The notes below the pieces were generated by a model. The model saw only the letters and a program-made list of their open reading frames with translations, was not told the DNA's origin and ran no database searches. Shown one piece after another: positions 1 through 64,000 of a stretch of 64,000 nt of DNA (positions within the stretch are counted from its first letter, which is position 1; each line of letters begins with the position of its first letter). The DNA is taken from NCBI RefSeq assembly GCF_001280255.1, contig NZ_LHCI01000106.1, positions 1,341,766 to 1,405,765 on the forward strand. Reading direction: 5' to 3'. Position numbers and translations under genes: made by a program. This DNA is from Thermus aquaticus (GTDB taxonomy: Bacteria; Deinococcota; Deinococci; Deinococcales; Thermaceae).

Positions 1-175
1 GGGAGTTGTCCAGGGCGTGGCCCATGTGCAGGCTCCCCGTGACGTTGGGGGGCGGCATGAAGATGACGAAGGGGGGCTTGCTGCTTTTGGGGTTGGCCAC
101 GAAGGGGTTTTCCGCCCACTTCTTGGCCCACTTGGGTTCCACGGACTTGGGGTCGTAGGCCTTGGGTAGGTCCAT
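1..175 (-). CDS. valS: Valyl-tRNA synthetase, N-terminal fragment
   Basis: Class I aminoacyl-tRNA synthetase that charges tRNA-Val in the cytoplasm. Only the first 58 residues lie in the window; the gene runs off the left edge. The translation starts MDLPKAYDPKSVEPKWAKKW and reaches the PPPNVTGSLHMGHALDN segment, which holds the HMGH form of the HIGH ATP-binding signature. This N-terminus is nearly identical to the T. thermophilus ValRS I know. The ATG complements 173-175. No pathway partner is visible to its right. Confidence 0.95.
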   Translation of the reverse strand, partial: MDLPKAYDPKSVEPKWAKKWAENPFVANPKSSKPPFVIFMPPPNVTGSLHMGHALDNS

Positions 176-217
176 GCTACCCATCACTTTACCCGGGAGC
201 GCTAGGATGGGGCTACC

Positions 218-409
218 ATGGGCGAAGCGGCCCAGCCTCGGCCCTTGAGCCTCGAGGCCTACCTGGAGTGGGAGGCCCAAAGCCCCGAGCGCCACGAGCT
301 GGTGGAGGGGCATGGGATCCACACCGAGGGCCAGGTGTTTCTGCCCTGCGTGGATGCCCCCTTGGACCTCCACGCCCTCTACGAAGACGTGGAGCTGGAG
401 AGGGCGTAG
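218..409 (+). pseudogene. Uma2 (DUF820) family remnant with internal deletion
   Basis: The 63-residue reading frame joins two ends of a Uma2-family (DUF820, PD-(D/E)XK nuclease-like) protein. Residues 1-31 match the family N-terminus (LSLEAYLEWEAQSPERHELVEG). Residues from about 36 match its C-terminus (VFLPCVDAPLDLHALYEDVE). The family is usually about 180-200 aa, so roughly 120 residues, including the catalytic core, are missing. The 3' end overlaps the convergent neighbour by 31 bp. The family match is from memory of conserved patterns; the internal deletion is inferred from length. Confidence 0.6.
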
Positions 410-981
410 AGGTAGTAGCGGCCGTCTCCCAGATGGAAGAAGGCCTCCTCGTAGGCCAGGCCCTCAACGGGGGTCTCGGGCGGGATGGGAAGGAAAAAAT
501 CCCCCACGCGGATGCCCTCGGGGAGGACCTCCAAAGGCCCCTGGGCCAACTTTTGGCTTTCCCCTTCGGGGTCGTTCAAGGGGGTGAGGAGGAGGCGGAC
601 GGGGAGGCCCTTAAGGCTTTGGAGGACGTTGGTGGGGTCCTGGAAGGGGGCCTTGTGGAGGAGGCGTTCCTCCACCTCGGCCACCTCCCCCAAAAGGGCG
701 TAGCGGTCCAGGGGCAGGAGGGCCTTCCCGCTTTCCAGAAGGACGAGAAAGCGGGCCCGGTCCTCTTCGGAGAGGAGGATGGGGGCTTTTCCCTGGCCCA
801 CCCTGGGGTCCTGGTCCAGCCTGCCTTTGAGGAGGGCTTTCGCCGCCTCCAGGGCCTCCTCCCGCGTGGGGTAGAGGCTGTAGGGGTTCACCTTAAAAAG
901 GAGCTCCAGGCCCCTGGGCCCCTGGACCAGCCAGGCCAGGTGGAGCTCGTAAAAGCGCTTCTTCTGCCACTCGGGGTACAC
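379..981 (-). CDS. Hypothetical protein, 200 aa
   Basis: I do not recognise a characterised family. The 200-residue protein has no signal peptide or membrane segment. It begins VYPEWQKKRFYELHLAWLVQ (GTG start), has a charged helical stretch near residues 35-55 and ends in a serine-rich tail. I chose the GTG at 979-981 over upstream in-frame starts because TATACT ends exactly 6 nt before it, the leaderless arrangement seen for many genes here. It is divergent from mrp and converges on the Uma2 remnant. Codon use resembles neighbouring genes, so it is probably real. Confidence 0.7.
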   Translation of the reverse strand: MYPEWQKKRFYELHLAWLVQGPRGLELLFKVNPYSLYPTREEALEAAKALLKGRLDQDPRVGQGKAPILLSEEDRARFLVLLESGKALLPLDRYALLGEVAEVEERLLHKAPFQDPTNVLQSLKGLPVRLLLTPLNDPEGESQKLAQGPLEVLPEGIRVGDFFLPIPPETPVEGLAYEEAFFHLGDGRYYLYALSSSTSS

Positions 982-1047
982 GCTAGGAGTATAAGTGTGA
1001 GGCCGCGCCTTGCCCAAAACTTCGCCCTGGTATAGCCTAGGCCCGGT
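982..1047. promoter_or_regulatory. Divergent promoter region, hypothetical gene / mrp
   Basis: On the minus strand TATACT lies 6 nt before the GTG at 981, consistent with leaderless transcription. On the plus strand a TTGCCC and a TATAGC about 15 bp apart precede the mrp ATG at 1048. The two promoters share this 66-bp gap. Assignments are by eye. Confidence 0.5.
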
Positions 1048-2100
1048 ATGGCGCTTTCCGAAGAGCGGGTCCTCGAGGCCCTGAGGGGGGTCATGGACCC
1101 CGAGCTGGGCAAAGACCTGGTCTCCTTGGGCATGGTGGGGGAGATCCGCCTGGAAGGGAATAAGGCGGACCTCCTCATCCACCTCACCACCCCGGCCTGT
1201 CCCCTAAAGGGCCAGATTGAGGCCGACATCCGGCGGGCCCTTTCGCCTCTGGGCCTGGAGGAGGTGCGGGTGCGCTTTGGCGGCGGGGTGCGCCCTCCCG
1301 AGCAGTACCCCATCCCCGGGGTCAAGCACGTGGTGGCGGTGGGCTCGGGCAAGGGCGGGGTGGGGAAGAGCACCGTGGCCGCCAACCTGGCCCTGGCCCT
1401 GAGCCGCGAGGGCGCCCGGGTGGGCCTTCTGGACGCCGACCTCTACGGCCCGAGCCAGGCCAAGATGCTGGGCCTCGAGGGGGAGAGGCTCAAGGTGGAC
1501 GGAAACCGCAAAATCCTCCCCCTGGAGGCCCACGGCATCAAGGTCCTCTCCATCGCCAACATCGTCCCCCCGGGGCAAGCCATGATCTGGCGGGGTCCCA
1601 TCCTCCACGGCACCATCAAGCAGTTTCTGGAGGACGTGAACTGGGGGGAGCTGGACTACCTGGTGGTGGACCTCCCCCCGGGGACCGGGGACGTGCAGCT
1701 TTCCCTGACCCAGCTCACCCGGGTCTCGGGCGGGGTCATCGTCACCACGCCCCAGGAGGTGGCCCTCATGGACGCCGAGCGGGCCGCCGACATGTTTAAG
1801 AAGGTCCAGGTGCCCGTTCTGGGGGTCCTGGAGAACATGAGCGCCTTCCTCTGCCCCCACTGCGGCAAGCCCACCCCCATCTTCGGGGAGGGGGGCGGAA
1901 GGCGGCTTGCCGAGAGGCTCAAGACCCGCTTCCTGGGCGAGGTTCCCCTCACCCTTTCCCTTCGGGAAAGCGGGGACAAAGGGCTCCCCATCGTGGCCGC
2001 TGACCCCGAGGGCCTCGAGGCCCAGGCCTTCATAAGGGCGGCCAGGGAGCTCGCCGCCGCCCTAAGCGTCCAGGCCTTCATCTCCCTGCCCATGGCCTAG
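1048..2100 (+). CDS. mrp: Mrp/NBP35 (ApbC) iron-sulfur carrier ATPase
   Basis: Cytoplasmic P-loop ATPase of the Mrp/ApbC family, which holds and delivers [4Fe-4S] clusters to apoproteins. Of 350 residues, about 1-80 form a MIP18/DUF59 domain (PACP motif near 49-52). The deviant Walker A GSGKGGVGKS is at about 99-108. A CPHC motif (Cys269 and Cys272) supplies the cluster ligands expected at the dimer interface. Two bases separate its stop from the next gene, which encodes a SufR-like Fe-S-responsive regulator, so the pair probably coordinates Fe-S homeostasis. The length is typical for bacterial Mrp with the N-terminal domain. Confidence 0.95.
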   Translation: MALSEERVLEALRGVMDPELGKDLVSLGMVGEIRLEGNKADLLIHLTTPACPLKGQIEADIRRALSPLGLEEVRVRFGGGVRPPEQYPIPGVKHVVAVGSGKGGVGKSTVAANLALALSREGARVGLLDADLYGPSQAKMLGLEGERLKVDGNRKILPLEAHGIKVLSIANIVPPGQAMIWRGPILHGTIKQFLEDVNWGELDYLVVDLPPGTGDVQLSLTQLTRVSGGVIVTTPQEVALMDAERAADMFKKVQVPVLGVLENMSAFLCPHCGKPTPIFGEGGGRRLAERLKTRFLGEVPLTLSLRESGDKGLPIVAADPEGLEAQAFIRAARELAAALSVQAFISLPMA

Positions 2101-2101
2101 A

Positions 2102-2698
2102 ATGGCCCTCCTTCTGGAAGGCACCAAGGAAAAGGTTCTGGAGCTCCTCAGGGCCCGGCCCCTCACCGCCAAGGAGGTGGCCGAGGCCCTGGGCCTGAGC
2201 CGGGCCGCCGTGGGCAAGCACCTCCAGGACCTGGAGGCCCGGGGCCTGGTGCGCTCCGAGGTGCGGCGCTGCTCGGGCCGGGGCCGCCCCTACCGCCTCT
2301 ACCGGGCCCAGGACGGGGAGAGCCCCTACGCCCTCCTCTGCCGGGACGTCCTGCAGGGGCTGGAGAAGGCCTTGGGCAAGGAGGGGGTGGTGGCCTTTTT
2401 GGCCCAGCGGAACCTGGTCCGCCTGGCTCCCCTGGACCTGAGGGGCCTTCCCCCGAAGGAAAAGCTCACCCGGCTGGCCCGGCGCCTCAACGAGGAGGGG
2501 TACGAGGCGGAGGTGGTGGAGGAGGAAGGGCGCCTTTACCTCTGCCAGCGGCGCTGCCCCAAGCTGGCCCTCTCCCGGGAGCACGAGGCCTTGTGCCAGG
2601 GGGAGCTTCTGGCCTACCAGGAGCTTCTGGGCCTGCCCCTGGTGCGGGAGGAGCGGATCGCCGAGGGGGGAAGCTGTTGCCGCTACCGGGTAGAATGA
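2102..2698 (+). CDS. SufR-like HTH transcriptional regulator
   Basis: 198-residue regulator. Residues about 6-60 form a winged HTH (LTAKEVAEALGLSRAAVGKH recognition region). The C-terminal third carries clustered cysteines: LCQRRC, then EALCQ, then GSCC. This layout resembles the [4Fe-4S]-binding cysteines of cyanobacterial SufR. It starts at ATG 2102, directly after mrp, and its stop nearly abuts prmA. Neighbourhood plus cysteines suggest an Fe-S sensor controlling mrp or suf genes. The cluster is inferred, not shown; a generic ArsR/DeoR-type repressor remains possible. Confidence 0.75.
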   Translation: MALLLEGTKEKVLELLRARPLTAKEVAEALGLSRAAVGKHLQDLEARGLVRSEVRRCSGRGRPYRLYRAQDGESPYALLCRDVLQGLEKALGKEGVVAFLAQRNLVRLAPLDLRGLPPKEKLTRLARRLNEEGYEAEVVEEEGRLYLCQRRCPKLALSREHEALCQGELLAYQELLGLPLVREERIAEGGSCCRYRVE

Positions 2699-2702
2699 CG
2701 GG

Positions 2703-3461
2703 GTGTGGGTTTACCGCCTGAAGGGCACGCCCCTGGAGCTGGACGCCCTCATCCCCGAGCTTTTTGACCGGGGGGCCCGGGGGATCCTGGAGGGGGAAGG
2801 GGAGATCCTGGCCTACTTTCCGGCCAGAACGGACTTGCCCTTTGGCGGGGAATGGGAAGAGCTTCCCGACGAGGACTGGATGGAGGCCTGGCGGCGGGAC
2901 CTGAAGCCCGCCCTGGCCCCGCCCTTCGTGGTCCTCGCCCCCTGGCACGCCTGGGAGGGGGAGGGGATTCCCCTGGTCATTGAGCCCGGCATGGCCTTCG
3001 GCACCGGGCACCACGAGACCACGCGCCTCGCCCTCATGGCCCTGGCCCGGCACCTTTCCCCCGGGGAAAGGGTCCTGGACGTGGGCACGGGAAGCGGCAT
3101 CCTGGCCATCGCCGCCGAGAAGCTTGGGGGGAAGGCCCTGGGGGTGGACGTGGACCCAAGCGTCCTCCCCCAGGCCGAGGCCAACGCCAGAAGAAACGGG
3201 GTCTATCCCCAGTTTCTCCTGGGGAGCCTCGAGGCCGCCCTGCCCCTGGCCCCCTTCGGCCTCGTGGTGGCCAACCTCTTCGCCGAGCTCCACGCCGAGC
3301 TCGCCCCCCTTTACCGGGAGGCCCTCGCCCCCGGGGGGCGGCTTCTCCTCACGGGCATCCTCGAGGAGAAGGCCCCCCTGGTGCGGGAGGCCATGGCGGG
3401 CCTCACCCCCCTGGAGGAGGCGGCCGAGGGGGAGTGGGTCCTCCTAGCCTACAGGAGGTGA
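2703..3461 (+). CDS. prmA: Ribosomal protein L11 methyltransferase PrmA
   Basis: S-adenosylmethionine-dependent enzyme that methylates ribosomal protein L11. The 252 residues show the small N-terminal L11-recognition domain, a linker, and a class I methyltransferase core. SAM-binding motif I is VLDVGTGSGILAIAA, and GMAFGTGHHETT is the PrmA-typical loop. The sequence aligns by eye nearly throughout with T. thermophilus PrmA. The start is GTG (GTGTGGGTT). It lies 4 bp after the SufR-like gene and runs into rsmE, an operon of translation-machinery modifiers. Confidence 0.96.
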   Translation: MWVYRLKGTPLELDALIPELFDRGARGILEGEGEILAYFPARTDLPFGGEWEELPDEDWMEAWRRDLKPALAPPFVVLAPWHAWEGEGIPLVIEPGMAFGTGHHETTRLALMALARHLSPGERVLDVGTGSGILAIAAEKLGGKALGVDVDPSVLPQAEANARRNGVYPQFLLGSLEAALPLAPFGLVVANLFAELHAELAPLYREALAPGGRLLLTGILEEKAPLVREAMAGLTPLEEAAEGEWVLLAYRR

Positions 3462-3463
3462 GG

Positions 3464-4150
3464 GTGCGCCCCCACCGCGCCTATAGCCCCGGCCTCACCG
3501 GCCTCCTCCCCCTGGAGGAGGGCCGCCACCTGGTGGAGGTGCTGAGGGCCGGGGTGGGGGACCGCTTCACCGTCTTTGACGAAAGCCGCGAGGCCCTGGC
3601 CGAGGTGGTGGACCTGGGCCCCCCGGTCCGCTACCGCATCCTGGAGGAGAGGAGGCCCGAGCGAGAGGTGGGGGTGGAGGTGGTCCTCTACGTGGCCCTC
3701 CTCAAGGGGGACAAGCTTTCCGAGGTGGTGCGGGCGGCCACGGAACTCGGGGCCACCAGGATCCAGCCCCTCATCACCCGCCACAGTGTGCCCAAGGAGA
3801 TGGGGGAGGGGAAGCTAAGGCGGCTAAAGGCCATCGCCAAGGAGGCGGCCAAGCAGTCGGGGAGGCTTCGGGTGCCCGAGGTCCTCTCCCCCATCCCCCT
3901 GAAGGCGGTGCCAGAGGTGGAGCAGGGCCTCGTGGCCCACGTGGGAGCGAGGGCTTTGGTGCGGGAGGTCCTGGACCCGAACCGGAATCTCTCCTTGGCC
4001 GTGGGGCCGGAAGGGGGCTTCGCCGAGGAGGAGGTGGCCCTCCTTGAGGAGCGGGGCTTCGCCCCGGTGAGCCTGGGGCGGCGGATCCTCAGGGCGGAGA
4101 CGGCGGCTACTGCCCTTTTGGCCATAGTGACCGCCGGGGAGGGGCGGTGA
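3464..4150 (+). CDS. rsmE: 16S rRNA (uracil1498-N3)-methyltransferase RsmE
   Basis: SPOUT-class methyltransferase acting on U1498 of 16S rRNA. The deep-trefoil-knot signatures are present near the C-terminus: VGPEGGFAEEE and LGRRILRAETAA. I placed the start at GTG 3464 because AGGAGG at 3453-3458 is spaced 5 nt from it and the product then begins (V)RPHRAYSPGLTG at 228 aa, as in T. thermophilus. GTG 3458, overlapping the prmA stop, is the alternative. The 3' end overlaps the next gene by 4 bp. Confidence 0.94.
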   Translation: MRPHRAYSPGLTGLLPLEEGRHLVEVLRAGVGDRFTVFDESREALAEVVDLGPPVRYRILEERRPEREVGVEVVLYVALLKGDKLSEVVRAATELGATRIQPLITRHSVPKEMGEGKLRRLKAIAKEAAKQSGRLRVPEVLSPIPLKAVPEVEQGLVAHVGARALVREVLDPNRNLSLAVGPEGGFAEEEVALLEERGFAPVSLGRRILRAETAATALLAIVTAGEGR

Positions 4151-4533
4151 GGGGGCTTCTTCTTCTCCTCCTTCTCCTTTCCGCCTGCCGCTACACCTTT
4201 TTGCCCCTGGACCCGGGAAGGCCCCCGCTCCCGGAGAGGCCTTTTGTGGTGGCGCGTCTCCTCAAGGATGGGGAGGAGGCCAGGCTGGTCCTGAGGGTGG
4301 AGCGGCTTCCCGGGCCCGGGTACCTGCACCTGAAGTGGTACCGGGAGGGGGATCTCCTCCTGGAGAAGGCCCTTTTCCTGGAGGGCCCTGGGGTCCAGGA
4401 GGCCCGCTTTCCCCTGAAGGAAGGCTACCACCGCCTGGTGGGGCTTTGGGCGGGAGGGGTTCTTTTCCAGCTGGACCTGGGCACGCCCCTTCTACCGGAC
4501 CCCGATGAGGAAGAGGATCAGGGGAACCGTTAG
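4147..4533 (+). CDS. Small putative lipoprotein
   Basis: 128-residue secreted protein starting at the GTG that overlaps the rsmE stop (GTGA). The N-terminus is a leucine-rich signal ending in a lipobox (LLLSAC, Cys at about residue 14), so a lipid-anchored envelope protein is likely. The remainder is beta-rich with no recognised domain and ends in an acidic tail. Translational coupling places it in the mrp-prmA-rsmE operon. Its last 42 bp overlap the convergent transporter gene. Function unknown. Confidence 0.75.
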   Translation: MRGLLLLLLLLSACRYTFLPLDPGRPPLPERPFVVARLLKDGEEARLVLRVERLPGPGYLHLKWYREGDLLLEKALFLEGPGVQEARFPLKEGYHRLVGLWAGGVLFQLDLGTPLLPDPDEEEDQGNR

Positions 4534-5394
4534 GAAGGCCAAGAAGGTGGAGACCACCACGCTTCGCCCTATGCGGGCCGCGTCCTTGCCAAACTCCCGG
4601 GAGAGCAAGAAGGCGTTGACGGCGATGGGGGTGGCGGACTGGAGCACCAGGACCTGGTGCTCCAGCCGGGGGAGGCCGAGGAGAAGCCCCGCCAGATAGG
4701 CGAAAAGGGGGGCCACGAGGAGCCGTAGGCCGCTCGCCCAAAGCTCAAAGGCTCCGAGCCGGAAGGGGGTTTGGGCCATCTGCGTCCCCAGGGTGAGGAG
4801 GAGGACGGGGATGGCGGCCTGGCCCATGAGGCGCACCCCCTCCTCCAGGCGGAAGGGGAAGACCACCCCCAGGCCCCGGAAGAGGAGGCCCAGGACGAGG
4901 GCGTAAAAGAGGGGCAGGCGCAGGGTGAAGCGGAGGCCCTCGAGGACCCCTCCCCCCCGGATGAAGGCGGGTCCCAGGCCGAACATGAGGACGCTGGAGA
5001 GGATGAAGTAGACCACGGCCAGCCCAAGCCCCACCTCCCCCAGGGCGAAGTAGGTGAGGGAAAGCCCCATGTTGCCGGAGTTGGGGAAGAGGGCAGCGAG
5101 GGCCAGGCTCTTGGCCGCCTCGGGGCTCTCCCTAAGGAGGCGGCCCAGGAGGGCCACGAAGAGGTAAAGACCCAGGTAGGTGAGGAGGAAGCCCAGGGTG
5201 AGGCCCAAAAGCCCTTCCCGGGAGAACTGGGCCCGGTACATGGCGTCAAAGATGAGGGCGGGCACCAGGAGGTAGACGGTGAGGCGGGAGAGGGTGGGGA
5301 GGTCCATGGCCATCCGCCGGCCCAAAAGGTAGCCCGAGAAGACCACCAGGGCCACGGGGAAGACGGTGTTGAGGAGGGCTTCCATGTGGGGCAT
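4492..5394 (-). CDS. AEC (auxin efflux carrier) family transporter
   Basis: Integral membrane transporter of 300 residues with about ten hydrophobic segments in two similar halves. Features typical of AEC/PIN-like carriers include SRLTVYLLVPALIFDAMYRA near the N-terminus, SGNMGLSLTY in the middle and a C-terminal SATPIAVNAFLLSREFG region. Substrates in bacteria are usually organic acids or amino-acid derivatives; none can be assigned here. Start MPHMEAL (5394); Met4 at 5385 is an alternative. It is divergent from an ornithine-cyclodeaminase-family gene with 9 bp between the starts, so the two may share regulation and an amino-acid-related substrate. Confidence 0.88.
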   Translation of the reverse strand: MPHMEALLNTVFPVALVVFSGYLLGRRMAMDLPTLSRLTVYLLVPALIFDAMYRAQFSREGLLGLTLGFLLTYLGLYLFVALLGRLLRESPEAAKSLALAALFPNSGNMGLSLTYFALGEVGLGLAVVYFILSSVLMFGLGPAFIRGGGVLEGLRFTLRLPLFYALVLGLLFRGLGVVFPFRLEEGVRLMGQAAIPVLLLTLGTQMAQTPFRLGAFELWASGLRLLVAPLFAYLAGLLLGLPRLEHQVLVLQSATPIAVNAFLLSREFGKDAARIGRSVVVSTFLAFLTVPLILFLIGVR

Positions 5395-5403
5395 TCTAGA
5401 GGC
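5369..5403 (+). promoter_or_regulatory. Leaderless promoter of the cyclodeaminase-family gene
   Basis: -35 TTGAGG (5369-5374), a 17-bp spacer and -10 CATTCT (5392-5397) are followed by AGAGGC and the ATG at 5404. No Shine-Dalgarno fits in the 6-nt gap, so transcription probably starts at the start codon. The promoter lies inside the 5' end of the divergent AEC gene. Confidence 0.7.
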
Positions 5404-6228
5404 ATGGGAGGCTATAGGGCTTTGGCCGAGGCCATCCGGGGCGTCCTCCTGAGGGGCGGGGTGGCCCCGAGGCGCCAGGTCCTCCCCATCCCCGGCGGGG
5501 CCTTTCTGGTGATGCCGGCGGCCGACGAGGAGGTGGCGGTCTGCAAGCTGGTCACGGTGCAGGAGGGACAAGACCCCATGGTCCGGGCGGAGGTCTGGGC
5601 CAGGCGCTTCTCTACGGGGGAGGTCTTCCACCTCCCCGGAGAGGAGATCACGAAAAGGCGCACCGCCGCCCTCTCCCTTCTCGCGGCCCAGGTCCTGGCC
5701 CCGAGGAAAGCGGGGGCCCTCCTCATCGTGGGCCCCGGGGCCCAGGGGGAGGCCCATCTGGAGGCCTTCCTCGAGGCCTTTCCCCTGAGCCGGGTCTACG
5801 TGCGGGGGAGGGGGAGGGCAAGGGTGGAGGCCCTTCTGCGAAAGGCCAGGGCGATGGGCCTCGAGGCCCTGGAGTGGACGGGGGAGGAGGTCCCGGAGGA
5901 CGTGGCCTTCCTCGTCACCGCTACCCCTAGCCCCACCCCGGTCCTTCCCGAGAGGGTGCCCCCCGGGGTCTTTCTGGCGGCGGTGGGCGCCTACCGCCCG
6001 GAGATGCGGGAGGTGCCGAAGGCCCTGGTGGAGCGGGCCGCCCTCTACGTGGACACGGAGGACGCCCTCCTGGAGGCCGGGGAGCTTCAGGGGGTAAAGA
6101 GGCCCGCCATCCCCCTAAAGGAAGCCCTTTTGGGGCGGCGGGCGGAAGGGGAGTTCGTCCTCTTTAAAAGCGTGGGCCACGCCCTCTTTGACCTGGCGGC
6201 GGTGCGGGCCCACCTGGGGCTACCCTAA
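5404..6228 (+). CDS. Ornithine cyclodeaminase / mu-crystallin family dehydrogenase
   Basis: 274-residue NAD(P)-binding protein of the OCD/mu-crystallin superfamily. The nucleotide-binding loop VGPGAQGEAHLEAF lies near residues 103-116. The C-terminal FKSVGHALFDLAAV motif is characteristic of the family. Members include ornithine cyclodeaminase, alanine dehydrogenase and delta-1-pyrroline-2-carboxylate reductase; the reaction cannot be fixed from sequence alone. The start is set by the leaderless promoter. It is shorter than classical OCDs (about 320-350 aa), lacking part of the N-terminal region. Its neighbour is a divergent AEC transporter. Confidence 0.85.
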   Translation: MGGYRALAEAIRGVLLRGGVAPRRQVLPIPGGAFLVMPAADEEVAVCKLVTVQEGQDPMVRAEVWARRFSTGEVFHLPGEEITKRRTAALSLLAAQVLAPRKAGALLIVGPGAQGEAHLEAFLEAFPLSRVYVRGRGRARVEALLRKARAMGLEALEWTGEEVPEDVAFLVTATPSPTPVLPERVPPGVFLAAVGAYRPEMREVPKALVERAALYVDTEDALLEAGELQGVKRPAIPLKEALLGRRAEGEFVLFKSVGHALFDLAAVRAHLGLP

Positions 6229-6229
6229 T

Positions 6230-6279
6230 ACCACCTCATGTTGGCGCAAGCCAGCATGGGGGCCCCGGCAAAAGGTTCC
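6230..6279 (+). repeat. Dispersed palindromic repeat, family B, copy 1
   Basis: Imperfect hairpin (ACCACCTCATGTTGGC, loop GCAA, GCCAGCATGGGGG) followed by GCCCCGGCAAAAGGTTCC. It starts immediately after the stop of the cyclodeaminase-family gene. Copies at 28208 and 46637 share the hairpin. The 46637 copy also shares the CCCCGGC-AAAGGTTCC extension. Confidence 0.8.
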
Positions 6280-6326
6280 GAAACAAGGGTATAAGTGGCC
6301 GTCTACCCCTTTGTTCGCAAGGCTTA

Positions 6327-6936
6327 GAGGCTGTCGTAAAAGGGTGGTATCCTTGAAGGGTGCCTTTTAGACGATGTTACCCCAGCGACCTAACCGACGA
6401 GGAGTGGGCCCTCCTGGAGCCCCTCATTCCCGCCCCCAAGCCCGGCGGCCGGCCCGCCAAGGTGTCCAGAAGAGAGATCATGAACGCCATCCTTTACGTC
6501 CTGAAGAACGGCATCCCCTGGCGAGCCATGCCCCATGACCTGCCCCACTGGTCCACCGTCTACCACTACTTTCGCCAGTGGCAGAAGGAGGGGGTGTGGG
6601 AGAAAGCGGTGCAAGCCCTGGTCCGCCGGGACCGGGATTGAGACCTTCCAGGTGCGGGGGCTTGGCCGGGTCCGGAAGGGGGTACGGGGGGTCTGGGTGC
6701 GGGAGGGGGCGGAGGTGCCGGAGATTCCGCGGGAGCGTGGGTTCAAGCCTTTACCTAAGCGGTGGGTGGTGGAGAGGACCTTTGCCTGGCTGGGGCGGAA
6801 CCGGCGTCTTGCCAAGGACTATGAGGAGAACCCTCGGGTAAGCGAGGCCTGGGTCTATCTGGGCATGCTACGATTGTTGGTGAAGCGGCTAGCCAGGGCC
6901 GCGTAACTGCCCCTGGAGGACTTTTACGACAGCCTC
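6327..6936 (+). mobile_element. Internally deleted IS5-family (IS427-group-like) element
   Basis: A 610-bp element bounded by perfect 16-bp inverted repeats, GAGGCTGTCGTAAAAG (6327-6342) and its complement (6921-6936). TA dinucleotides on both sides are consistent with a 2-bp target duplication. It encloses the two ends of an IS5-family transposase with the middle missing, so it cannot mobilise itself. Complete relatives are usually about 840-870 bp. Identical termini suggest recent mobility, possibly in trans. It inserted at the edge of a family A repeat. Confidence 0.88.
6360..6906 (+). pseudogene. IS5-family transposase, catalytic centre deleted
   Basis: Residues 1-93 (GTG start at 6360) are the N-terminal domain: [42 protein letters not shown]. 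The frame stops at 6641. A different frame then encodes the C-terminal part, [20 protein letters not shown], containing the presumed catalytic Glu of the DDE triad. The intervening region with the two catalytic Asp residues is absent. This is therefore a deletion, not a programmed frameshift. Confidence 0.88.
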
Positions 6937-7036
6937 TAAGTACCCGCACTTTGGTTTCGCAACATGGGGTGCCCAAACCGGGGCTAAGGGTTTTTCTGGG
7001 GCCCCCACCGTGGTTTTTGCCGCGGCGGGGTACTTA
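6937..7036 (+). repeat. Dispersed GC-palindrome repeat, family A, copy 1 (long form)
   Basis: About 100 bp beginning TAAGTACCCGCACTTTGG and ending GCCGCGGCGGGGTACTTA. The same sequence, in reverse orientation with scattered differences, lies between murF and the next gene at 57104-57217, including CGCAACA-GGGGTGCCCAA and TTTTTCTGGGGCC-CCACC-type segments. No coding function is evident. The IS element sits at its left edge. Confidence 0.75.
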
Positions 7037-7084
7037 GATGCGCTTGGAGCCTCCGCCGTGGCAAAAGCCGCGGCGGGGCATTTA
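7037..7084 (+). repeat. Dispersed GC-palindrome repeat, family A, copy 2 (short form)
   Basis: Tandem short copy: GATGCGCTT, then CCGCCGTGGCAAAAGCCGCGGCGGGGCATTTA. It matches the copy at 19878-19931. Its terminal TTA provides the stop codon of the quinone oxidoreductase gene on the minus strand. Confidence 0.7.
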
Positions 7085-7990
7085 GAGGCGGACCACGATC
7101 TTGCCGGTGTGGCCCCGGTCCAGAAGGGCCTGGAAGGCGGCCTCGGCCTCGGCGAAGGGGAAGACGGCCCCCACCACGGGCCGCATCTCCCGGCCCAGGC
7201 GGGGGAGGAGGAAGCCCAGGGCCTCCTCCAGAAGGGGCCTTTCCCGGAGGAGGGGGGCCAGCCAGAAGCCCAGCACCGCCAGGTTTTTGCGCATGAGGCG
7301 GAGGGGGTTGATGGGGGCCACCTCCCCCTCGGCGGCCCCGATGTAGACCAGGCGGCCCCTGGCCTTGAGGAAGTCCAGGCTTTCCTCCACCGCCTTGCCC
7401 CGCACCTCTAGGACGAGGTCCACGCCCCCCAGTTCCCGCACCTTCTCCGGAAGGGCCTCGTAGGTGGCGAGGGCGTCCGCCCCCAGGGCCTGGACCAGGG
7501 GGAGCTTTTCCGGCCTCGAGGCCGCTCCCAGCACCCTAAGCCCCAGGGCCTTGGCCACCTGCACCGCCGCCGTGCCCAAGGCCCCCGCCGCCGCCTGGAC
7601 CAGGACCCACTCCCCGGGCCTGGCCTGGGCCCGCACGAGGGCCAGGTAGGCGGTGAGGAAGGAGACGGGAAAGGCGGCGGCCTCCTCCCAGGAGAGGGCT
7701 TCGGGAAGGGGAAGAAGGGCCTCCTCCGGCACGGCCACCCGCTCCGCCAGCGCCCCATAGGGCATCAGGGCCGCGTACCGCCTTCCCCCCACCCTCCCCA
7801 CGGCCTCCATCCCCGGGGTGAAGGGGGGGCGGACCCGGGTCAGGTACCCCCCGAGCCGCATGAGGTGGTCGGCGAAGTTGAGCCCCACCGCCTCCACCTC
7901 CAAAAGGACCTCCCCCGGGCCCGGCACCGGCTCCGGCGCCTCCTTCAAGACCATGGGCCCTTCTAACCTTTCCTGCACCCAAGCGCGCAT
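7082..7990 (-). CDS. Zinc-independent quinone oxidoreductase (MDR family)
   Basis: 302-residue NADPH-dependent quinone reductase of the medium-chain dehydrogenase/reductase superfamily. Evidence: GLNFADHLMRLGGYL and PGMEAVG in the N-terminal GroES-like domain; the nucleotide-binding segment VQAAAGALGTAAVQVAKALG; the C-terminal DRGHTGKIVVRL. It aligns by eye along its whole length with the structurally characterised T. thermophilus QOR. Zinc-ligand cysteines are absent, as in that subfamily. Start: ATG with TAAACT 6 nt upstream (leaderless). Its stop comes from a family A repeat. It is not obviously linked to the sugar transporter behind it. Confidence 0.93.
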   Translation of the reverse strand: MRAWVQERLEGPMVLKEAPEPVPGPGEVLLEVEAVGLNFADHLMRLGGYLTRVRPPFTPGMEAVGRVGGRRYAALMPYGALAERVAVPEEALLPLPEALSWEEAAAFPVSFLTAYLALVRAQARPGEWVLVQAAAGALGTAAVQVAKALGLRVLGAASRPEKLPLVQALGADALATYEALPEKVRELGGVDLVLEVRGKAVEESLDFLKARGRLVYIGAAEGEVAPINPLRLMRKNLAVLGFWLAPLLRERPLLEEALGFLLPRLGREMRPVVGAVFPFAEAEAAFQALLDRGHTGKIVVRL

Positions 7991-7991
7991 A

Positions 7992-8017
7992 GGCTCAGTT
8001 TATCCCTTTACTGAGCC
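7992..8017. repeat. 8-bp inverted repeat between transporter and oxidoreductase genes
   Basis: GGCTCAGT (7992-7999) and ACTGAGCC (8010-8017) form a perfect 8-bp inverted repeat around a 10-bp spacer. It spans the stop codon of the permease gene and the -10 box of the oxidoreductase. It could be a regulator's operator or a weak RNA hairpin; there is no U-tract. Confidence 0.6.
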
Positions 8018-8806
8018 CGCCAGGAGGCCTCGCAAGAAGTAGCGTCCCAGGAATATGTAGACCAAGAGCGTGGGCAAGGCCGCCAGGATGGCCCCGGCCA
8101 TGGGCAGGTTCCACTTCACCGCCTCGCCTCCCGCCAACTGGGCTAGGGCCACGGTGATGGGCTGGCTCTCGGGCCGGGTGAGGGTCACGGCGAAAAGAAA
8201 CTCATTCCAGATCTGCGTGAACTGCCAGATGGCCACCACCACGAAGGCGGGGGCGGAAAGGGGCAGGATCACGTGGCGGAAGACCCCGAAGAAACCGGCC
8301 CCGTCTATGCGGGCCGCCTCCACGAGCTCATCGGGGATCTCACTGTAATAGTTCTTGAAGATAAGGGTGACGATGGGGATACCGTAGACCACGTGCACCA
8401 GGACCAGGCCCCAGAGGGATCCATAAAGCCCGATAGCCTTCACAAACTGGAAAAGGGGGATGAGGATGCTCTGGTAGGGGATGAACATCCCGAAGAGCAT
8501 GAGGGCGAAGAGGAGGTTGGATCCCCTAAAGGGCCACTTGGCCAGGACGTAGCCGTTCAGGGCCCCCACCAGGGCCGAGAGGAGGGTGGCGTAGGTGGCC
8601 AGCACCAGGCTGTTTTGGAACTTGGGCCGGAAGGCCTCCCAGGCGATGCGGAAGCTTTCCCAGTAGACGGGGTCGGGCCAGCGCCAGACGGTGTCCAGGG
8701 TGATCTTGGCGGGCTCCTTCAGGGCGGTGAGGAGGACCAGGTAGACGGGAAGGAGGAAGAACAGCGTGACCAGGACAAGGAAGGCGTAAAGCAGTACACG
8801 GCCCAT
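8000..8806 (-). CDS. Sugar ABC transporter permease (MalG type, CUT1)
   Basis: 268-residue inner-membrane permease with about six transmembrane segments. The cytoplasmic EAA loop ([21 protein letters not shown] region) docks the ATPase. Last gene of the glucose/mannose transporter operon; its ATG overlaps the upstream permease stop by one base (TGATG). No ATPase gene is present, so a shared MalK/MsmK-type ATPase encoded elsewhere is likely, as is common for CUT1 systems. Specificity is inferred from the adjacent binding protein. Confidence 0.93.
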
Positions 8807-9915
8807 CAGCGCCGCACCTCCTTTTTCAGCTGACTTGCCAGGTAAGGGATCACCACTACCGCCACCAGGAGGAGGAGCAGGATGCCGATGGCCGCGCCCT
8901 TGGCGAACTGGTTGCCTCGGAAGGCCAGCAAGTACATGTAAATGGCGGGCACGTCGGTGGGGGCGTAGTCTAGGCCGGCCATGGCGAAGATGAGGTCAAA
9001 GATCTTCAGGGCGATGTGCCCCAGGACGATCATGGCCGAGAGGGTGATGGGGGCCAGCATGGGGAGGATCACGCGGCGAAGGAGCTGCCACTCGCTGGCC
9101 CCGTCCACCTTGGCGGCCTCAATGACCTCCACCGGGATCCCCCTGAGGCCCGCCAGGTAGAGGGCCATGGTGTAGCCGGACATCTGCCACACGGCCGCCA
9201 GGATGACCCCGATCAGGGCTAGGCTGAAGCCGTGGGGTTCGGGGTAGGGGAGGAGCTGGACCCGCTGGCCCAGGGTGAAGGCCCAGAGGAGAAGGACCCC
9301 TCCCGAGGCCAGGCCCCAGAGAAAGCGCCTTCTCTCCCCCTCCCCGCGGGCCTTAAGGGCCACGTAGAGGAGAAGGCCCCCCACTACCAGGGCGGTGAAG
9401 AAGGGGAGGTGGTTCCAGTCAAAGACGAACACCTGCTCCCGGGTGGTGAGCCAGGGGAAGGAGAGGGGGGGCAGGCCGAAGAGTGTGGGCAGGACGTTGA
9501 CGCCGCCCTGGGGCTGGAGAAGCCAGCGCCAGATGGTCCCGGTCACCACAAAGGAGAGGGCCATGGGGAAGAGAAAGACCGTGCGGAAAAACCCCTCCCC
9601 CTTGGGGGCCCGGTCCAGGGCCAAGGCCAGGAGGAAGCCCAGGCCCAGGCTTCCCGCCATGAAGAAGACCGTGAAGAAGATGAGGTTGACGACGCTTTGC
9701 CGGAAGCGCACGTCCACGAATCCGGTGAAAAGCTCCCGGTAGTTTTCCAAGCCCAGGAAGCGGAGCTGGGGGTGGAGGGCCAGGGCCTGGGCCGGGTCCT
9801 TTCCCCAGTCGGTCAGGGAGACCCAGAGGTTCTGCCCGATGAAGCCGTAGACGAAAATCCCCACGGCCACCAAGGAGGGGAACAGGACCAAAAAAGCCGC
9901 GATCCGGTCGCGCAT
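8806..9915 (-). CDS. Sugar ABC transporter permease (MalF type, CUT1)
   Basis: 369-residue permease. The [19 protein letters not shown] start is preceded by GGAGG spaced for that ATG. About eight hydrophobic segments are visible, with an extra pair in the middle ([18 protein letters not shown] and [17 protein letters not shown]). The EAA motif [21 protein letters not shown] is near residue 270. It pairs with the MalG-type permease to form the channel for the sugar delivered by the upstream binding protein. Confidence 0.93.
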
Positions 9916-9967
9916 GGTTCCTCCAAGAAACCCGCGGGGGCCGGGGGCCCCCACGGGCTTTTGGGAG

Positions 9968-11203
9968 CTAGCGCCCGAGCCCCACCTGGTTGGCGATGGC
10001 TTGGGCCGCGTTGGCCGCGGCCTGCGGATTCTTGCTCTGGAGGAAGATTTCCATCACCGTGCCGAACTGGCTCATGAAGCTCTCGGGGGCCACGGCCCCG
10101 TGGACCAGGGAGCCCACGATGCGATTAGACTGCCAGTCCTTCATGGCGGACTGGCCGTAGGCGTTGTACTTGGCGGGGTCGGAGTCCAGCCTGGCGGCGA
10201 TGGAGCCCTTCAAGGGGTTGAAGGTGTCCTGGCCCTCTTTGGAGCCCACCAGCTTCAGCCAGTTGATGGCGTTCTGCCGGTTCTTGGCCCCCTTAGGCAG
10301 GCCGAAGGAGTCGGAGAGCATCATGAAGACCCCGGAGGTACCGGGGGAAGGGGCCCAGGCGAAGTCGGTGCCGGGCTTCAGCTTCAGGGTGGTGCTCATG
10401 TAGCCCGCCGCCCAGTCCCCCATGACGTTGAAGGCGGCCTGGCCCTGGACCACCCGGTCCACGGCCTGCTGCCAGGAGAGGCCGGCGGCGTCCTTGTTGG
10501 CGCAGTCCAGCACCTTGCCGAAGGTTTCCCAGACGGCCACGGCCTTGGGATCGGTGAACTTCAGCTTGCCGTTCCAGAGGTTGTTCCAGCCCTCGGGGCC
10601 CAGGATACCCAGGGCCACGCTCTCCCAGAGGTGCTGCTGGGTCCAGTTCTCCCCCAGGGCCAGGGGGGCCTCGAGGCCCTTCTTCTTAAGGGTCTGGCAG
10701 GTGGCCAGGAACTCGGCCCAGGTCTTGGGCGGGGTGACCCCCCACTCCTTGAGCTTGGCGGGCATGTACCACATGACGTTGGAGCGGTGGATGTTGACCG
10801 GAACGCTCCAGATGCCCCCCTTGTAGGAGATGAGGTCCAGAAGTCCTTTGGGGAAGGCCTTGAGCCAGCCCTCCTGCCGGAAGAGGGGGGTGAGGTCCTC
10901 CATGCGGTCCGCCACCACCCAGGTGCCGATCAGCTCCATCCCGGCGTGGACCTGGAAGGTGTCGGGGGGGTTGCCGCCCAGCATCCGGGTCTTGAGGACC
11001 GCCTTGGCGTTACCCCCCGCCCCGCCGGTCACGGTGGCGTTGATGACCTCCACCCCGGGGTACTTTTGCTTGTAGAGCTTGATGAGGGCCTCGAGGGCCG
11101 GGCCCTCGTCCCCCGCCCACCAGGAGAAGATCTCCAGTTTGCCCGTCTGGGCCAGGGCGCCGAGTCCCAGGGCCACGCCTACCGCCAGAAGCCACCTTTT
11201 CAT
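9968..11203 (-). CDS. Glucose/mannose-binding ABC transporter substrate-binding protein
   Basis: 411-residue secreted binding protein with an 18-20 residue signal peptide ([19 protein letters not shown]). The mature part begins [20 protein letters not shown] and is nearly identical by eye to the T. thermophilus glucose-binding protein of known structure. It captures glucose, mannose and probably galactose outside the membrane. The start is fixed by AGGAGGTGGAGGTT just upstream of the ATG. First gene of the three-gene transporter operon, behind a consensus-like promoter about 140 bp upstream. Confidence 0.95.
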
Positions 11204-11315
11204 AACCTCCACCTCCTCTTGTGCCGCGGACTTTCGGCCCGCAAGCCGGCCAACGCACCCGAGGGACCAGGTCACTTTAAAGCGCTGGGTTAGCGGCGCT
11301 GGTTCCTCGGTACCC

Positions 11316-11345
11316 ACTTAACTCCCTCCGCCTACCCCTTGTCAA
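11316..11345 (-). promoter_or_regulatory. Promoter of the sugar transporter operon
   Basis: Minus strand TTGACA (11345-11340), an 18-bp spacer and TTAAGT (11321-11316). The following leader of about 110 nt before the binding-protein ATG contains AGCGC-rich short repeats (around 11280-11300) that could bind a sugar regulator; this is speculative. Confidence 0.6.
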
Positions 11346-11399
11346 GGTATGGGGGCAGGGCGTAGCCTTGGGGCAAGGCCCGCTAGGGCCCCAAAGCCA

Positions 11400-11545
11400 G
11401 GTCCCGTATGCCCTGGTGCCTGGGCGCGTAGTCCAGGCTTAAAGTGGGGAAGTCCGGTGCAAGTCCGGCGCTGTCCCGCAACGGTAACCGGTCCCGCTTC
11501 GTGCCCTTCAACGCAGACCGGAAGCCCGAATGCCTGCCAGGGCCG
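11400..11545 (+). promoter_or_regulatory. Cobalamin (adenosylcobalamin) riboswitch
   Basis: The leader of btuF contains the conserved B12 riboswitch core: GGGGAAGTCCGGTGCAAGTC, then CTGTCCCGCAACGGTAA, and the downstream B12 box AGCCCGAATGCCTGCCA (11523-11539). Edges are approximate; paired elements may begin a few dozen bases upstream. Together with the terminator at 11616 it should shut off the transporter when cobalamin is plentiful. The 485-bp gap between the sugar-binding and btuF genes is filled by the divergent sugar promoter, this riboswitch and the terminator. Confidence 0.95.
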
Positions 11546-11567
11546 CCCGCCTTTCCCCGAGGCGGGC
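11545..11567 (+). promoter_or_regulatory. Hairpin between riboswitch and terminator
   Basis: GCCCGCCT (11545-11552), loop TTCCCCG, AGGCGGGC (11560-11567): a perfect 8-bp stem directly after the B12 box. It may be part of the expression platform, for example an antiterminator competitor, or a stabilising stem. Confidence 0.5.
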
Positions 11568-11615
11568 ACCTCACGCGGATGGGGGAGAAGTGGGGGCGAA
11601 CGGCCTTTTGCCTTT

Positions 11616-11643
11616 AGCCCCTGCCTCCCGGCAGGGGCTTTTC
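11616..11643 (+). terminator. Intrinsic terminator of the cobalamin riboswitch
   Basis: Perfect 10-bp stem AGCCCCTGCC / GGCAGGGGCT with loop TCCC followed by TTTT. It lies between the aptamer and btuF, so it is most simply the riboswitch's regulated terminator. Confidence 0.85.
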
Positions 11644-11688
11644 CCTACCTCCCCTGGACCTGGCCCTAGCGGCCTTAGGGAGGTAGGC

Positions 11689-12543
11689 ATGAAGCGAGTG
11701 CTGGCGTTCCTTTCGGTCCTTTTGGCTTTGGCCCTGGCCTTTCCCCTCACGGTCACCGACGACCTGGGGCGTACCGTCACCCTCAAGGCCCCGCCCAAGC
11801 GGATCGTCACCATGCTCCCCTCGGTGACGGAGACGGTCTGCGCCCTGGGGGCCTGCGACCGGATCGTGGCCACCGACGACTACTCCGACTGGCCCGAAAG
11901 CGTGAAGCGCCTGCCCAAGGCCGGGGGGCTTTACAACCCCAACCCCGAGCTGATCGTGAGCCTGAAGCCCGACCTGGTCCTGGTCTCCAAGTACGGCAAG
12001 CTCTACGAGACCCTGGAGCGGGCGGGCCTCACCGTCTACGCCGTCCGGACCGAGACCTACGAGGACATCTTCAAGACGGTCCGCGCCTTGGGGAGGCTGC
12101 TTGGGCTTTCCTCCGAGGCCGAGCGGCTGGTGGCCCAGATCCAGAAGGAGGTCTACGGGGAAGAGGCCCGGGCGGCCAAGGCCAAGGGCCGCCCCCGGGT
12201 CTACTACGAGATTGACCCCACGCCCTACACCGTGGGTCCCGAGAGCTTCATCGGGGTCCTCATCGCCAAGGCCCGGGGGGTCAACATCGTCCCCAAGGAG
12301 CTGGGCCTCTTCCCCAAGATCAGCCCGGAGTTCGTCCTGGAGAAAAACCCCGAGGTGATCGTGGCCACCTACCCGGGCGCCTTGGAGACCATCCGCAAGC
12401 GGCCGGGCTGGGACCGCATCGCCGCCGTGCGCCAGGGGCGGATCTGCGTCTACACGGGCGGGGAGGACAGCCTCCTCTCCCGCCCCGGCCCCCGGGTGGC
12501 CCAGGGCCTGAGGCTTTTGGTGGACTGCTTCCACAAGCCATGA
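11689..12543 (+). CDS. btuF: Cobalamin ABC transporter substrate-binding protein BtuF
   Basis: 284-residue periplasmic binding protein of the BtuF/FhuD class. An Sec signal peptide (MKRVLAFLSVLLALALAFP) is followed by LTVTDDLGRTVTLKAPPKRI, the family's N-terminal signature. The helical-backbone fold is suggested by KPDLVLV and NPEVIVATYPG segments. Cobalamin specificity is inferred from the riboswitch directly upstream. I chose ATG 11689 because GGGAGGT precedes it and it yields a signal peptide; a longer frame reaches back into the riboswitch and is not plausible. Overlaps btuC by 4 bp. Confidence 0.93.
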   Translation: MKRVLAFLSVLLALALAFPLTVTDDLGRTVTLKAPPKRIVTMLPSVTETVCALGACDRIVATDDYSDWPESVKRLPKAGGLYNPNPELIVSLKPDLVLVSKYGKLYETLERAGLTVYAVRTETYEDIFKTVRALGRLLGLSSEAERLVAQIQKEVYGEEARAAKAKGRPRVYYEIDPTPYTVGPESFIGVLIAKARGVNIVPKELGLFPKISPEFVLEKNPEVIVATYPGALETIRKRPGWDRIAAVRQGRICVYTGGEDSLLSRPGPRVAQGLRLLVDCFHKP

Positions 12544-13568
12544 CCCTTGCCCTGCCCCTGGCCCTCAGGCGGAGCCTGGTCTTCGCCTGGCTCCTCTTCC
12601 TGCTCCTCCTGGCCTTGGTCCTGGGGGTGGCCCTGGGGGCGGTGGCCCTCTCCCCGGGGGAGGTGGTGCGGGCCCTTCTTGGGTGGGAGGAGAACCCCAT
12701 CGTCACCCAGCTCCGCCTGCCCCGGGTCCTGGGGGGGATGCTGGTGGGGGCCGCCCTTGGGGTGGCGGGGGCGGCCTTTCAGGGGCTTTTTCGCAACCCT
12801 TTGGCCGACCCCTACCTGATGGGTTCCGCCTCGGGGGCGGCCTTCGCCGTGACCCTCTTCGCCGCCCTTTTGGGGGGGCTTTCCCCCGCCTTCGCCCAGC
12901 ACGCCGTCTTCCAGCACCTGCCCCTTTCCGCCACCTTCTTCGGCTTTTTGGGGGCCCTTCTCGCCACCCTCCTCACCCTGGTCCTGGCCGGGGGAGTGGC
13001 CCGCACCCACGAGCTGGTGCTGGCGGGGGTGGTGGTGGGGAGCGTCCTCACCGGGGCCACCACCTACCTGATGATGCAGGACGCCGACCGGGTGCGGGCG
13101 GTCTTCGCCTACACCCTGGGGAACCTGGCCTTTCTGGGCTGGCCCTCGGTGCGGGTCCTGGCCCTCATCTTCCTGCTGACCCTGCCCCCCCTCCTCCTTC
13201 TGGGCCGGGCCCTGAACGCCCTCCAGCTGGGCGAGGAGACGGCGAGGAGCCTGGGCCTGCCCCTGGAGGCGTTAAAGCTCACCCTGCTCCTCTCGGCCAG
13301 CCTCCTCACGGCGGGCGCCGTGGCCCAGGCGGGCATCATCGGCTTTGTGGGCCTGGTGGCCCCCCACGCCCTAAGGCGCCTTCTCGGCGAGGACTACCGC
13401 CTCCTCCTTCCCGCCAGCGCCCTGGGTGGAGCGGCTCTCCTTTCTCTGGCCGACCTTCTGGCCCGCACCCTCACCCGGCCGGCGGAGCTTCCCGTGGGCG
13501 TGGTGACCACCCTCCTCGGGGGGCCTTTCTTCCTTTACCTCATGTGGAGGCGGCGTGGCTGGGCTTGA
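12540..13568 (+). CDS. btuC: Cobalamin ABC transporter permease BtuC
   Basis: 342-residue FecCD/BtuC-family permease with about ten transmembrane helices. Typical landmarks: LRLPRVLGGMLVGAALGVAG, FQGLFRNPLADPYLMGSASGAA, and GFVGLVAPHALRRLLGEDYR before the C-terminal helices. It forms the homodimeric membrane channel for BtuF-delivered corrinoid. Its ATG overlaps the btuF stop (ATGA), and its end overlaps btuD by 14 bp, so the three are translationally coupled under riboswitch control. Confidence 0.94.
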   Translation: MTLALPLALRRSLVFAWLLFLLLLALVLGVALGAVALSPGEVVRALLGWEENPIVTQLRLPRVLGGMLVGAALGVAGAAFQGLFRNPLADPYLMGSASGAAFAVTLFAALLGGLSPAFAQHAVFQHLPLSATFFGFLGALLATLLTLVLAGGVARTHELVLAGVVVGSVLTGATTYLMMQDADRVRAVFAYTLGNLAFLGWPSVRVLALIFLLTLPPLLLLGRALNALQLGEETARSLGLPLEALKLTLLLSASLLTAGAVAQAGIIGFVGLVAPHALRRLLGEDYRLLLPASALGGAALLSLADLLARTLTRPAELPVGVVTTLLGGPFFLYLMWRRRGWA

Positions 13569-14307
13569 GGCCAGGGGGCTTTGGGGGCCCCACGCCCTTA
13601 AGGGGGTGGACCTCGCCCTAAGGCCAGGGGAGTGGCTCGCCCTCCTCGGGCCCAACGGGGCGGGGAAGACCACCCTCCTTAGGGCGATGGCGGGCCTCCT
13701 CCGCCCTCAGAGGGGGGAAGTGCTCCTGGAGGGGAAGCCCCTAAGGGCCTACGGCAGCTACGAGCGGGGGCGGCTCCTCGCCTACCTCCCCCAAGGGGGG
13801 CCCTACCCCGAGGGGCTTCTGGTGGAGGAGGTGGTGCGCCTGGGAAGGCTTCCCCACCTGGGGCTTTGGGGCCGGGAGGGGAAGGAGGACGGGGAGGCGG
13901 TGGCCTGGGCCCTCGAGGCCACCGGGGCCGCCCACCTCCGGGGGAGGCTTCTTGGGACCCTTTCCGGCGGGGAGCGGCAGCGGGTCCTCCTGGCCCGGGC
14001 CCTGGCGGCGAAGCCCAGGTACCTCCTCCTGGACGAGCCCACCACCTTTTTGGACCTGGAGCACCAGGTGGGGGTGGTAGCCCTCTTGAGGCGCCTGGCG
14101 GAGATGGGCCTCGGGGTCCTTGCCGTCCTCCACGACCCCAACCAGGCGGCGTTGGCCCACCGGGTGGCCGTGGTGCATGGCGGGCGGGTGGTGGCCCAGG
14201 GCAGGCCGGAGGCGGTCCTCACCGAGCCTCTCCTCCAAGGCCTCTACGGCCCTGGGGTCCGGGTGGCCCACCTTGGGGGAAGGCCCCATGTCTACCTGGA
14301 CGGATAG
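13555..14307 (+). CDS. btuD: Cobalamin ABC transporter ATPase BtuD
   Basis: 250-residue ABC ATPase. Walker A GPNGAGKTTLL, Q-loop LPQG, signature TLSGGERQRVLLARAL, Walker B YLLLDEPTTFLDLEH and switch His in VLHDPN are all present. It energises BtuC transport. The GTG start lies within the end of btuC; the 3' end overlaps the next small gene by 20 bp. Confidence 0.94.
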   Translation: MAGLEARGLWGPHALKGVDLALRPGEWLALLGPNGAGKTTLLRAMAGLLRPQRGEVLLEGKPLRAYGSYERGRLLAYLPQGGPYPEGLLVEEVVRLGRLPHLGLWGREGKEDGEAVAWALEATGAAHLRGRLLGTLSGGERQRVLLARALAAKPRYLLLDEPTTFLDLEHQVGVVALLRRLAEMGLGVLAVLHDPNQAALAHRVAVVHGGRVVAQGRPEAVLTEPLLQGLYGPGVRVAHLGGRPHVYLDG

Positions 14308-14617
14308 GGCTAGGCTTTTTGTGAAGGGCAAAGCCTTCCTCCTGGACCTGGGAGCCGAGGTGGACCTTTACACGGAAAGGGGGCCCAGGCGGGCCCGCTA
14401 CCTGTTGGTGGGCCAGGTCTCCCCCCTCGAGGCCCTGCGCCTGGGCCTTCCCCGCCACGGGGTCCTCCACTACCCCATGCCGGTGGACCCCCTGGACTTC
14501 GCCTGGGAAGGGGGGACTCTGGCCTTCCCCGGGCTTCGGGTTTACCTGGAGGGCCCTCCGGAGTTCGTGGAAACCCCCTACTACGCCTGGGTGGTAGGAT
14601 GGCCCCCGTGGACCTAA
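14288..14617 (+). CDS. Hypothetical protein in the cobalamin operon, 109 aa
   Basis: Unrecognised cytoplasmic protein, beginning MSTWTDRARLFVKGKAFLLD. It is beta-rich, with an RYLLVGQVSPLEALRLGLPR segment and an aromatic C-terminus (ETPYYAWVVGWPPW). It overlaps btuD upstream and the DinB-like gene downstream, so it is probably co-transcribed under the riboswitch. No signal peptide, membrane segment or metal motif is visible. A corrinoid-related role is only suggested by context. Confidence 0.65.
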   Translation: MSTWTDRARLFVKGKAFLLDLGAEVDLYTERGPRRARYLLVGQVSPLEALRLGLPRHGVLHYPMPVDPLDFAWEGGTLAFPGLRVYLEGPPEFVETPYYAWVVGWPPWT

Positions 14618-15073
14618 AGGGGTTTTGCGCCTACCTCCTCTGGTCCAGGGAGGCCCTGGAGGGGGTTTCCGAAGAGGCCCTGGAAAGGCCCCTGGTGCGG
14701 AAAAGGCTCAGGAGCGTGAAGGCCCTTCTCCTGCACACGGCGGTGGTGGTGGACGCCTGGCTCCACGAGGACATCCTCAGGGCCCCCATGGTCCTCGCCC
14801 GTTTCCCGGAGGGGGAGGGCTTGCCCCGGGAGGTACCAGGAGGCCGTGGGCCGGGCCACCGGGGCCTCTCTCCAGGGCCCGGTGGACGAGAACCAGGTGG
14901 TGGCCCTGCACGACGCGCCCGAGAAGCGCTACCCCCTGGGGGACCTCCTCTGGCACGCCTCCTTGCACGAGGCGCGGCATGGGGCCCAGGTGGCGCTTCT
15001 TCTACGCGTTCTGGGGCAGGAGCCCCCCGCTTTGGGCCTCTTTTTTCCTGAAGGCGAAAGGAGGCCAAGGTGA
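14599..15073 (+). pseudogene. DinB-family protein, frameshifted
   Basis: The first frame (14599 onward) encodes a DinB-like N-terminus: LKGFCAYLLWSREALEGVS and LLHTAVVVDAWLHEDIL with a helix-1/2 histidine. Near 14821-14831, in a C4/G3 run, the reading frame changes by one base. The correct continuation, RYQEAVGRATGAS then the HASLHEARHG metal-ligand helix, is in the frame ending at 15073. Joined, they make one four-helix protein of about 157 residues with the usual three histidines. Either a real pseudogene or a one-base sequencing error. Confidence 0.8.
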
Positions 15074-16236
15074 GGTTTTCTAGACTGGACGCTTACCTGA
15101 GGCGGGCGGTGGAGGAGGGCTGGCTTCCCGGGGCCGTGGCCCTGGTGGCCCGGGAGGGGGAGGTGGTCTTCCAGGGGGTCTACGGCCTCCTGGACCCCGA
15201 GAGGGGCCTACCCATGCGGGAGGACGCCCTCTTCCGCCTTTACTCCATGACCAAGCCCTGGGTTTCCGCCCTGGCCCTCACCTTCGTGGAGGAGGGGGCC
15301 CTTGCCCTCCAGGACCCCCTGGAGAAGTACCTCCCAGGCTTCGCCCACCTCCAGGTGGGGCGGGAGGTGGGGGAGGAAGTGGTCTTAGAGCCCCTCAAGG
15401 CCCCCATCACCCTCTACGACCTCCTGCGCCACACGGCGGGCTTCACCTACGGGGTCTTTTTCCGCTCGCCGGTCAAGCGCCTCTACCTGGAGGCGGGGGT
15501 GGACCGGTACGACCTGGACCGGGAAACCTTCCTGGAGAGGCTTTCCCGGATTCCCCTCCGGTTCCAGCCAGGGGAGACCATGGAGTATGGCCTTTCCACC
15601 GATGTCCTGGGCCACCTCCTGGAGGCGTTCTCGGGGAAGTCCCTGGCCGAGCTCATGGAGGAGCGGGTCTTTGGGCCTCTTGGCATGAGGGACTCCGGCT
15701 TCGTGGCCAAGGACCCCGCCCGCCTAGCCCAGCCCTTCCCCAAAGACCCGGAGACCGGGCGGAGCCTCCGCCTCCTCCCCGTGGAGGGAAAGCCTCCCAG
15801 GTACGCCGGGGGCATGGGGGGTGTGGGGACGGCCTGGGACTACCTCCGCTTCCTCGAGGCCCTGCGCCTGGGGCGGGGCCTCCTCGCCCCGGCCTTTTGC
15901 CGCCTCATGACCCAGGACCACCTGGGGCCTCTGGCCTATGAGGGGATGCGCCGGGGGTCCGAGTACATGCCGGGGCCGGGGTACGGCTTCGGCCTGGGGG
16001 TGGCGGTGAGGCTTTCCGGCATGGGCCTGGCCCCGGGGAACCCCGGGGAGTGGAACTGGGCGGGCTTTGGCGGCACCTACTTCTTCGTGGACCCGGGGAT
16101 TGGGCTCACGGCCCTCCTTATGGCCCAGGCCCCCAACCTCCTCTCGGTCCTGGAGCCGGAGAGGGCCCTCCATTCCCGCTACGGGAGCCGCCTCTGGCTC
16201 ACCTTCCGCGCCCTGGTCTACGGGGCTTTGGACTGA
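15070..16236 (+). CDS. Serine hydrolase, class C beta-lactamase/esterase family
   Basis: 388-residue protein of the beta-lactamase-like serine hydrolase family (pfam Beta-lactamase type, EstB-like). Ser59-Met-Thr-Lys62 (LYSMTKPW) is the SxxK nucleophile motif. Tyr173 in MEYGLST is the likely second-motif tyrosine, and a GG-rich [10 protein letters not shown] segment lies in place of KTG. No signal peptide is seen, so it is probably cytoplasmic; an esterase is more likely than a resistance enzyme. The GTG start overlaps the DinB stop (GTGA). Its 3' end overlaps the truncated aldolase on the other strand by 19 bp. Confidence 0.88.
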
Positions 16237-16724
16237 AGGGCCCTGTCCACCGCCTCCAGGGCCTGGACCGCCTTCTGCGCCTCCAGGGGCACCACCCGGC
16301 CCCCCGCCAGGTTGTGGGTGTTCTCCAGGGCGATGAGGCCCGTGGGGGCCTGGAAGGGGCCCCGGCGGATGGCCCTCTTAAGGGCCTCGAGGTCCGGCAC
16401 CCCGCCAGGGGCGGACACGGCCCGGACCAGGGCCCCGGCCAGGAGGGCGGGGGCCCCAAGCTCGTACTCGTAGAGGTGGGCCCCCTCCGGGGCCAGGACC
16501 TCGCCTCCCCGGGGCAGGTGGAGGAGGAGGGCCACCTGGTTGGCCATGGTGCCGGAGGGGAAGAAGAGGGCCCTCTTAAAGCCCAATAGCTCGGTGGCCA
16601 GGTCCTGGAGACGGTTGACCGTGGGGTCTTCTCCGTAGACGTCGTCCCCCACCTGGGCCTCGGCCATGGCCCGGCGCATGGCCGGGGTGGGCCGGGTCAC
16701 GGTGTCGCTCCTCAGGTCTATCAC
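16218..16724 (-). pseudogene. Threonine aldolase, C-terminal half missing
   Basis: The first 145 or so residues are a clear low-specificity L-threonine aldolase: [51 protein letters not shown] and [19 protein letters not shown]. The family is about 340 residues and carries its PLP-lysine in an SKGL-type motif near residue 200. This copy ends at residue 168 with an unrelated tail read from the antisense of the neighbouring hydrolase gene, so the lysine is lost. GTG start, 4 bp after the DtxR-family gene. Very unlikely to be active. Confidence 0.85.
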
Positions 16725-16728
16725 GCCC

Positions 16729-17388
16729 CTAGCCTAAGGGCTCCACGGCCACCCCTTGGGCTAGCTCCAGGGGGAGGAGGTAGACCTCTCCTCCCACCCT
16801 CACCCGCACCCCGGTCTCCTTGTCCAGCACCTCCAGGAAGGCTCCCGGCACCAGGCCCAGCCGGGCGAGGAGGTTCAGGGTGCCCCGGTCCTGGGCCAGG
16901 GCCCGGGCCACCCGGGCCGGCCCCAGGGGGGCCTGGTCCAGGGTGAGGCCTCGCCCCTGGGGCAGGGTCAGGTCCCGGGTGGGGATGGGGTCCCCATGGG
17001 GGTCAAAGGGGGGGTGGCCCAGGGCCTCGGCGATGCGCTCCTCCAGCTCCTCGCTGATGACGTGCTCCAGCCTCTCGGCCTCCTGGTGGACCTCATCCCA
17101 GCCGTAGCCCAGGGCCTGGTGCAGGTAGGCCTCCAGGAGGCGGTGGTGGCGGAGGACCTCGAGGGCTACCCTTTGCCCGGCCTCCGTCAGCCTGGCCCCC
17201 CGGTAGGGGAGGTGCTCCACCAGGCCCAAAGCGGAAAGCTTCTTCAGCATCTCCGTCACCGAGGGGGGCTTGACCCCAAGGCGCTCGGCCAGGGCCTGGG
17301 TGGGGACGGGGCCTTTCAGGGCCTCCTCGAGGGCGTAGAGGTGCTTGAGGTAGTCCTCCTGGGCCTCGGACAGGGGCGGGCGGGCCAT
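16729..17388 (-). CDS. DtxR/MntR-family metal-dependent repressor
   Basis: 219-residue regulator with an N-terminal winged HTH ([25 protein letters not shown]), a helical dimerisation/metal-binding domain with His/Glu-rich helices ([21 protein letters not shown], then [12 protein letters not shown]) and a C-terminal SH3-like FeoA domain. It senses Fe2+ or Mn2+; which metal is unclear. I take ATG 17388 over an upstream TTG because TACCTT lies 7 nt before it. It is divergent from ggt and precedes the broken aldolase gene. Confidence 0.9.
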
Positions 17389-17411
17389 CCCCCTCAAGGT
17401 AGCATGGGGGC

Positions 17412-18989
17412 ATGGACCTCACCCACTACCCCTACCCCTCCCGCCGCCACGTGGTCCTGGGGAGGCGGGGGGCGGTGGCCACCAGCCAGCCCCTGGCGGC
17501 CTTGGCGGGGATGGAGATGCTCTTGAAGGGGGGCAGCGCCGTGGATGCCGCCATCGCCATGGCCGCCTGCCTCACCGTGGTGGAGCCCACCTCCAACGGC
17601 ATCGGCGGGGACCTTTTCGCCATCGTCTGGGACGGGGAGCTCCACGGCCTGAACGCCTCCGGCAAAAGCCCCCTGGCTCTCACCCCCGAGAAGCTTCCCG
17701 AAGGGCGGATGCCGGAGAGGGGCTGGCTTCCCGTCACCGTGCCCGGGGCGGTCTCCGGCTGGCGGGCCCTGCACGAAAGATGGGGGAGGCTTCCCTTCAT
17801 GGAGGTCCTGGCCCCCGCCATCCGCCACGCCGAGGAGGGCTTTCCCGTGGGGCCGGAGACGGCTAGGGCCTGGCGGCGGGCGGAAGGGGTGTACCTTCCC
17901 CTCAAAGCCCCCGAGTTCCAGGCCTTCCAGGAGGTCTTCTTTCCCCATGGCCGGGCCCCCCGGGCGGGGGAGGTGTGGCGAAGCCCCCTCCACGCCAAAA
18001 CCTTGCGGGAGATCGGGGAGAGCTACGGGGAAAGCCTCTACGGGGGCCCGCTGGCCCAGGCCCTGGCCGCCTTCAGCGGGGCCACGGGGGGGCTTCTCAC
18101 CCTGGAGGACCTGAAGGCCCACGCCCCCGAGTGGGTGAAGCCCCTCGCTACCACCTACAAGGGCCTCACGGTCCACGAGCTTCCCCCCAACGGCCAGGGG
18201 GTGGCCGTCCTCCTGGCCCTGAACATCCTGGAGGGGCTGGACCTCCGTCCCGAGGACCCCATGGGCTACCACCTGCAGATTGAGGCCATGCGCCTGGCCC
18301 TGGCCGACACCTACCGCTTTGTGGCCGACCCCCGGTTCATGGAGCTGGCCCCTGAGGCCTTCCTCTCCAAGGCCTACGCCGCCGAGAGGCGGCGCCTCAT
18401 CGGGGAGAGGGCCCTTCCCCTGGCCCTTCCCGGCCTCAAGCCCGAGGGGACGGTTTACCTGGCGGCGGCGGACGGGGAGGTCATGGTCTCCCTGATCCAG
18501 TCCAACTACCAGGGCTTCGGCTCCGGCATCCTGGTGCCGGGGACGGGGATCGCCCTGCAGAACCGGGGCCTGGGCTTCGCCCTGGAGGAGGGGCACCCCA
18601 ACCGGGTGGGGCCGGGAAAGAGGCCCTTCCACACCATCATCCCGGGCTTCCTGACCCGGGAGGGGAAACCCTTGGGGCCCTTTGGGGTCATGGGGGGGTT
18701 CATGCAACCCCAGGGGCACGTGCAGGTGGTCCTGGGCCTGGCGGACTTCGGCCTCAACCCCCAGGCCGCCCTGGACCGGCCCCGGTGGCAGGTGGTCCCC
18801 GGGGGGGAGGTCCTCCTGGAGCCCGGCATCCCCCAGGCCACGGCCCTCTTCCTCAAGGACCTGGGGCACAGGGTGCGCTACGAGGCGGAGTACGGCGCCT
18901 TCGGGCGGGGGCAGGTGATCCTCCGGCTGGAGGAGGCCCTTTGCGCCGCCTCCGACCCTCGGGCGGAGGGCCTGGCCCTGGCCCTCTAA
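17412..18989 (+). CDS. ggt: Gamma-glutamyltransferase family protein
   Basis: 525-residue Ntn-hydrolase of the gamma-glutamyltranspeptidase family, which cleaves or transfers gamma-glutamyl groups. Conserved parts: GGSAVDAAIAMAACLTVVEP, SNGIGGDLFAIVW, and the autocleavage threonine Thr347 in PEGTVYLAAADG. PFHTIIPGF and FGVMGGFMQPQGHVQV lie in the small subunit. No signal peptide is present, so it is cytoplasmic, as for many thermophile GGT/acylase-like members; substrate could be a non-glutathione amide. TAGCAT sits 6 nt before the ATG (leaderless). Confidence 0.92.
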   Translation: MDLTHYPYPSRRHVVLGRRGAVATSQPLAALAGMEMLLKGGSAVDAAIAMAACLTVVEPTSNGIGGDLFAIVWDGELHGLNASGKSPLALTPEKLPEGRMPERGWLPVTVPGAVSGWRALHERWGRLPFMEVLAPAIRHAEEGFPVGPETARAWRRAEGVYLPLKAPEFQAFQEVFFPHGRAPRAGEVWRSPLHAKTLREIGESYGESLYGGPLAQALAAFSGATGGLLTLEDLKAHAPEWVKPLATTYKGLTVHELPPNGQGVAVLLALNILEGLDLRPEDPMGYHLQIEAMRLALADTYRFVADPRFMELAPEAFLSKAYAAERRRLIGERALPLALPGLKPEGTVYLAAADGEVMVSLIQSNYQGFGSGILVPGTGIALQNRGLGFALEEGHPNRVGPGKRPFHTIIPGFLTREGKPLGPFGVMGGFMQPQGHVQVVLGLADFGLNPQAALDRPRWQVVPGGEVLLEPGIPQATALFLKDLGHRVRYEAEYGAFGRGQVILRLEEALCAASDPRAEGLALAL

Positions 18990-19867
18990 GGGAGTCCCAG
19001 GAGGCGCTTCAGGCCCAAGGCGGCCTCCACCCCCTGGGTGCCGTAGTTGTTGTTGAAGATGACGAAGACCCTTTCCGCTCCCTTGGCCAGGGTGCGGGTG
19101 GCCTGGGCCAGGTCCTCGAGCTCCTCCTCGCTGTAGCGCCAGTTGAAGCGCTCGTAGGGCCTGGTGTGGGGGCCCTTCCAGGTTTCGGCGTTGCGGCCGT
19201 GGCAGCGGAGGACGGCCACGGGGTGGGTGGCCTCCAGGACCCGGGGCGGGGCCTCGGGGTGGGGAGGCGCGTCCACGCTGACGTGGATGAGGCCCAGCCG
19301 GGAAAGCTCCCGCTTGACGAAGCCCCAGGCCACGTACCACTTGGGGTTGCGGAACTCCACGGCTACCCAGTAGCCCCGGGTCCTCTCCGCAAGCCTCTCC
19401 AGGTACTGGAAGCTCCTGGGCTTGGGCTCGGTCCAGGGGGGGAGGCCGAAGTGGAGGTAGCCCAGCTTGCCCGAGGCCTTCAGGGGCTCCAGGGCCAGGA
19501 AGAAGCGTTCCCAGGCCGCCTCCACCACCTCCTCCGGCACCTCCCGCTGGGCCAGGTGCCCCTCCTGCCTGGGGAGGAGGGCGCGGAGGTCCTTGGGGAG
19601 GGCGCCGGCCTCGAGGCCGTGGCCGGTGAAGGCGGAGTAGGCCTTGACGTGGAAGAGGAAGCCCTCGGGGGTCCTCTCCACCCACTTGGCCACCACCTCC
19701 TTCTTGGGCAGGGCGTAGAAGGTGCTGTCCACCTCCACGGTGTCAAAGAACCGGGCGTAGTAGCGGAGGCGCTTCTCCGGGTCCCGCCTGGCCTCGGGCG
19801 GGTACCACCCGGACTGAAGCAGGGTCTCGTCCGTCCAGCTGGCCGTGCCCACCCGGATTTCCGCCAC
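18986..19867 (-). CDS. DUF72 (YecE-like) protein
   Basis: 293-residue cytoplasmic protein of the DUF72 family, a TIM-barrel fold of unknown function. Typical N-terminal IRVGTASWTDETLLQSGWYP, YYARFFDTVEVDSTFYALP, and later VAVEFRNPKWY and FNNNYGTQGVEAAL. The GTG at 19867 has TAAACT ending 6 nt upstream; part of that -10 box comes from the adjacent family A repeat. Converges on ggt with a 4-bp overlap of stop codons. Confidence 0.9.
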   Translation of the reverse strand: MAEIRVGTASWTDETLLQSGWYPPEARRDPEKRLRYYARFFDTVEVDSTFYALPKKEVVAKWVERTPEGFLFHVKAYSAFTGHGLEAGALPKDLRALLPRQEGHLAQREVPEEVVEAAWERFFLALEPLKASGKLGYLHFGLPPWTEPKPRSFQYLERLAERTRGYWVAVEFRNPKWYVAWGFVKRELSRLGLIHVSVDAPPHPEAPPRVLEATHPVAVLRCHGRNAETWKGPHTRPYERFNWRYSEEELEDLAQATRTLAKGAERVFVIFNNNYGTQGVEAALGLKRLLGLP

Positions 19868-19877
19868 GCCTTCAGTT

Positions 19878-19931
19878 TAAGTACCCCGCCGTGGCTCTTG
19901 CCGCGGCGGGGGCCCCAAAGAAGCGCATCCG
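19878..19931 (-). repeat. Dispersed GC-palindrome repeat, family A, copy 3
   Basis: Read on the minus strand: GGATGCGCTTCTTTGGGGCC, then CCGCCGCGGCAAGAGCCACGGCGGGGTACTTA. Its end forms part of the -10 box of the DUF72 gene. The rest of the 100-bp gap up to the usher-like gene's stop at 19968 shows nothing else. Confidence 0.75.
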
Positions 19932-19967
19932 AGGCTCAGGGAAGGCTTTCTGTGGGGAAGAAGCCAT

Positions 19968-22415
19968 TTAGGGCGAAAGGAGGAGGCGGACCCTCGTCCT
20001 TACCTCCTTTTCCCCCTGCCAGGCCCGCACCTCGAGGGGCAGGGCGAGGAGGCCCGCCAGGGGGGAGGCCCTGGCCGCCAGGGTCTGGGTGAGGGCGAGC
20101 TTCCCCACATAGACCCAGGGAGGCCCCTCGCCCACGGCCTCCAGGGCGAGAAGCCTTTCCCCCTCCAGGTAGACCTCGGCCCCCTGGGCGGGGAAGAGGG
20201 CCTCCACCCGCACCTCCACCTCTTGGCCTAAGGAGGCCCTGGGGGGCGAAAGCCTCACCTGGAAGAGGGGCCTTCCCGGGTCCACGGGTACCAGGCGGCT
20301 TTCCACCTTCCCGCCCGCCGCCACCCTGAGGGCCAGGGAGCCCTGGGCCTCCCACGGCGCCTGGAAGTGCAGGAGGACCCCTTCCTCGGTCCTCTCCCTC
20401 CGGAGAAGGGGCAGATCCAGGAGCTCCGCCTCGGCCACCTCCCGCACCAGAACCCGCCCCACCTCCCCCGGGGCCAGGGCCGCGGGCCACTCCACCCTGA
20501 GGGGCCTCGCCTCCAAAAGCCTCTCCTCGGGAACGGGGGTGAAGGTGAGGGCGAGCTCCTCCTCGGTTAGGGGAGGCAGGTTCAGGGAAAGCCCCTCCGC
20601 CCGGTAGCCCCTAGGGGCCACGGGCTCCACCCGGTAGGTTCCCGGGGGCACCACCGCCCGGTTCCCGCAGGCCACGAACACCCCCACTTCCCCCACCAGG
20701 TAGGCCCCCTGGCCCGAACCCTCGCACCGGAGGCGCACGGCCCCCGCCGGGGTGAGGGCCACCCGGTAGGGGCCTTCCCCGGGGCGGACCCGGACCTCCC
20801 CCGGCAGGGCCAGGAGGCCCGGGGGTGGGTCTATCCGCAGGGCCTCCCCCTCCCGGCGGACGTAGAGGCGGAAGCGCCCCTCGGCATCGGTGACCGCCTG
20901 GCCCCTCCTCCCCCCTACCCGGGCACCCGCTACCGGCTTCCCCAGGACCTCCACCCGCCCCTCCACTGGCGCTTCCTCGTACCCGCCCAGGGCCAGGGTA
21001 ACGGGTTCGGGCACGGGGAGGCGGAAGGCGTAGCTCCCTGCCAGGGCCAGACGAAAGTCCCCGTCGTACCGCCCTTCCAGCCTCAGGGCGTAAGGGCTAT
21101 CCCGCCACTCCAGGAAGAGAAGCGCCCTCCCCGGGCTCAGGTCCAGGCTTCCCGAAAGCGCTCCCTCCCGGTACCCCAGGCCGAGGCCAAAGGAGGCCTG
21201 GGGCAGGAGGCTCCCCCGGAAGGCCAGGGTGAAGGGGGAAAGGGGGTAGGCCAGGGCGAAGCCCAGCTCCGGCCCTCCGGCGTACCCTCCCTGAAGGGCG
21301 TAGGTGAGGTTCATCTGGGGTGTAGGGGCCCCAGAGCGACCGGAGAGGGTGCCCGTGTGGGCCATCCGCAGGGAAGGCCCCGCCGGGCCGTACCCCGCCT
21401 CGCCCCGCCACCCTCCCCAGGCCAGGCCCCCGTAGAGCCCCCCTTCGTAGCGGGCGTAGAGGTAAAGGTCCCCGTGGCGTTCCAGGCGTAAAGAGGCTTC
21501 CGAAAAGGACCGGAAGGTCCAAGGGAAGTTAGCCCCAAAGGTGTAGGTGCCGTCGGCGTAGCCCAGGGCGAGGGAGGTGGGGGAGAGGCGCAGGCGGTAG
21601 GTCTCTCCCGGCGTGTAGGTCCATTCCAGGGCCCAGGGGTAGGCCAGGGAGAGGGCGTGGGGGCCTTCCCGGTAGCCCACCTCCCCCCCCAGGGTGGGGA
21701 GCAGGCTAAGCCGCCCGCTCCAGGGCCCCGTGCGCAGGGCGAGGCGCAGAGCGTCCGTCCCCCCCAGGAACCCCACCCCCACCTCCCGGGAGAGGGGGCC
21801 CTCCAGGGAGAGGCGGAAGGCGGGAGGGCCCTGGCCCAGGCTTCCCTCCAGCCGTCCCTGGAGGGCGTAGGGGAGGGGGCTTCCCCCTTCGGGGAGGACC
21901 TGAACGAGGTAGAGGGCCCGCTTCTCCCCGAAGAGGAGGGCCAGCTTCAGGAGGCCGAAGCCAGAGAGGGAGAGCGCCACCTCTCTTTCCTCCCCCGGGG
22001 CCAGGGTGAGGCTCACAGGGCTAAGGTTCACCTCGCTCCCCTCGGCTTGGGCCAGGTGGACCCTTTCGGCCACGTTCCCCCGGTTCCGGAGGAGGAGCCG
22101 GAGACTCCCTCCGTAGACCTCCCGGGGGACTCTCGCCTCCAGGTCCCTTATGGCCTCCACCTCCACCTTCTGGCAGACCTCCGTTCCCCCCCTGGGCCTG
22201 AGGCACACCCGGTAGGAGCCCGGTGGGGCCTCCTTGGGAACCTCCACCACCACGAGAAAGGGTCCCTCCCCAGGGCTCGGCGTGAGGAGGAGGGGGAGGT
22301 CCGAGGCTACCTCCACCTCCCCAGGGGGTAGGCCCAGGAACGGGAGGACCAGAACCTCCCCGGGCCTCGCCGCCAGGGCCAGGGAGAGGAAGAGGAGGGC
22401 GAGGATGGGGCGCAT
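19968..22415 (-). CDS. Usher-like outer-membrane beta-barrel protein
   Basis: 815-residue exported protein (signal MRPILALLFLSLALAARPGE). Residues 20-175 look like two Ig/beta-sandwich domains. About 183-480 is a run of alternating aromatic/hydrophobic and polar residues with glycine-rich turns (LALGYADGTYTFGANFPWTF, YALRLEGRYDGDFRLALAGS), typical of transmembrane beta-strands. About 483-545 resembles a carboxypeptidase-regulatory/usher plug-like beta domain (VEGRVEVLGKPVAGARVGGR, TDAEGRFRL). The rest is beta-rich. Neighbours are a PapD-like chaperone and two pilin-like subunits, so an outer-membrane usher for fibre assembly fits best. Homology to FimD ushers is remote and unproven. GTG 22427 is an alternative start. 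I recognise no close named family. Confidence 0.65.
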   Translation of the reverse strand: MRPILALLFLSLALAARPGEVLVLPFLGLPPGEVEVASDLPLLLTPSPGEGPFLVVVEVPKEAPPGSYRVCLRPRGGTEVCQKVEVEAIRDLEARVPREVYGGSLRLLLRNRGNVAERVHLAQAEGSEVNLSPVSLTLAPGEEREVALSLSGFGLLKLALLFGEKRALYLVQVLPEGGSPLPYALQGRLEGSLGQGPPAFRLSLEGPLSREVGVGFLGGTDALRLALRTGPWSGRLSLLPTLGGEVGYREGPHALSLAYPWALEWTYTPGETYRLRLSPTSLALGYADGTYTFGANFPWTFRSFSEASLRLERHGDLYLYARYEGGLYGGLAWGGWRGEAGYGPAGPSLRMAHTGTLSGRSGAPTPQMNLTYALQGGYAGGPELGFALAYPLSPFTLAFRGSLLPQASFGLGLGYREGALSGSLDLSPGRALLFLEWRDSPYALRLEGRYDGDFRLALAGSYAFRLPVPEPVTLALGGYEEAPVEGRVEVLGKPVAGARVGGRRGQAVTDAEGRFRLYVRREGEALRIDPPPGLLALPGEVRVRPGEGPYRVALTPAGAVRLRCEGSGQGAYLVGEVGVFVACGNRAVVPPGTYRVEPVAPRGYRAEGLSLNLPPLTEEELALTFTPVPEERLLEARPLRVEWPAALAPGEVGRVLVREVAEAELLDLPLLRRERTEEGVLLHFQAPWEAQGSLALRVAAGGKVESRLVPVDPGRPLFQVRLSPPRASLGQEVEVRVEALFPAQGAEVYLEGERLLALEAVGEGPPWVYVGKLALTQTLAARASPLAGLLALPLEVRAWQGEKEVRTRVRLLLSP

Positions 22416-22419
22416 GGGA

Positions 22420-23022
22420 TCAGTCACCCTGGACCTCGTACGTGAGGGTGAGGGCGCCTGTGGCGGGCAGGGGGGGGAAGAGGTCGTGGGGGCTGACCTC
22501 GACCCAGTAGTAGATGTGCAAGGTGGCGGTGGTGTTCCTCCGTATGTCGGCGAGGCGCCGGTTGTAGGGGACGGCGGAGAGAAGGGTGGGCGTGGGCGCG
22601 AGGCTCGTGGCGTTTCCGGAGATGACCTGAACCATGACGTAGAGCCTCGAGGTCCAGTCCACGGGGAGGGAACCGGAAACGCCCGTCACCCGCAAGCAGA
22701 ACCTCCTCCCCGCCCCGCAAAGCGTCCCTCCCCTTATCGGGTCCCGGTTTGGGGTCCGCACCGTGCAGGCCATCCGGTACACTCCCCCGGGCGCTCCCGT
22801 CACCGCCGTGGGGAGGAAGCGCATGGGACCCGTGCCGTCCAGGAGGAGGAGGTAGGAGGCCAGGTTGGCCACGTAGTAGGGCTGTCCCGCCACGGTGGCC
22901 TGGGTGAGGGAGCCGGGGGCGGAAAAGTCGTATAGCAGGTCCGTGGCGTCGCAGTTCACGCTCTGGCCCAGGGCCTCGGGAAGGAGGAGGGCGAGGAGGA
23001 AAAGGCTCAGGGCACGGCCCAT
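22420..23022 (-). CDS. Secreted pilin-like subunit 2
   Basis: 200-residue exported protein with signal MGRALSLFLLALLLPEALGQ. The mature N-terminus (SVNCDATDLLYDFSAPG) parallels that of the first operon gene (LDATDYLFDFGD), and both continue with a V-GG/GQ-PY segment, then a SYLLLLD or AYLTFLD stretch, so they are paralogues. It has at least four mature cysteines, possibly disulfides. It overlaps the chaperone gene by 16 bp and leads into the usher-like gene. A minor or tip subunit of the proposed fibre is inferred. Confidence 0.7.
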   Translation of the reverse strand: MGRALSLFLLALLLPEALGQSVNCDATDLLYDFSAPGSLTQATVAGQPYYVANLASYLLLLDGTGPMRFLPTAVTGAPGGVYRMACTVRTPNRDPIRGGTLCGAGRRFCLRVTGVSGSLPVDWTSRLYVMVQVISGNATSLAPTPTLLSAVPYNRRLADIRRNTTATLHIYYWVEVSPHDLFPPLPATGALTLTYEVQGD

Positions 23023-23750
23023 ACGCCCTCCGCTGCGTAGCGCCCGTAGGCGCTTTCCAGGATCAGGACCACCCGGTACCGCCCTGGGGGAAGGGGCGCT
23101 TCCGGCTCCAGGGCGAGCTCCCGGTATCCCCCGGGGAAGACGGGGAGCTCGGCGATGGGGAGGCGGGCCACCTCCTTCCCCTCCCCGTCAAAGACCCGGG
23201 CCTCCCCTGTGACCCTTTGGAGGACGTTCCCGGGGTTTTCCAGCAAAAGGGGAAGGGCCTTCCCCTCGCCCCCTACCTTGGCCCGGAGGGCGGGGCGCTC
23301 CGTTCCCCTCAGGGTGAGGTAGACGGCGAGGCCCAGGGAGGGGCTGGCGGTGATCCGGAGGCCTCCCAGGCCCGTGGGCCTGGGCCCTGCGGTGAAGACC
23401 ACCAGGCAGGCCAGGGTGCCCTCGGCTCCGGGCGGGGCCTTCAGGGTGAGGCGGACTTCGGCGGTCCCCCTTGGGGGCACGGTGAAGGCCGTGGGGGTGG
23501 CGGTGAGGTGGGGGCAGAGGTTGCGCTCGGGGCTTTCCGCCACGTCCCCTTGGGGCGTGAGGGCGAAGGGCCTTAGGGCTACGCTGAGGGCTTCCTCCCG
23601 GTCCAGGCCGTTCCGCATCCGGACCACTTCTGTGACTTCTCCCCCAGGGGGCAGGACCAGCTCCAGCCGGGCGGGGGAGAGGGCGAGGTCCACCTGGGCC
23701 AGGGCCTGGGTCAGGAGGAGGCCCGTGAGGGCGACTAGGGGGCGCTTCAT
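23007..23750 (-). CDS. PapD-like periplasmic chaperone
   Basis: 247-residue secreted protein: signal MKRPLVALTGLLLTQALAQ, then an Ig-like domain starting VDLALSPARLELVLPPGGEV with a VVRMRNGLDREEALSVAL strand and the FTVPPRGTAEVRLTLKAP strand typical of archaic pilus chaperones. A second beta domain follows from about residue 130 (VYLTLRGTERPALRAKV) and ends in a PPGRYRVVLILES strand. It would fold and cap the two subunits. I chose Met at 23750, which gives a clean signal; an in-frame ATG at 23774 is the alternative. Overlaps subunit 2. Confidence 0.72.
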   Translation of the reverse strand: MKRPLVALTGLLLTQALAQVDLALSPARLELVLPPGGEVTEVVRMRNGLDREEALSVALRPFALTPQGDVAESPERNLCPHLTATPTAFTVPPRGTAEVRLTLKAPPGAEGTLACLVVFTAGPRPTGLGGLRITASPSLGLAVYLTLRGTERPALRAKVGGEGKALPLLLENPGNVLQRVTGEARVFDGEGKEVARLPIAELPVFPGGYRELALEPEAPLPPGRYRVVLILESAYGRYAAEGVWAVP

Positions 23751-23777
23751 GGTTTCGTTTCCCCTTTTAAGCATACA

Positions 23778-23807
23778 GGCCGCTTCCGGCCTGGGCAGGA
23801 AGCGGCC
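23778..23807 (-). promoter_or_regulatory. 10-bp hairpin between subunit 1 and chaperone genes
   Basis: GGCCGCTTCC and GGAAGCGGCC form a perfect 10-bp stem with a 10-nt loop in the 75-bp gap after the first subunit gene. No U-tract follows on the minus strand. A processing/stability or partial-attenuation element that raises subunit 1 over downstream genes is plausible. Confidence 0.65.
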
Positions 23808-23825
23808 ACGGAAAACTCCTAAGGC

Positions 23826-24437
23826 CTAGGGCGAGGTGAGGAGGAGGTTGACGGTGATCTGTTGGTTGATGCCCGCGAGAGGAATATCGTCGGTGATGTC
23901 CATGGTGAAGAGGTAGTAGAGCTTGTAGACGCTCCTCCCCTGGCCGCCGCTACCGGCGTTGAAGAGGGTGAGAGGGCTTGCGGCCGTGATGGGGGTGGGG
24001 GTGGTGGTCCAGGAGGCCCCCTTGCCGCTCACCTTCTCGGCGAAGACCTTGACCCGGCCGTTGCCCAGGGTGAGGGTCCCGCTGATGGAGTCGATCTTCA
24101 CCGTCCACTGAGCTCGGTTGGTGCGGACGGTCACCGTCCCGTAGTCCCCGAGGTCGTTCTCGGCCGCATCCCTGATGGACGTGGGGGCGAAGTCCTGGGT
24201 GCCGCTAGCGGTGTCCAGGAAGGTCAGGTAGGCGGCCCAGGAGGCCTTGGTGTAGGGAGTTCCACCTATGGTAACCGTACCCGATGCGCTGGCATCGCCA
24301 AAGTCGAACAGGTAGTCGGTGGCGTCCAGCGTGAGCTGGAGGACGGAGGGGATGTTCACGGTGACCTTGGGGCTAGCGGTCTGCGCCAGGCTCAGGCTTG
24401 CCAGAAGGGCCATGAGGGCAACCAGCTTCCTTTTCAT
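23826..24437 (-). CDS. Secreted pilin-like subunit 1 (probable major subunit)
   Basis: 203-residue exported protein: signal MKRKLVALMALLASLSLAQT, then KVTVNIPSVLQLTLDATDYL, a beta-rich body without cysteines, and a C-terminal IPLAGINQQITVNLLLTS strand. AGGAGGTG precedes the ATG. First gene of the four-gene operon, separated from the others by the hairpin at 23778-23807, as expected for a highly expressed structural subunit. Paralogous to subunit 2. I know no characterised homologue. Spore-coat-U-like/CsuA-type fibre subunits are the closest functional analogy. Confidence 0.72.
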   Translation of the reverse strand: MKRKLVALMALLASLSLAQTASPKVTVNIPSVLQLTLDATDYLFDFGDASASGTVTIGGTPYTKASWAAYLTFLDTASGTQDFAPTSIRDAAENDLGDYGTVTVRTNRAQWTVKIDSISGTLTLGNGRVKVFAEKVSGKGASWTTTPTPITAASPLTLFNAGSGGQGRSVYKLYYLFTMDITDDIPLAGINQQITVNLLLTSP

Positions 24438-24543
24438 CTCTGCACCTCCTAAAGGGCTTTAGGGGCCGGTTGCGCCACTGGCTCCCCCTCGGCCCATGGC
24501 GCCCATCTTGGGCTCGAGGGTTCATCGCCTCCCCTCAGAGGAC

Positions 24544-24577
24544 AATATTACAGGGCCGTGTGAAAGCCGTGTGAAAA
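24544..24577 (-). promoter_or_regulatory. Fibre-operon promoter with tandem TTCACA direct repeats
   Basis: On the minus strand two perfect 11-bp repeats TTTCACACGGC (24576-24566 and 24565-24555) lie immediately before a TAATAT -10 box (24550-24545). TTCACA-N5-TTCACA matches the direct-repeat layout of PhoP/PhoB (OmpR-class) boxes. The GTGTGA halves also resemble CRP-type half-sites, which matters because LdrP is encoded nearby. The 167-bp gap also holds the leaderless promoter of the plus-strand gene (TAGCAT at 24593-24598). Confidence 0.6.
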
Positions 24578-24604
24578 TGCGAGGCCAGCCCTTAGCATAA
24601 GGCC

Positions 24605-25567
24605 ATGGAGGCCCCGAACCCCTCCCTGGAGGCCTGGCCCAGGCCCCGCCTGGTGGTGAGCGCCTGCCTGGGCTTCGCCGCCGTGCGCTACTCGGGAGAG
24701 CTGATCCCCGACAAGGTTGTGGCCGCCCTGAAGGCGCACGTGGACTTCGTGCCCGTCTGCCCCGAGGTGGAGATCGGCCTCGGGGTGCCCAGGCCCACGG
24801 TGCGCCTGGTGCGGGGCGAGGATGGGCCCAGGATGGTCCAGCCCAAGACGGGGGAGGACCTGACGGAAAGGATGCGGGCCTTCAGCCGGGCCTTCCTCTC
24901 CGGCCTGGGGGAGGTGGAGGGCTTCATCCTGAAAAACCGCTCCCCCACCTGCGCCCTCAAGGACGCCAAGGTCTACGCCTACGCCGACCAGGGGGGCGCC
25001 GTGGGCCACGGGCCCGGCCTCTTCGCCCAGGCGGTGATGGCGGCCTTTCCCCTCCTGCCCAAGGAGGACGAGGGGCGGCTCACCAGCGCCCGCGTCCGGG
25101 CCCAATTCTTCACCCGCATCTTCGGCCTGGCCCGGCTTAGGCGACTTGGGGACCTGGGCGAGCTCATGGCCTTCCACGCCCGCTACAAGCTCCTCCTCAT
25201 GGCCTACAGCCAGAAGGAGACCCGGGCCCTGGGCCGGCTTCTGGGCGAGGCCCGGGGGAAGGCCTTTCGGGAGGTGCTTCGGGCCTACGAGGAGGGCTTC
25301 CTCAGGGCCACGGAAAAGCCCTACCGCCTGGGGGCCATGGCCGATGCCCTTCTCCACGCCTTTGGCTACTTTAAGAAGGGCCTAAACGCCCGGGAGAAGG
25401 CCCACTTCCTGGACCTTTTGCTGGACTTCCGCGAGGAGCGGGCGCCCCTCGAGGCCCCCCTGGCCCTCCTCCATTCCTGGGCGCTCCGCTTCGGCCAGGA
25501 GTACATAGAAGCCCAGGCCCTCCTGATGCCCTACCCCAAGCCCCTCATGGACCTGAAGAGTTCCTGA
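24605..25567 (+). CDS. DUF523 + DUF1722 (YbgA-like) fusion protein
   Basis: 320-residue cytoplasmic protein. Residues about 15-150 are DUF523 (VSACLGFAAVRYSG, VPVCPEVEIGLGVPRPTVRL, ILKNRSPTCAL with conserved cysteines). About 170-300 is DUF1722/YbgA (FHARYKLLLMAYSQ, FGYFKKGLNAREKAHFLDLL). In E. coli ybgA is next to the photolyase gene, and here it flanks a light-regulated carotenoid/photolyase cluster. A photoprotection- or nucleobase-repair-related role is inferred; biochemical function unknown. Leaderless start (TAGCAT, 6 nt, ATG). Confidence 0.88.
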   Translation: MEAPNPSLEAWPRPRLVVSACLGFAAVRYSGELIPDKVVAALKAHVDFVPVCPEVEIGLGVPRPTVRLVRGEDGPRMVQPKTGEDLTERMRAFSRAFLSGLGEVEGFILKNRSPTCALKDAKVYAYADQGGAVGHGPGLFAQAVMAAFPLLPKEDEGRLTSARVRAQFFTRIFGLARLRRLGDLGELMAFHARYKLLLMAYSQKETRALGRLLGEARGKAFREVLRAYEEGFLRATEKPYRLGAMADALLHAFGYFKKGLNAREKAHFLDLLLDFREERAPLEAPLALLHSWALRFGQEYIEAQALLMPYPKPLMDLKSS

Positions 25568-28154
<2,587 letters not shown>

Positions 28155-28166
28155 GGGAGGAGTCTA
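28155..28166 (-). promoter_or_regulatory. Leaderless promoter of crtI
   Basis: TAGACT (28166-28161) then CCTCCC and ATG. No convincing -35, which would suit an activator-dependent promoter such as one driven by LdrP (inference). Confidence 0.55.
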
Positions 28167-28207
28167 CCAGGCTCCTTTACCGGGAAAGATGGGCCTGGCC
28201 CACCTTT

Positions 28208-28249
28208 CATACCACCCCATGCTGGCTTGCGCCAGCATGGGGTGGTGTC
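28208..28249. repeat. Dispersed palindromic repeat, family B, copy 2 (perfect)
   Basis: ACCACCCCATGCTGGC (28211-28226), loop TTGC, GCCAGCATGGGGTGGT (28231-28246): a perfect 16-bp stem between the glycosyltransferase stop and crtI. It is not followed by a U-tract on the minus strand, so it is more a REP-like element than a classical terminator. Confidence 0.85.
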
Positions 28250-29252
28250 AAAGGGGCCTACCCTTCCAGGTTTTTCCCGGGAGGAGGGCCCTGAGGTATA
28301 CGGGCATGAGGAGGAGCGGGGCCAGGGGCGTGAGGAGGGCGGGGAGGAGGGGGCCTTTGAGGACGAGCTGGACGGCCAGGCGCTCCAAGAGGCCCAGAAG
28401 CCCCAGGTCAAAGCGGCCGAGGAGCCAGGGCAGGGTGTAGAGGGCCAGGTGGTAGAACGCCGAGCCTAGGAGGACGGCGGGGTTTTTCAGGTGGATGTCC
28501 AGGAAGTTCTTGGCGAAGCCCTTAAGGGCCTCGCCGTAGCCCCTGTACATCCGCACCCGGAAAAGCGCCACGCCCAGGTAGAGGCCGTAGCGGCCCGCCC
28601 TTCGGGCCAGGGCCACGTCCTCCAGGACCTCTTCCCGCACCGCCCTGTGCCCCCCCATGGCCCAGTAGGCCTCCTTCCGGAAGGCCAGGACCTGGCCGTT
28701 GGCCAGGCGCAGGGCCTCCAGGGCGGGGTGGGGCAGGAAGGAGAGGAGCCCGTTCATGACGAAGGCCTCCACCACCCCCTCCTGCCGGGGCAGGGCCGAG
28801 ACCAGGTCCTTGCCCTCCAGGGCGGAAAGGAGCCCCCCCAAGGCCCCTTCCTCCCAGAGGACATCGGCGTCGGTGAAGACCAGGACCTCCCCTCGGGCCG
28901 CTTGGGCCAGCTGCCAAGAGGCCCAGTTCTTCCCCCGCCAGCCCGGGGGGAGGGGCTTCCCGCGGAGGAGGCGGAAGCCGGGATGCCCCCCGGCCACCTC
29001 CTGGGCTACCCGGGCCGTCTCGTCTTCGGAGAGGTCGTCCAGGACCAGGACCTCGAGGGCCCCCTGGTGGAGGAGGGTGGGGAGGGTGCGCCTCAGGTTT
29101 TCCGCCTCGTTCCGGGCGGGGACCAGGATGGAGGCCGTGGGCCTTTCCGGCGTGGGGCCCGGGCGGAGGCGGGGAAAGCGGAGGAGGTTATGGAGGAGGG
29201 CGAGCCACCTCATGAGGAGGAAGAGAAAGACCCCGAAGAAGAAGTCGCCCAT
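28248..29252 (-). CDS. Family 2 glycosyltransferase, probable carotenoid glucosyltransferase
   Basis: 334-residue membrane-associated GT2: N-terminal hydrophobic anchor (FFFGVFLFLLMRWLALL), ASILVPARNEAENLRRTLPT, the DDLSEDETA and FTDADV (DxD-type) metal sites, EDVALARRAG, and C-terminal hydrophobic helices. This architecture resembles CrtQ of the staphyloxanthin pathway. With the acyltransferase next door it would glucosylate zeaxanthin and allow its acylation, giving the thermozeaxanthins known from Thermus. Substrate assignment is by context. ATG overlaps the acyltransferase stop (TGATG). Confidence 0.82.
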   Translation of the reverse strand: MGDFFFGVFLFLLMRWLALLHNLLRFPRLRPGPTPERPTASILVPARNEAENLRRTLPTLLHQGALEVLVLDDLSEDETARVAQEVAGGHPGFRLLRGKPLPPGWRGKNWASWQLAQAARGEVLVFTDADVLWEEGALGGLLSALEGKDLVSALPRQEGVVEAFVMNGLLSFLPHPALEALRLANGQVLAFRKEAYWAMGGHRAVREEVLEDVALARRAGRYGLYLGVALFRVRMYRGYGEALKGFAKNFLDIHLKNPAVLLGSAFYHLALYTLPWLLGRFDLGLLGLLERLAVQLVLKGPLLPALLTPLAPLLLMPVYLRALLPGKTWKGRPL

Positions 29253-29914
29253 CAGCGAAAAAGCCTCACCAGGGGGCTTAGCCTTTCCTCCAGGCTCCGC
29301 CTTCCCTTTAGGACCTCCCGGAAGCCCTCCGGGGTCTTTCTGGGGTGGGTGCGCCTTAAGGTCTCGTCCAGCTCCTGAAGAAGCCCCCTTAGCGCCCCTT
29401 CCAGGTCCACGTCCGGGGAAAGGGGCGGGGCCACCAGGAGAAAGGCCTCGGGGTGCTCAAACCCCCTGAGGACTACCCGGCAGGCCACGGGGAGGAGGGG
29501 AACCCCAGCCCGCCTCGCCAGCCAGGCCGCACCAGGCTTCAAGGGGCCCAGGGGCCCGGGGTAGCGCATCTCCCCTTCGGGAAAAAGGGCCACCCAGGCC
29601 CCCTCCTTAAGGCGCCTCAGGGCCTCCCGGACCCGCCTGGCCTCGAGGGCCCCAAGGAGCCTAAGCACCGGGAAGGCCTTCAGGTTCTCCTCGGCCACCA
29701 GGAGGCTGGCCGACCGCCTCTCTCGCCTGGAAAGAAACCAGACCAGGTGGCCGTCAAAGAAGCTGTGGTGGTTCATGGCCAGCACCAGAGGCCCCTTGGG
29801 CACCTCCCCCTTCAGGTACACGCCCCGGAGGCTTCCCTTGAGGCTTAGGAGCAGAAATCCCCCCACGATGGCGGAGAGGAGCTTCCCCAAAGGCCTTTCC
29901 TGAAGGGCCTCCAT
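29252..29914 (-). CDS. PlsC-like acyltransferase, probable carotenoid-glucoside acylation
   Basis: 220-residue 1-acylglycerol-3-phosphate acyltransferase-like protein. The catalytic NHHSFFDGH (HX4D-type) motif lies near residues 55-63, followed by FPEGEMR near 125 and a PLLPVACRV strand. An N-terminal hydrophobic segment anchors it to the membrane. In this operon it most likely esterifies the glucose of zeaxanthin glucoside with a branched fatty acid; a general phospholipid role cannot be excluded. Six bp separate it from the lycopene cyclase stop. Confidence 0.82.
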   Translation of the reverse strand: MEALQERPLGKLLSAIVGGFLLLSLKGSLRGVYLKGEVPKGPLVLAMNHHSFFDGHLVWFLSRRERRSASLLVAEENLKAFPVLRLLGALEARRVREALRRLKEGAWVALFPEGEMRYPGPLGPLKPGAAWLARRAGVPLLPVACRVVLRGFEHPEAFLLVAPPLSPDVDLEGALRGLLQELDETLRRTHPRKTPEGFREVLKGRRSLEERLSPLVRLFR

Positions 29915-29919
29915 GGGGG

Positions 29920-30621
29920 CTATTTTAGGCGCCTCAGGGCCTCGGGGTGCCAGGCCAGAAGGAGGCCCTGGACCACGGCCAGGTTGGTGAAGAGGAAAAA
30001 GAGCATCTCCTCTAGAGGAAGCCCCGCCAGGCCCAGGCCCAGGGTATATTCCTTGGAAATCCACCAGATCCCTTCCCGGGTAATGGCGTAAAAGTCGGCG
30101 AACCAGAGGTAGAGGGTGGGGAGGGCCGTCCCCAGGAGGAGGGGTTTCCGCCAGGCCACAAGGAGGTCCCCCCCAAAGGCCCACTGCAGGACGAAGACGG
30201 GGGCGAAGTAGGCCAGGATCAGGCCCAGGTAGAGGTACTCGCCCCCAAGGGCCAGGAGCATCACCCCCAAGGCGGCGACGAGGAGCCAGAACCCTCCCCC
30301 CACCACCCGGAAGAGGCCCGGCCCCCCCGGGGGCGGAGCCCCCGCCAGCCGCAAGAGGAGGGCCCCGGTGAGGAGAGGCTGGAGGACGAAAAAAAGGTAC
30401 TCCTCCAGGGGCACGTAGCCGATGCGGAGGAGGACCCGGCCCTCGGGGTAGCCCCAGACCCCCCGGTAGACCAGGAAGTTGTCCCAGGGGGTGGTGTAGA
30501 GGAGGGCGATGAGGGGCATGAGGAGGTAGGCCCAAAGCCTAGGGGGCCTGGGCCTGGTCCAGAGGAGGAGGAGAAGGAGTGGGGGAAGGATAAAGACCAG
30601 GTGGAACTCCAGGTAGGTCAT
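29920..30621 (-). CDS. crtY: Lycopene beta-cyclase, CrtYcd/CarR type
   Basis: 233-residue polytopic membrane protein with about six to seven helices. The paired motifs PLEEYLFFVLQP and PLEEMLFFLFTN are the signature of heterodimer-derived (CrtYc/CrtYd) cyclases, here fused in one chain; PWDNFLVYRGVWGY also fits. It converts lycopene to beta-carotene. ATG overlaps the P450 stop (ATGA). Distinct from the soluble FAD-type CrtY. Confidence 0.92.
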   Translation of the reverse strand: MTYLEFHLVFILPPLLLLLLWTRPRPPRLWAYLLMPLIALLYTTPWDNFLVYRGVWGYPEGRVLLRIGYVPLEEYLFFVLQPLLTGALLLRLAGAPPPGGPGLFRVVGGGFWLLVAALGVMLLALGGEYLYLGLILAYFAPVFVLQWAFGGDLLVAWRKPLLLGTALPTLYLWFADFYAITREGIWWISKEYTLGLGLAGLPLEEMLFFLFTNLAVVQGLLLAWHPEALRRLK

Positions 30622-31790
30622 GCCCGCACCTCCAGGGGCTTGGGGGTTGCCCAGAGCCCCCCTTCCGGCCTCAGGGTCACCTGGGCCAGGACCCGGGGGG
30701 TGGGGAGGGGGTCCAGGCGGAAGCGGCGGAAGAAGGCCCCTAGGACGACGGGGCCTTCCAGGAGGGCGAAGTCCCGGCCCAGGCAGAGCCTCTGCCCTAG
30801 GCCGAAGGGGAAGTACCGCCCCGAGGGCGTGCCCTTCTCCTCCAGGAAGCGCTCCGGCCGGAAACTCTCGCCGTCGGGGAAGTAAAGCCTCTGGGTCACG
30901 TAGGGGGAGAGGACCAGGGTGGTGCCTGGGGGAAGGGTCGTTCCGTCCAGGGCGAAGGGGCCTTCCGCCTTGCGGGTCAGGATCCAGGCCGGCGGGAAGA
31001 GGCGCAGAGCCTCCTGGAAGGCGGCCAGGGCGGCTTCCTCGCTCTTGGCCACCCGGCTTTGCCACTCGGGGTGGTGGGAGAGGAGGTAAAGGGACCAGGT
31101 GAGGGCGCTGGCCACGGTCTCGTGCCCGGCCACCAGGAGGGTCACGGCTTCGGCGAGGGCCCTTTCCCGGGGGAGGTGGGAGAGGGGTGGGTGGCCTATT
31201 AGGGCCTCGGCCTCCCGGTAAAGGGCGGCCTTGGCTCTTTGAAAGCGGGCCTCTTGGAAGGGGTTGAGGAGGGCAAGGGGGGAGCGGGTTTGGGCCATGA
31301 CGCGGTCCAGGGCTTCCAGGGAAAGCTCCGCCAGCCTTGGGGAAAGGGGCCTGCCGAAAAGGGCTACCCCGAGAAGCCTCAGGGAGAGGGCCAGCATCTC
31401 GTGGTCCAGGTCCCGCACCTCTTCCCGCCAGGGGGCGAAGAAGGCCTCGGCCTCGGCCTCCATGGCCGGGCGGTACTCCCGCACCGCCTTGGGAAGGAAG
31501 GGGTCTTTGAGGGCCTTGCGGGCCTCCTTCCAGCCCTTGCCCCAGTCGGTGAGGAGGCCCCTGCCGGTGAGGCGGGCGAGGGCCCGGTACTGGAAGGTGG
31601 CCTTGGTGAGCCCTTCTGCCAGAAGGACCCTCTCCACGCCTTCGGGGTCAAAGACCAGGGCCAGAGGGAGGCCCGGCAGGGGCAGGAAGAGGCGGGGGTG
31701 GGCCCGACCCCACTCCAGGAGGACGGCGAGGGGGTCCTGCTGGAGACGCTTCAGGTGGGGCAGGGCCTCCTTGAGGTCTAAGCGCTCCAT
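30618..31790 (-). CDS. cyp175A1: Cytochrome P450 CYP175A1, beta-carotene 3-hydroxylase
   Basis: 390-residue soluble P450 that hydroxylates beta-carotene to zeaxanthin. Heme-ligand Cys336 in FGLGQRLCLGRDF, the AGHETV oxygen-activation motif at 221-226, and ExxR at 260-263 are all present, at positions matching T. thermophilus CYP175A1, to which the whole sequence aligns by eye. TATCTT lies 6 nt before the ATG, suggesting its own leaderless promoter inside the cluster. Confidence 0.97.
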   Translation of the reverse strand: MERLDLKEALPHLKRLQQDPLAVLLEWGRAHPRLFLPLPGLPLALVFDPEGVERVLLAEGLTKATFQYRALARLTGRGLLTDWGKGWKEARKALKDPFLPKAVREYRPAMEAEAEAFFAPWREEVRDLDHEMLALSLRLLGVALFGRPLSPRLAELSLEALDRVMAQTRSPLALLNPFQEARFQRAKAALYREAEALIGHPPLSHLPRERALAEAVTLLVAGHETVASALTWSLYLLSHHPEWQSRVAKSEEAALAAFQEALRLFPPAWILTRKAEGPFALDGTTLPPGTTLVLSPYVTQRLYFPDGESFRPERFLEEKGTPSGRYFPFGLGQRLCLGRDFALLEGPVVLGAFFRRFRLDPLPTPRVLAQVTLRPEGGLWATPKPLEVRA

Positions 31791-31804
31791 GGGGCCAAGA
31801 TACC

Positions 31805-31984
31805 CTAGCGGCGGATGACGGGGCAGAACCCCGTGCGGGCCATCACCAGGGCCAAGACCGCCAGGCCCAGGAAGAGGAGCTTTTCCTCGTGAAAGGAGGC
31901 CAGGAGGAGGAAGAGGCTCGCCAGGCCGTAACGGAAGAGGGCGATGGTCCTCAGAGTCCTTTGGGGGTCGCGCACCTTGAACAT
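31805..31984 (-). CDS. Small DUF2892-like membrane protein, 59 aa
   Basis: Short gene between photolyase and P450. The product begins MFKVRDPQRTLRTIALFRYG, has two hydrophobic helices (LASLFLLLASF and LGLAVLALVMARTGF) and ends TGFCPVIRR, matching the DUF2892/YgaP-type two-helix domain with its TGFCP motif. TATCCT lies 6 nt before the ATG. The C-terminal Cys is conserved in the family. Function unknown; its place inside a photoprotection operon is notable. Confidence 0.8.
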   Translation of the reverse strand: MFKVRDPQRTLRTIALFRYGLASLFLLLASFHEEKLLFLGLAVLALVMARTGFCPVIRR

Positions 31985-32027
31985 AACCCTAGGATAGGGG
32001 AGGGGGTATGGGGAAGTGGGCTTCCCG

Positions 32028-33281
32028 CTACGTTATTAGGCCTTTGGCCAGGGCCAGGTAGCGCCTTCGGGCCTCCGCCAGGTCCACCACGGGGTCCTTG
32101 GGCTCGTAGGAGGGATATTCCGGGGCGAAGCGCCGGAGCCAGGCCCCGTCCGGGTCGTGGCGCCGGCCCTGCTCCACCAGGTTGAAGACGCGGAAGTAGG
32201 GGGCGGCGTCCACCCCCAGGCCCCCCGCCCACTGCCAGCCCTGGAGGTTCACCGCCCGGTCCCCGTCCAGGAGGAGGTGGCGGAAGGCCTCCTCTGCCTT
32301 CTGCCAGGGGAGGAGGAGGTACTTGACGGCGAACTGGGCCACGGCCATCCGGGCCCGGTTGGAGAGGGAGCCGGTGGCCTGGAGCTCCCGCATGGCGGCG
32401 TCCACCAGGGGCACCCCGGTCTTCCCCAGGTACCAGGCCTGAAAGAGCTCCTCGTCCTCCGTCCAGGGCAGGGCCTCAAAGCGGGCGTCCAGGGCCCTTT
32501 GGGCCATCTCGGGGAAGTGGTAGAGGAGGTGGTAGGAGAAGTCCCGCCAGAGGAGCTCCGCCACCCACTTCCTGGCCCCCTCGCCTCCCCGCCTCAGGGC
32601 CTCCCAGGCCGCCTCTCGGGGGCTGAGGACCCCCGGGGCGAAGTAGGGGGAGAGCCTCGAGCCCCCCTCCCCGTCCAGGCGGTTCCGCTCCAGGGGATAG
32701 CGGGGGAGCCGGGTGTCCAAGAAGGCCTGGAGCCTAGCCCAGGCGGCTTCTTCCCCGGGCTGGGGCAGGGGGAGGCCGGGGTCCTCCTGGGGAATCTCTC
32801 CTTCCTCCGGGGCCTGGGGCAGGGCCTCGGGGGCGGGGAGGGGCGGGTCCAGGCCCTGGAAGTTCCGGCTGAAGGGGGTGTAGACCCGGTGGGCCCGGGG
32901 GAGGTCCGGGGGGATGAGGTGGGGGGCGGGGAGGAGGTGGAGGGGGACGCCCAAGGCCGCCTCCGTCCTCGCATCCCGGTAGCGGCCGTAGGGGGTGTAG
33001 CTTTTGAGGGCGTAGACCGCCTTGGCCTTCAGCCTTCGGGCCACCTCCGGCACCCGCTCCCAGGGGAGGCCCTCCACCACCCACAGCGCCCCGCCCCGCT
33101 CCCGGTAGGCGGCCCTGAGGGCGCGGACGTTCTCCAAAAACCAGGCCCGCCGCCTGGGGGAGGTCCTCAGGTTGTTGGGGTCCAGGACCACCAGGCCCAC
33201 CAGGGGCCCCTGGGATAGGGCCTGAAGGAGGGCGGGGTGGTCCTTGAGGCGCAGGTCGCCCCGGTGCCAGACCAGGTTCAT
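32028..33281 (-). CDS. phr: Deoxyribodipyrimidine photolyase
   Basis: 417-residue FAD photolyase repairing cyclobutane pyrimidine dimers with blue light. N-terminal alpha/beta domain (LVWHRGDLRLKDHPAL), FAD-domain motifs NRLDGEGGSRLSPYFAPGVL, ELLWRDFSYHLLYHFP, ATGSLSNRARMAVAQF and LGVDAAPYFRVFNL. Length matches the T. thermophilus enzyme. Its ATG overlaps the crtB stop, so repair and pigment synthesis are coupled under the light-controlled crtB promoter. Confidence 0.96.
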   Translation of the reverse strand: MNLVWHRGDLRLKDHPALLQALSQGPLVGLVVLDPNNLRTSPRRRAWFLENVRALRAAYRERGGALWVVEGLPWERVPEVARRLKAKAVYALKSYTPYGRYRDARTEAALGVPLHLLPAPHLIPPDLPRAHRVYTPFSRNFQGLDPPLPAPEALPQAPEEGEIPQEDPGLPLPQPGEEAAWARLQAFLDTRLPRYPLERNRLDGEGGSRLSPYFAPGVLSPREAAWEALRRGGEGARKWVAELLWRDFSYHLLYHFPEMAQRALDARFEALPWTEDEELFQAWYLGKTGVPLVDAAMRELQATGSLSNRARMAVAQFAVKYLLLPWQKAEEAFRHLLLDGDRAVNLQGWQWAGGLGVDAAPYFRVFNLVEQGRRHDPDGAWLRRFAPEYPSYEPKDPVVDLAEARRRYLALAKGLIT

Positions 33282-34105
33282 GGCCGCGCCGCCAGTAGGG
33301 CCTTGGGGAGGAGCAAAAGCCTCTCCCAGGGCTTGAGGTGGGCCCGGCGCCTCAGGTTGTCGTACCCCTGGAGGCGGAGCTTGTCCAGGATGCCCTGGTA
33401 CTGCAAGGCGGCCAGGGCGATGGCGGCCCGCCCCACCTGGAGGTGGCGGAGCCCCTCCAGGCCCTCCCGGTAAAGGGCCCGGGCCTTGGCCTCCAGGTGG
33501 GCCATGAGGGCCCGGTAGCCGGGGGTGATGTGGCCTTCCCGAAGGTCTTCCAGCTTCACCCCATAGGCCTCCAACAGGTCCAGGGGCAGGTAGAGCCGGT
33601 CCCGGGCCAGGTCCTCCCCCACGTCCCGCAGGATGTTGGTGAGCTGCATGGCCTGGCCCAGGCGGATGGCCTTGGCCTCGGCCTCGAGGGTCCCCCCGGC
33701 GATGGGGGCCATCATCCGGCCCACGGTGCCCGCCACCCGGTAGCAGTAGGTGAATAGCTCTTCCTCGGTCTTCAGGCGCACGGGGCCCAGGTCGGTGAGG
33801 AAGCCCTCCTTCATGTGGGCGAAGGCCTCAAAGGGGATGGGCCAGCGCTCCAGGGCCCAGGTGAGGCCCCGCTCCCAGTTCTCCCGGGGCCTTCCGGCGT
33901 AGGCCCGCTCCACCCCTTCCCACCAGGCCTCAAGGGCCTCCTCGCCCCCGCCTTCCCCGTCCACGGCCTCGTCCCCCAGGCGGCAGGCGGCGTAGACCGC
34001 CCAAGCCCCCTTCCTGGCCTCCGGGGGAAAGAGGCGGCTTCCCAAGTAAAAGGTGGCGGAGTGGGCCCGGATCACCCGGGAGAGGGCGTTCCAGTCGGGC
34101 TCCAT
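33278..34105 (-). CDS. crtB: Phytoene synthase CrtB
   Basis: 275-residue head-to-head prenyl synthase condensing two GGPP to phytoene. Both Asp-rich motifs are present: GDEAVDG in the first half and LTNILRDVGEDLARDR in the second. ATG 34105 was chosen because GGAGG precedes it and it gives MEPDWNALSRVIRAHSATFY, like the T. thermophilus start. First gene of the leftward carotenoid operon, divergent from carH. Confidence 0.95.
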   Translation of the reverse strand: MEPDWNALSRVIRAHSATFYLGSRLFPPEARKGAWAVYAACRLGDEAVDGEGGGEEALEAWWEGVERAYAGRPRENWERGLTWALERWPIPFEAFAHMKEGFLTDLGPVRLKTEEELFTYCYRVAGTVGRMMAPIAGGTLEAEAKAIRLGQAMQLTNILRDVGEDLARDRLYLPLDLLEAYGVKLEDLREGHITPGYRALMAHLEAKARALYREGLEGLRHLQVGRAAIALAALQYQGILDKLRLQGYDNLRRRAHLKPWERLLLLPKALLAARP

Positions 34106-34214
34106 ATAGCCTCCACTTTCAGGATACTTCAGGAAAGAGACCTTTGCCCCGGCCACACTCGGCCGAGGTGAACCAAAGCTTGACAAAACCTGAACAACCC
34201 CTTAAGCTAAAGCC
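34106..34214. promoter_or_regulatory. crtB/carH divergent control region
   Basis: For carH: TTGACA (34180-34185), 17 bp, TAAGCT (34203-34208), AAAGCC, ATG, a near-consensus leaderless promoter. For crtB: TATCCT about 17 nt before the ATG, with no good -35, as for an activator-dependent promoter. A palindrome CTCGGCCGAG (34158-34167) lies between them and is a candidate operator for CarH or LdrP. T. thermophilus control of this promoter pair by LitR/CarH (repression in the dark) and LdrP (activation) is established; binding to this palindrome is my inference. Confidence 0.7.
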
Positions 34215-35066
34215 ATGACCCGTCCTGGGGTGTACACCATCGCCGAGGTGGAGGCCATGACCGGCCTCTCCGCCGAGGTCCTCAGGCAGTGGGAGCGCCG
34301 CTACGGCTTCCCCAGGCCCGAGCGCACCCCCGGGGGGCACCGCCTCTACCGCCAGGAGGAGGTGGAGGCCTTAAGGACCATCCGCCGTTGGCTGGAGGAA
34401 GGGGCCACGCCCCAGGCCGCCATCCGCCGCTACCTGGCCCAGGAGGGCTCCTTTGAGGGCCTGGAGGAGGGCCTCTACCGGGCCCTTTTGGCCGCCGACC
34501 TCCAGGAGGCCGAGGCCCTCTTCCGCCGGGGGGTGCGGCTTTTGGGCCCCGAGGGGGCCATCACCCGCCTCCTCGTCCCCGTCCTCAAGCGGGTGGGGGA
34601 GGCCTGGCACCAGGGGGAGGTGGGGGTGGCCGAGGAGCACCTGGCCACCACCTTCCTCCGGGCCAGGCTCCAGGAGCTTCTGGACCTGGCGGGCCTCCCC
34701 CCGGGGCCCCCCATTCTGGTGACCACGCCCCCCGGGGAGCGGCACGAAATCGGGGCCATGCTGGCGGCCTACGCCCTGAGGCGCCGGGGGCTTCCCGCCC
34801 TCTACCTGGGCCCCGATATCCCCCTCCCCGACCTCCGGAGCCTGGCGGAGCGCCTAGGGGCCCGGGCCGTGGTCCTTTCCGTCTCCCTCCCCGATCACCT
34901 GAAGGCCCTGCCCGAGGGGGCCCTGGCCTCCCTGGGTCCCAGGGTCTACCTGGGGGGGCGGGGGGCCTCGCCGGAAGAGGCCCATCGCCTCGGGGCCCGG
35001 TACGTGGAGGGCCTCGAGGGCCTGGCCCAAGAGCTGTGGCAGGCCAAAAAGGAGGAGGAAGCATGA
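34215..35066 (+). CDS. carH: CarH/LitR, adenosylcobalamin-dependent photoreceptor repressor
   Basis: 283-residue MerR-family regulator. Residues 1-75: winged HTH ([20 protein letters not shown]). A four-helix bundle carries Trp131-His132 and Glu141-His142 (W-x9-EH), capping the AdoCbl upper face. The Rossmann B12 domain has the lower-axial His177 in ERHEIGAML. Residue numbers coincide with T. thermophilus CarH. In the dark the AdoCbl-bound tetramer represses crtB and itself; light breaks the Co-C bond and releases DNA. Overlaps ldrP by 4 bp. Confidence 0.97.
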
Positions 35067-35650
35067 AGAAGTTCGGCCGCAAGGAGACCATCTACCTAAG
35101 GGGCGAAAGCGCCCACACCCTGTACCGCCTGGAGGAGGGCCTGGTCCGCATTGTGGAGCTCCTGCCCGATGGCCGCCTCATCACCCTCCGCCACGTCCTG
35201 CCCGGGGACTACTTCGGGGAGGAGGCCCTGGAGGGCAAGCGCTACCGCTACACCGCCGAGGCCATGACCGAGGTGGCCGTCCAGGGCTTTGACCCCAGGG
35301 CCATGAACCACGAGGCCCTCCACGCCGTGGCCAGAAACCTGGCCCGGCAGATGCGCCGGGTCCACGCCTACGAGGCCCACCTGCAGACGGGGGAGCTCCG
35401 GTCCCGCATCGCCCGCTACCTCCTCTTCCTGGCCGACACGCCCGCCTCCTTCCGCGACGAAAAGGGCCTTTACGTGACCGCCTCCCACGAGGAGATCGCC
35501 GACGCCACCGCCTCCACCCGGGAGTCGGTCTCCAAGATCCTTTCCGACCTGCGCCAGGAGGGCCTCATCGCCACCGCCTACCGCAAGGTCTACCTCCTGG
35601 ACCTAGGGGCCTTGGAGGAGGCGGCGGAAGGGGTTTTGGAGGCCGCCTAG
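35063..35650 (+). CDS. ldrP: LdrP, CRP/FNR-family activator
   Basis: 195-residue CRP-superfamily regulator: N-terminal cupin-like effector domain ([20 protein letters not shown]), a long dimerisation helix and a C-terminal HTH ([20 protein letters not shown]). It lacks clear cAMP ligands or Fe-S cysteines. In T. thermophilus the orthologue activates carotenoid, photolyase and P450 genes when CarH repression is lifted. ATG overlaps the carH stop (ATGA). Confidence 0.93.
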
Positions 35651-35651
35651 G

Positions 35652-36515
35652 ATGCGGGTTTTTGTGGTGGGGGGCACGGGCTTCGTGGGCCGGGCCCTGG
35701 TGCCCCTTCTCCTGGAGCGGGGGCACACCCCCCTGGTCCTCTCCCGGAAGCCCATGGACCTTCCCCGGGGAGCGGTCTGGCTCCAGGGGGACATCACCCG
35801 GGAGGTCCCAGACCTGAGGGGTGCGGAGGCCGCCATCTACCTGGCGGGCATCATCCGGGAAGGCCCCCAAACCTTCCGGGCGGTCCACGTGGAGGGGGTG
35901 AGGAACCTGGTGGAGGGGATGCGTAGGGCCGGGGTGGGCCGCCTCCTCCACATGTCCGCCCTGGGGGCGAGGAGGGGCACGGGGAGCCGCTACTACGAGA
36001 CCAAGGCCGAGGGGGAGGAGGTGGTGCGGCAAAGCGGCCTTTCCTGGACCATCTTCCGCCCTAGCCTCATCTTCGGCCCCGGCGACGAGTTTTTCGGCCG
36101 GGTCCTGAAAAACCTGGTCTGCGGCCCCCTGCCCTTTGTTCCCCTCATCGGGGATGGGCGCTTTCCCTTCCGCCCCGTTTACGTGGGGGACGTGGCCTTG
36201 GCCTTCGTGGAGGCTTTGGAGCGGGGGGTTTTGGGGACCTACGACCTGGTGGGGCCCAGGGAGTACACCTTCCGGGAGCTTCTGGAGAGGGTGATGGAGA
36301 CTGTGGGGCGGAAGAAGCCTTTCCTGCCCATCTCCCTTGGCCTCATGGACCTCCTGGTGCCCCTCATGAGCCTTCTTCCCTTCGCCCCCCTTACCAAGGA
36401 CCAGTACGTGATGCTGAAGGGGGGCAACACCGCCCCCCTTTCCCCTGAGGTCCTGGCCCTAGTCCCCCGCCCCACGCCCCTGGAGGAGGTCCTGCCGGGC
36501 TACCTCCGGTGCTAG
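35652..36515 (+). CDS. NAD(P)-binding protein, complex I NDUFA9-like SDR
   Basis: 287-residue atypical short-chain dehydrogenase/reductase. N-terminal nucleotide loop VVGGTGFVGRALVP, HMSALGA and YYETKAEGEEVVRQSGLSW (Tyr-x3-Lys present), WTIFRPSLIFGPGD, then PVYVGDVALAFVEAL. It matches the NDUFA9/ycf39-like subgroup; reaction unknown. One bp after ldrP, so likely co-transcribed with the light regulators. The 3' 57 bp overlap the convergent transporter gene. Confidence 0.85.
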   Translation: MRVFVVGGTGFVGRALVPLLLERGHTPLVLSRKPMDLPRGAVWLQGDITREVPDLRGAEAAIYLAGIIREGPQTFRAVHVEGVRNLVEGMRRAGVGRLLHMSALGARRGTGSRYYETKAEGEEVVRQSGLSWTIFRPSLIFGPGDEFFGRVLKNLVCGPLPFVPLIGDGRFPFRPVYVGDVALAFVEALERGVLGTYDLVGPREYTFRELLERVMETVGRKKPFLPISLGLMDLLVPLMSLLPFAPLTKDQYVMLKGGNTAPLSPEVLALVPRPTPLEEVLPGYLRC

Positions 36516-37688
36516 CTCGTTCTCCAGGCGGCAGAGGGGCCTGAGGCGAAGGCCCAGGGCGGTGCCCAGGAGGGCGAAGACCCCCCAAAGCGGCCCATGG
36601 AGGCTGAAGGAGGCCGTCCCTCCCAGGTAGGCCCCGATGTTGCACCCTCCCGCCAGCCGGGCCCCGTAGCCCATGAGCACCCCGCCCAGGAAGACCCCCA
36701 GATGGGTGCTCCAGGGAATCTTTCGGAGGTCCTTGAAGCGCAAGGCCCCGCCCAAGGCGGCCCCCAGGAAGGCCCCCAGGAAGAGGCCGAAGTTGGTGAC
36801 GCTGGTGGGGTCCCGAAGCACACTGTCTTGGAGCTTCTCGGCGAAGTCGGGAGCGTTGAAAAGGGCCCAGTCCAAAACGGGAACCCCCAGCGCCTCGGCC
36901 AGCTTCCCACCCCAGAGGGCGAAGGCGGCCGTTACGCCCCAGGGCCGCCCCTGGAGGAGGAGAAGGAGGAGGCTACCCAAGGCCAGGACCACCGCCCCGC
37001 CCACCAGGCTCCAGGGGCCCAGGAGGGGGTGGGTGGCCTCCTGGCGGAAGAGGGGCTCCACCTTGCCCCTTCTCCTTTTCTCCACCAGGCTCACCCCCAG
37101 GTACAGGCCGCCCAAGAGGCCGAGCCAGAGGGCTAGGCCCAGGTAGGGGGAGGGAAACCAGGTGAGGGCGCTTCCCGGAGCCCAGGCGGGGAGGCCCTGC
37201 CAGAAGGGGAGGTGGTAGACCCCAAGGAGGGAGCCCGCCATGAAGCCCAGGAGGACGAGAACCCCCCGGCTGTCCCCGCTTCCCGTGTGGTAGAGGGTAC
37301 CGGAGGCGCACCCGTCTCCCAGCTGCATACCCAGGCCGAAAAGGAAGGCTCCCAAGAAGAGGGCCACCCCCAGGGGCACCAGGAAGCCCTGGACCGCCTG
37401 GCCGAAGGCCTCGCCTTCCTTGAGGAAGGGGAAGAAAAGGAGGGCGGTGAGGGCGAAGAGGAGGAAGTGGGCCCGCATGAGGCGGCTTTCCCCCGTGAGG
37501 AGGAAGCGCCGGAAGCCCGAGGCGAAGCCGAACCTGGCGTGGAAGAGGGCGAGGCCCAGGAGGATGGCCACCCAGAAGGCCAGAAGAAGCCGCGTGCCGG
37601 AGGTCTCATAGACCGCAAAGGAGAGCCAGGCCGAGGCCAAGAGAAAGAGGAGGAGGGGGAGGGGCATGGGACGCGCTGTCCGCTCCAT
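36459..37688 (-). CDS. YeeE/YedE (TsuA-like) sulfur-compound transporter
   Basis: 409-residue membrane protein with about ten helices in two halves. Conserved cysteine motifs GMQLGDGCASGTLYHTGSG and ARLAGGCNIGAYLGG match the thiosulfate transporter TsuA (YeeE), in which such cysteines relay thiosulfate. A thiosulfate or related sulfur-compound importer is likely. It adjoins a molybdoenzyme operon that may act on sulfur oxyanions. Leaderless promoter (TACCAT 6 nt before ATG). Confidence 0.88.
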   Translation of the reverse strand: MERTARPMPLPLLLFLLASAWLSFAVYETSGTRLLLAFWVAILLGLALFHARFGFASGFRRFLLTGESRLMRAHFLLFALTALLFFPFLKEGEAFGQAVQGFLVPLGVALFLGAFLFGLGMQLGDGCASGTLYHTGSGDSRGVLVLLGFMAGSLLGVYHLPFWQGLPAWAPGSALTWFPSPYLGLALWLGLLGGLYLGVSLVEKRRRGKVEPLFRQEATHPLLGPWSLVGGAVVLALGSLLLLLLQGRPWGVTAAFALWGGKLAEALGVPVLDWALFNAPDFAEKLQDSVLRDPTSVTNFGLFLGAFLGAALGGALRFKDLRKIPWSTHLGVFLGGVLMGYGARLAGGCNIGAYLGGTASFSLHGPLWGVFALLGTALGLRLRPLCRLENELAPEVARQDLLQGRGAGD

Positions 37689-37722
37689 GGCCTTATGGTA
37701 CCCATGCGTCTATAAAAGTCAA
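37689..37722 (-). promoter_or_regulatory. Leaderless promoter of the YeeE/YedE gene
   Basis: Minus strand TTGACT (37722-37717), 16 bp, TACCAT (37700-37695), AAGGCC, ATG at 37688. Confidence 0.7.
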
Positions 37723-37740
37723 GGGTATAAAGCCCCAAAG

Positions 37741-37773
37741 GAAAAAGAGGCCCTGGGAAGACCCAGGGCCTCT
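37741..37773 (-). terminator. Intrinsic terminator of the molybdoenzyme operon
   Basis: Minus strand AGAGGCCCTGGG, loop TCTT, CCCAGGGCCTCT followed by TTTT: a perfect 12-bp stem with U-tract, 11 bp after the DOMON gene stop. Confidence 0.93.
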
Positions 37774-37783
37774 GAAGCCGCTT

Positions 37784-38338
37784 CTAGAAGGCGAAGTCCT
37801 CCACGTACCAGCGCTGGGTCTTCTTGTGCTCCTCCTTGGGGTCCATCTTGTCCGCCACCGCCAGCATGAGGATTAGCTTCCTCCCGGGGACGATTTCCAC
37901 GTCCGTGGGCTCCCCGGTCTTCAGTTTGCGGCTGAACTCCACGGTCCACCTACCCCCCTCATAGGTGGCGGCGGCGGCCAGGATGGAGTTCTTGCCCCCC
38001 TCCTTTTCGTCGGGGACCGGGGCCCCGGTGCGCTTGGTCTGGTACATGTCCAGGGCCACCAGCTTGCCCCCGTCCATGTAGAAGAGGTACTGGTCAGCCC
38101 CCTTCTTCTTGTCGGTCTTTTCCGGCAGGAACCCCAGGCCAATCCAGCCCTTGCTCTCCCCCTCGAGGCCCAGGTAGAGGGTGTCCCCCACGATGCTCCA
38201 GTAAAGGGTGAAGCCGCTTTTATCGTGCCTGAAGCTCTTGGCGTACTCCCCGGGGGCGATCTTTCCGTCCACCTTGGGGGCCTGCGCCAACACCAAACCT
38301 AGGGCCAGCACCAGAAAACCGAAAACCGCTCTCTTCAT
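37784..38338 (-). CDS. Secreted DOMON-domain protein, possible heme-binding electron-transfer subunit
   Basis: 184-residue exported protein: signal MKRAVFGFLVLALGLVLAQA, then a DOMON/ethylbenzene-dehydrogenase gamma-like beta-sandwich (GFTLYWSIVGDTLYLGLEGE, KGWIGLGFLP, DQYLFYMDGG, RWTVEFSRKLKTG). Such subunits bind heme b or sugars; in DMSO-reductase-family complexes they accept electrons from the Fe-S subunit. Last gene of the operon before a strong terminator. Heme binding is inferred. Confidence 0.82.
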   Translation of the reverse strand: MKRAVFGFLVLALGLVLAQAPKVDGKIAPGEYAKSFRHDKSGFTLYWSIVGDTLYLGLEGESKGWIGLGFLPEKTDKKKGADQYLFYMDGGKLVALDMYQTKRTGAPVPDEKEGGKNSILAAAATYEGGRWTVEFSRKLKTGEPTDVEIVPGRKLILMLAVADKMDPKEEHKKTQRWYVEDFAF

Positions 38339-38350
38339 CGCTTACCTCCC

Positions 38351-38794
38351 TCAGTCCCTTATGGTTATTCCCACCACGAAGGCCACGGCGCCCACGTGGG
38401 TATGGGCCAAGGCCGCCAGCACCGGACGGCTTCCCTTGAAGGCCTCCAGGAAGCCGGCGAGGCTAAAGAGGTTCACCTCCGCATCCTGGGCGTTCCAGAG
38501 GAGGTGGTAGTAGGCCCCCACCACCCCCGTAGCCACGGAGACCAGCATCCAGAGAAGGAAGGGATAGCGCACCCACCTGCCCCGGTGAAAGAACATGAGG
38601 AGCGTCAGGGGAAAGCCCACCAAGGAAACGTAGAAGGGGATGCGGCTTTGCCAGGACTCCGTCCAGTGGTCCAGAATCCAGTGCTCCATCCCGTAGAAGG
38701 CGAACCCCACCATGGCGATGAGGAGAAAGGCGCTCCGGATGAACTCCAGAAGCCTTTTCTCTTCTGTGTCGGCGCGGATCAAGGCCTCTATCAT
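38351..38794 (-). CDS. Four-helix membrane protein 2, molybdoenzyme operon
   Basis: 147-residue protein with four predicted transmembrane helices (about 20-40, 53-70, 80-100, 125-145). It shares HWTE-WQSRIPF, GAY-HL-WN and GSRPVLAALA-TH-G with the preceding gene, so the two are tandem paralogues. Conserved histidines in or near helices could ligate heme or contact quinone. AGGAGGTG before the ATG. Likely part of the membrane anchor; I know no named family. Confidence 0.78.
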   Translation of the reverse strand: MIEALIRADTEEKRLLEFIRSAFLLIAMVGFAFYGMEHWILDHWTESWQSRIPFYVSLVGFPLTLLMFFHRGRWVRYPFLLWMLVSVATGVVGAYYHLLWNAQDAEVNLFSLAGFLEAFKGSRPVLAALAHTHVGAVAFVVGITIRD

Positions 38795-38804
38795 CCCTCA
38801 CCTC

Positions 38805-39242
38805 CTAGCGGGCCCGGTAGATGCTTAAAACCCCGGTCACCCCCATGTGGGTGAAGGCCAGGGCCGCTAGCACCGGGCGGCTTCCCGCCATGGCCTCCAT
38901 GGCGGCCTCAAACTCCCAGTTAATGTCCCCTTCCATGTTCCAAACCAGGTGGAAGTAGGCCCCCAGAACCCCGGTGAGCACCGAGGCCCACATGGTGAGG
39001 ATGAAGGCGATGCGCACCCAGGGGGTCTTGCGGTCAAAGAGGATCCAGAGGGTGAAGACGAAGCCGGGAACGGCCACGAGGAAGGGGATCCGGCTCTGCC
39101 AGGCCTCGGTCCAGTGCTCCAGGAGGAGGAGTTCCAGGGGGTACATGACCCAACCCACCAGGCAGAGGATGAGCATCACCGTGCGGATGAGCTCCAAGGC
39201 GAAGCGGGTGGGGTCTTGGGCGGTTCTTAGCGCAGGGATCAT
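38805..39242 (-). CDS. Four-helix membrane protein 1, molybdoenzyme operon
   Basis: 145-residue four-helix membrane protein, paralogue of the next gene. Motifs: EHWTEAWQSRIPFLVAV, GAYFHLVWNMEGD, GSRPVLAALAFTHMGV. GGAGGGT precedes the ATG. Lies after a hairpin that separates it from the catalytic subunit gene. Possibly replaces the NrfD/PsrC-type anchor that such oxidoreductases usually have, since no NrfD-like gene is present. Confidence 0.78.
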   Translation of the reverse strand: MIPALRTAQDPTRFALELIRTVMLILCLVGWVMYPLELLLLEHWTEAWQSRIPFLVAVPGFVFTLWILFDRKTPWVRIAFILTMWASVLTGVLGAYFHLVWNMEGDINWEFEAAMEAMAGSRPVLAALAFTHMGVTGVLSIYRAR

Positions 39243-39287
39243 GCCTACCCTCCGTCAACGCACTATCACGGGTATCCCGGTAGGTTT

Positions 39288-39311
39288 GTCCCCCCGGAGG
39301 CCCGGGGGGAC
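39288..39311 (-). promoter_or_regulatory. Strong hairpin downstream of the molybdoenzyme gene
   Basis: GTCCCCCCGG / CCGGGGGGAC, perfect 10-bp stem with a 4-nt loop, just after the catalytic-subunit stop. There is no U-tract, so a partial attenuator or RNA-stability element is more likely than a full terminator. Confidence 0.7.
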
Positions 39312-39316
39312 GCGGC

Positions 39317-42300
39317 CTAGACCGGAAGCAGGTTCACCTTGGTCTCGTAAAAGACCACGCTACCCCCCACGATGTCCGTGAGGGCCATGTCCTTCAGGTA
39401 AGGGTCCAGGCGCATGGCGGCGTTGGCGTGGATGCCCATGGCCCGCCTGGGGTCTCCTTTGATGACCTGGCCGTTGACCACCAGGTCCGTGGCCCCGTAG
39501 CCCCAGTGCCCCCAGCCCAAGGGGAAGGCCACGCACCCCGGGCGCAGGCCCTGGACCACCTTGACCCGCCCCACCATGGGCTTCCGGCCCATGGGCCCCA
39601 GGTCCCACTCCCCTTTAGGGTTGGTCGCCGAAACCACCTTCACCAGCTGCCCGTCCTTCAGCCCCAGGCGCTTGGCGTCCTCGGCGTTGACCAGAATGGC
39701 GTTCTCCGGCTTGATGCTCCTGAGCCAGTAGTTGGAGACGGTGCGGCTCTTGGTCATGAGGATGTCCCGGTGGGTGAGGAGGGTGAGGCCGTAGCCGGGG
39801 TCCCGGAGCTGCCGCCCCAGGGCGTCCTGGTAGGGGAGGAAGTAGGCGGGCAGGGGCCAGTAGGGCTTTCCGGTCATGGGGTGGAGGGAGAGGGCCTGCT
39901 TCTCAAAGAAGAGGTTCACCTGCCGTCCGTAGCGGTTGGTCAGGAGGCCGCCGGAACCGTACACCTTGGCGAACTCCTGGAAGCGGCCGCCCCGGTTCAG
40001 CAGGTAGACGGTGCGGCGGAAGAGGCTCTCGTCCCCGACGGCTTCCCGCCAGCGCCTCTCGTCAAAGACCGAGGGGGGCAGGTGCCGCCTGGCCTGGCGG
40101 AAGATCCTGAGCTCCTCCTCGCCCGCTTCAGGGAGCGCGTCGGAGCCATCGGCCCTTTCCCCAAAGGCCAGGTTGGCGGCCAGCTTCAGGTAGAAGTGGT
40201 CCATGTGGGTGAAGGGCATGCCGTTAGCGAACCCCTTTTCCCCGAACCCCGGCAGGCCCAGGTGCTCCGCCAGCGCCATCAGGAAGCTTTCCAGGCAGAT
40301 GGGCATCTTCTGCCCGAAGACCTCCACCTCCTCGGGGATGGGGGCGATGGCGGGCTGGCGCACGGGCTGGACCCTCCAGGGGATGGAGAAGTGGGTGCCG
40401 TGGAATTCCCAGCGCTCCAGGTAGGAGAGGTCGGGGATGACGTAGTCGGCGAAGGCGTAGGTGTTGCCCACGACAATGTCAAAGGCCACGATCAGGGGGA
40501 TCTTGTCGGGGTCCAGCATGGCCCGGATCTGCTCGTGGCCCCCGGGGAGGGCGTAGGCGGGGTCCCCCATGTAGTGGAAGAGGATTTTGATGGGATAGGG
40601 GTAGCCCTGGGCCGCGGAGGGGAGGATTTCCTGGTAGACGTCGGAGGCGTGGGGGTACCAAGGCCGCTTGGCGGGGAAGCCGGCGAAGAGGGTGGTGTCC
40701 TCGTACTTGACCTCGTGGCGGATGAGGCTTACGCCGAAGGGCGCAAGGGGCTTGGGGTGGAGCCGATCTATACGGAAGGGACCACCCGCCCGGGCGCCCG
40801 TGATGTCGTAGGTGAAGCCCATGGTGGACCCGCCCTGGTGGTCTAGGTTGCCCAAGAGGGCGTTGATGGTGAGCCAGGCGGCCACGGTGTAGAAGCCGTT
40901 GGTGTGTTGGCTCGCCCCGCGGTGGAGGTCCACCACGGCCCTCTTGCCGTGCTGGGCCAGCTTTTCCGCCAGGAAGCGGATGTCCTCCTCCTGGACCCCG
41001 GCGAAGGCCGCCCAGGTCCGCACCTGGTGCTTGAAGGCTTCCTCCTTGATGAGTTGCAGGGCGGATTTCACGGGGATCCCCGAGAGCCGGGTGTCCACGA
41101 AGAGGTCTCCGAAGACCGCCTGGGCCTCGTCGTTGGGGTTGAAGGCCACGGGTTTTCCTTCCACCAGGACCACGGGGGCGTCCAGCTCCACCTCCTTGTC
41201 CCCCACCCTGGCCTTGGGCTTGGGAAGGCCCAGGTCGCTGGCCCGGAGGAGCCTTTCCGGCTGGCCGTCTTTCATCTTGACCAGCCAGGTGGCGTTGGTC
41301 CAGCTGGCCTCACCGATGGCCTTGGCCGCCCCTTTGTTGGCGGCGGAGAGGAACTTGGCATCGTACTTGCCCCACTCCAGGAGGAGGCGGATGATGCCGA
41401 AGGCGATGGCGGCGTCGTGCCCGGGTTTGGGCGCGATCCAGCGGCTGGCCTCCTTGATCCCCTTCTGCCCCCTGGGGTCCACGATGGCGTATTCCAGCTC
41501 CCCCTTGGAGACCCTCTCCGTGATCCAGCCCACCCGCAGGGGCGGACCGTAGTTGCCCTCAAAGATGTTGGCCCCCACGAAGACCACGAAGCGGGCCTTG
41601 GAGAGGTCCGCCTGCCAGTAGAACTTCATTCCCCCGGACCAGGAGAGCTTGCCGGAAGCATCAAAGGTGGGTTGCTCGCTCATGGCCTTGCCCGCGAAGT
41701 AGAGCGAGCCCTGGCAGACAGTGGTGTGCCCGTGGAGGTTGACGGTCCCCAGGCTTCTTTGGAAGAACCAGTCTATGAAGTGCCGGCGTCCGGCCTTCAG
41801 GCGGCCCCAGGCGAAGACCACTTGGTTGTTCTTGGGTCCCAGGTCGGGATGGTCGGGGTCAATGAGGGTGTGGAGGTGCTCCTTGAAGTCCTCCTTGAAC
41901 TTCTCCACCAGGGCCTTCTTCTTCGCCGGGTCCTTTTCCGCCCAGATGTTCCTGACCGCCTGGGCCATGCGGGCCATGACCTCGGGGTCTTTGAGGGCCC
42001 AGACCTCCTTGAGGCCAGGGTAGTGGCGCTCGTCCCCCAGGTGGGCGAAGAGCTTTCCGCCCTCCACGATCTCCTTCACCGCCTGGTGGAAGGGGATCTC
42101 CTCCCACTTGCCGCTACCCCGGGGGCCCGCCCGCTTCAGGACGCGGCGGATGCGGTAGGGGTCGTAGGCGGTCTGGATGCCCGCCTGGCCCTTGGGGCAG
42201 AGCGCCCCGTCCACCTTGGCCAGGGTGTTGGGGTCGGTGGCCATGGGAAGGTGGGGGCGGAAGGTCCAGGGGGCGAGGGGGTTGCCGTCAATCTTGCTGG

Positions 42301-42502
42301 CCACCCCCTGGTAGAGCTTCACCTTGATGGGGCAGCCGGTGTTGCACTGGAGGCAGGAGGAGTAGATGGTGTTCTCGGGCAGCTGCACCTCGTAGGCCTC
42401 CATGCCCTGGGCGCTGGCCTCTTGCAGGGCAAGGCCCAGGGGCCCGAGGAGGGCGCCCGCGCCCGAGAGTTTGAGGAGTTCCCGCCGGGAAAGCTTTTCC
42501 AT
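39317..42502 (-). CDS. Molybdopterin oxidoreductase catalytic subunit (TtrA/ArrA/PsrA-like)
   Basis: 1061-residue DMSO-reductase-family enzyme. A Tat signal (LSRRELLKLSGAGALLG) sends the folded protein across the membrane. An N-terminal [4Fe-4S] site follows: SSCLQCNTGC and later GALCPKGQ. The Mo-bis-PGD fold covers the rest, with a probable Cys Mo ligand in HTTVCQGSLYFAG. YPYPIKILFHYMGDPAY, and LTNRYGRQVN with the C-terminal beta-barrel, also fit. The length matches tetrathionate/arsenate/polysulfide reductase types; the true substrate is unknown. Start ATG with AGGAGGTGCGT upstream. The divergent PhnD-kinase-regulator set and the nearby sulfur transporter favour a sulfur or arsenic oxyanion. 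Confidence 0.88.
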   Translation of the reverse strand: MEKLSRRELLKLSGAGALLGPLGLALQEASAQGMEAYEVQLPENTIYSSCLQCNTGCPIKVKLYQGVASKIDGNPLAPWTFRPHLPMATDPNTLAKVDGALCPKGQAGIQTAYDPYRIRRVLKRAGPRGSGKWEEIPFHQAVKEIVEGGKLFAHLGDERHYPGLKEVWALKDPEVMARMAQAVRNIWAEKDPAKKKALVEKFKEDFKEHLHTLIDPDHPDLGPKNNQVVFAWGRLKAGRRHFIDWFFQRSLGTVNLHGHTTVCQGSLYFAGKAMSEQPTFDASGKLSWSGGMKFYWQADLSKARFVVFVGANIFEGNYGPPLRVGWITERVSKGELEYAIVDPRGQKGIKEASRWIAPKPGHDAAIAFGIIRLLLEWGKYDAKFLSAANKGAAKAIGEASWTNATWLVKMKDGQPERLLRASDLGLPKPKARVGDKEVELDAPVVLVEGKPVAFNPNDEAQAVFGDLFVDTRLSGIPVKSALQLIKEEAFKHQVRTWAAFAGVQEEDIRFLAEKLAQHGKRAVVDLHRGASQHTNGFYTVAAWLTINALLGNLDHQGGSTMGFTYDITGARAGGPFRIDRLHPKPLAPFGVSLIRHEVKYEDTTLFAGFPAKRPWYPHASDVYQEILPSAAQGYPYPIKILFHYMGDPAYALPGGHEQIRAMLDPDKIPLIVAFDIVVGNTYAFADYVIPDLSYLERWEFHGTHFSIPWRVQPVRQPAIAPIPEEVEVFGQKMPICLESFLMALAEHLGLPGFGEKGFANGMPFTHMDHFYLKLAANLAFGERADGSDALPEAGEEELRIFRQARRHLPPSVFDERRWREAVGDESLFRRTVYLLNRGGRFQEFAKVYGSGGLLTNRYGRQVNLFFEKQALSLHPMTGKPYWPLPAYFLPYQDALGRQLRDPGYGLTLLTHRDILMTKSRTVSNYWLRSIKPENAILVNAEDAKRLGLKDGQLVKVVSATNPKGEWDLGPMGRKPMVGRVKVVQGLRPGCVAFPLGWGHWGYGATDLVVNGQVIKGDPRRAMGIHANAAMRLDPYLKDMALTDIVGGSVVFYETKVNLLPV

Positions 42503-42511
42503 ACGCACCTC

Positions 42512-43345
42512 CTACACCAGGTAGTACACGCGGGGCTTGGTGCCCGCTTCCTCTTTCAGCCGGATGACGTTGGGCTTCTTGATCAGCTCGGAGACCAGGG
42601 AGGTGGGGTCCTCGAGGTCCCCGAAGTAGGTGGCCCGGCCGATGCAGGTGGTCACGCACTGGGGGAGGAGGCCCCGCTCTATGCGGTGTAGGCAGAAGTG
42701 GCACTTGCGCACCTTGTCCATGGGGCCGGCCTCGTCCTCCCGGGCCACCTTCTTGTTCCACTCGTAGACGGGCAGGGCCTCGTAGGGCATCTTGCCCTGG
42801 CCCGGGGTCCCTTCCGTCCAGTAGGCCCCCTCGTCCTTGTGGCGGGAGTTGTAGGGGCAGGGGGGGATGCACTTCTCGCAGCCCACGCAGAGCTCGTAGT
42901 CAATCTCCACGATGCCGTCCGGCCGCTTCCAGGTGGCGTCGTAAGGGCAGGCGGGGACGCAAGGGGGATTGTCGCACTGCATGCAGGGCTTGGGAACGAA
43001 GCGGTAGGTGACGTTGGGGTAGGTGCCCACCTCCTCCTCGCTGACCGGGCGGTAGACCACGCCGGGGGGCAGGCGGTTTTCCGCCATGCAGCTCACGGTG
43101 CAGGCGTGGCAGCCCACGCACTTCCTGAGGTCAATGACCATGCCCCACTTGCGGCCCGGGTTTTTCAGGGCCCGCTCCAGGTCCTTTTGCATCCTGAGGA
43201 GGACGTCCTCGCTCACCGGCTCCGGCGCCTCGGGCCTGGGCGTGCCCTGGGCGAGCCCGGGGGCCACCATGGAGGCGAAGACGGCGCTGGCCATCTTGGC
43301 CAGGAACCGCCGCCTCTCCTCCGGGTTCATGGGGGTGTGTTCCAT
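42512..43345 (-). CDS. Four-cluster [4Fe-4S] electron-transfer subunit (TtrB/NrfC-like)
   Basis: 277-residue ferredoxin-type subunit. Four cysteine sets are visible: [47 protein letters not shown] and [13 protein letters not shown]...CVTTCIG. An N-terminal [16 protein letters not shown] segment looks like a Tat signal, or co-export with the catalytic partner. It wires electrons between the Mo site and the membrane module. First gene of the operon, directly upstream of the catalytic subunit (9-bp gap). Confidence 0.92.
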
Positions 43346-43417
43346 ACCCACCTCCTTTCCTCCCCCAGGCTAGGCGGCTCGGCCCCGCCCGGGTATCCGT
43401 GGGAGGTAGGACAGAGG

Positions 43418-43437
43418 TGTCGGGAGTTTTCCCGACA
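43418..43437. promoter_or_regulatory. Palindrome in the molybdoenzyme/regulator intergenic region
   Basis: TGTCGGGA, GTTT, TCCCGACA: a perfect 8-bp inverted repeat with a 4-bp centre, between the divergent Fe-S subunit and PhnD-like genes. It is a candidate binding site for the NarL-type regulator at 46006. TATGCT 8 nt before the PhnD ATG is the likely -10 of the plus-strand promoter. Confidence 0.65.
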
Positions 43438-43484
43438 GGCCTTGGGACATTGGTACCCCTGCGCCTTTCCTATGCTGGGGGGTA

Positions 43485-44318
43485 ATGAGGCTTCTTCTCC
43501 TGTGCTTCCTCTTGGTGGCCTGCGCCAGGCCTCCCCAGGTAGCCCTGGCCCCGCCCTATCGGATAGGGGTGGCGGGTGGGGAGGTGCGGGTGGTGGTGGC
43601 GGGGATGCGCTCGCCCCAGGAGGCCGAGCCCTACCGGGTTTTGGCCCGGGGGCTGGGGGAGGTCCTGGGGGTGCGGGTGGAGGTCTTCGGCCGGCGAACC
43701 TACGCGGGGGTCCTCGAGGCCCTTCGCCGCAGGGAGGCGGAGATGGGGTTTCTCTGCTCCCTGGCCGCAGGGGTGGGGGTGGAGGAGGGCTTTTTGGAAG
43801 TGATCCTGGCGACCCAACCAAAAGTCCCTTACCGGAGCCTCATCCTAGTGCGGGCGGATGGTCCTTACCGGAAGCTGGAGCAACTGGCTGGCAAGCCCTT
43901 TGCCTTCACCGATCCCCTTTCCAACACCGGCCACGCCTGGCCCCGGCTGGCGGCCCGGGACCTGGGAGAGGGCTTTTTTGCCCGGGCCTTTTTCACCTAT
44001 GGCCACGATCGGGCCCTGATGGCCCTGAAGGAGGGGCTGGCCGAGGGGGCGGCGGTGGACGCGGTGGTGTACGAGGCCCTGGGGATGCCGGGGCTTCGTC
44101 CCCTCTGGGAAGGGCCCCAAGACCCCGCCCCTCCGGTGGTGGTGCTTAAGGGGCTTCCTCAGGGGAGCAAAGAGCGTCTGCGCCAGGCCATCCTGGCCTT
44201 CGCGGCCACGCCCAAGGGCAGGGAGGCCCTGAAGGCCCTCTACCTGGAGGGCTTCGTTCCGGCTACGGGCGAGGCGTACCGCCTGGTCTACCGGCGGGCC
44301 CGGGAGGTGTTGCCGTGA
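43485..44318 (+). CDS. PhnD-family periplasmic binding lipoprotein, sensor component
   Basis: 277-residue lipoprotein (signal MRLLLLCFLLVAC, lipobox Cys13) of the phosphate/phosphonate-binding PhnD family: YRIGVAGGEVRVVVAGM, RRREAEMGFLC, GKPFAFTDPLSNTGHAWPRL. There are no ABC permease or ATPase genes; instead it overlaps the histidine kinase gene. This SBP-kinase-regulator order is that of AioXSR, ArxXSR and TtrSR, where the SBP detects arsenite or tetrathionate. So it probably presents the molybdoenzyme's substrate to the kinase. Confidence 0.85.
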   Translation: MRLLLLCFLLVACARPPQVALAPPYRIGVAGGEVRVVVAGMRSPQEAEPYRVLARGLGEVLGVRVEVFGRRTYAGVLEALRRREAEMGFLCSLAAGVGVEEGFLEVILATQPKVPYRSLILVRADGPYRKLEQLAGKPFAFTDPLSNTGHAWPRLAARDLGEGFFARAFFTYGHDRALMALKEGLAEGAAVDAVVYEALGMPGLRPLWEGPQDPAPPVVVLKGLPQGSKERLRQAILAFAATPKGREALKALYLEGFVPATGEAYRLVYRRAREVLP

Positions 44319-46009
44319 GGTGGGGGCTCGTGCAGCAGCTCTTCTTCACCGTTCTGCTGGCCGCCTTGGCCACGGGGGGGATGCTCCTTCTTGGAGGTGG
44401 GCTCTTTTTGCTGGCCGAAGGGGAAAGGGCCCTCTGGCAGGAAGCCCGGGGCCTGGCCCGGGACCTGTCCTTTCTGGTCCTGGACGATATTCTGCTTTCC
44501 GATCGGCTGGCCGTGGAGGAGAAGCTCCGCCACCTTAAGGACCGCTACCCCCATCTGGCCTACGTCTACATCCTGAACCCCCGGGGGGAGGTGGTGGCCC
44601 ATACCCTAAGCGGGGGGGTACCCGAGGCCTTGGCCCGTTTGGGTGGGGAGAAGGTCCTGCAGGTGGGCGGCAAGACCGTGTACCAGGTGGAGGCCGGGAT
44701 CATGGGAGGAGAGGCGGGGGGGGGGCGCTTGGGCCTGGAGCGGACCCCCTTGGTGGCCTCCTTCTCAAGGGTGGTGTGGGCGGGCCTTTTTGGACTTCTC
44801 TGGGCGGTGGGTCTGGGGGGAGCTCTGGGCTACCTCTTTCTTACCCGCCTCCTGGAGCCCCTTTCCCTGATGGTTCAGGAAGCCAGCCGCCTGAAAGAGG
44901 GGCAGCCGGCCCGTTTCCCCGAGCCCCCCCACGAGCTTGGGGCTCTGGGCAGGGCCCTCAACGCCATGGGGGCCGAGGTGCGGCGGCGGGAGCGGGACCT
45001 AAGGCTTTTAAACCGCCTCCTTTCCGAGATGCACGCCCTGGACCTGGTCACCCTCTCGGAGAGGGTGCTGGGCCTTTTGGTGCGGGAGCTGGGCTTCACC
45101 TGTGGGGATCTCTGGCTCTCCGGGCGGGTGGTGCACTGCGAGGCCTGCCGGGACCGCTGTCCCCTGGGTGGGGTGGCCTCCCTGGCCCAGGAGGCCCTGG
45201 CTTCCCGCCAGGTCGTGGTCCGGCCCCAGGGGGTCGCGGTGCCTGTCCCCCCTCACGGGGCCCTGGTCCTCCATGGACGGCCGGAGGTGGAGGAGGCCTG
45301 GCTGAGGGCCTTCCTCGAGGCCCTGGCAGGACCCCTGGCCACCGCCTTGGAGAACGCCCGCCTCTACGAGGCCCTGGCGGAGAAGGAGGCGCAGCGGGCG
45401 AGGCTTCTGAAGGCCTGGCTCAAGGCCCAGGAGGAGGAGAGGGCCCGCATCGCCCGGGAGCTTCACGACGAGGTGGGCCAGGCCCTCACCGGCTTGATCC
45501 TGGGCCTCGAGGGGCTCCCCGGGGACCGAGTGGAGGCCCTGAAGGAGCTGGCCCGCCATACCCTGACCGAGGTGCGCCGCCTGGCCCTGGACCTCAGGCC
45601 CAGCGTCCTGGACCACCTGGGCCTGGAGGCGGCCCTCCGGCGCTACGTGCGGGAGTTTGCCGAGCGCACGGGGGTGGAGGTGGACCTTTCCCTCCACCTC
45701 ACCCGTCCCCTGCCCCAGGAGCTGGAGACCGTGGTCTACCGGGTGGTACAGGAAGCCCTCACCAACGTGGCCCGGCACTCGGGAAGCCCCCGAGCCTCGG
45801 TGGGGGTGGTGGAGGTCTTGGGGGAGGTCCGGGTCTTCGTGGAGGACGAGGGCCGGGGGTTTGACCCTGAGGCGGTGGACCCGGGACGCCAGGGGCTTTT
45901 GGGCATGCGGGAGCGGGTAGAGCTCCTAGGCGGGCGTCTTTCCGTGGAAAGCGCTCCTGGTCAGGGAACCCGGGTCCAGGTTAGGCTTCCCATAGGGGTG
46001 GCCGCATGA
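44315..46009 (+). CDS. Sensor histidine kinase with HAMP and Cys-rich GAF domain
   Basis: 564-residue kinase: TM1 about 8-34, extracytoplasmic region 35-150, TM2 about 150-178, HAMP about 178-228, a GAF-like domain about 240-350, and a HisKA_3 domain with phospho-His384 (RIARELHDEVGQ) followed by HATPase_c (ALTNVARHSG, GRGFDPE, GLLGMRERVELLGG). The GAF region contains Cys263, Cys275, Cys278 and Cys282 (CxxCxxxC), possibly a redox or Fe-S site as in oxygen sensors of the NreB type. GTG start overlaps the PhnD stop. Confidence 0.9.
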   Translation: MRWGLVQQLFFTVLLAALATGGMLLLGGGLFLLAEGERALWQEARGLARDLSFLVLDDILLSDRLAVEEKLRHLKDRYPHLAYVYILNPRGEVVAHTLSGGVPEALARLGGEKVLQVGGKTVYQVEAGIMGGEAGGGRLGLERTPLVASFSRVVWAGLFGLLWAVGLGGALGYLFLTRLLEPLSLMVQEASRLKEGQPARFPEPPHELGALGRALNAMGAEVRRRERDLRLLNRLLSEMHALDLVTLSERVLGLLVRELGFTCGDLWLSGRVVHCEACRDRCPLGGVASLAQEALASRQVVVRPQGVAVPVPPHGALVLHGRPEVEEAWLRAFLEALAGPLATALENARLYEALAEKEAQRARLLKAWLKAQEEERARIARELHDEVGQALTGLILGLEGLPGDRVEALKELARHTLTEVRRLALDLRPSVLDHLGLEAALRRYVREFAERTGVEVDLSLHLTRPLPQELETVVYRVVQEALTNVARHSGSPRASVGVVEVLGEVRVFVEDEGRGFDPEAVDPGRQGLLGMRERVELLGGRLSVESAPGQGTRVQVRLPIGVAA

Positions 46010-46629
46010 TCCGGGTGGTGCTGGTGGAGGATCACCTTCTGGTGCGGAGCGGGCTCCGCCACCTGCTGGAGGCCAGGGGCCCGGTGCGGGTGGTGGGGGA
46101 GGCGGGCAGCTGCCGGGAGGCCCTGGAGCTTCTGGAGAAGGTCCAGGCTGACGTGGCCATCCTGGACGTCTCCCTCCCCGACGGCACGGGCATCGCCCTT
46201 TGCCAGAGGCTTCGCGAGCGGTTCCCCGAGCTCAGGCTTCTCGCCCTTTCCATGCACGAGGACCTGGAGTACGTGCGAGGGTTCCTTCAGGCTGGGGGGC
46301 AGGGGTACGTCAGCAAGGCGGCCGTGGACCAGGAGCTTTTGGACGCCGTCTTGGCCGTGGCCCGGGGGGAGCGGTACCTGAACCCCGCTCTGGCCATGCG
46401 TCTGGCCATGGAGCTGGTGCGGGAAAGCGCCGAGGAGGCCCCCCTTTCGCCCCGGGAGGAGGAGGTTCTCCGCCTTCTGGCCCAGGGGCTTTCCCACAAG
46501 GAGGTGGCGGAGAAGCTGGGGATCTCCGAGAAGACCGTGGCCACTTACCGGGAGCGGGGAATGGAGAAGCTGGGCCTCGCTTCGCGGAGCGAGCTTCTGC
46601 GCTACGCCGCCCGCAAAGGCTGGATATAG
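46006..46629 (+). CDS. NarL/LuxR-family response regulator
   Basis: 207-residue two-domain regulator. The receiver domain has acidic pocket Glu8-Asp9, phospho-Asp54 (AILDVSLPDG) and a Lys near 105. A LuxR-type HTH lies at about 145-195 (LSPREEEVLRLLAQGLSHKE, then KTVATYRERGMEKLG). Partner of the overlapping kinase gene (ATGA). Expected to activate the divergent molybdoenzyme operon, perhaps through the palindrome at 43418. Confidence 0.92.
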   Translation: MIRVVLVEDHLLVRSGLRHLLEARGPVRVVGEAGSCREALELLEKVQADVAILDVSLPDGTGIALCQRLRERFPELRLLALSMHEDLEYVRGFLQAGGQGYVSKAAVDQELLDAVLAVARGERYLNPALAMRLAMELVRESAEEAPLSPREEEVLRLLAQGLSHKEVAEKLGISEKTVATYRERGMEKLGLASRSELLRYAARKGWI

Positions 46630-46636
46630 TCCTCAT

Positions 46637-46686
46637 ACCACCCCATGCTAGCTTGCGCCAGCATGGGGGCCCCGGCGAAAGGTTCC
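46637..46686 (+). repeat. Dispersed palindromic repeat, family B, copy 3
   Basis: ACCACCCCATGCTAGC, TTGC, GCCAGCATGGGG, then GCCCCGGCGAAAGGTTCC. Located 8 bp after the response-regulator stop and shared almost in full with the copy at 6230. Nothing else is seen before ruvC ends at 46727. Confidence 0.8.
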
Positions 46687-46726
46687 TGGGGAAGTTACCA
46701 GGCATGGTGGGCCTAAGGAAACAGGA

Positions 46727-47227
46727 TCAAAGGGGCTTGGCCGCTCCCAGACGGGCGTAGAAGGCGTGGGTGAGGGCGATGGCCAGGGCGTCCGCTAGGT
46801 GGCTGGGCCTGGGGGTCTCCTTTAGGCCCAGGGCGCTTCGCACCATCAGGGCCACCTCCTCCTTGCTGGCGTGGCCGTGGCCGGCCAGGGCCTGCTTCAC
46901 CTGCATGGGCCCGTAGGCGTAGACGGGGACCCCAGCTTCAAAGGCCGCCACCAGGACCGCCCCCAGGGCCCAGCCCACCTTGTAGGCCAGCTCGTTTTGG
47001 CGGTAGAAGAACTGCTCCTCCACCGCCAGGGCCTCGGGGCGGAAGGCGAGGAGGGCTTCTTTGGCCCGGGCGTGGATCCGCCCCACCCGGGCCTCGGCCT
47101 TTTCCTTGTGGGAGGTCCTCACCACCTCCCCGTGGAGAAGGCGGGCCTTCAGGGCCCCCTTCTCCTCTGCCTCCACCACCCCAAGGCCCAGGTGGGTGAT
47201 GCCGGGGTCTACGCCCAGGACGATCAC
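46727..47227 (-). CDS. ruvC: Holliday junction resolvase RuvC
   Basis: 166-residue endonuclease resolving four-way DNA junctions as a dimer. Catalytic Asp7 (LGVDPGITHLG), Glu70 (LAVEEQFF), His143 and Asp146 (SHLADALAIA) are at the T. thermophilus positions. GTG start 6 bp after the ftsZ stop, so it is the tail of the division cluster transcript. Confidence 0.96.
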   Translation of the reverse strand: MIVLGVDPGITHLGLGVVEAEEKGALKARLLHGEVVRTSHKEKAEARVGRIHARAKEALLAFRPEALAVEEQFFYRQNELAYKVGWALGAVLVAAFEAGVPVYAYGPMQVKQALAGHGHASKEEVALMVRSALGLKETPRPSHLADALAIALTHAFYARLGAAKPL

Positions 47228-47233
47228 GGAGGT

Positions 47234-48289
47234 TCAGTTGCCTCGCTTGGGCGGGAAGTCCCCGTCCCCGTAGCGGATGAAGGCGGGGATGTCAAAGTTG
47301 TAGGCGTCGGCGTGGGTGGGGAAGTCCAGGGGGCGGATGGGCTTGGGCACCACGGTGCTCTCCCCGAAGCCGGCGGCGATGAGGATCACCCTAAGCTCGT
47401 CCTGGGCCCTTTCGTCGTAGGTCACGCCGTAGAGGATGTCCACGTCCTCGTTGCCGGTGGCCTCCCGCACCCTTTCCACCACCTCGGCGGCCTCCGTGAG
47501 GGAGAGGTCCTCCGAACCCACCACGTTGAGGAGAAGGCGCTTGGCCCCTTCAATGGAGCGCTCCAGGAGGGGGCTCATGGTGGCGGTTTTGGCCGCCTCC
47601 TCCACCCTGCCCTCCCCGCGCCCGGCCCCGATGCCCATGAGGACCTGGCCCGCCCCTTCCAGGAGGGCCTTGACATCGGCGAAGTCCACGTTGATGAGGC
47701 CGGGGAGGTTGATGACATCCGTGATGCCCTTGACCCCGTGGTAGAGGACCCGGTCGGCGATGAGGAAGGCGTCCTTCAGGGTCATCTTCTTGTCCACGGC
47801 GGAGAGGAGGCGGTCGTTCTGGACCACCACCACGGCGTCCACCCGGTCCTTGAGCTTCCGGATCCCCTCCTCGGCCACCTTCAGGCGCTTGGGGCCTTCA
47901 AAGCGGAAGGGCCGGGTCACCACGGCCACGGTCAGGGCCCCCAGGCGCTTGGCGACCTCCGCCACCACGGGGGCGCTCCCCGTGCCTGTGCCGCCCCCCA
48001 TGCCGGCGGTGAGGAAGACCAGGTCCGCCCCTTCCAGGGCCTCGGCGATGAGGTCCTCGGACTCCAAGGCCGCCTTCTCGCCGATCTCCGGGTTGCCTCC
48101 CGCCCCCAGGCCCCGGGTGAGCCTCTCCCCGAGCTGAATGCGGATGTCCGCCAGGCTCTTGGCCAGGACCTGGGCGTCGGTGTTGGCAGCGATGAACTCC
48201 ACGCCGGAGAGCCCGGCCTCAATCATGCGGTTTACGGCGTTCCCCCCCGCGCCCCCGAGCCCGATAACCTTGATGACCGCTCCTTCCAT
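47234..48289 (-). CDS. ftsZ: Cell division tubulin FtsZ
   Basis: 351-residue GTPase that polymerises into the Z-ring. IGLGGAGGNAVNRMI, the tubulin signature GGGTGTGSAPVVAE, synergy loop NVDFADVKALL, and a short linker to the conserved C-terminal peptide DIPAFIRYGDGDF that binds FtsA. The ATG is preceded by TAGGAGGGAAAGC. Follows ftsA by 10 bp. Confidence 0.97.
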   Translation of the reverse strand: MEGAVIKVIGLGGAGGNAVNRMIEAGLSGVEFIAANTDAQVLAKSLADIRIQLGERLTRGLGAGGNPEIGEKAALESEDLIAEALEGADLVFLTAGMGGGTGTGSAPVVAEVAKRLGALTVAVVTRPFRFEGPKRLKVAEEGIRKLKDRVDAVVVVQNDRLLSAVDKKMTLKDAFLIADRVLYHGVKGITDVINLPGLINVDFADVKALLEGAGQVLMGIGAGRGEGRVEEAAKTATMSPLLERSIEGAKRLLLNVVGSEDLSLTEAAEVVERVREATGNEDVDILYGVTYDERAQDELRVILIAAGFGESTVVPKPIRPLDFPTHADAYNFDIPAFIRYGDGDFPPKRGN

Positions 48290-48299
48290 GCTTTCCCTC

Positions 48300-49541
48300 C
48301 TAGAATAGATTGTTGATAATCTCCTTGATGCGGGCCCAGATGCCCGCGCCCTGGCCGCCTTCTTGCTTCTCTCTCTTTTCCCGTTTGGGCTTGGCCTCGA
48401 GGGCCTTCGCGGGCAGGGTGGTCCCGTAGCGCACCAGGCCCACGGCGGTGGCGTGGGCGGGGGTGGCCACCACGTCGGTGAGGCCCGAGACCCCATGGGG
48501 CTTGCCCACCCGCACCGGGAGGCTGTACTGCTGGCGGGCCAGGAGGTCAAAGCCCCGGAGGAGGGCCGTCCCCCCGGCGAGGACCACCCGGTTCACCTTG
48601 ACCTCCAGCGGCCCCATGGCCTCGTCCACGGACTGGCGGGCCAGGTGGAGGATCTCCCGGAGGCGGGGCCGGATGATGCGGGCCAGCTCCGGCGCGGGCA
48701 CCTCGCCCAGGGAGCCCCCCTCTTGGTTGATCTCCAGGACCAGCTCGGGGTCCGCCAGCTCGGGCAGGGCCGCGCCGTACTTCTTCTTGACCCTTTCCGC
48801 CTCCTCAAAGGGGATCTTGAGGAGCTGGGCGATGTCCTGGGTCACGTGATCCCCCCCAAGGGGCAGGACGGCGGAGTGGGCCAGCCTGCCCTCCCGGAAG
48901 ACGGCCACGTCCGTGGTGCCCCCGCCCACGTCCAGGAGGAGGACGGTCATCTTCTCCTCCTCCGGGTTCAGGACCCCCAGGCCGCTGGCCAGGGGCTGGG
49001 CCACCAGGGCGTCTATGAAGAGCCCGGCGTCCTCCACCGCTCGGCGCAGGTTGGAGAGGGGCCCCCGGGCGGCGGCCATCAGGTGGACCTCCACCTCGAG
49101 GCGCACCCCCGCCATGCCCACGGGGTCCCTGATCCCCTCCTGGCCGTCCACCTTGAACTCCAGGGGCAGGGCGTGGAGGAGCTCCAGCTCGCCGTCAAAG
49201 GGGTAGGCCTTGGCCTGCTCAATGGCCCGCTCCACGTCGCTTTCGGCGATGCTGTGCCCCCTTCGGATGGCGGCCAGGCCGTGGCTGGTAACGCTCTTCA
49301 GGTGGGCACCCCCCACGCCCACCACCACCCGCTCCACCCTGACCCCGGCCACCCTTTCGGCCTGGTGGACGCTCTGACGGATGGCCTCGCTGGTGCGCTC
49401 CAGGTTGACCACCACGCCCCGCTTCAGCCCCTGGGAGGGGGCGGTACCTTCCCCGATGATGTCCAGAATCCCGTCGGGGCCAAGCTCCCCGATCACGGTG
49501 GTGACCTTGCTGGTGCCAACGTCTAGTCCGGCGATAATCAT
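48300..49541 (-). CDS. ftsA: Cell division protein FtsA
   Basis: 413-residue actin-like ATPase that tethers FtsZ to the membrane. N-terminal IIAGLDVGTSKVTTVIGE phosphate-1 loop, GHSIAESDVERAIEQA in the 1C domain, LLLDVGGGTTDVAVF phosphate-2, VLAGGTALLRGFDLLA, and a C-terminal amphipathic helix IWARIKEIINNLF after a charged linker. ATG overlaps the ftsQ stop. Confidence 0.96.
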   Translation of the reverse strand: MIIAGLDVGTSKVTTVIGELGPDGILDIIGEGTAPSQGLKRGVVVNLERTSEAIRQSVHQAERVAGVRVERVVVGVGGAHLKSVTSHGLAAIRRGHSIAESDVERAIEQAKAYPFDGELELLHALPLEFKVDGQEGIRDPVGMAGVRLEVEVHLMAAARGPLSNLRRAVEDAGLFIDALVAQPLASGLGVLNPEEEKMTVLLLDVGGGTTDVAVFREGRLAHSAVLPLGGDHVTQDIAQLLKIPFEEAERVKKKYGAALPELADPELVLEINQEGGSLGEVPAPELARIIRPRLREILHLARQSVDEAMGPLEVKVNRVVLAGGTALLRGFDLLARQQYSLPVRVGKPHGVSGLTDVVATPAHATAVGLVRYGTTLPAKALEAKPKREKREKQEGGQGAGIWARIKEIINNLF

Positions 49542-50125
49542 GGGCGTACGCTCACCCCCCAAGAATACAGGTAGACCCGGCTTGCAGAAGGCCGCTCCAC
49601 TTGGGCATACTCTAGCAGAAACCGGACCTCGGGGGCGAAAAGGGTGCTTTGGTCCAGGACTACCCAAAACCCCGCTGGGGTGTAGCGCAGGGCCTTGGCC
49701 TTGGGGTAGGCCCGGGCCAGCTTCAGGAGGTCCTCTTTGGGCAAAGGCCCTTTGCCCTCCACCTTTGGGCCCGGGGCCAGGGGGCCTGCGCCGGGGAGGA
49801 CCACGCCGTCCTCGGAGAGGGCATCGCCGCCCGGGAGGGGGAGGAGGGGCTTCCTTTCCCGCACATAGAGGCGCACCGCCCCGGGCCTCGGCTTTTCCAG
49901 ACGGGCCTCGGCGATCCAGGGGTCCTTTTGCAGGGGGGCGAGCCGCTGGGGGAGGACCCAGAGCCAGGGGTCTCCCTGGTAGAGGCGGGCTTTGGCCAGG
50001 AGGTCCTCGGGCTTCAGGTGCCTTAGCCCCACCACCTCCACCTTCTCCACGGGGAAGAGGACCAGGCTGGCCACGTAGAGGGTGGCCAGGAGAAGGAGGG
50101 CCAGGATGGTCCTCATTGGCGCCAT
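49538..50125 (-). CDS. ftsQ: Cell division protein FtsQ/DivIB
   Basis: 195-residue bitopic membrane protein: short cytoplasmic N-terminus, one helix (TILALLLLATLYVASLVLF), then a POTRA domain (VEKVEVVGLRHLKPEDLLAK) and a beta domain (DPWIAEARLEKPRPGAVRLYVRERKP region). Links FtsL/PBP to the divisome. Shorter than most FtsQ proteins. Start ATG 50125; Met4 is an alternative. Confidence 0.9.
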   Translation of the reverse strand: MAPMRTILALLLLATLYVASLVLFPVEKVEVVGLRHLKPEDLLAKARLYQGDPWLWVLPQRLAPLQKDPWIAEARLEKPRPGAVRLYVRERKPLLPLPGGDALSEDGVVLPGAGPLAPGPKVEGKGPLPKEDLLKLARAYPKAKALRYTPAGFWVVLDQSTLFAPEVRFLLEYAQVERPSASRVYLYSWGVSVRP

Positions 50126-50156
50126 TTTACCCCCGGGGTGGGAAAACCGCGCGAAA

Positions 50157-50954
50157 TCACGGCCAGACCTCCCACTCCAGCTCCAGGGGGAGCTCTTCCT
50201 GGATGCGCTTAAGGAGCGCCAGCACGTCCTTGGCCGTGGCCCGGCCCAGGTTGACGATGAAGTTGCCGTGCTCCAGGGAGACCATGGCGTCCCCCACCCT
50301 GAGGCCCTTGAGGCCCCGCTGGTCTATGAGGCGGCCCGCCGAGTGGCCGGGGGGGTTTTTGAAGGCGCAGCCGGCGCTTTTCTTCTTGGGCTGCCCCTTC
50401 CTGGCCGCGTCCACCTCCTCCATGCGCCTTTTGATCTCCTCCAGGGGGCGCTCCTTGAGCCTAAGCCGGACCCGGGTCACGATGCCCCCCGGGGGGAGGT
50501 TGCTCTTGCGGTAGCCGAAGCCCAGCTCCTCGGGGGCGTAGACGTGGAAGGCGCCGTCGTGGAAGATCTCCACCGCCTCCAGGGCGTCCGCCATCTCGCC
50601 GAAGCGGGTGCCGGCGTTCATCTTCACCGCGCCCCCCACCTGGGCGGGGATGCCCAGGAGGCCCTCGAGGCCCGAAAGCCCCGCCCTGGCCGCCTCCTGC
50701 ACCAGTAGGGGCAGGAGGGCCCCGGCCCCCACCCAGCCCTTCAGGTCCCACGCCTGGAACTCCCCCGCCAGGCGGATGACCCGCTCCGGCACCCCCTCGT
50801 CCAGGACAAGAAGGTTGGACCCGTTCCCGAGGACCCGGTAAGGGGCCTCGGTGGCCCGCCTTAGCTCCTCCCGGGTCTCCACGGTCCAGAGCTCGGCGGG
50901 GCCGCCCACGCCCAGGGTGGTGTAGTCCTTGAGGAGCACCCGCTCAACCTTCAT
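50157..50954 (-). CDS. murB: UDP-N-acetylenolpyruvoylglucosamine reductase MurB
   Basis: 265-residue FAD enzyme, the second step of UDP-MurNAc synthesis. VLGNGSNLLVLDEGV FAD loop, GIPAQVGGAVKMNAGTRFGE, GFGYRKSNLPPG, and the catalytic region KKSAGCAFKNPPG (Cys in place of the type I Ser). It aligns closely with the T. thermophilus enzyme of known structure. Start MKVERVLLKD chosen over an upstream GTG-type extension; overlaps murC by 11 bp. Confidence 0.96.
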   Translation of the reverse strand: MKVERVLLKDYTTLGVGGPAELWTVETREELRRATEAPYRVLGNGSNLLVLDEGVPERVIRLAGEFQAWDLKGWVGAGALLPLLVQEAARAGLSGLEGLLGIPAQVGGAVKMNAGTRFGEMADALEAVEIFHDGAFHVYAPEELGFGYRKSNLPPGGIVTRVRLRLKERPLEEIKRRMEEVDAARKGQPKKKSAGCAFKNPPGHSAGRLIDQRGLKGLRVGDAMVSLEHGNFIVNLGRATAKDVLALLKRIQEELPLELEWEVWP

Positions 50955-52284
50955 GGACCAGCCTCCGGGCAAGATCGGTCACGTCGCCCGCCCCCAGGGC
51001 CAGCCACAGGTCCCCTGGGCCCGCCGTGGCCCGGGCGTAGGCCAGGGCTTCCTCCCCCTCCAGGTAGCGGGCGGCCACCCCCCTGGCCTTCAGGCCCTCG
51101 GCGATCCTCTGGCTCAGGGCCTCGGGGGAGACCTGGGCCCGCTCGCCGGCGGTGTAGACGGGGAGGACCACCACCTCCTGGGCCTGGGCCAGGGCCTCCA
51201 CGAACTCCTCCCAGAGGGCCTGGGTGCGGAGGAGGCGGTGGGGCTGGAAGAGGACCCGGATGCGCCGCCCCAGGTGGCCCGCCGCCTCCAGGGTGGCCCG
51301 GACCTCGGTGGGGTGGTGGGCGTAGTCGTCCACCACCCAGGCCCCTCCCACCTCGCCCACCTTCTGGAAGCGCCGCCCCACACCGGGAAAGCGGAAAAGG
51401 CCCTTCAGGATGGCCTCCACCTCCACCCCGAAGGCCAGGGCGGCCAGAGCGGCGGCGAGGGCGTTCCTGACGTTGTGGGCCCCGGGGACCTGGAGGCGCG
51501 CCTCCCCCAGGACCCGCCCCTCCCACACCAGAAGGAAGCGGCTTCCCGTGGGGCCGGGCTCCAGCCCTTCCGCCCAGAGCTCCCCCCCTTCCCCAAAGAG
51601 GCGCCTGGGGAGGTCTTGCGAAAGCCGCTTAAGCCTCTCGTCAAAGGCCGGGACCACGGCCACGCCTGCGCCCTTTAGAAAGCCCCTCATGGCCTCCTCC
51701 AGGGCCTCGAGGCTCTCGTGGTAGTTGGGCGCCCGCTGGCCCGGAGGGGCGATGTGGTCCGCCTCCAGGTTGGTGGCCACGGCCACCGAGACCCGCACCC
51801 CCTGGAAGAGGGGGTCCGACTCGTCCACCTCCGCCAGGCGGGGGCCCTGGCCGTACCGGGCGTTCCCCGGGAGGAGGCTAAGCTCCCCGCCCAGGAGGAC
51901 CCAGGGGTCTAGACCCGCCTCCAGGAGGATGCTGGCCAGCATCCCCGTGGTGGTGGTCTTGCCGTGGGTGCCGGTGACCCCGATGGAGGGCTTCTGGGAG
52001 AGGAGATGGGCGAGGAGCTCCATCCGCCTCAGCACCCTGAGGCCCTTGGCCCGGGCGGCCGCCACCTCCGGGTGGTCGGGGGGGATGGGGGTGGGGAGGA
52101 GGAGGGTGTCCTCGTCCTTCAGGTGCTCGGGGGCGTGGCCCTGGTAGACGGGGATGCCCAGGGCTTCGGCCCTTTTGCCCGGGGCCAGGTCGCACCCCGT
52201 GACCTCCACGCCTTCCGCCATGAGGAGGCGGGCCAGGGCGCTCATGCCCACCCCTTCCACGCCCATCACGTGCACGCGCTTCAT
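50944..52284 (-). CDS. murC: UDP-N-acetylmuramate-L-alanine ligase MurC
   Basis: 446-residue cytoplasmic ligase adding L-Ala to UDP-MurNAc. N-terminal VHVMGVEGVGMSALARLLM, P-loop SIGVTGTHGKTTTTGMLAS, NLEADH, ADP-binding GAHNVRNALAAALAAL and VDDYAHHPTEVRATLEA. ATG overlaps the murG stop. Directly followed by murB. Confidence 0.96.
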   Translation of the reverse strand: MKRVHVMGVEGVGMSALARLLMAEGVEVTGCDLAPGKRAEALGIPVYQGHAPEHLKDEDTLLLPTPIPPDHPEVAAARAKGLRVLRRMELLAHLLSQKPSIGVTGTHGKTTTTGMLASILLEAGLDPWVLLGGELSLLPGNARYGQGPRLAEVDESDPLFQGVRVSVAVATNLEADHIAPPGQRAPNYHESLEALEEAMRGFLKGAGVAVVPAFDERLKRLSQDLPRRLFGEGGELWAEGLEPGPTGSRFLLVWEGRVLGEARLQVPGAHNVRNALAAALAALAFGVEVEAILKGLFRFPGVGRRFQKVGEVGGAWVVDDYAHHPTEVRATLEAAGHLGRRIRVLFQPHRLLRTQALWEEFVEALAQAQEVVVLPVYTAGERAQVSPEALSQRIAEGLKARGVAARYLEGEEALAYARATAGPGDLWLALGAGDVTDLARRLVHEG

Positions 52285-53300
52285 AGGTACTCCTCCAGCC
52301 AGTCGGCGATCCTCCCCGCCGCCCCTTCGGGGGAGAGGCGGGCCATGGCCTCCCGGTACGGGCCGGGGTTTTCCAAAATCCTCTCTATCTGCTCCTTCAG
52401 GGCCTCCCGCCTGGCCAGTTCCGCCGCCCCCGCCTTGGCGTAGGCCATGGCGTTGGCCAGCTGGGCCCCGCCGTCCAGGCTCGGGGCGAGGGGGAAGAGG
52501 AGGGCGGGGAGGTGGTGGAAGGCGGCCTCGGCCAGGGTGCCCGCCCCGGCCCGGGAGAGGAGGAGGTCGGCGGCGCTCATGGCCAGGGGGGCGTCCAGAA
52601 AGCCCGCCACCTTGTAGGCCTCGTCCTCCAGGTGGCCAAACCTTTCCAGCCACCTCTCCCCCACCTGGTGGAGGACGCTGAGGCCCAGGGGCTTGAGGAG
52701 GGGAGGAAGGGTCTCGTTGAGCTCCAGGCTTCCCTGGCTTCCCCCGAGGACCAGGAGGAGGGGCTTCTTGGGGTCAAAGCCCAGCCTTGTCTTGGCCTCC
52801 TCCTTGGGGTAGCGCACCTCCCGCACGGGGTAGCCCAGGACCCGGGCCTTGGCGGCGAGCCCCGGGGCCAGGGGGATGGGCACGGAAAGGGCCAGGCCCC
52901 GGGCCATGGGAAGGAGGAGGCGGAGGGCCAGGCCCAGCTTGGCGTTTTGTTCGTGGAGGAGGAGGGGGATCCCCCCCATGGCCCCCACGAAGGCCCCGGG
53001 GAAGCCGGCGTAGCCCCCGGTGGAAAGGATGGCCCTTGGGGCCACCTCCTTCAGGACCTTCCTGGCGGCCAGGAGGCCTTTTAGGAGCTTGTATCCCTCG
53101 GCGGGGCGGAAGGCGCTCCGGTCCAGCTTGCCGGCGGGGATGAGGGCGGGGGGGATGGGGGTCTTGGGGAGGAGCCGGGCCTCGAGGCCCCCCTGGGCCC
53201 CCAGGTAGAAGACCCGGTGCCCCCGCCTCCTGAGCTCCTCGGCCACGGCCAGGGCGGGGAAGAGGTGCCCCCCGGTGCCCCCTCCCGTTAGGAGGACCAC
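52281..53300 (-). CDS. murG: Undecaprenyldiphospho-muramoylpentapeptide GlcNAc transferase MurG
   Basis: 339-residue peripheral membrane glycosyltransferase making lipid II from lipid I. TGGGTGGHLFPALAVAEEL and STGGYAGFPGAFVGAM G-loops, LHEQNAKLGLALRLLL, LLVLGGSQGSLELNETLPPL and LLLSRAGAGTLAEAAFHHLP. GTG start inside the end of ftsW. Confidence 0.95.
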   Translation of the reverse strand: MVLLTGGGTGGHLFPALAVAEELRRRGHRVFYLGAQGGLEARLLPKTPIPPALIPAGKLDRSAFRPAEGYKLLKGLLAARKVLKEVAPRAILSTGGYAGFPGAFVGAMGGIPLLLHEQNAKLGLALRLLLPMARGLALSVPIPLAPGLAAKARVLGYPVREVRYPKEEAKTRLGFDPKKPLLLVLGGSQGSLELNETLPPLLKPLGLSVLHQVGERWLERFGHLEDEAYKVAGFLDAPLAMSAADLLLSRAGAGTLAEAAFHHLPALLFPLAPSLDGGAQLANAMAYAKAGAAELARREALKEQIERILENPGPYREAMARLSPEGAAGRIADWLEEYL

Positions 53301-54346
53301 CTTACCACCCCCTTTCTAGAGGCTTCCCAGGAAAGCCGGGTCAGGATGCCCAGGGCCAGGCCGGAGACCAGAAGGGAGCTTCCTCCGTAGGAGATGAGGG
53401 GCAGGGGCACCCCGGTCACGGGCAGGAAGCCCAAGGTGACCCCGATGTTGATGGCGGCCTGCAGGGTGAGGTAGAGGGTGAGGCCCATGGCCACCAGGCT
53501 CTCCGGCCCCTGGAGCCTCAGGGAGAGGTGGAATCCCTTGAGGAAGAGGAGGAAGTAGAGGAAGAGGACCACAAGCCCCCCCAGCCAGCCCGTGGCGTAG
53601 ACCAGGCTGGCGAAGACCATGTCGTTGTGGGCCTGGGGCAGGTGAAGCAGGGTGGCCCCGGGGCCCTGGCCCAGAGGCCCCGCCATGAGGATGGCCTTCT
53701 GGGCCTGGAGGACCTGGTAGGCGGCCTCCTTGGGGCTAGCCTCCCCCTTCAGGTAGCTCAAAAAGCCGCTGAACCTCTCGGAAACGTAGGCGAAGCGCTT
53801 CAGGTAGACCCCGGAGAAGGGGGAGATGACGAGGAGCCCCGCCAGGGCGATGGCGATGAGCCTCCGCCAGGGCACCCCCGCCAGGATGAAGAGGAGGGCC
53901 CCAAGGGTGAAGAGGAAGAGGGCGGTGGCGAAGTCGGGCTCCACCAAGACCAGGCCCACGGTGCCCCCCACCAGGAGGGCCGGGCCCAGAATGGGGTTGT
54001 CGTGGCCCTTGCGGCCCACGAAGGAGGCCAGGTAGAAGACCAGGCTCAGCTTGGCCAGCTCCGAGGGCTGGAAGGCCACTGGGCCCAGGTAGAACCAGCG
54101 CCGCACCCCCCCGGGCCCGTCCCCGAAGGCCAGCACCAGGAGGAGGAGAAGGAGGGTGAAGAGGTGAAGCCCCAGGGCGTGGCGGAGGAGGAGCCTGGGC
54201 GGGAGGAGGGCCCCCAGGGCCATGGCCAGAAGGGCGAGCCCCACCCGGAGGAGGTGCCCCCCTAGGAGGGTGGGCTCCGCCACCCCCACGCCCAGGAGGC
54301 CAAAGGCCATGAGGAGGAGGCCTATGAGGGGGTAGAAGGGGTCCAC
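53288..54346 (-). CDS. ftsW: FtsW, SEDS peptidoglycan polymerase
   Basis: 352-residue polytopic SEDS protein (about ten helices) that polymerises lipid II with its cognate PBP. RRWFYLGPVAFQPSELAKLS, LVEPDFATALF (key Asp), the extracytoplasmic AYQVLQAQKAILMAGPLGQG loop, and FLPVTGVPLPLISYGGSSLL near the C-terminus. GTG start lies within the 3' end of murD. RodA homology is inevitable, but location in the division cluster favours FtsW. Confidence 0.93.
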   Translation of the reverse strand: MDPFYPLIGLLLMAFGLLGVGVAEPTLLGGHLLRVGLALLAMALGALLPPRLLLRHALGLHLFTLLLLLLVLAFGDGPGGVRRWFYLGPVAFQPSELAKLSLVFYLASFVGRKGHDNPILGPALLVGGTVGLVLVEPDFATALFLFTLGALLFILAGVPWRRLIAIALAGLLVISPFSGVYLKRFAYVSERFSGFLSYLKGEASPKEAAYQVLQAQKAILMAGPLGQGPGATLLHLPQAHNDMVFASLVYATGWLGGLVVLFLYFLLFLKGFHLSLRLQGPESLVAMGLTLYLTLQAAINIGVTLGFLPVTGVPLPLISYGGSSLLVSGLALGILTRLSWEASRKGVVRWSS

Positions 54347-55578
54347 GGCTCACCTCCCAGAGCGTAGACCGCCTCCCGGAAGGCCCGGGCGCGGTCCTTG
54401 TAGTCCTGGAACTGGTCAAAGCTGCTGGCCAAGGGGGCCAGGAGGACGCTTCCTCTCTCTAGCCGCTTCAGGGCCTCGGCCACGGCGCGCCTCATGGCCT
54501 CCCGCCCGTCCTTTTCCGGGATGACCACCACCTCCACGCCCCCTCCCAGGCCCTCGGCCATCCTGGGCCCGTCCCGGCCTATGGCCAGGACCACCCGGAC
54601 CCGGTCCAGGTGGGGCTTCAGGGCCTCCAGGTCCGCCCCCTTGTCCTCGCCTCCCAAAATCCAGGCGATGGGGGCCGGGGCCGCCTGCAGGGCGGCGGCC
54701 ACGGCGGGGGTGCGGGTGGCGATGGAGTCGTCGATGAAGACCACCTCCCCCTTGCGGGCGAAGGCCTGAAAGCGGTGGGGGGGCTCGGGGAGGGTTTTGA
54801 GGCTCGCCTCCAGGGCCTTTTCGTCCAGGGGCCTTCCCAGGAGGTCCAGGTAGGCCCGGGTGGCCTCCAGGGCCGCTTTTAGGTTGCTCTCCCTGGGGCT
54901 ATTCCCGGGGGTGAAGGGGTAGGGCCTGGCGGGGGTGCGGGAGGCCGCCTCCCTCACCTTGGGATCGGCCTCGTTGTAGACCAGGGCGTCCTCGGGGGTC
55001 AGGTTTTTTAGGAGGTTCAGCTTGGCGGCGTGGTAGGCCTCGAGGCTCCCGTGCCGGTCCAGGTGGTCCACCCCCAGGTTGAGGAGGACGGCCACCCGGG
55101 GGCGAAAGCGGTGGATCCTTTCCAGCTGGAAGCTGGAAAGCTCCGCCACCGCCACCTCCGCCTCGTCCACCACGCCGACCAGGGGCGGGTCCACGTTGCC
55201 CCCCTCGAGGGCCCTAAGCCCCTGGCCCCGGAGGAGGTGGGCGGTGAAGAGGGTGGTGCTGGTCTTTCCCGCCGTGCCGGTGATGCCGATGATGGGCGTG
55301 GGGGAGAGCCGGTAGGCCAGCTCCGCCTCTCCCATGACCAAAGCGCCCCGGGCCGCAAGCGCCTCCAGCTTGGGGTGGGCGAGGGGCACCCCGGGGGCGG
55401 CCACCACCTCCCGGTAGGCCCCTGCCAGCCGCCAGTCGGGGGTGAAGCCCAGGGCCAGGGCCTGGGCCACCTCCTCCTCCTTGGGGCGGTCGTCGTAAAA
55501 GCGGGCGGAAAGCCCCCGCCGGGCCAGGAAGCGGAGGACCCCCAGGCCGCTTCGCCCCAGGCCGAAGACCAGGATCAC
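54322..55578 (-). CDS. murD: UDP-N-acetylmuramoylalanine-D-glutamate ligase MurD
   Basis: 418-residue ligase adding D-Glu. N-terminal ILVFGLGRSGLGVLRFLA, P-loop IIGITGTAGKTSTTLFTA, AVAELSSFQLERIH, NLGVDHLDRHGS, and the C-terminal VFIDDSIATRTPAVAAAL and ILGGEDKGADLEALK. GTG start overlaps the mraY stop (GTGA). Confidence 0.95.
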   Translation of the reverse strand: MILVFGLGRSGLGVLRFLARRGLSARFYDDRPKEEEVAQALALGFTPDWRLAGAYREVVAAPGVPLAHPKLEALAARGALVMGEAELAYRLSPTPIIGITGTAGKTSTTLFTAHLLRGQGLRALEGGNVDPPLVGVVDEAEVAVAELSSFQLERIHRFRPRVAVLLNLGVDHLDRHGSLEAYHAAKLNLLKNLTPEDALVYNEADPKVREAASRTPARPYPFTPGNSPRESNLKAALEATRAYLDLLGRPLDEKALEASLKTLPEPPHRFQAFARKGEVVFIDDSIATRTPAVAAALQAAPAPIAWILGGEDKGADLEALKPHLDRVRVVLAIGRDGPRMAEGLGGGVEVVVIPEKDGREAMRRAVAEALKRLERGSVLLAPLASSFDQFQDYKDRARAFREAVYALGGEPWTPSTPS

Positions 55579-56426
55579 AGGCCACCTCCAAAGGCCAGCG
55601 CCGTGGCCAAGGCGGTGAGGATGGCGAAGCGAAAGACGATCTTGGCCTCTTCCCAGCCTATGAGCTCAAAGTGGTGGTGGAGGGGGCTCATGCGCAGGAG
55701 ACGCCTTCCCGTCCTCCTGAAGTAGAGAACCTGGGCCACCACGGAGAGGACCTCCAGGACGGGGACGATGGCGGCCAGGGGCAGGAGCCAGAGCTTCCCC
55801 GTCAGAATAAAAAGCCCCGCCACCATGGCCCCCAGGGCCTGGCTTCCCGTGTCCCCCATGAAGACCTTGGCCTTGGGGGCGTTGTGCCACAAGAAGCCCA
55901 GAACCCCGCCCAGGAGGGTCTGGGCCAGGGGCAGGGGGTAGAAGGGGATGAGGAGGACGGCCGTCAACGAGGCCAGAAGCCCGTCCAGGCCGTCGGTGAA
56001 GTTGAAGGCGTTGGCGGCCCCCACCACGGCCAGGAGGATCAGGAGGACGTCCAGGATGGGCCAGGGGGTGTAGGCCACCTGCCGGACGGCCCAGAGGGCG
56101 AAGACCAGGGCCATCAGGGTCTGGAAAAAGAGCTTCTCCCGGGCCTTCAAGGGCCTCTTGAGGCTCCCCGAAAGGTCGTCCAACAGCCCCAAAAGGGCGA
56201 AGCCCAGGCCGAGAAGCCAAAGCCCCCTAAGCCCGTCCATCCCCAGGGCCCAGTAGGCCAGGAAGGCGGCCAGGAGGAAGGCTACGCCGCCCATGCTGGG
56301 CGTGCCCTCCTTGGCCAGGTGGCTCCTCGGCCCATCCTCCCGGACCCGCTTGCCCAGGCCGAGCCCCTTCATGAAGGCGATCCAGACGGCCGTCAGGAAC
56401 CAGGAGAGCACCAGGGCTAGGGCCAT
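55575..56426 (-). CDS. mraY: Phospho-N-acetylmuramoyl-pentapeptide transferase MraY
   Basis: 283-residue integral membrane enzyme with about ten helices, transferring phospho-MurNAc-pentapeptide to undecaprenyl phosphate. HLAKEGTPSMGGVAFLL, LLGLLDDLSGS (catalytic Asp pair), NAFNFTDGLDGLLAS, KAKVFMGDTGSQALGA and the MSPLHHHFELIGW histidine loop. Shorter than E. coli MraY. Start overlaps the preceding lipoprotein gene by 10 bp. Confidence 0.95.
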   Translation of the reverse strand: MALALVLSWFLTAVWIAFMKGLGLGKRVREDGPRSHLAKEGTPSMGGVAFLLAAFLAYWALGMDGLRGLWLLGLGFALLGLLDDLSGSLKRPLKAREKLFFQTLMALVFALWAVRQVAYTPWPILDVLLILLAVVGAANAFNFTDGLDGLLASLTAVLLIPFYPLPLAQTLLGGVLGFLWHNAPKAKVFMGDTGSQALGAMVAGLFILTGKLWLLPLAAIVPVLEVLSVVAQVLYFRRTGRRLLRMSPLHHHFELIGWEEAKIVFRFAILTALATALAFGGGL

Positions 56427-57217
56427 GCCACCTCCTTGCAGTTCAGGACCTCCAAAGAAGGGGCCAGGTAGATCTTCTCCCCGAAGGCGGCGAAGTCCTG
56501 GGCCGGGCCCAGGGGCTTCAGGCCCTCAGGGCGCAGGAGGTAGAGCCCTTCCAGGAGGGCCACCACCCCGCAGGCCCCCGCCTGGGCCTTCCTGACGGGC
56601 CCGGGGAGGGGCAGGGTGGGGCCGGCGGGGTAGAAGCGGGCCTCCTGGCCCAAGGCCACCACCCATCCCTCCCAGGCCACCACCTGGCGGAAGGCCCCGG
56701 GGAGGACGAGGGCCCCATCCCGGTGAAAGCCCCGGCCGTCCACGTGGTAAAGCCCCTCCTGGGTGAGGAGGGCGTCCAGGGCGGGGTAGGGGTAAAAGGC
56801 GCCTTCCGTCCACACCCCGCCTTCCAGGCCCACCACGAGCCTGGGGCTAGCCCTGAGGAAGCGGGGCACCCCCGGGAGGGGAAGGCTTTGCAGGCGGCCT
56901 TCCCCATAGACCAAGAGCTGGTAGGGGTAGGCGGCGTAGAGGGCCTTTTCGTCGGCGTCCAGGAAGAGGGGGGTGCCGGGGAGGGCCAGGCTGAACCGCC
57001 CTTCCACCAGCCCCCCCCGGGCGAACCCGCCCGGGTAGGGGAGGAGGGGGCCCTGGGCCTGGGGAACGCAGGCCGCAAGGAGGCCCAGGGCGGGGAGGAG
57101 GGCCAAGTACCCCGCCGCGGCTTTTGCCCAGGTGGAGGCCCCAGAAAAGCCCTTCCAGAGCCCAGACTTGGGCACCCCGTGTTGCGAGACCAAAGCGCGG
57201 GCCCTTAGGCGTCCCAT
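56417..57217 (-). CDS. Putative lipoprotein in the division cluster; 5' end formed by a repeat
   Basis: Frame of 266 residues from ATG 57217, which overlaps the murF stop. Residues 1-37 are encoded by a family A repeat. From residue 38 (TTG at 57106) comes LALLPALGLLAAC, a lipobox, then a beta-rich domain with repeating strands (LYAAYPYQLLVYGEGRLQS, VVGLEGGVWTEGAFYPYPAL, YHVDGRGFHRDG), suggestive of a beta-propeller-like fold. The true start may be ATG 57217, GTG 57175 or TTG 57106; the last lacks a basic n-region. I recognise no named family. Its place between murF and mraY suggests an envelope role. Confidence 0.65.
   Translation of the reverse strand: MGRLRARALVSQHGVPKSGLWKGFSGASTWAKAAAGYLALLPALGLLAACVPQAQGPLLPYPGGFARGGLVEGRFSLALPGTPLFLDADEKALYAAYPYQLLVYGEGRLQSLPLPGVPRFLRASPRLVVGLEGGVWTEGAFYPYPALDALLTQEGLYHVDGRGFHRDGALVLPGAFRQVVAWEGWVVALGQEARFYPAGPTLPLPGPVRKAQAGACGVVALLEGLYLLRPEGLKPLGPAQDFAAFGEKIYLAPSLEVLNCKEVAWP
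57104..57217 (-). repeat. Dispersed GC-palindrome repeat, family A, copy 5 (long form)
   Basis: Minus strand from the murF stop: TAAGGGCCCGCGCTTTGG, then CGCAACACGGGGTGCCCAA, TTTTCTGGGGCC and GCCGCGGCGGGGTACTTG. It matches the copy at 6937-7036 over about 100 bp and sits exactly between murF and the lipoprotein coding sequence. Confidence 0.78.
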
Positions 57218-58494
57218 AGCTCCAGGATCCTTTCCAGGCCCACCGCTCGGGAGGCCTTCAGGTAGACCAGGTCCCCGGGCCGGACCCGGGCCTTCAGCCA
57301 GGCGAGGGCGGCCTCGAGGTCCTCCACCGCCTCGCCCCCCAAGGCGGCCTGGGCCTTGGCGAAGGGGCCCAGGTAAAGGGGGGTTAGGCCCAGCCGGGCC
57401 GCCTCCTCGGCCACCTCCAGGTGAAGCTCCAGCGCCTTTTCCGCAAGCTCCCGCATCTCCCCCAGGACCGCCCACTTCCGCCCGGGCTGGGCGGCGAGCC
57501 AGGCGAGCCCCGCCTTCACCGAGAGGGGGTTGGCGTTGTAGGCGTCGTTGAGGAAGACCACGCCCCCGATCTCCCGCCTTTCCATGCGCCCCGGGGGCAG
57601 GCGCAGGTGGGCGAGCCTTTCGGCCACCTCCAAAAGGTCCCAGCCCAGCACCTCCGCCGCCGCCATGGCGGCCAGGGCCCCCAGGGCCGGGCCCAGGCCC
57701 GGGTAGGGCACCCGGACCGGGAGGCCCCGGTAGCGGAAGCGGCTTTCCTGGGGAAGAAGCTCCAGCCCCTCCCCCCGGAAGGTGGCCTGGCCGAAGCCGT
57801 AGGTGGGCCAGTCTACCCGGTGGCCAAAGGCTAAAAGCACCTCCTTGGCCTGCTGGCTCACCAGGGCCATGGGGGCCTTTAGGAGGCCCATCTCCTCCTC
57901 CACCACGCCCTTCAGGTCGCCGAAGGCCAGAAGGTGCTCCTCTCCCAAGGCGGTGAGAACGGCCAGGTCCGGGCGGGCCAGCTCCATGAGCTCGGCCATC
58001 TCCCCCACCCGGTCCACGCCCAGCTCCACTACGGCCCCGGGAGCTTCCTGGGGGAGCTTCAGGAAAAAGCGGGCCAGGGGCGGGGCGGTGTTCTGGTTGC
58101 CCTCGGGGGCGGGAAAACCCAATCCCTGGGCCAGGGCCTCCTTGGCCGTGGTCTTGCCGGAGCTTCCCCCCACGGCCACCACCGGGCCGGGGAAGAGGTC
58201 CCTGAGGGCCCGGCCTAGCCGGATGAGGGCCTTATGGGGGTCCTCCACCTCCACCGTGGCCCTTCCCGGGCGGTCGGAGAGGACCAGGGTGGCGCCTTTG
58301 GCCAGGGCTTCTCCGGCGAACTCCCGGCCGTGGGCCCGGCTTCCCGGGAGGGCCACGAAGAGGAAGCCTTCCCCCACCTGGCCGCTGTGCCAGTGGAGGT
58401 CGCGGACCGGCCCACCCCCGGGGTGGAGCCTCCCCCCCGTGGCCTCGGCCACCCACTCGGGCGTCACTTCCCTAACATGCGCAAGATGCACCAC
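57205..58494 (-). CDS. murF: UDP-MurNAc-tripeptide-D-alanyl-D-alanine ligase MurF
   Basis: About 429-residue ligase adding D-Ala-D-Ala. P-loop VVAVGGSSGKTTAKEALAQ, PEGNQNTAPPLARFFL, VELGVDRVGEMAELM, VFLNDAYNANPLSVKAGLAW and YLKASRAVGLERIL. Start uncertain: GTG 58494, 4 bp after the PBP stop and next to GGTGAGG, is used; GTG 58467 is possible. Its stop codon is shared with a family A repeat. murE is not in this cluster. Confidence 0.93.
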   Translation of the reverse strand: MVHLAHVREVTPEWVAEATGGRLHPGGGPVRDLHWHSGQVGEGFLFVALPGSRAHGREFAGEALAKGATLVLSDRPGRATVEVEDPHKALIRLGRALRDLFPGPVVAVGGSSGKTTAKEALAQGLGFPAPEGNQNTAPPLARFFLKLPQEAPGAVVELGVDRVGEMAELMELARPDLAVLTALGEEHLLAFGDLKGVVEEEMGLLKAPMALVSQQAKEVLLAFGHRVDWPTYGFGQATFRGEGLELLPQESRFRYRGLPVRVPYPGLGPALGALAAMAAAEVLGWDLLEVAERLAHLRLPPGRMERREIGGVVFLNDAYNANPLSVKAGLAWLAAQPGRKWAVLGEMRELAEKALELHLEVAEEAARLGLTPLYLGPFAKAQAALGGEAVEDLEAALAWLKARVRPGDLVYLKASRAVGLERILELWDA

Positions 58495-58498
58495 TACC

Positions 58499-59814
58499 TC
58501 ACCGCTCCTCAGCATAGGGGGGAATCCCGGCATAGGCCAACAGCCCGGCGGCCACCTCCCGGAAGATGGGGGCGGCCACCTGGCTGCCGTGGACCTCGCC
58601 CTTGGGGTGGTGGACGGCCACCACCACGGTGTAAAGGGGCCGGTCCCCGGGCACGAAGCCGGCGAACCAGGCGGTGAAGACCTCCCGGGAATCCCGCCCC
58701 GCCACCACCACCTGGGCCGTGCCCGTCTTCCCCGCCAGGGGGTAGCCGGGGAGGCTGGCCCGGGGGGCCAGGCTCAGGGTCAGGGCCTCCCGGACGGCTT
58801 TTGCGGTGGCCTCGGAGAAGACCCGGGTGGGCCTGGCTTCCTGGCCCAGAAGGAGGCGGGGGGGGCGGTAGAGGCCGTCCACCAGGGTGGAGAAGGCGGC
58901 GGCCAGGTGCAGGGGGGTGACGAGAAACCCCTGGCCGAAGGTGTGGTTGGCGTAGGCCGCCCGGCTCCAGGTTCCAGGGGGTTTGACCAGGGGGGGCGTG
59001 GTGCGGATGCCGGGCAGGGGGTTGGGGTCGGTGAGGTGGAGCCTCTCCATGTAGCTATAGAAAGTGTCCTTGGAAATCCTTTCGGCCAGCCCGCTGATGC
59101 CCACGTTGGAGGAGTACTTGAGGACTTCGGCCAGGGTCAGGCTTGGGGGGTGGGGCACGGCGTCTTGGATGGTCCAGCCGTCCACCACCCGGTGCATGGG
59201 CGCCTCCACCCGGGTCTTTAGGGTGGCTACGCCCTCTTCCAGGAGCATGGCGGCGGTGAGGGCCTTCATGGTGGAGCCGGGCTCCAGGGCCACCAGGAAG
59301 GCGTGGTTCCGCCAGGAGACGTCCTGGTCGGGGTCTTTTCTGGGGGCCAGGGGGTGAAAGGCGGGGCCGTTGGCCACGGCCAGGATCTGGCCTTCCCGGT
59401 CCAGGACGATCAGGGTGGCGAAGGCCCCACGGCTTCGGCTTAACCCTTTCCAGAGGGCCTTTTCCGCTATGGCCTGGACCCAGGGGTCCAGGGTCAGGGT
59501 GAAGGCGCGCCCTTCGCTCAGACCGGCGTTCAGGTCCCGTTCCAGGCCCTCGAGGCCCCGGCCCGACCCCCGCTCGGTGAAGCCCAGAAGCTGGCTGGCG
59601 CTTTCCCCCAGGGGGTAGTACCGCCCCTCCTTCAGGGTCACGGCCAGGGGGGTGCCGTCCTTGGCGTAAAGGTGGCCCCTGGGGGCGGGGACGGGTGGGG
59701 GCGGGGCGGGGAGGTTTGGGCCCCGGGTGAGGAGGGCATGAACGCCCAGGAGGAAGAGGACGACCCACAGGCCAAACCCCGCCACCACCCAGGGCAGGCG
59801 CTTCACGCCCACGG

Positions 59815-59818
<4 letters not shown>
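58499..59818 (-). CDS. ftsI: Division-specific transpeptidase (FtsI/PBP2-class)
   Basis: 439-residue class B penicillin-binding protein. One N-terminal membrane helix (WVVAGFGLWVVLFLLGVHAL), a short pedestal, and a transpeptidase domain with EPGSTMKAL (SxxK), YSSNVGISGL (SxN) and LAGKTGTAQ (KTG). No PASTA repeats. Compact compared with the 550-600 aa usual for FtsI. GTG start overlaps the ftsL stop (GTGA); an in-frame GTG 9 bp upstream is possible. Confidence 0.93.
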
Positions 59819-60923
<1,105 letters not shown>

Positions 60924-61358
60924 CTATCCGATGAGTCCTTTGAGGGCCTCGGGCGCCGGCGGGTTCTGCATGATGGCCTCAATGGTCTTCCACCAGCGCT
61001 CCTGGCTCCAAATCTCCAGCCGGCCCGGAGCCCCGGCCACCACCACCTCTCCGCCTTCCTGCAGGCCGGCGAACTGGCGCAAAGGGGGCGGGATCAGCAC
61101 CCGGGAGGCGTTGTCCATGCGGGTCTTGTGGGCCCCGGAGTAGAAGAAGCGCACGAAGGCCCTGGCCTCGGCGTCGGTGAGGGGGAGGTTCACCAGCTGC
61201 TCCTCAATCTTGCGCCAGCGGTCCGAGGGGAAGACGTAGAGGCAGCCCTCCATCCCCCGGGTGAGCACCAGGCCGTCTTCCAGGAAGTCCCGGAAGGGGG
61301 CGGGGATGACCACCCGCCCTTTGTCGTCCAGGCTGTACTGGTACTCGCCGAAAGGCAT
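60924..61358 (-). CDS. mraZ: Transcriptional regulator MraZ
   Basis: 144-residue SpoVT-AbrB-fold protein with two DxxxR motifs (LDDKGRVVIPAPFRDF and MDNASRVLIPPPLRQF). It forms rings that bind TGGG-type repeats and regulates the division cluster it heads. ATG 61358; upstream lie repeated TGGG boxes. First gene of the leftward cluster. Confidence 0.95.
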   Translation of the reverse strand: MPFGEYQYSLDDKGRVVIPAPFRDFLEDGLVLTRGMEGCLYVFPSDRWRKIEEQLVNLPLTDAEARAFVRFFYSGAHKTRMDNASRVLIPPPLRQFAGLQEGGEVVVAGAPGRLEIWSQERWWKTIEAIMQNPPAPEALKGLIG

Positions 61359-61443
61359 CTCCCACCCGCTCCCACCTCCGCGGGGGCCGGCCAAGGTGGC
61401 TCGGGAAGGTGTAAGCCGTGCCCGGGCGGGGCTTTCGCCGGGG

Positions 61444-61505
61444 AGTATACCACGCAACCCCCACAGATTTCCACTACCTCCCACTCTGGTCCCACCTACC
61501 ACCCA
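61444..61505 (-). promoter_or_regulatory. Division-cluster promoter with MraZ-box repeats
   Basis: Minus strand -10 TATACT (61449-61444). Upstream, four TGGG boxes (CCCA at 61502-61505, 61491-61494, 61480-61483 and 61460-61463) are spaced 11, 11 and 20 bp, the helical periodicity described for MraZ operators. Some overlap the presumed -35, suggesting autorepression. Confidence 0.75.
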
Positions 61506-61515
61506 CCCCTTGGGC

Positions 61516-61544
61516 AAAAAAAATCCCCGAGCCTGCGCTCGGGG
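61516..61544 (-). terminator. Intrinsic terminator of rnpB
   Basis: Minus strand CCCCGAGC, loop GCAG, GCTCGGGG, A, then eight T. It follows the RNase P RNA and insulates the mraZ promoter. Confidence 0.93.
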
Positions 61545-61546
61545 TC

Positions 61547-61917
61547 CCCAGGATAGGGCGTAAGCCGGGTTCTGTTTTACGCGGTCATCTCTCTGGGACC
61601 GGTGTCGCCACCGGCCTCAAGCGGCCCATCCCGCAGGTTCTAACGGGCCGGGCAAGCCCTTCCTGCCTATCGGGCCTTGCACCGGGTGGGGTTTGCCGTG
61701 CCCCAGCCTGTTGCCAGGCCAGGCGGTGGGCTCTTACCCCACCGTTTCACCCTTGCCCGCACCGGGGAAGCCCCGGCCGCTGGCGGTCTCTTCTCTGTGG
61801 CACTTTCCGTCGGGTTGCCCCGCCCAGCCGTTAGCTGGCACCCTGCCCTATGGTGCCCGGACTTTCCTCACCCAGGGGGGAAGTCCCCCGGGCGCGACCG
61901 CACCCCTATCCTGGGGC
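61547..61917 (-). ncRNA. rnpB: RNase P RNA, bacterial type A
   Basis: Catalytic RNA that matures the 5' ends of tRNAs. Minus strand begins near CCCCAGGATAGGGGTGCGG and ends near CGCCCTATCCTGGGG, which pair as P1. The universal segments GAGGAAAGTCCGGGC and, at the 3' side, ACAGAACCCGGCTTA (P4) are present. The body closely matches the T. thermophilus rnpB I know, including the high-GC helices. Exact ends are uncertain by a few bases. Confidence 0.96.
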
Positions 61918-61924
61918 ACTCATC

Positions 61925-61953
61925 ATTCTAGCAGAGCTTGGGTCTAAGGTGAA
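61925..61953 (-). promoter_or_regulatory. rnpB promoter
   Basis: Minus strand TTCACC (61953-61948), 17 bp, TAGAAT (61930-61925), about 8 bp before the RNA 5' end. Confidence 0.65.
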
Positions 61954-61956
61954 GGG

Positions 61957-62142
61957 GTGAGGCTTCCCTGGTACGCGCCTTTGGCCCTCTTGCTTCTGTC
62001 CCTCTTGGGGCTTGCGGCTTTGGGCCTCCTCTGGCTTCTTTTCGCCTTGGGCCTGATCTACGCCTCGGCCTACCTGGCCTGGAGGCGGCTTTCCTGGAGG
62101 CTCTTTGGCCGCAGATGGCGCCGCCTTCCCCCGCCCCGCTAG
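61957..62142 (+). CDS. Small membrane protein, 61 aa
   Basis: GTG-started frame preceded by GAAGGGG. About 40 hydrophobic residues form two closely spaced helices (YAPLALLLLSLLGLAALGLL and ALGLIYASAYLAW), ending in a very basic tail (RRLSWRLFGRRWRRLPPPR). Unknown function. It could be real given its RBS-like sequence and position, but leucine-rich small frames arise easily in this genome. Confidence 0.45.
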   Translation: MRLPWYAPLALLLLSLLGLAALGLLWLLFALGLIYASAYLAWRRLSWRLFGRRWRRLPPPR

Positions 62143-62148
62143 GGGCCC

Positions 62149-62177
62149 TTGCGCCAAAGGGGCTTCCCCGGTAGACT
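62149..62177 (+). promoter_or_regulatory. rpmE promoter
   Basis: TTGCGC (62149-62154), exactly 17 bp, TAGACT (62172-62177). Confidence 0.7.
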
Positions 62178-62190
62178 AAAAGGCGGTTTT

Positions 62191-62210
62191 CGCACGGCCA
62201 AGACCGTGCG
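62191..62210 (+). promoter_or_regulatory. Hairpin in the rpmE 5' leader
   Basis: CGCACGG, CCAAGA, CCGTGCG: a perfect 7-bp stem directly before the GGAGGAGG ribosome-binding site. A candidate L31 autoregulatory structure; no experimental basis here. Confidence 0.6.
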
Positions 62211-62223
62211 GGAGGAGGCGAAC

Positions 62224-62439
62224 GTGAAAGAAGGCATTCACCCCAAACTGGTCCCCGCCCGCATCATCTGCGGTTGCGGCAACGTCATCCACACCTACTC
62301 CACCAAGCCCGAGATCCACGTGGAGGTCTGCAGCAAGTGCCACCCCTTCTACACGGGGCAGCAGCGTTTCGTGGACACCGAGGGCCGGGTGGAGCGCTTC
62401 CAGCGGCGCTACGGGGACGCCTACCGCAAGGGGCGGTAA
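62224..62439 (+). CDS. rpmE: 50S ribosomal protein L31, zinc-binding form
   Basis: 71-residue ribosomal protein, GTG start ([20 protein letters not shown]). Zn ligands Cys-x-Cys (CGC) and Cys-x2-Cys ([11 protein letters not shown]) mark the C+ form. Length equals T. thermophilus L31. Strong GGAGGAGG upstream. Confidence 0.97.
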
Positions 62440-62455
62440 GGAGGCCCTTGGGGGC

Positions 62456-62490
62456 GGGGGGCTTGGCGCCCCCCGGTTTCCTTATAGAAT
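62456..62490 (+). promoter_or_regulatory. rpmE/tdk intergenic hairpin and tdk promoter
   Basis: GGGGGGC / GCCCCCC (62456-62462, 62468-62474) followed by GGTTTCCTT may act as a weak rpmE terminator. TTGGCG (62463-62468), 16 bp and TAGAAT (62485-62490) form a promoter for tdk overlapping it. Confidence 0.6.
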
Positions 62491-62509
62491 CCCCCTCTGG
62501 AGGACGCCT

Positions 62510-63088
62510 ATGCCCCCCGTTATGCACCGCCAGGGTTGGATTGAGGTGATCGCCGGGCCCATGTTTTCCGGGAAGAGCGAGGAGCTGATCCGCCGGGTCA
62601 GGCGGGCCCTCATTGCCCGGCAGAGCGTTCTGGTCTTCAAGCCCAGGCTGGACAACCGTTACCACGAAAGCCACGTGGTGAGCCACGACGGCAAGCAGGT
62701 GGCCGCCATTCCCGTGGAGAGCGCCGCCGAGATGGAGGCCCACCTGGACCCCCTGCCCCAGGTGGTGGCCGTGGACGAGGTCCAGTTCCTGGACCGGGGC
62801 CTCCTCCCCCTGGTGGAGCGGCTTGCGGCCCAGGGGGTGCGGGTCATCTTGGCGGGGCTGGACCTGGACTTCCGGGGGGAGCCCTTTGGCCTCATGCCGG
62901 AGCTTCTGGCCCGGGCGGAGTTCGTGGAGAAGCTTTCCGCCATCTGCCCGAGGTGCGGGGCCCCAGCCACCCGCACCCAGCGCCTGGTGAACGGCAAGCC
63001 CGCCCGCTATAGCGACCCCGTCATCCTGGTGGGGGCCGAGGAGCACTACGAGCCCAGGTGCCGGGCCTGCCACGAGGTCTGGCCTTAG
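62510..63088 (+). CDS. tdk: Thymidine kinase
   Basis: 192-residue type II thymidine kinase (salvage of thymidine to dTMP). P-loop [17 protein letters not shown], Walker [15 protein letters not shown], the lasso region, and a zinc site [10 protein letters not shown] with CRACHE near the C-terminus. ATG preceded by GGAGG. Stop overlaps that of the convergent Hsp20 gene by 4 bp. Confidence 0.95.
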
Positions 63089-63486
63089 AGGGGAAGGGCG
63101 CCTCCTCGTTTCTTCCTGAAGCGGACCTCGAGGACCCCCTGGCGCAGCGTGGCCTGGGCCGTGCCCTCCTCAATGGGTCCCGGGAGGTCCAGGGTGCGGC
63201 GGAAGGTGCCCATGGGCCGTTCTTCCAGGAGGTAGGTGCCGGGCAGGGGGTGGCGCACCCCGGCCAGGGTGACGCGGCTTCCCTCCTCCAAAAGCTCCAG
63301 GTCCTCGGGGCGCACCCCGGGCAGGTCCACGAGAAGGACGTAGTGCTCCGCTTCTTCCAGGAGGTCTACCCTGGGCGCCCAGGCGGCGGGCTCCTCCCCC
63401 GTGAGCTGGTAGGCCAGCTCGGCGATGCGCTCCTGTAGCTCCTTCAGCTTTCTCAGGGTCTCCAGGCGGTCCAGAGGCTCCAGCAT
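63085..63486 (-). CDS. Hsp20/alpha-crystallin family small heat-shock protein
   Basis: 133-residue holdase chaperone. Helical N-terminus ([20 protein letters not shown]), then an alpha-crystallin domain ([60 protein letters not shown]). The C-terminus [13 protein letters not shown] lacks a clear IxI/V motif, so oligomerisation may differ. TATGCT 6 nt before ATG: leaderless. Confidence 0.9.
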
Positions 63487-63504
63487 GCCTTTAGCATAAG
63501 GGAT
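63487..63504. promoter_or_regulatory. Overlapping divergent promoters, Hsp20 / miaA
   Basis: The 18-bp gap contains TTAGCATAAG, read as TAGCAT 7 nt before the miaA GTG on the plus strand and as TATGCT 6 nt before the Hsp20 ATG on the minus strand. The two -10 boxes overlap, so the promoters may exclude each other. Confidence 0.6.
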
Positions 63505-64000
63505 GTGGAGGCCATACCCGTCCTGGCCGGGCCCACGGGGAGCGGCAAGACCGCCCTCGCCCTTCGCTTGGGCCAGGAGCTTCCCCTGGAGGTCATCTCC
63601 GCCGACGCCACCATGGTCTACCGGGGCCTGGACATCGGCACCGACAAGCCCACCCAGGAGGAGCGGGCCCTGGTTCCCCACCACCTGGTGGACGTCCTGG
63701 ACCCCAGCGAGGCCATGAGCGTGGCCCGCTTCCTGGAGATGGCCGAGGGGGCCATCGCCCACGTCCTGGCCAGGGGAAGGGTGCCCCTGGTGGTGGGGGG
63801 GACGGGGTACTACATCCGCGCCCTTTCCGAGGGGATCCACGACCTGCCGCCCCCCGACGAGGCCCTGCAGGCCGCCCTCTGGGAGGAGCTTTCACAAAGG
63901 GGCTTTGAGGCCCTCCTGGAGGAGCTGGCCCAGGCCAGCCCGGAGGATGCCAGCCGGGTGGGGAAAAACCCCAGGCGGCTTGTCCGGGCCCTCGAGGTCC
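63505..64000 (+). CDS. miaA: tRNA dimethylallyltransferase MiaA, N-terminal part
   Basis: Enzyme that prenylates A37 of tRNAs using DMAPP. 165 residues are in the window; the gene continues beyond the right edge. GTG start ([20 protein letters not shown]), P-loop [44 protein letters not shown] and [12 protein letters not shown] are diagnostic. Confidence 0.95.

Follow-up and report, generated by a model that had tools for sequence, protein, structure and literature searches.

We consider it likely that a tight minus-strand operon of four genes in the 64,000-nucleotide stretch of Thermus aquaticus DNA analyzed here (the window) specifies a chaperone-usher-like system for fibre formation, belonging to a divergent class that extends across the phylum Deinococcota. 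This reading rests on the gene set, the paralogy of the two subunits, the lack of a donor strand in subunit B, the co-occurrence of the genes, profile homology and the predicted folds. An earlier note on this DNA had taken the gene content to be that of a chaperone-usher pilus, a view that is supported and survived most of the tests applied to it, the proposed usher plug excepted.

Organization of the locus

The four ORFs, encoding subunit A, a chaperone, subunit B and a large exported protein, were all intact and were found in the order and on the strand that the note had given (Table 1). All four products begin with signal-like N-terminal sequences and the chaperone and subunit B genes overlap, both of which the note had read directly from the sequence; the 16-nt overlap is kept in nearly all relatives of the same subtype. 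An upstream GTG start of the usher-like gene would give 819 amino acid residues instead of the 815 counted from the ATG. Pfam and NCBIfam scans of all four proteins returned nothing above cut-off. Chance co-location of the four genes was considered and dropped.

Table 1 Features of the locus, in coordinates of the window
Feature	Position	Strand	Remarks
Subunit A, probable major fibre subunit	23826..24437	-	203 aa; signal peptide ~18 aa
Donor-strand-like segment KVTVNIPSVL, N-terminus of mature subunit A	24339..24368	-	AF2 and alignment
Possible attenuator hairpin in the interval from the subunit A gene to the chaperone gene	23778..23807	-	10-bp G+C-rich stem
PapD/WxLIP-like periplasmic chaperone	23007..23774	-	255 aa
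Chaperone/subunit B gene overlap	23007..23022	-	16 nt; recurs in relatives
Subunit B, probable tip subunit, cysteine-containing, without donor strand	22420..23022	-	200 aa
Usher-like outer-membrane protein	19968..22415	-	815 aa from ATG
N-terminal tandem Ig-like unit, homologous to chaperone	21891..22370	-	hhalign
Predicted 24-stranded beta-barrel, no plug insertion	21006..21884	-	AF2 and VIA
C-terminal region: CooC_C/carboxypeptidase-regulatory-like domain and further Ig-like domains	19971..20975	-	profile matches, AF2

Two paralogous subunits, one with a predicted free N-terminal strand

The motif DATD-L-(F/Y)DF, which the note had reported for the two subunits, is real and occurs as DATDYLFDF and CDATDLLYDF. 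Their paralogy was likewise borne out, as tblastn with subunit A retrieved subunit B genes with E values down to ~3e-9, at ~29% identity between the two. The AF2 model of subunit A (pLDDT 81.8) is a beta-sandwich whose N-terminal strand is left free, residues 1–15 of the mature protein having no secondary structure, and the alternating V-x-V-x-I of this segment (V7-x-V9-x-I11) is conserved in the alignment. The spacing of V7, V9 and I11 resembles that of V8, L10 and I12 in the donor strand of CsuA/B, mutation of which abolished polymerization (PMC4654587). When the model was compared with known structures by VIA, the top match was the Csu pilus 7zl4 (Z 6.1), and chaperone-usher pilins made up 11 of the best 15 matches, with modest Z scores of 5–6; Foldseek alone gave no match at E <= 0.001. 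Neither the subunit profile against E. coli pilins nor the usher-like profile against E. coli ushers gave a match, and the links to pilins and ushers therefore rest on predicted structure. The donor-like strand is absent from subunit B, the mature form of which begins at the DATD motif in the aligned relatives. Subunit B is thus strand-less as a tip would be and is probably the tip subunit, with subunit A the probable major subunit of the fibre.

A putative chaperone with profile similarity to pilus chaperones and WxLIP

A PDB sequence search with the single chaperone sequence gave no match, and narrow profiles gave matches that were only weak or unconvincing; with a broad profile of the family, the best sequence match among solved structures was WxLIP (E 8e-7). 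In hhalign comparisons with E. coli pilus chaperones, the probability was 92%, or 76% once signal peptides had been removed; the controls gave 0.2–6% and at most 0.4%, respectively. The profile also reaches EcpB and EcpE, and R36, in the first strand, aligns with the conserved Arg of the E. coli chaperones. Matches to PapD-like families fell below the Pfam cut-offs, as EcpB itself does for PapD_N. These sequence comparisons support homology of the chaperone to the PapD-like pilus chaperones.

The WxLIP match raises the possibility of a WxL-like surface complex, in which the PapD/WxLIP-like protein would stay bound to the subunits and the barrel would serve only for anchoring or export, so that no polymer would form. 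WxLIP has been predicted to supply a strand that completes the beta-sandwich of its partner WxL, and has been proposed to remain bound to WxL on the Gram-positive surface (PMC10599100). The chaperone here would complete its partner in the same way. A further likeness to a WxL cluster lies in the combination of one conserved partner with two other proteins, one small and one larger. We nevertheless regard such a complex as unlikely. Permanent binding needs no free donor-like strand, yet one is predicted for subunit A and none is present in subunit B, and the best structural matches of subunit A are pilins. WxL clusters have, to our knowledge, no outer-membrane barrel and hence no counterpart of the usher-like protein. 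Whereas WxLIP carries a C-terminal transmembrane helix and has a surface role, the chaperone here ends without such a helix, and the subunits lack the paired Trp-x-Leu motif.

Related gene sets across Deinococcota

Conservation of the genes together, which the note had proposed as a check, was found in related sets across the phylum: a chaperone gene lies within 3.5 kb of 61 of the 66 full-length usher-like genes, and the chaperone is present in 57 of 111 genomes, representing 21 of 31 genera. Deinococcus plasmids hold the same cassette, annotated as “hypothetical proteins”; they were found in a plasmid collection with a longer usher-like relative as the query, the chaperone of this locus having given no match there. 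Neither PF00577 nor the TcfC domain was detected in any of the 111 Deinococcota genomes; the result covers the genera of this set, among which none has the size of Deinococcus. SCPU matches were confined to one of the 111, and that genome has no usher-like match.

Archaic chaperone-usher systems have been stated, in general terms, to occur in Deinococcus-Thermus (PMC4654587). That the note knew of no such system in Thermus fits the literature searched but has to be set against this earlier report from the phylum. The Thermus filaments described in the papers that we found are type IV pili (PMC7203116).

A predicted usher-like barrel without a plug

The AF2 model of the usher-like protein, built from an alignment of 6 sequences (pLDDT 85.0; pTM 0.44), places 24 strands within residues 169–452 of the mature protein. 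The membrane barrel that the note had expected for the large protein was thus predicted, and ushers were its best matches: Foldseek returned PapC (1.6e-9) and FimD (2.7e-9), and the best six VIA matches were all FimD or PapC, with Z scores of 13.5–14.3 (FimD, 14.3). The barrel region is free of Lys and rich in Tyr, Trp and Gly; strand amphipathicity did not distinguish the barrel from the Ig strands. By contrast, the usher-plug-like region of the note was not upheld, since none of the loops that join the 24 predicted strands is longer than ~10 residues and there is no TcfC domain. Ahead of the barrel, the tandem Ig-like unit matched the chaperone of the same locus with an hhalign probability of 95.9%, signal peptides having been removed, and no PapC_N-type N-terminal domain was matched in the protein. 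The domain that follows the barrel weakly resembles CooC_C (E 0.002; 18.5 of 29 bits, below the cut-off), and the C-terminal region is probably periplasmic.

The locus might also be an ordinary, diverged member of the archaic (sigma) class already reported in the phylum, to which the top match of subunit A, the Csu pilus, would point. We find this improbable in view of the absence of PF00577 from the phylum genomes examined, the single SCPU-bearing genome without an usher-like match, the plug-less barrel predicted here and the post-barrel domain, which leans weakly to the alternative CooC_C type instead. Still less probable is a porin or general exporter of the outer membrane that carries Ig-like domains and is accompanied by two exported proteins, its likeness to ushers being only that of large barrels in general: non-usher barrels match nearly as well in VIA (from Z 13.2 for a siderophore receptor; 12.1–12.8 for the OprD family), but the strand number is that of ushers, ushers rank top, and the gene is constantly linked to the PapD/WxLIP-like chaperone and to paralogous pilin-like subunits. 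A plain porin was considered and dropped.

Relation to known chaperone-usher systems and proposed assembly

With the Fim and Pap systems the locus shares the set of subunit, tip, chaperone and usher genes, a tandem-Ig chaperone (here by profile) with the conserved Arg, and a predicted 24-stranded barrel best matched by FimD and PapC; its proteins differ in having no PF00577, PapC_N, PapC_C, PapD or Fimbrial match, and its usher in the predicted lack of a plug and in its chaperone-like N-terminus. Like the usher here, EcpC escapes PF00577, and the likeness to the alternative pili (CS1, Ecp) extends to the sub-threshold CooC_C-like domain and to the reach of the chaperone profile; however, TcfC is missing from the 111 phylum genomes, EcpB_C was not found and the N-terminal region of the usher differs. 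In structure, subunit A is matched best by the archaic Csu pilus, but no SCPU or PF00577 match was obtained and both chaperone and usher differ.

For a chaperone-usher-like fibre system, we infer an export order, donor-strand exchange, a fibre and adhesion. After export through Sec, subunits A and B would be bound in the periplasm by the chaperone, which would lend each of their incomplete Ig-like folds a beta-strand. The complexes may then dock on the barrel through its periplasmic domains, either the chaperone-like N-terminal unit or those at the C-terminus. Subunit B, having no donor strand, would go first and become the tip, and copies of subunit A would then pass the pore, the N-terminal strand of each entering the preceding subunit.

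If this is true, the system would represent a second phylum-wide fibre class, missed by current family models, in a diderm lineage that branches deeply, with implications for the origin of chaperone-usher assembly, for usher gating without a plug and for the kinship of WxLIP and PapD-like proteins. The narrower proposal, of a separate Deinococcota-specific chaperone-usher class in which the usher has no plug and the chaperone-like tandem-Ig unit at its N-terminus serves for docking, seems to us evenly balanced between holding and failing. Should it hold, fibre assembly would require neither a plug nor the N-terminal domain of classical ushers, and the pilus chaperones of Gram-negative bacteria would be linked with the WxLIP proteins of Gram-positive bacteria. 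A thermostable version would lend itself to structural studies.

A recurrent hairpin downstream of the subunit A gene

A sigma-70-like promoter was looked for, and none was found. The 68 nt around the hairpin that follows the subunit A gene fold at -29.5 kcal/mol (z -2.4), and the hairpin would probably reduce expression of the assembly genes behind it. A G+C-rich hairpin was present at the corresponding place in all nine of the loci folded.

Organization of the locus

Four intact genes lie between positions 24437 and 19968 of the window (table), and the locus is best explained as encoding a putative chaperone-usher-like fibre. As the earlier note had read them, these are adjacent genes with signal peptides and a gene overlap. 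Signal-like N-terminal sequences are present in all four products, and the 3′ end of the chaperone gene shares 16 nt with the subunit B gene, an overlap seen again in nearly all relatives of the same subtype. A G+C-rich hairpin at the subunit A–chaperone junction was present in each of nine loci folded, with z-scores for the whole folded stretch of −0.7 to −4.4. Attenuating hairpins are common 3′ of major pilin genes, and we infer that this one is an attenuator that raises subunit A relative to the assembly genes.

Features of the locus and of the surrounding window
Feature	Position	Strand	Product
Subunit A	24437-23826	minus	203 aa
G+C-rich hairpin	23807-23778	minus	
Chaperone	23774-23007	minus	255 aa
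Subunit B	23022-22420	minus	200 aa
Usher-like protein	22415-19968	minus	815 aa
Threonine-aldolase-like gene	16218-16724		~168 aa
Short transposase-like ORF	6360-6641		

The large protein is predicted to form an usher-like barrel

An AlphaFold2 model of the usher-like protein, built with six sequences (mean pLDDT 85.0, pTM 0.44), contained exactly 24 strands at mature residues 169-452. Foldseek placed PapC (1.6e-9) and FimD (2.7e-9) near the top, together with long Ig-repeat proteins that match its other domains. In VIA-align, the first six places were taken by ushers, the best being FimD (Z 14.3, 272 residues, 5.5 Å), and non-usher large barrels scored Z 13.2 and lower. Its composition is that expected of an outer-membrane barrel: the strand-bearing part has abundant Gly, Tyr and Trp and lacks Lys. 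The membrane barrel proposed for this protein is supported at the level of prediction. The usher-plug-like region proposed alongside it is not: no inserted plug domain was found in the model, whose inter-strand loops of at most ~10 residues leave no room for one.

Homology to the chaperone was found for the N-terminal 160 residues of the protein (hhalign 95.9%, signal peptides removed). Beyond the barrel lies a domain with a weak match to CooC_C of alternative ushers; in longer relatives, SdrD_B and carboxypeptidase-regulatory domains were matched. Since PF00577 also misses EcpC of E. coli, which is accepted as an alternative usher, a miss by this family model is not in itself evidence against usher identity. 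The usher architecture is unusual.

Chaperone and subunits of a proposed strand-complementation system

Profile comparison supported the proposed homology of the chaperone to PapD-like pilus chaperones: hhalign against E. coli pilus chaperones gave 92%, or 76% once signal peptides were removed, versus 0.2-6% and ≤0.4%, respectively, for controls. R36 in its first strand, invariant within the window's subtype, aligns with an Arg conserved in the E. coli chaperones. Against the PDB, a broad chaperone profile matched the Gram-positive WxL-interacting protein (WxLIP; E 8e-7) and, weakly, EcpB. Since WxLIP is predicted to complete its partner's beta-sandwich by a strand (PMC10599100), both relatives, as judged from sequence, point to strand complementation.

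Subunit A was modelled as a beta-sandwich (pLDDT 81.8, pTM 0.78) with mature residues 1-15 free. Its top VIA-align match was the archaic Csu pilus at Z 6.1, a modest value of the kind that may reflect merely a common arrangement; what persuades us, as far as a predicted model can, is the enrichment of chaperone-usher pilins (11 of the 15 top rows) rather than Z itself. The free segment, KVTVNIPSVL, carries alternating V7, V9 and I11, a pattern retained in relatives and corresponding to V8, L10 and I12 of CsuA/B, which are required for polymerisation (PMC4654587). Mature subunit B begins at the CDATD motif and lacks such a segment; in other subtypes, too, subunits encoded 3′ of the chaperone are usually shorter at the N-terminus than those encoded 5′ of it. 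In the fibre, subunit B would form the tip and subunit A the repeating unit. Some relatives encode small secreted proteins of 111-120 aa 5′ of subunit A (loci L022:6456-6818 and L024:5467-5802), with a similar VxIPP/IRIPP N-terminal motif; these are possible extra minor subunits.

Distribution

Of 50 Thermaceae genomes, 15 encode relatives of the 815-aa protein, partial ones included, and intact loci keep the order subunit A, chaperone, subunit B, usher-like protein. Carriers with species names include Thermus tenuipuniceus, T. caliditerrae, T. altitudinis, T. composti and T. arciformis. A profile search of 111 Deinococcota genomes found chaperone homologues in 57 genomes and 21 of 31 genera. 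Their neighbourhoods fall into several subtypes, most with at least one subunit gene 5′ of the chaperone and one small subunit 3′, and with a large protein of ~780 to 1084 aa. The expected co-occurrence was evident: a chaperone gene lies no more than 3.5 kb away for 61 of the 66 usher-like proteins of full length, and four of the other five begin within 500 bases of a contig end. The same cassette is found on Deinococcus plasmids, with all four genes annotated as hypothetical protein; their products are matched by the profiles at E 4e-16 to 2e-186. The system is probably phylum-wide.

In several Thermaceae (loci L021, L028, L030 and L031) the usher-like gene is broken, truncated or a remnant, which suggests decay of the system in part of the lineages. 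The T. aquaticus genome itself holds a second, more divergent set at a contig start (L072:1-4055, contig C106:1-4055), comprising a chaperone of 268 aa, an usher-like protein of 778 aa and a subunit of 171 aa; the subunit gene is present once more, in partial form, at the contig edge. A regulator gene of BTAD-like appearance adjoins relatives of other subtypes (loci L032, L033, L073, L074, L087, L090 and L105), and the regulator near the Deinococcus cassette is annotated BTAD; the window's own subtype has no such gene.

Relation to known systems

The system would function in a chaperone-usher manner. We leave it outside the three classes, archaic, alternative and classical, since defining features of each (plug, N-terminal domain and family models) were looked for and not found. 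Published accounts mention archaic systems in Deinococcus-Thermus in general terms (PMC4654587, PMC8304980), and these may include the present family. Our literature search found no description of such a chaperone-usher-like system in Thermus, in agreement with the earlier note; the Thermus filaments described in the papers it returned are type IV pili (PMC7203116). Of the 111 genomes a single one has an SCPU match, at locus L084 (G052:C134); this genome showed no usher-like match, and the locus may belong to a true archaic system or to a mis-binned contig.

Elsewhere in the window, the threonine-aldolase-like gene, at ~44% of the length of its relatives (337-339 aa), appears truncated, and the transposase-like ORF is probably an IS remnant.
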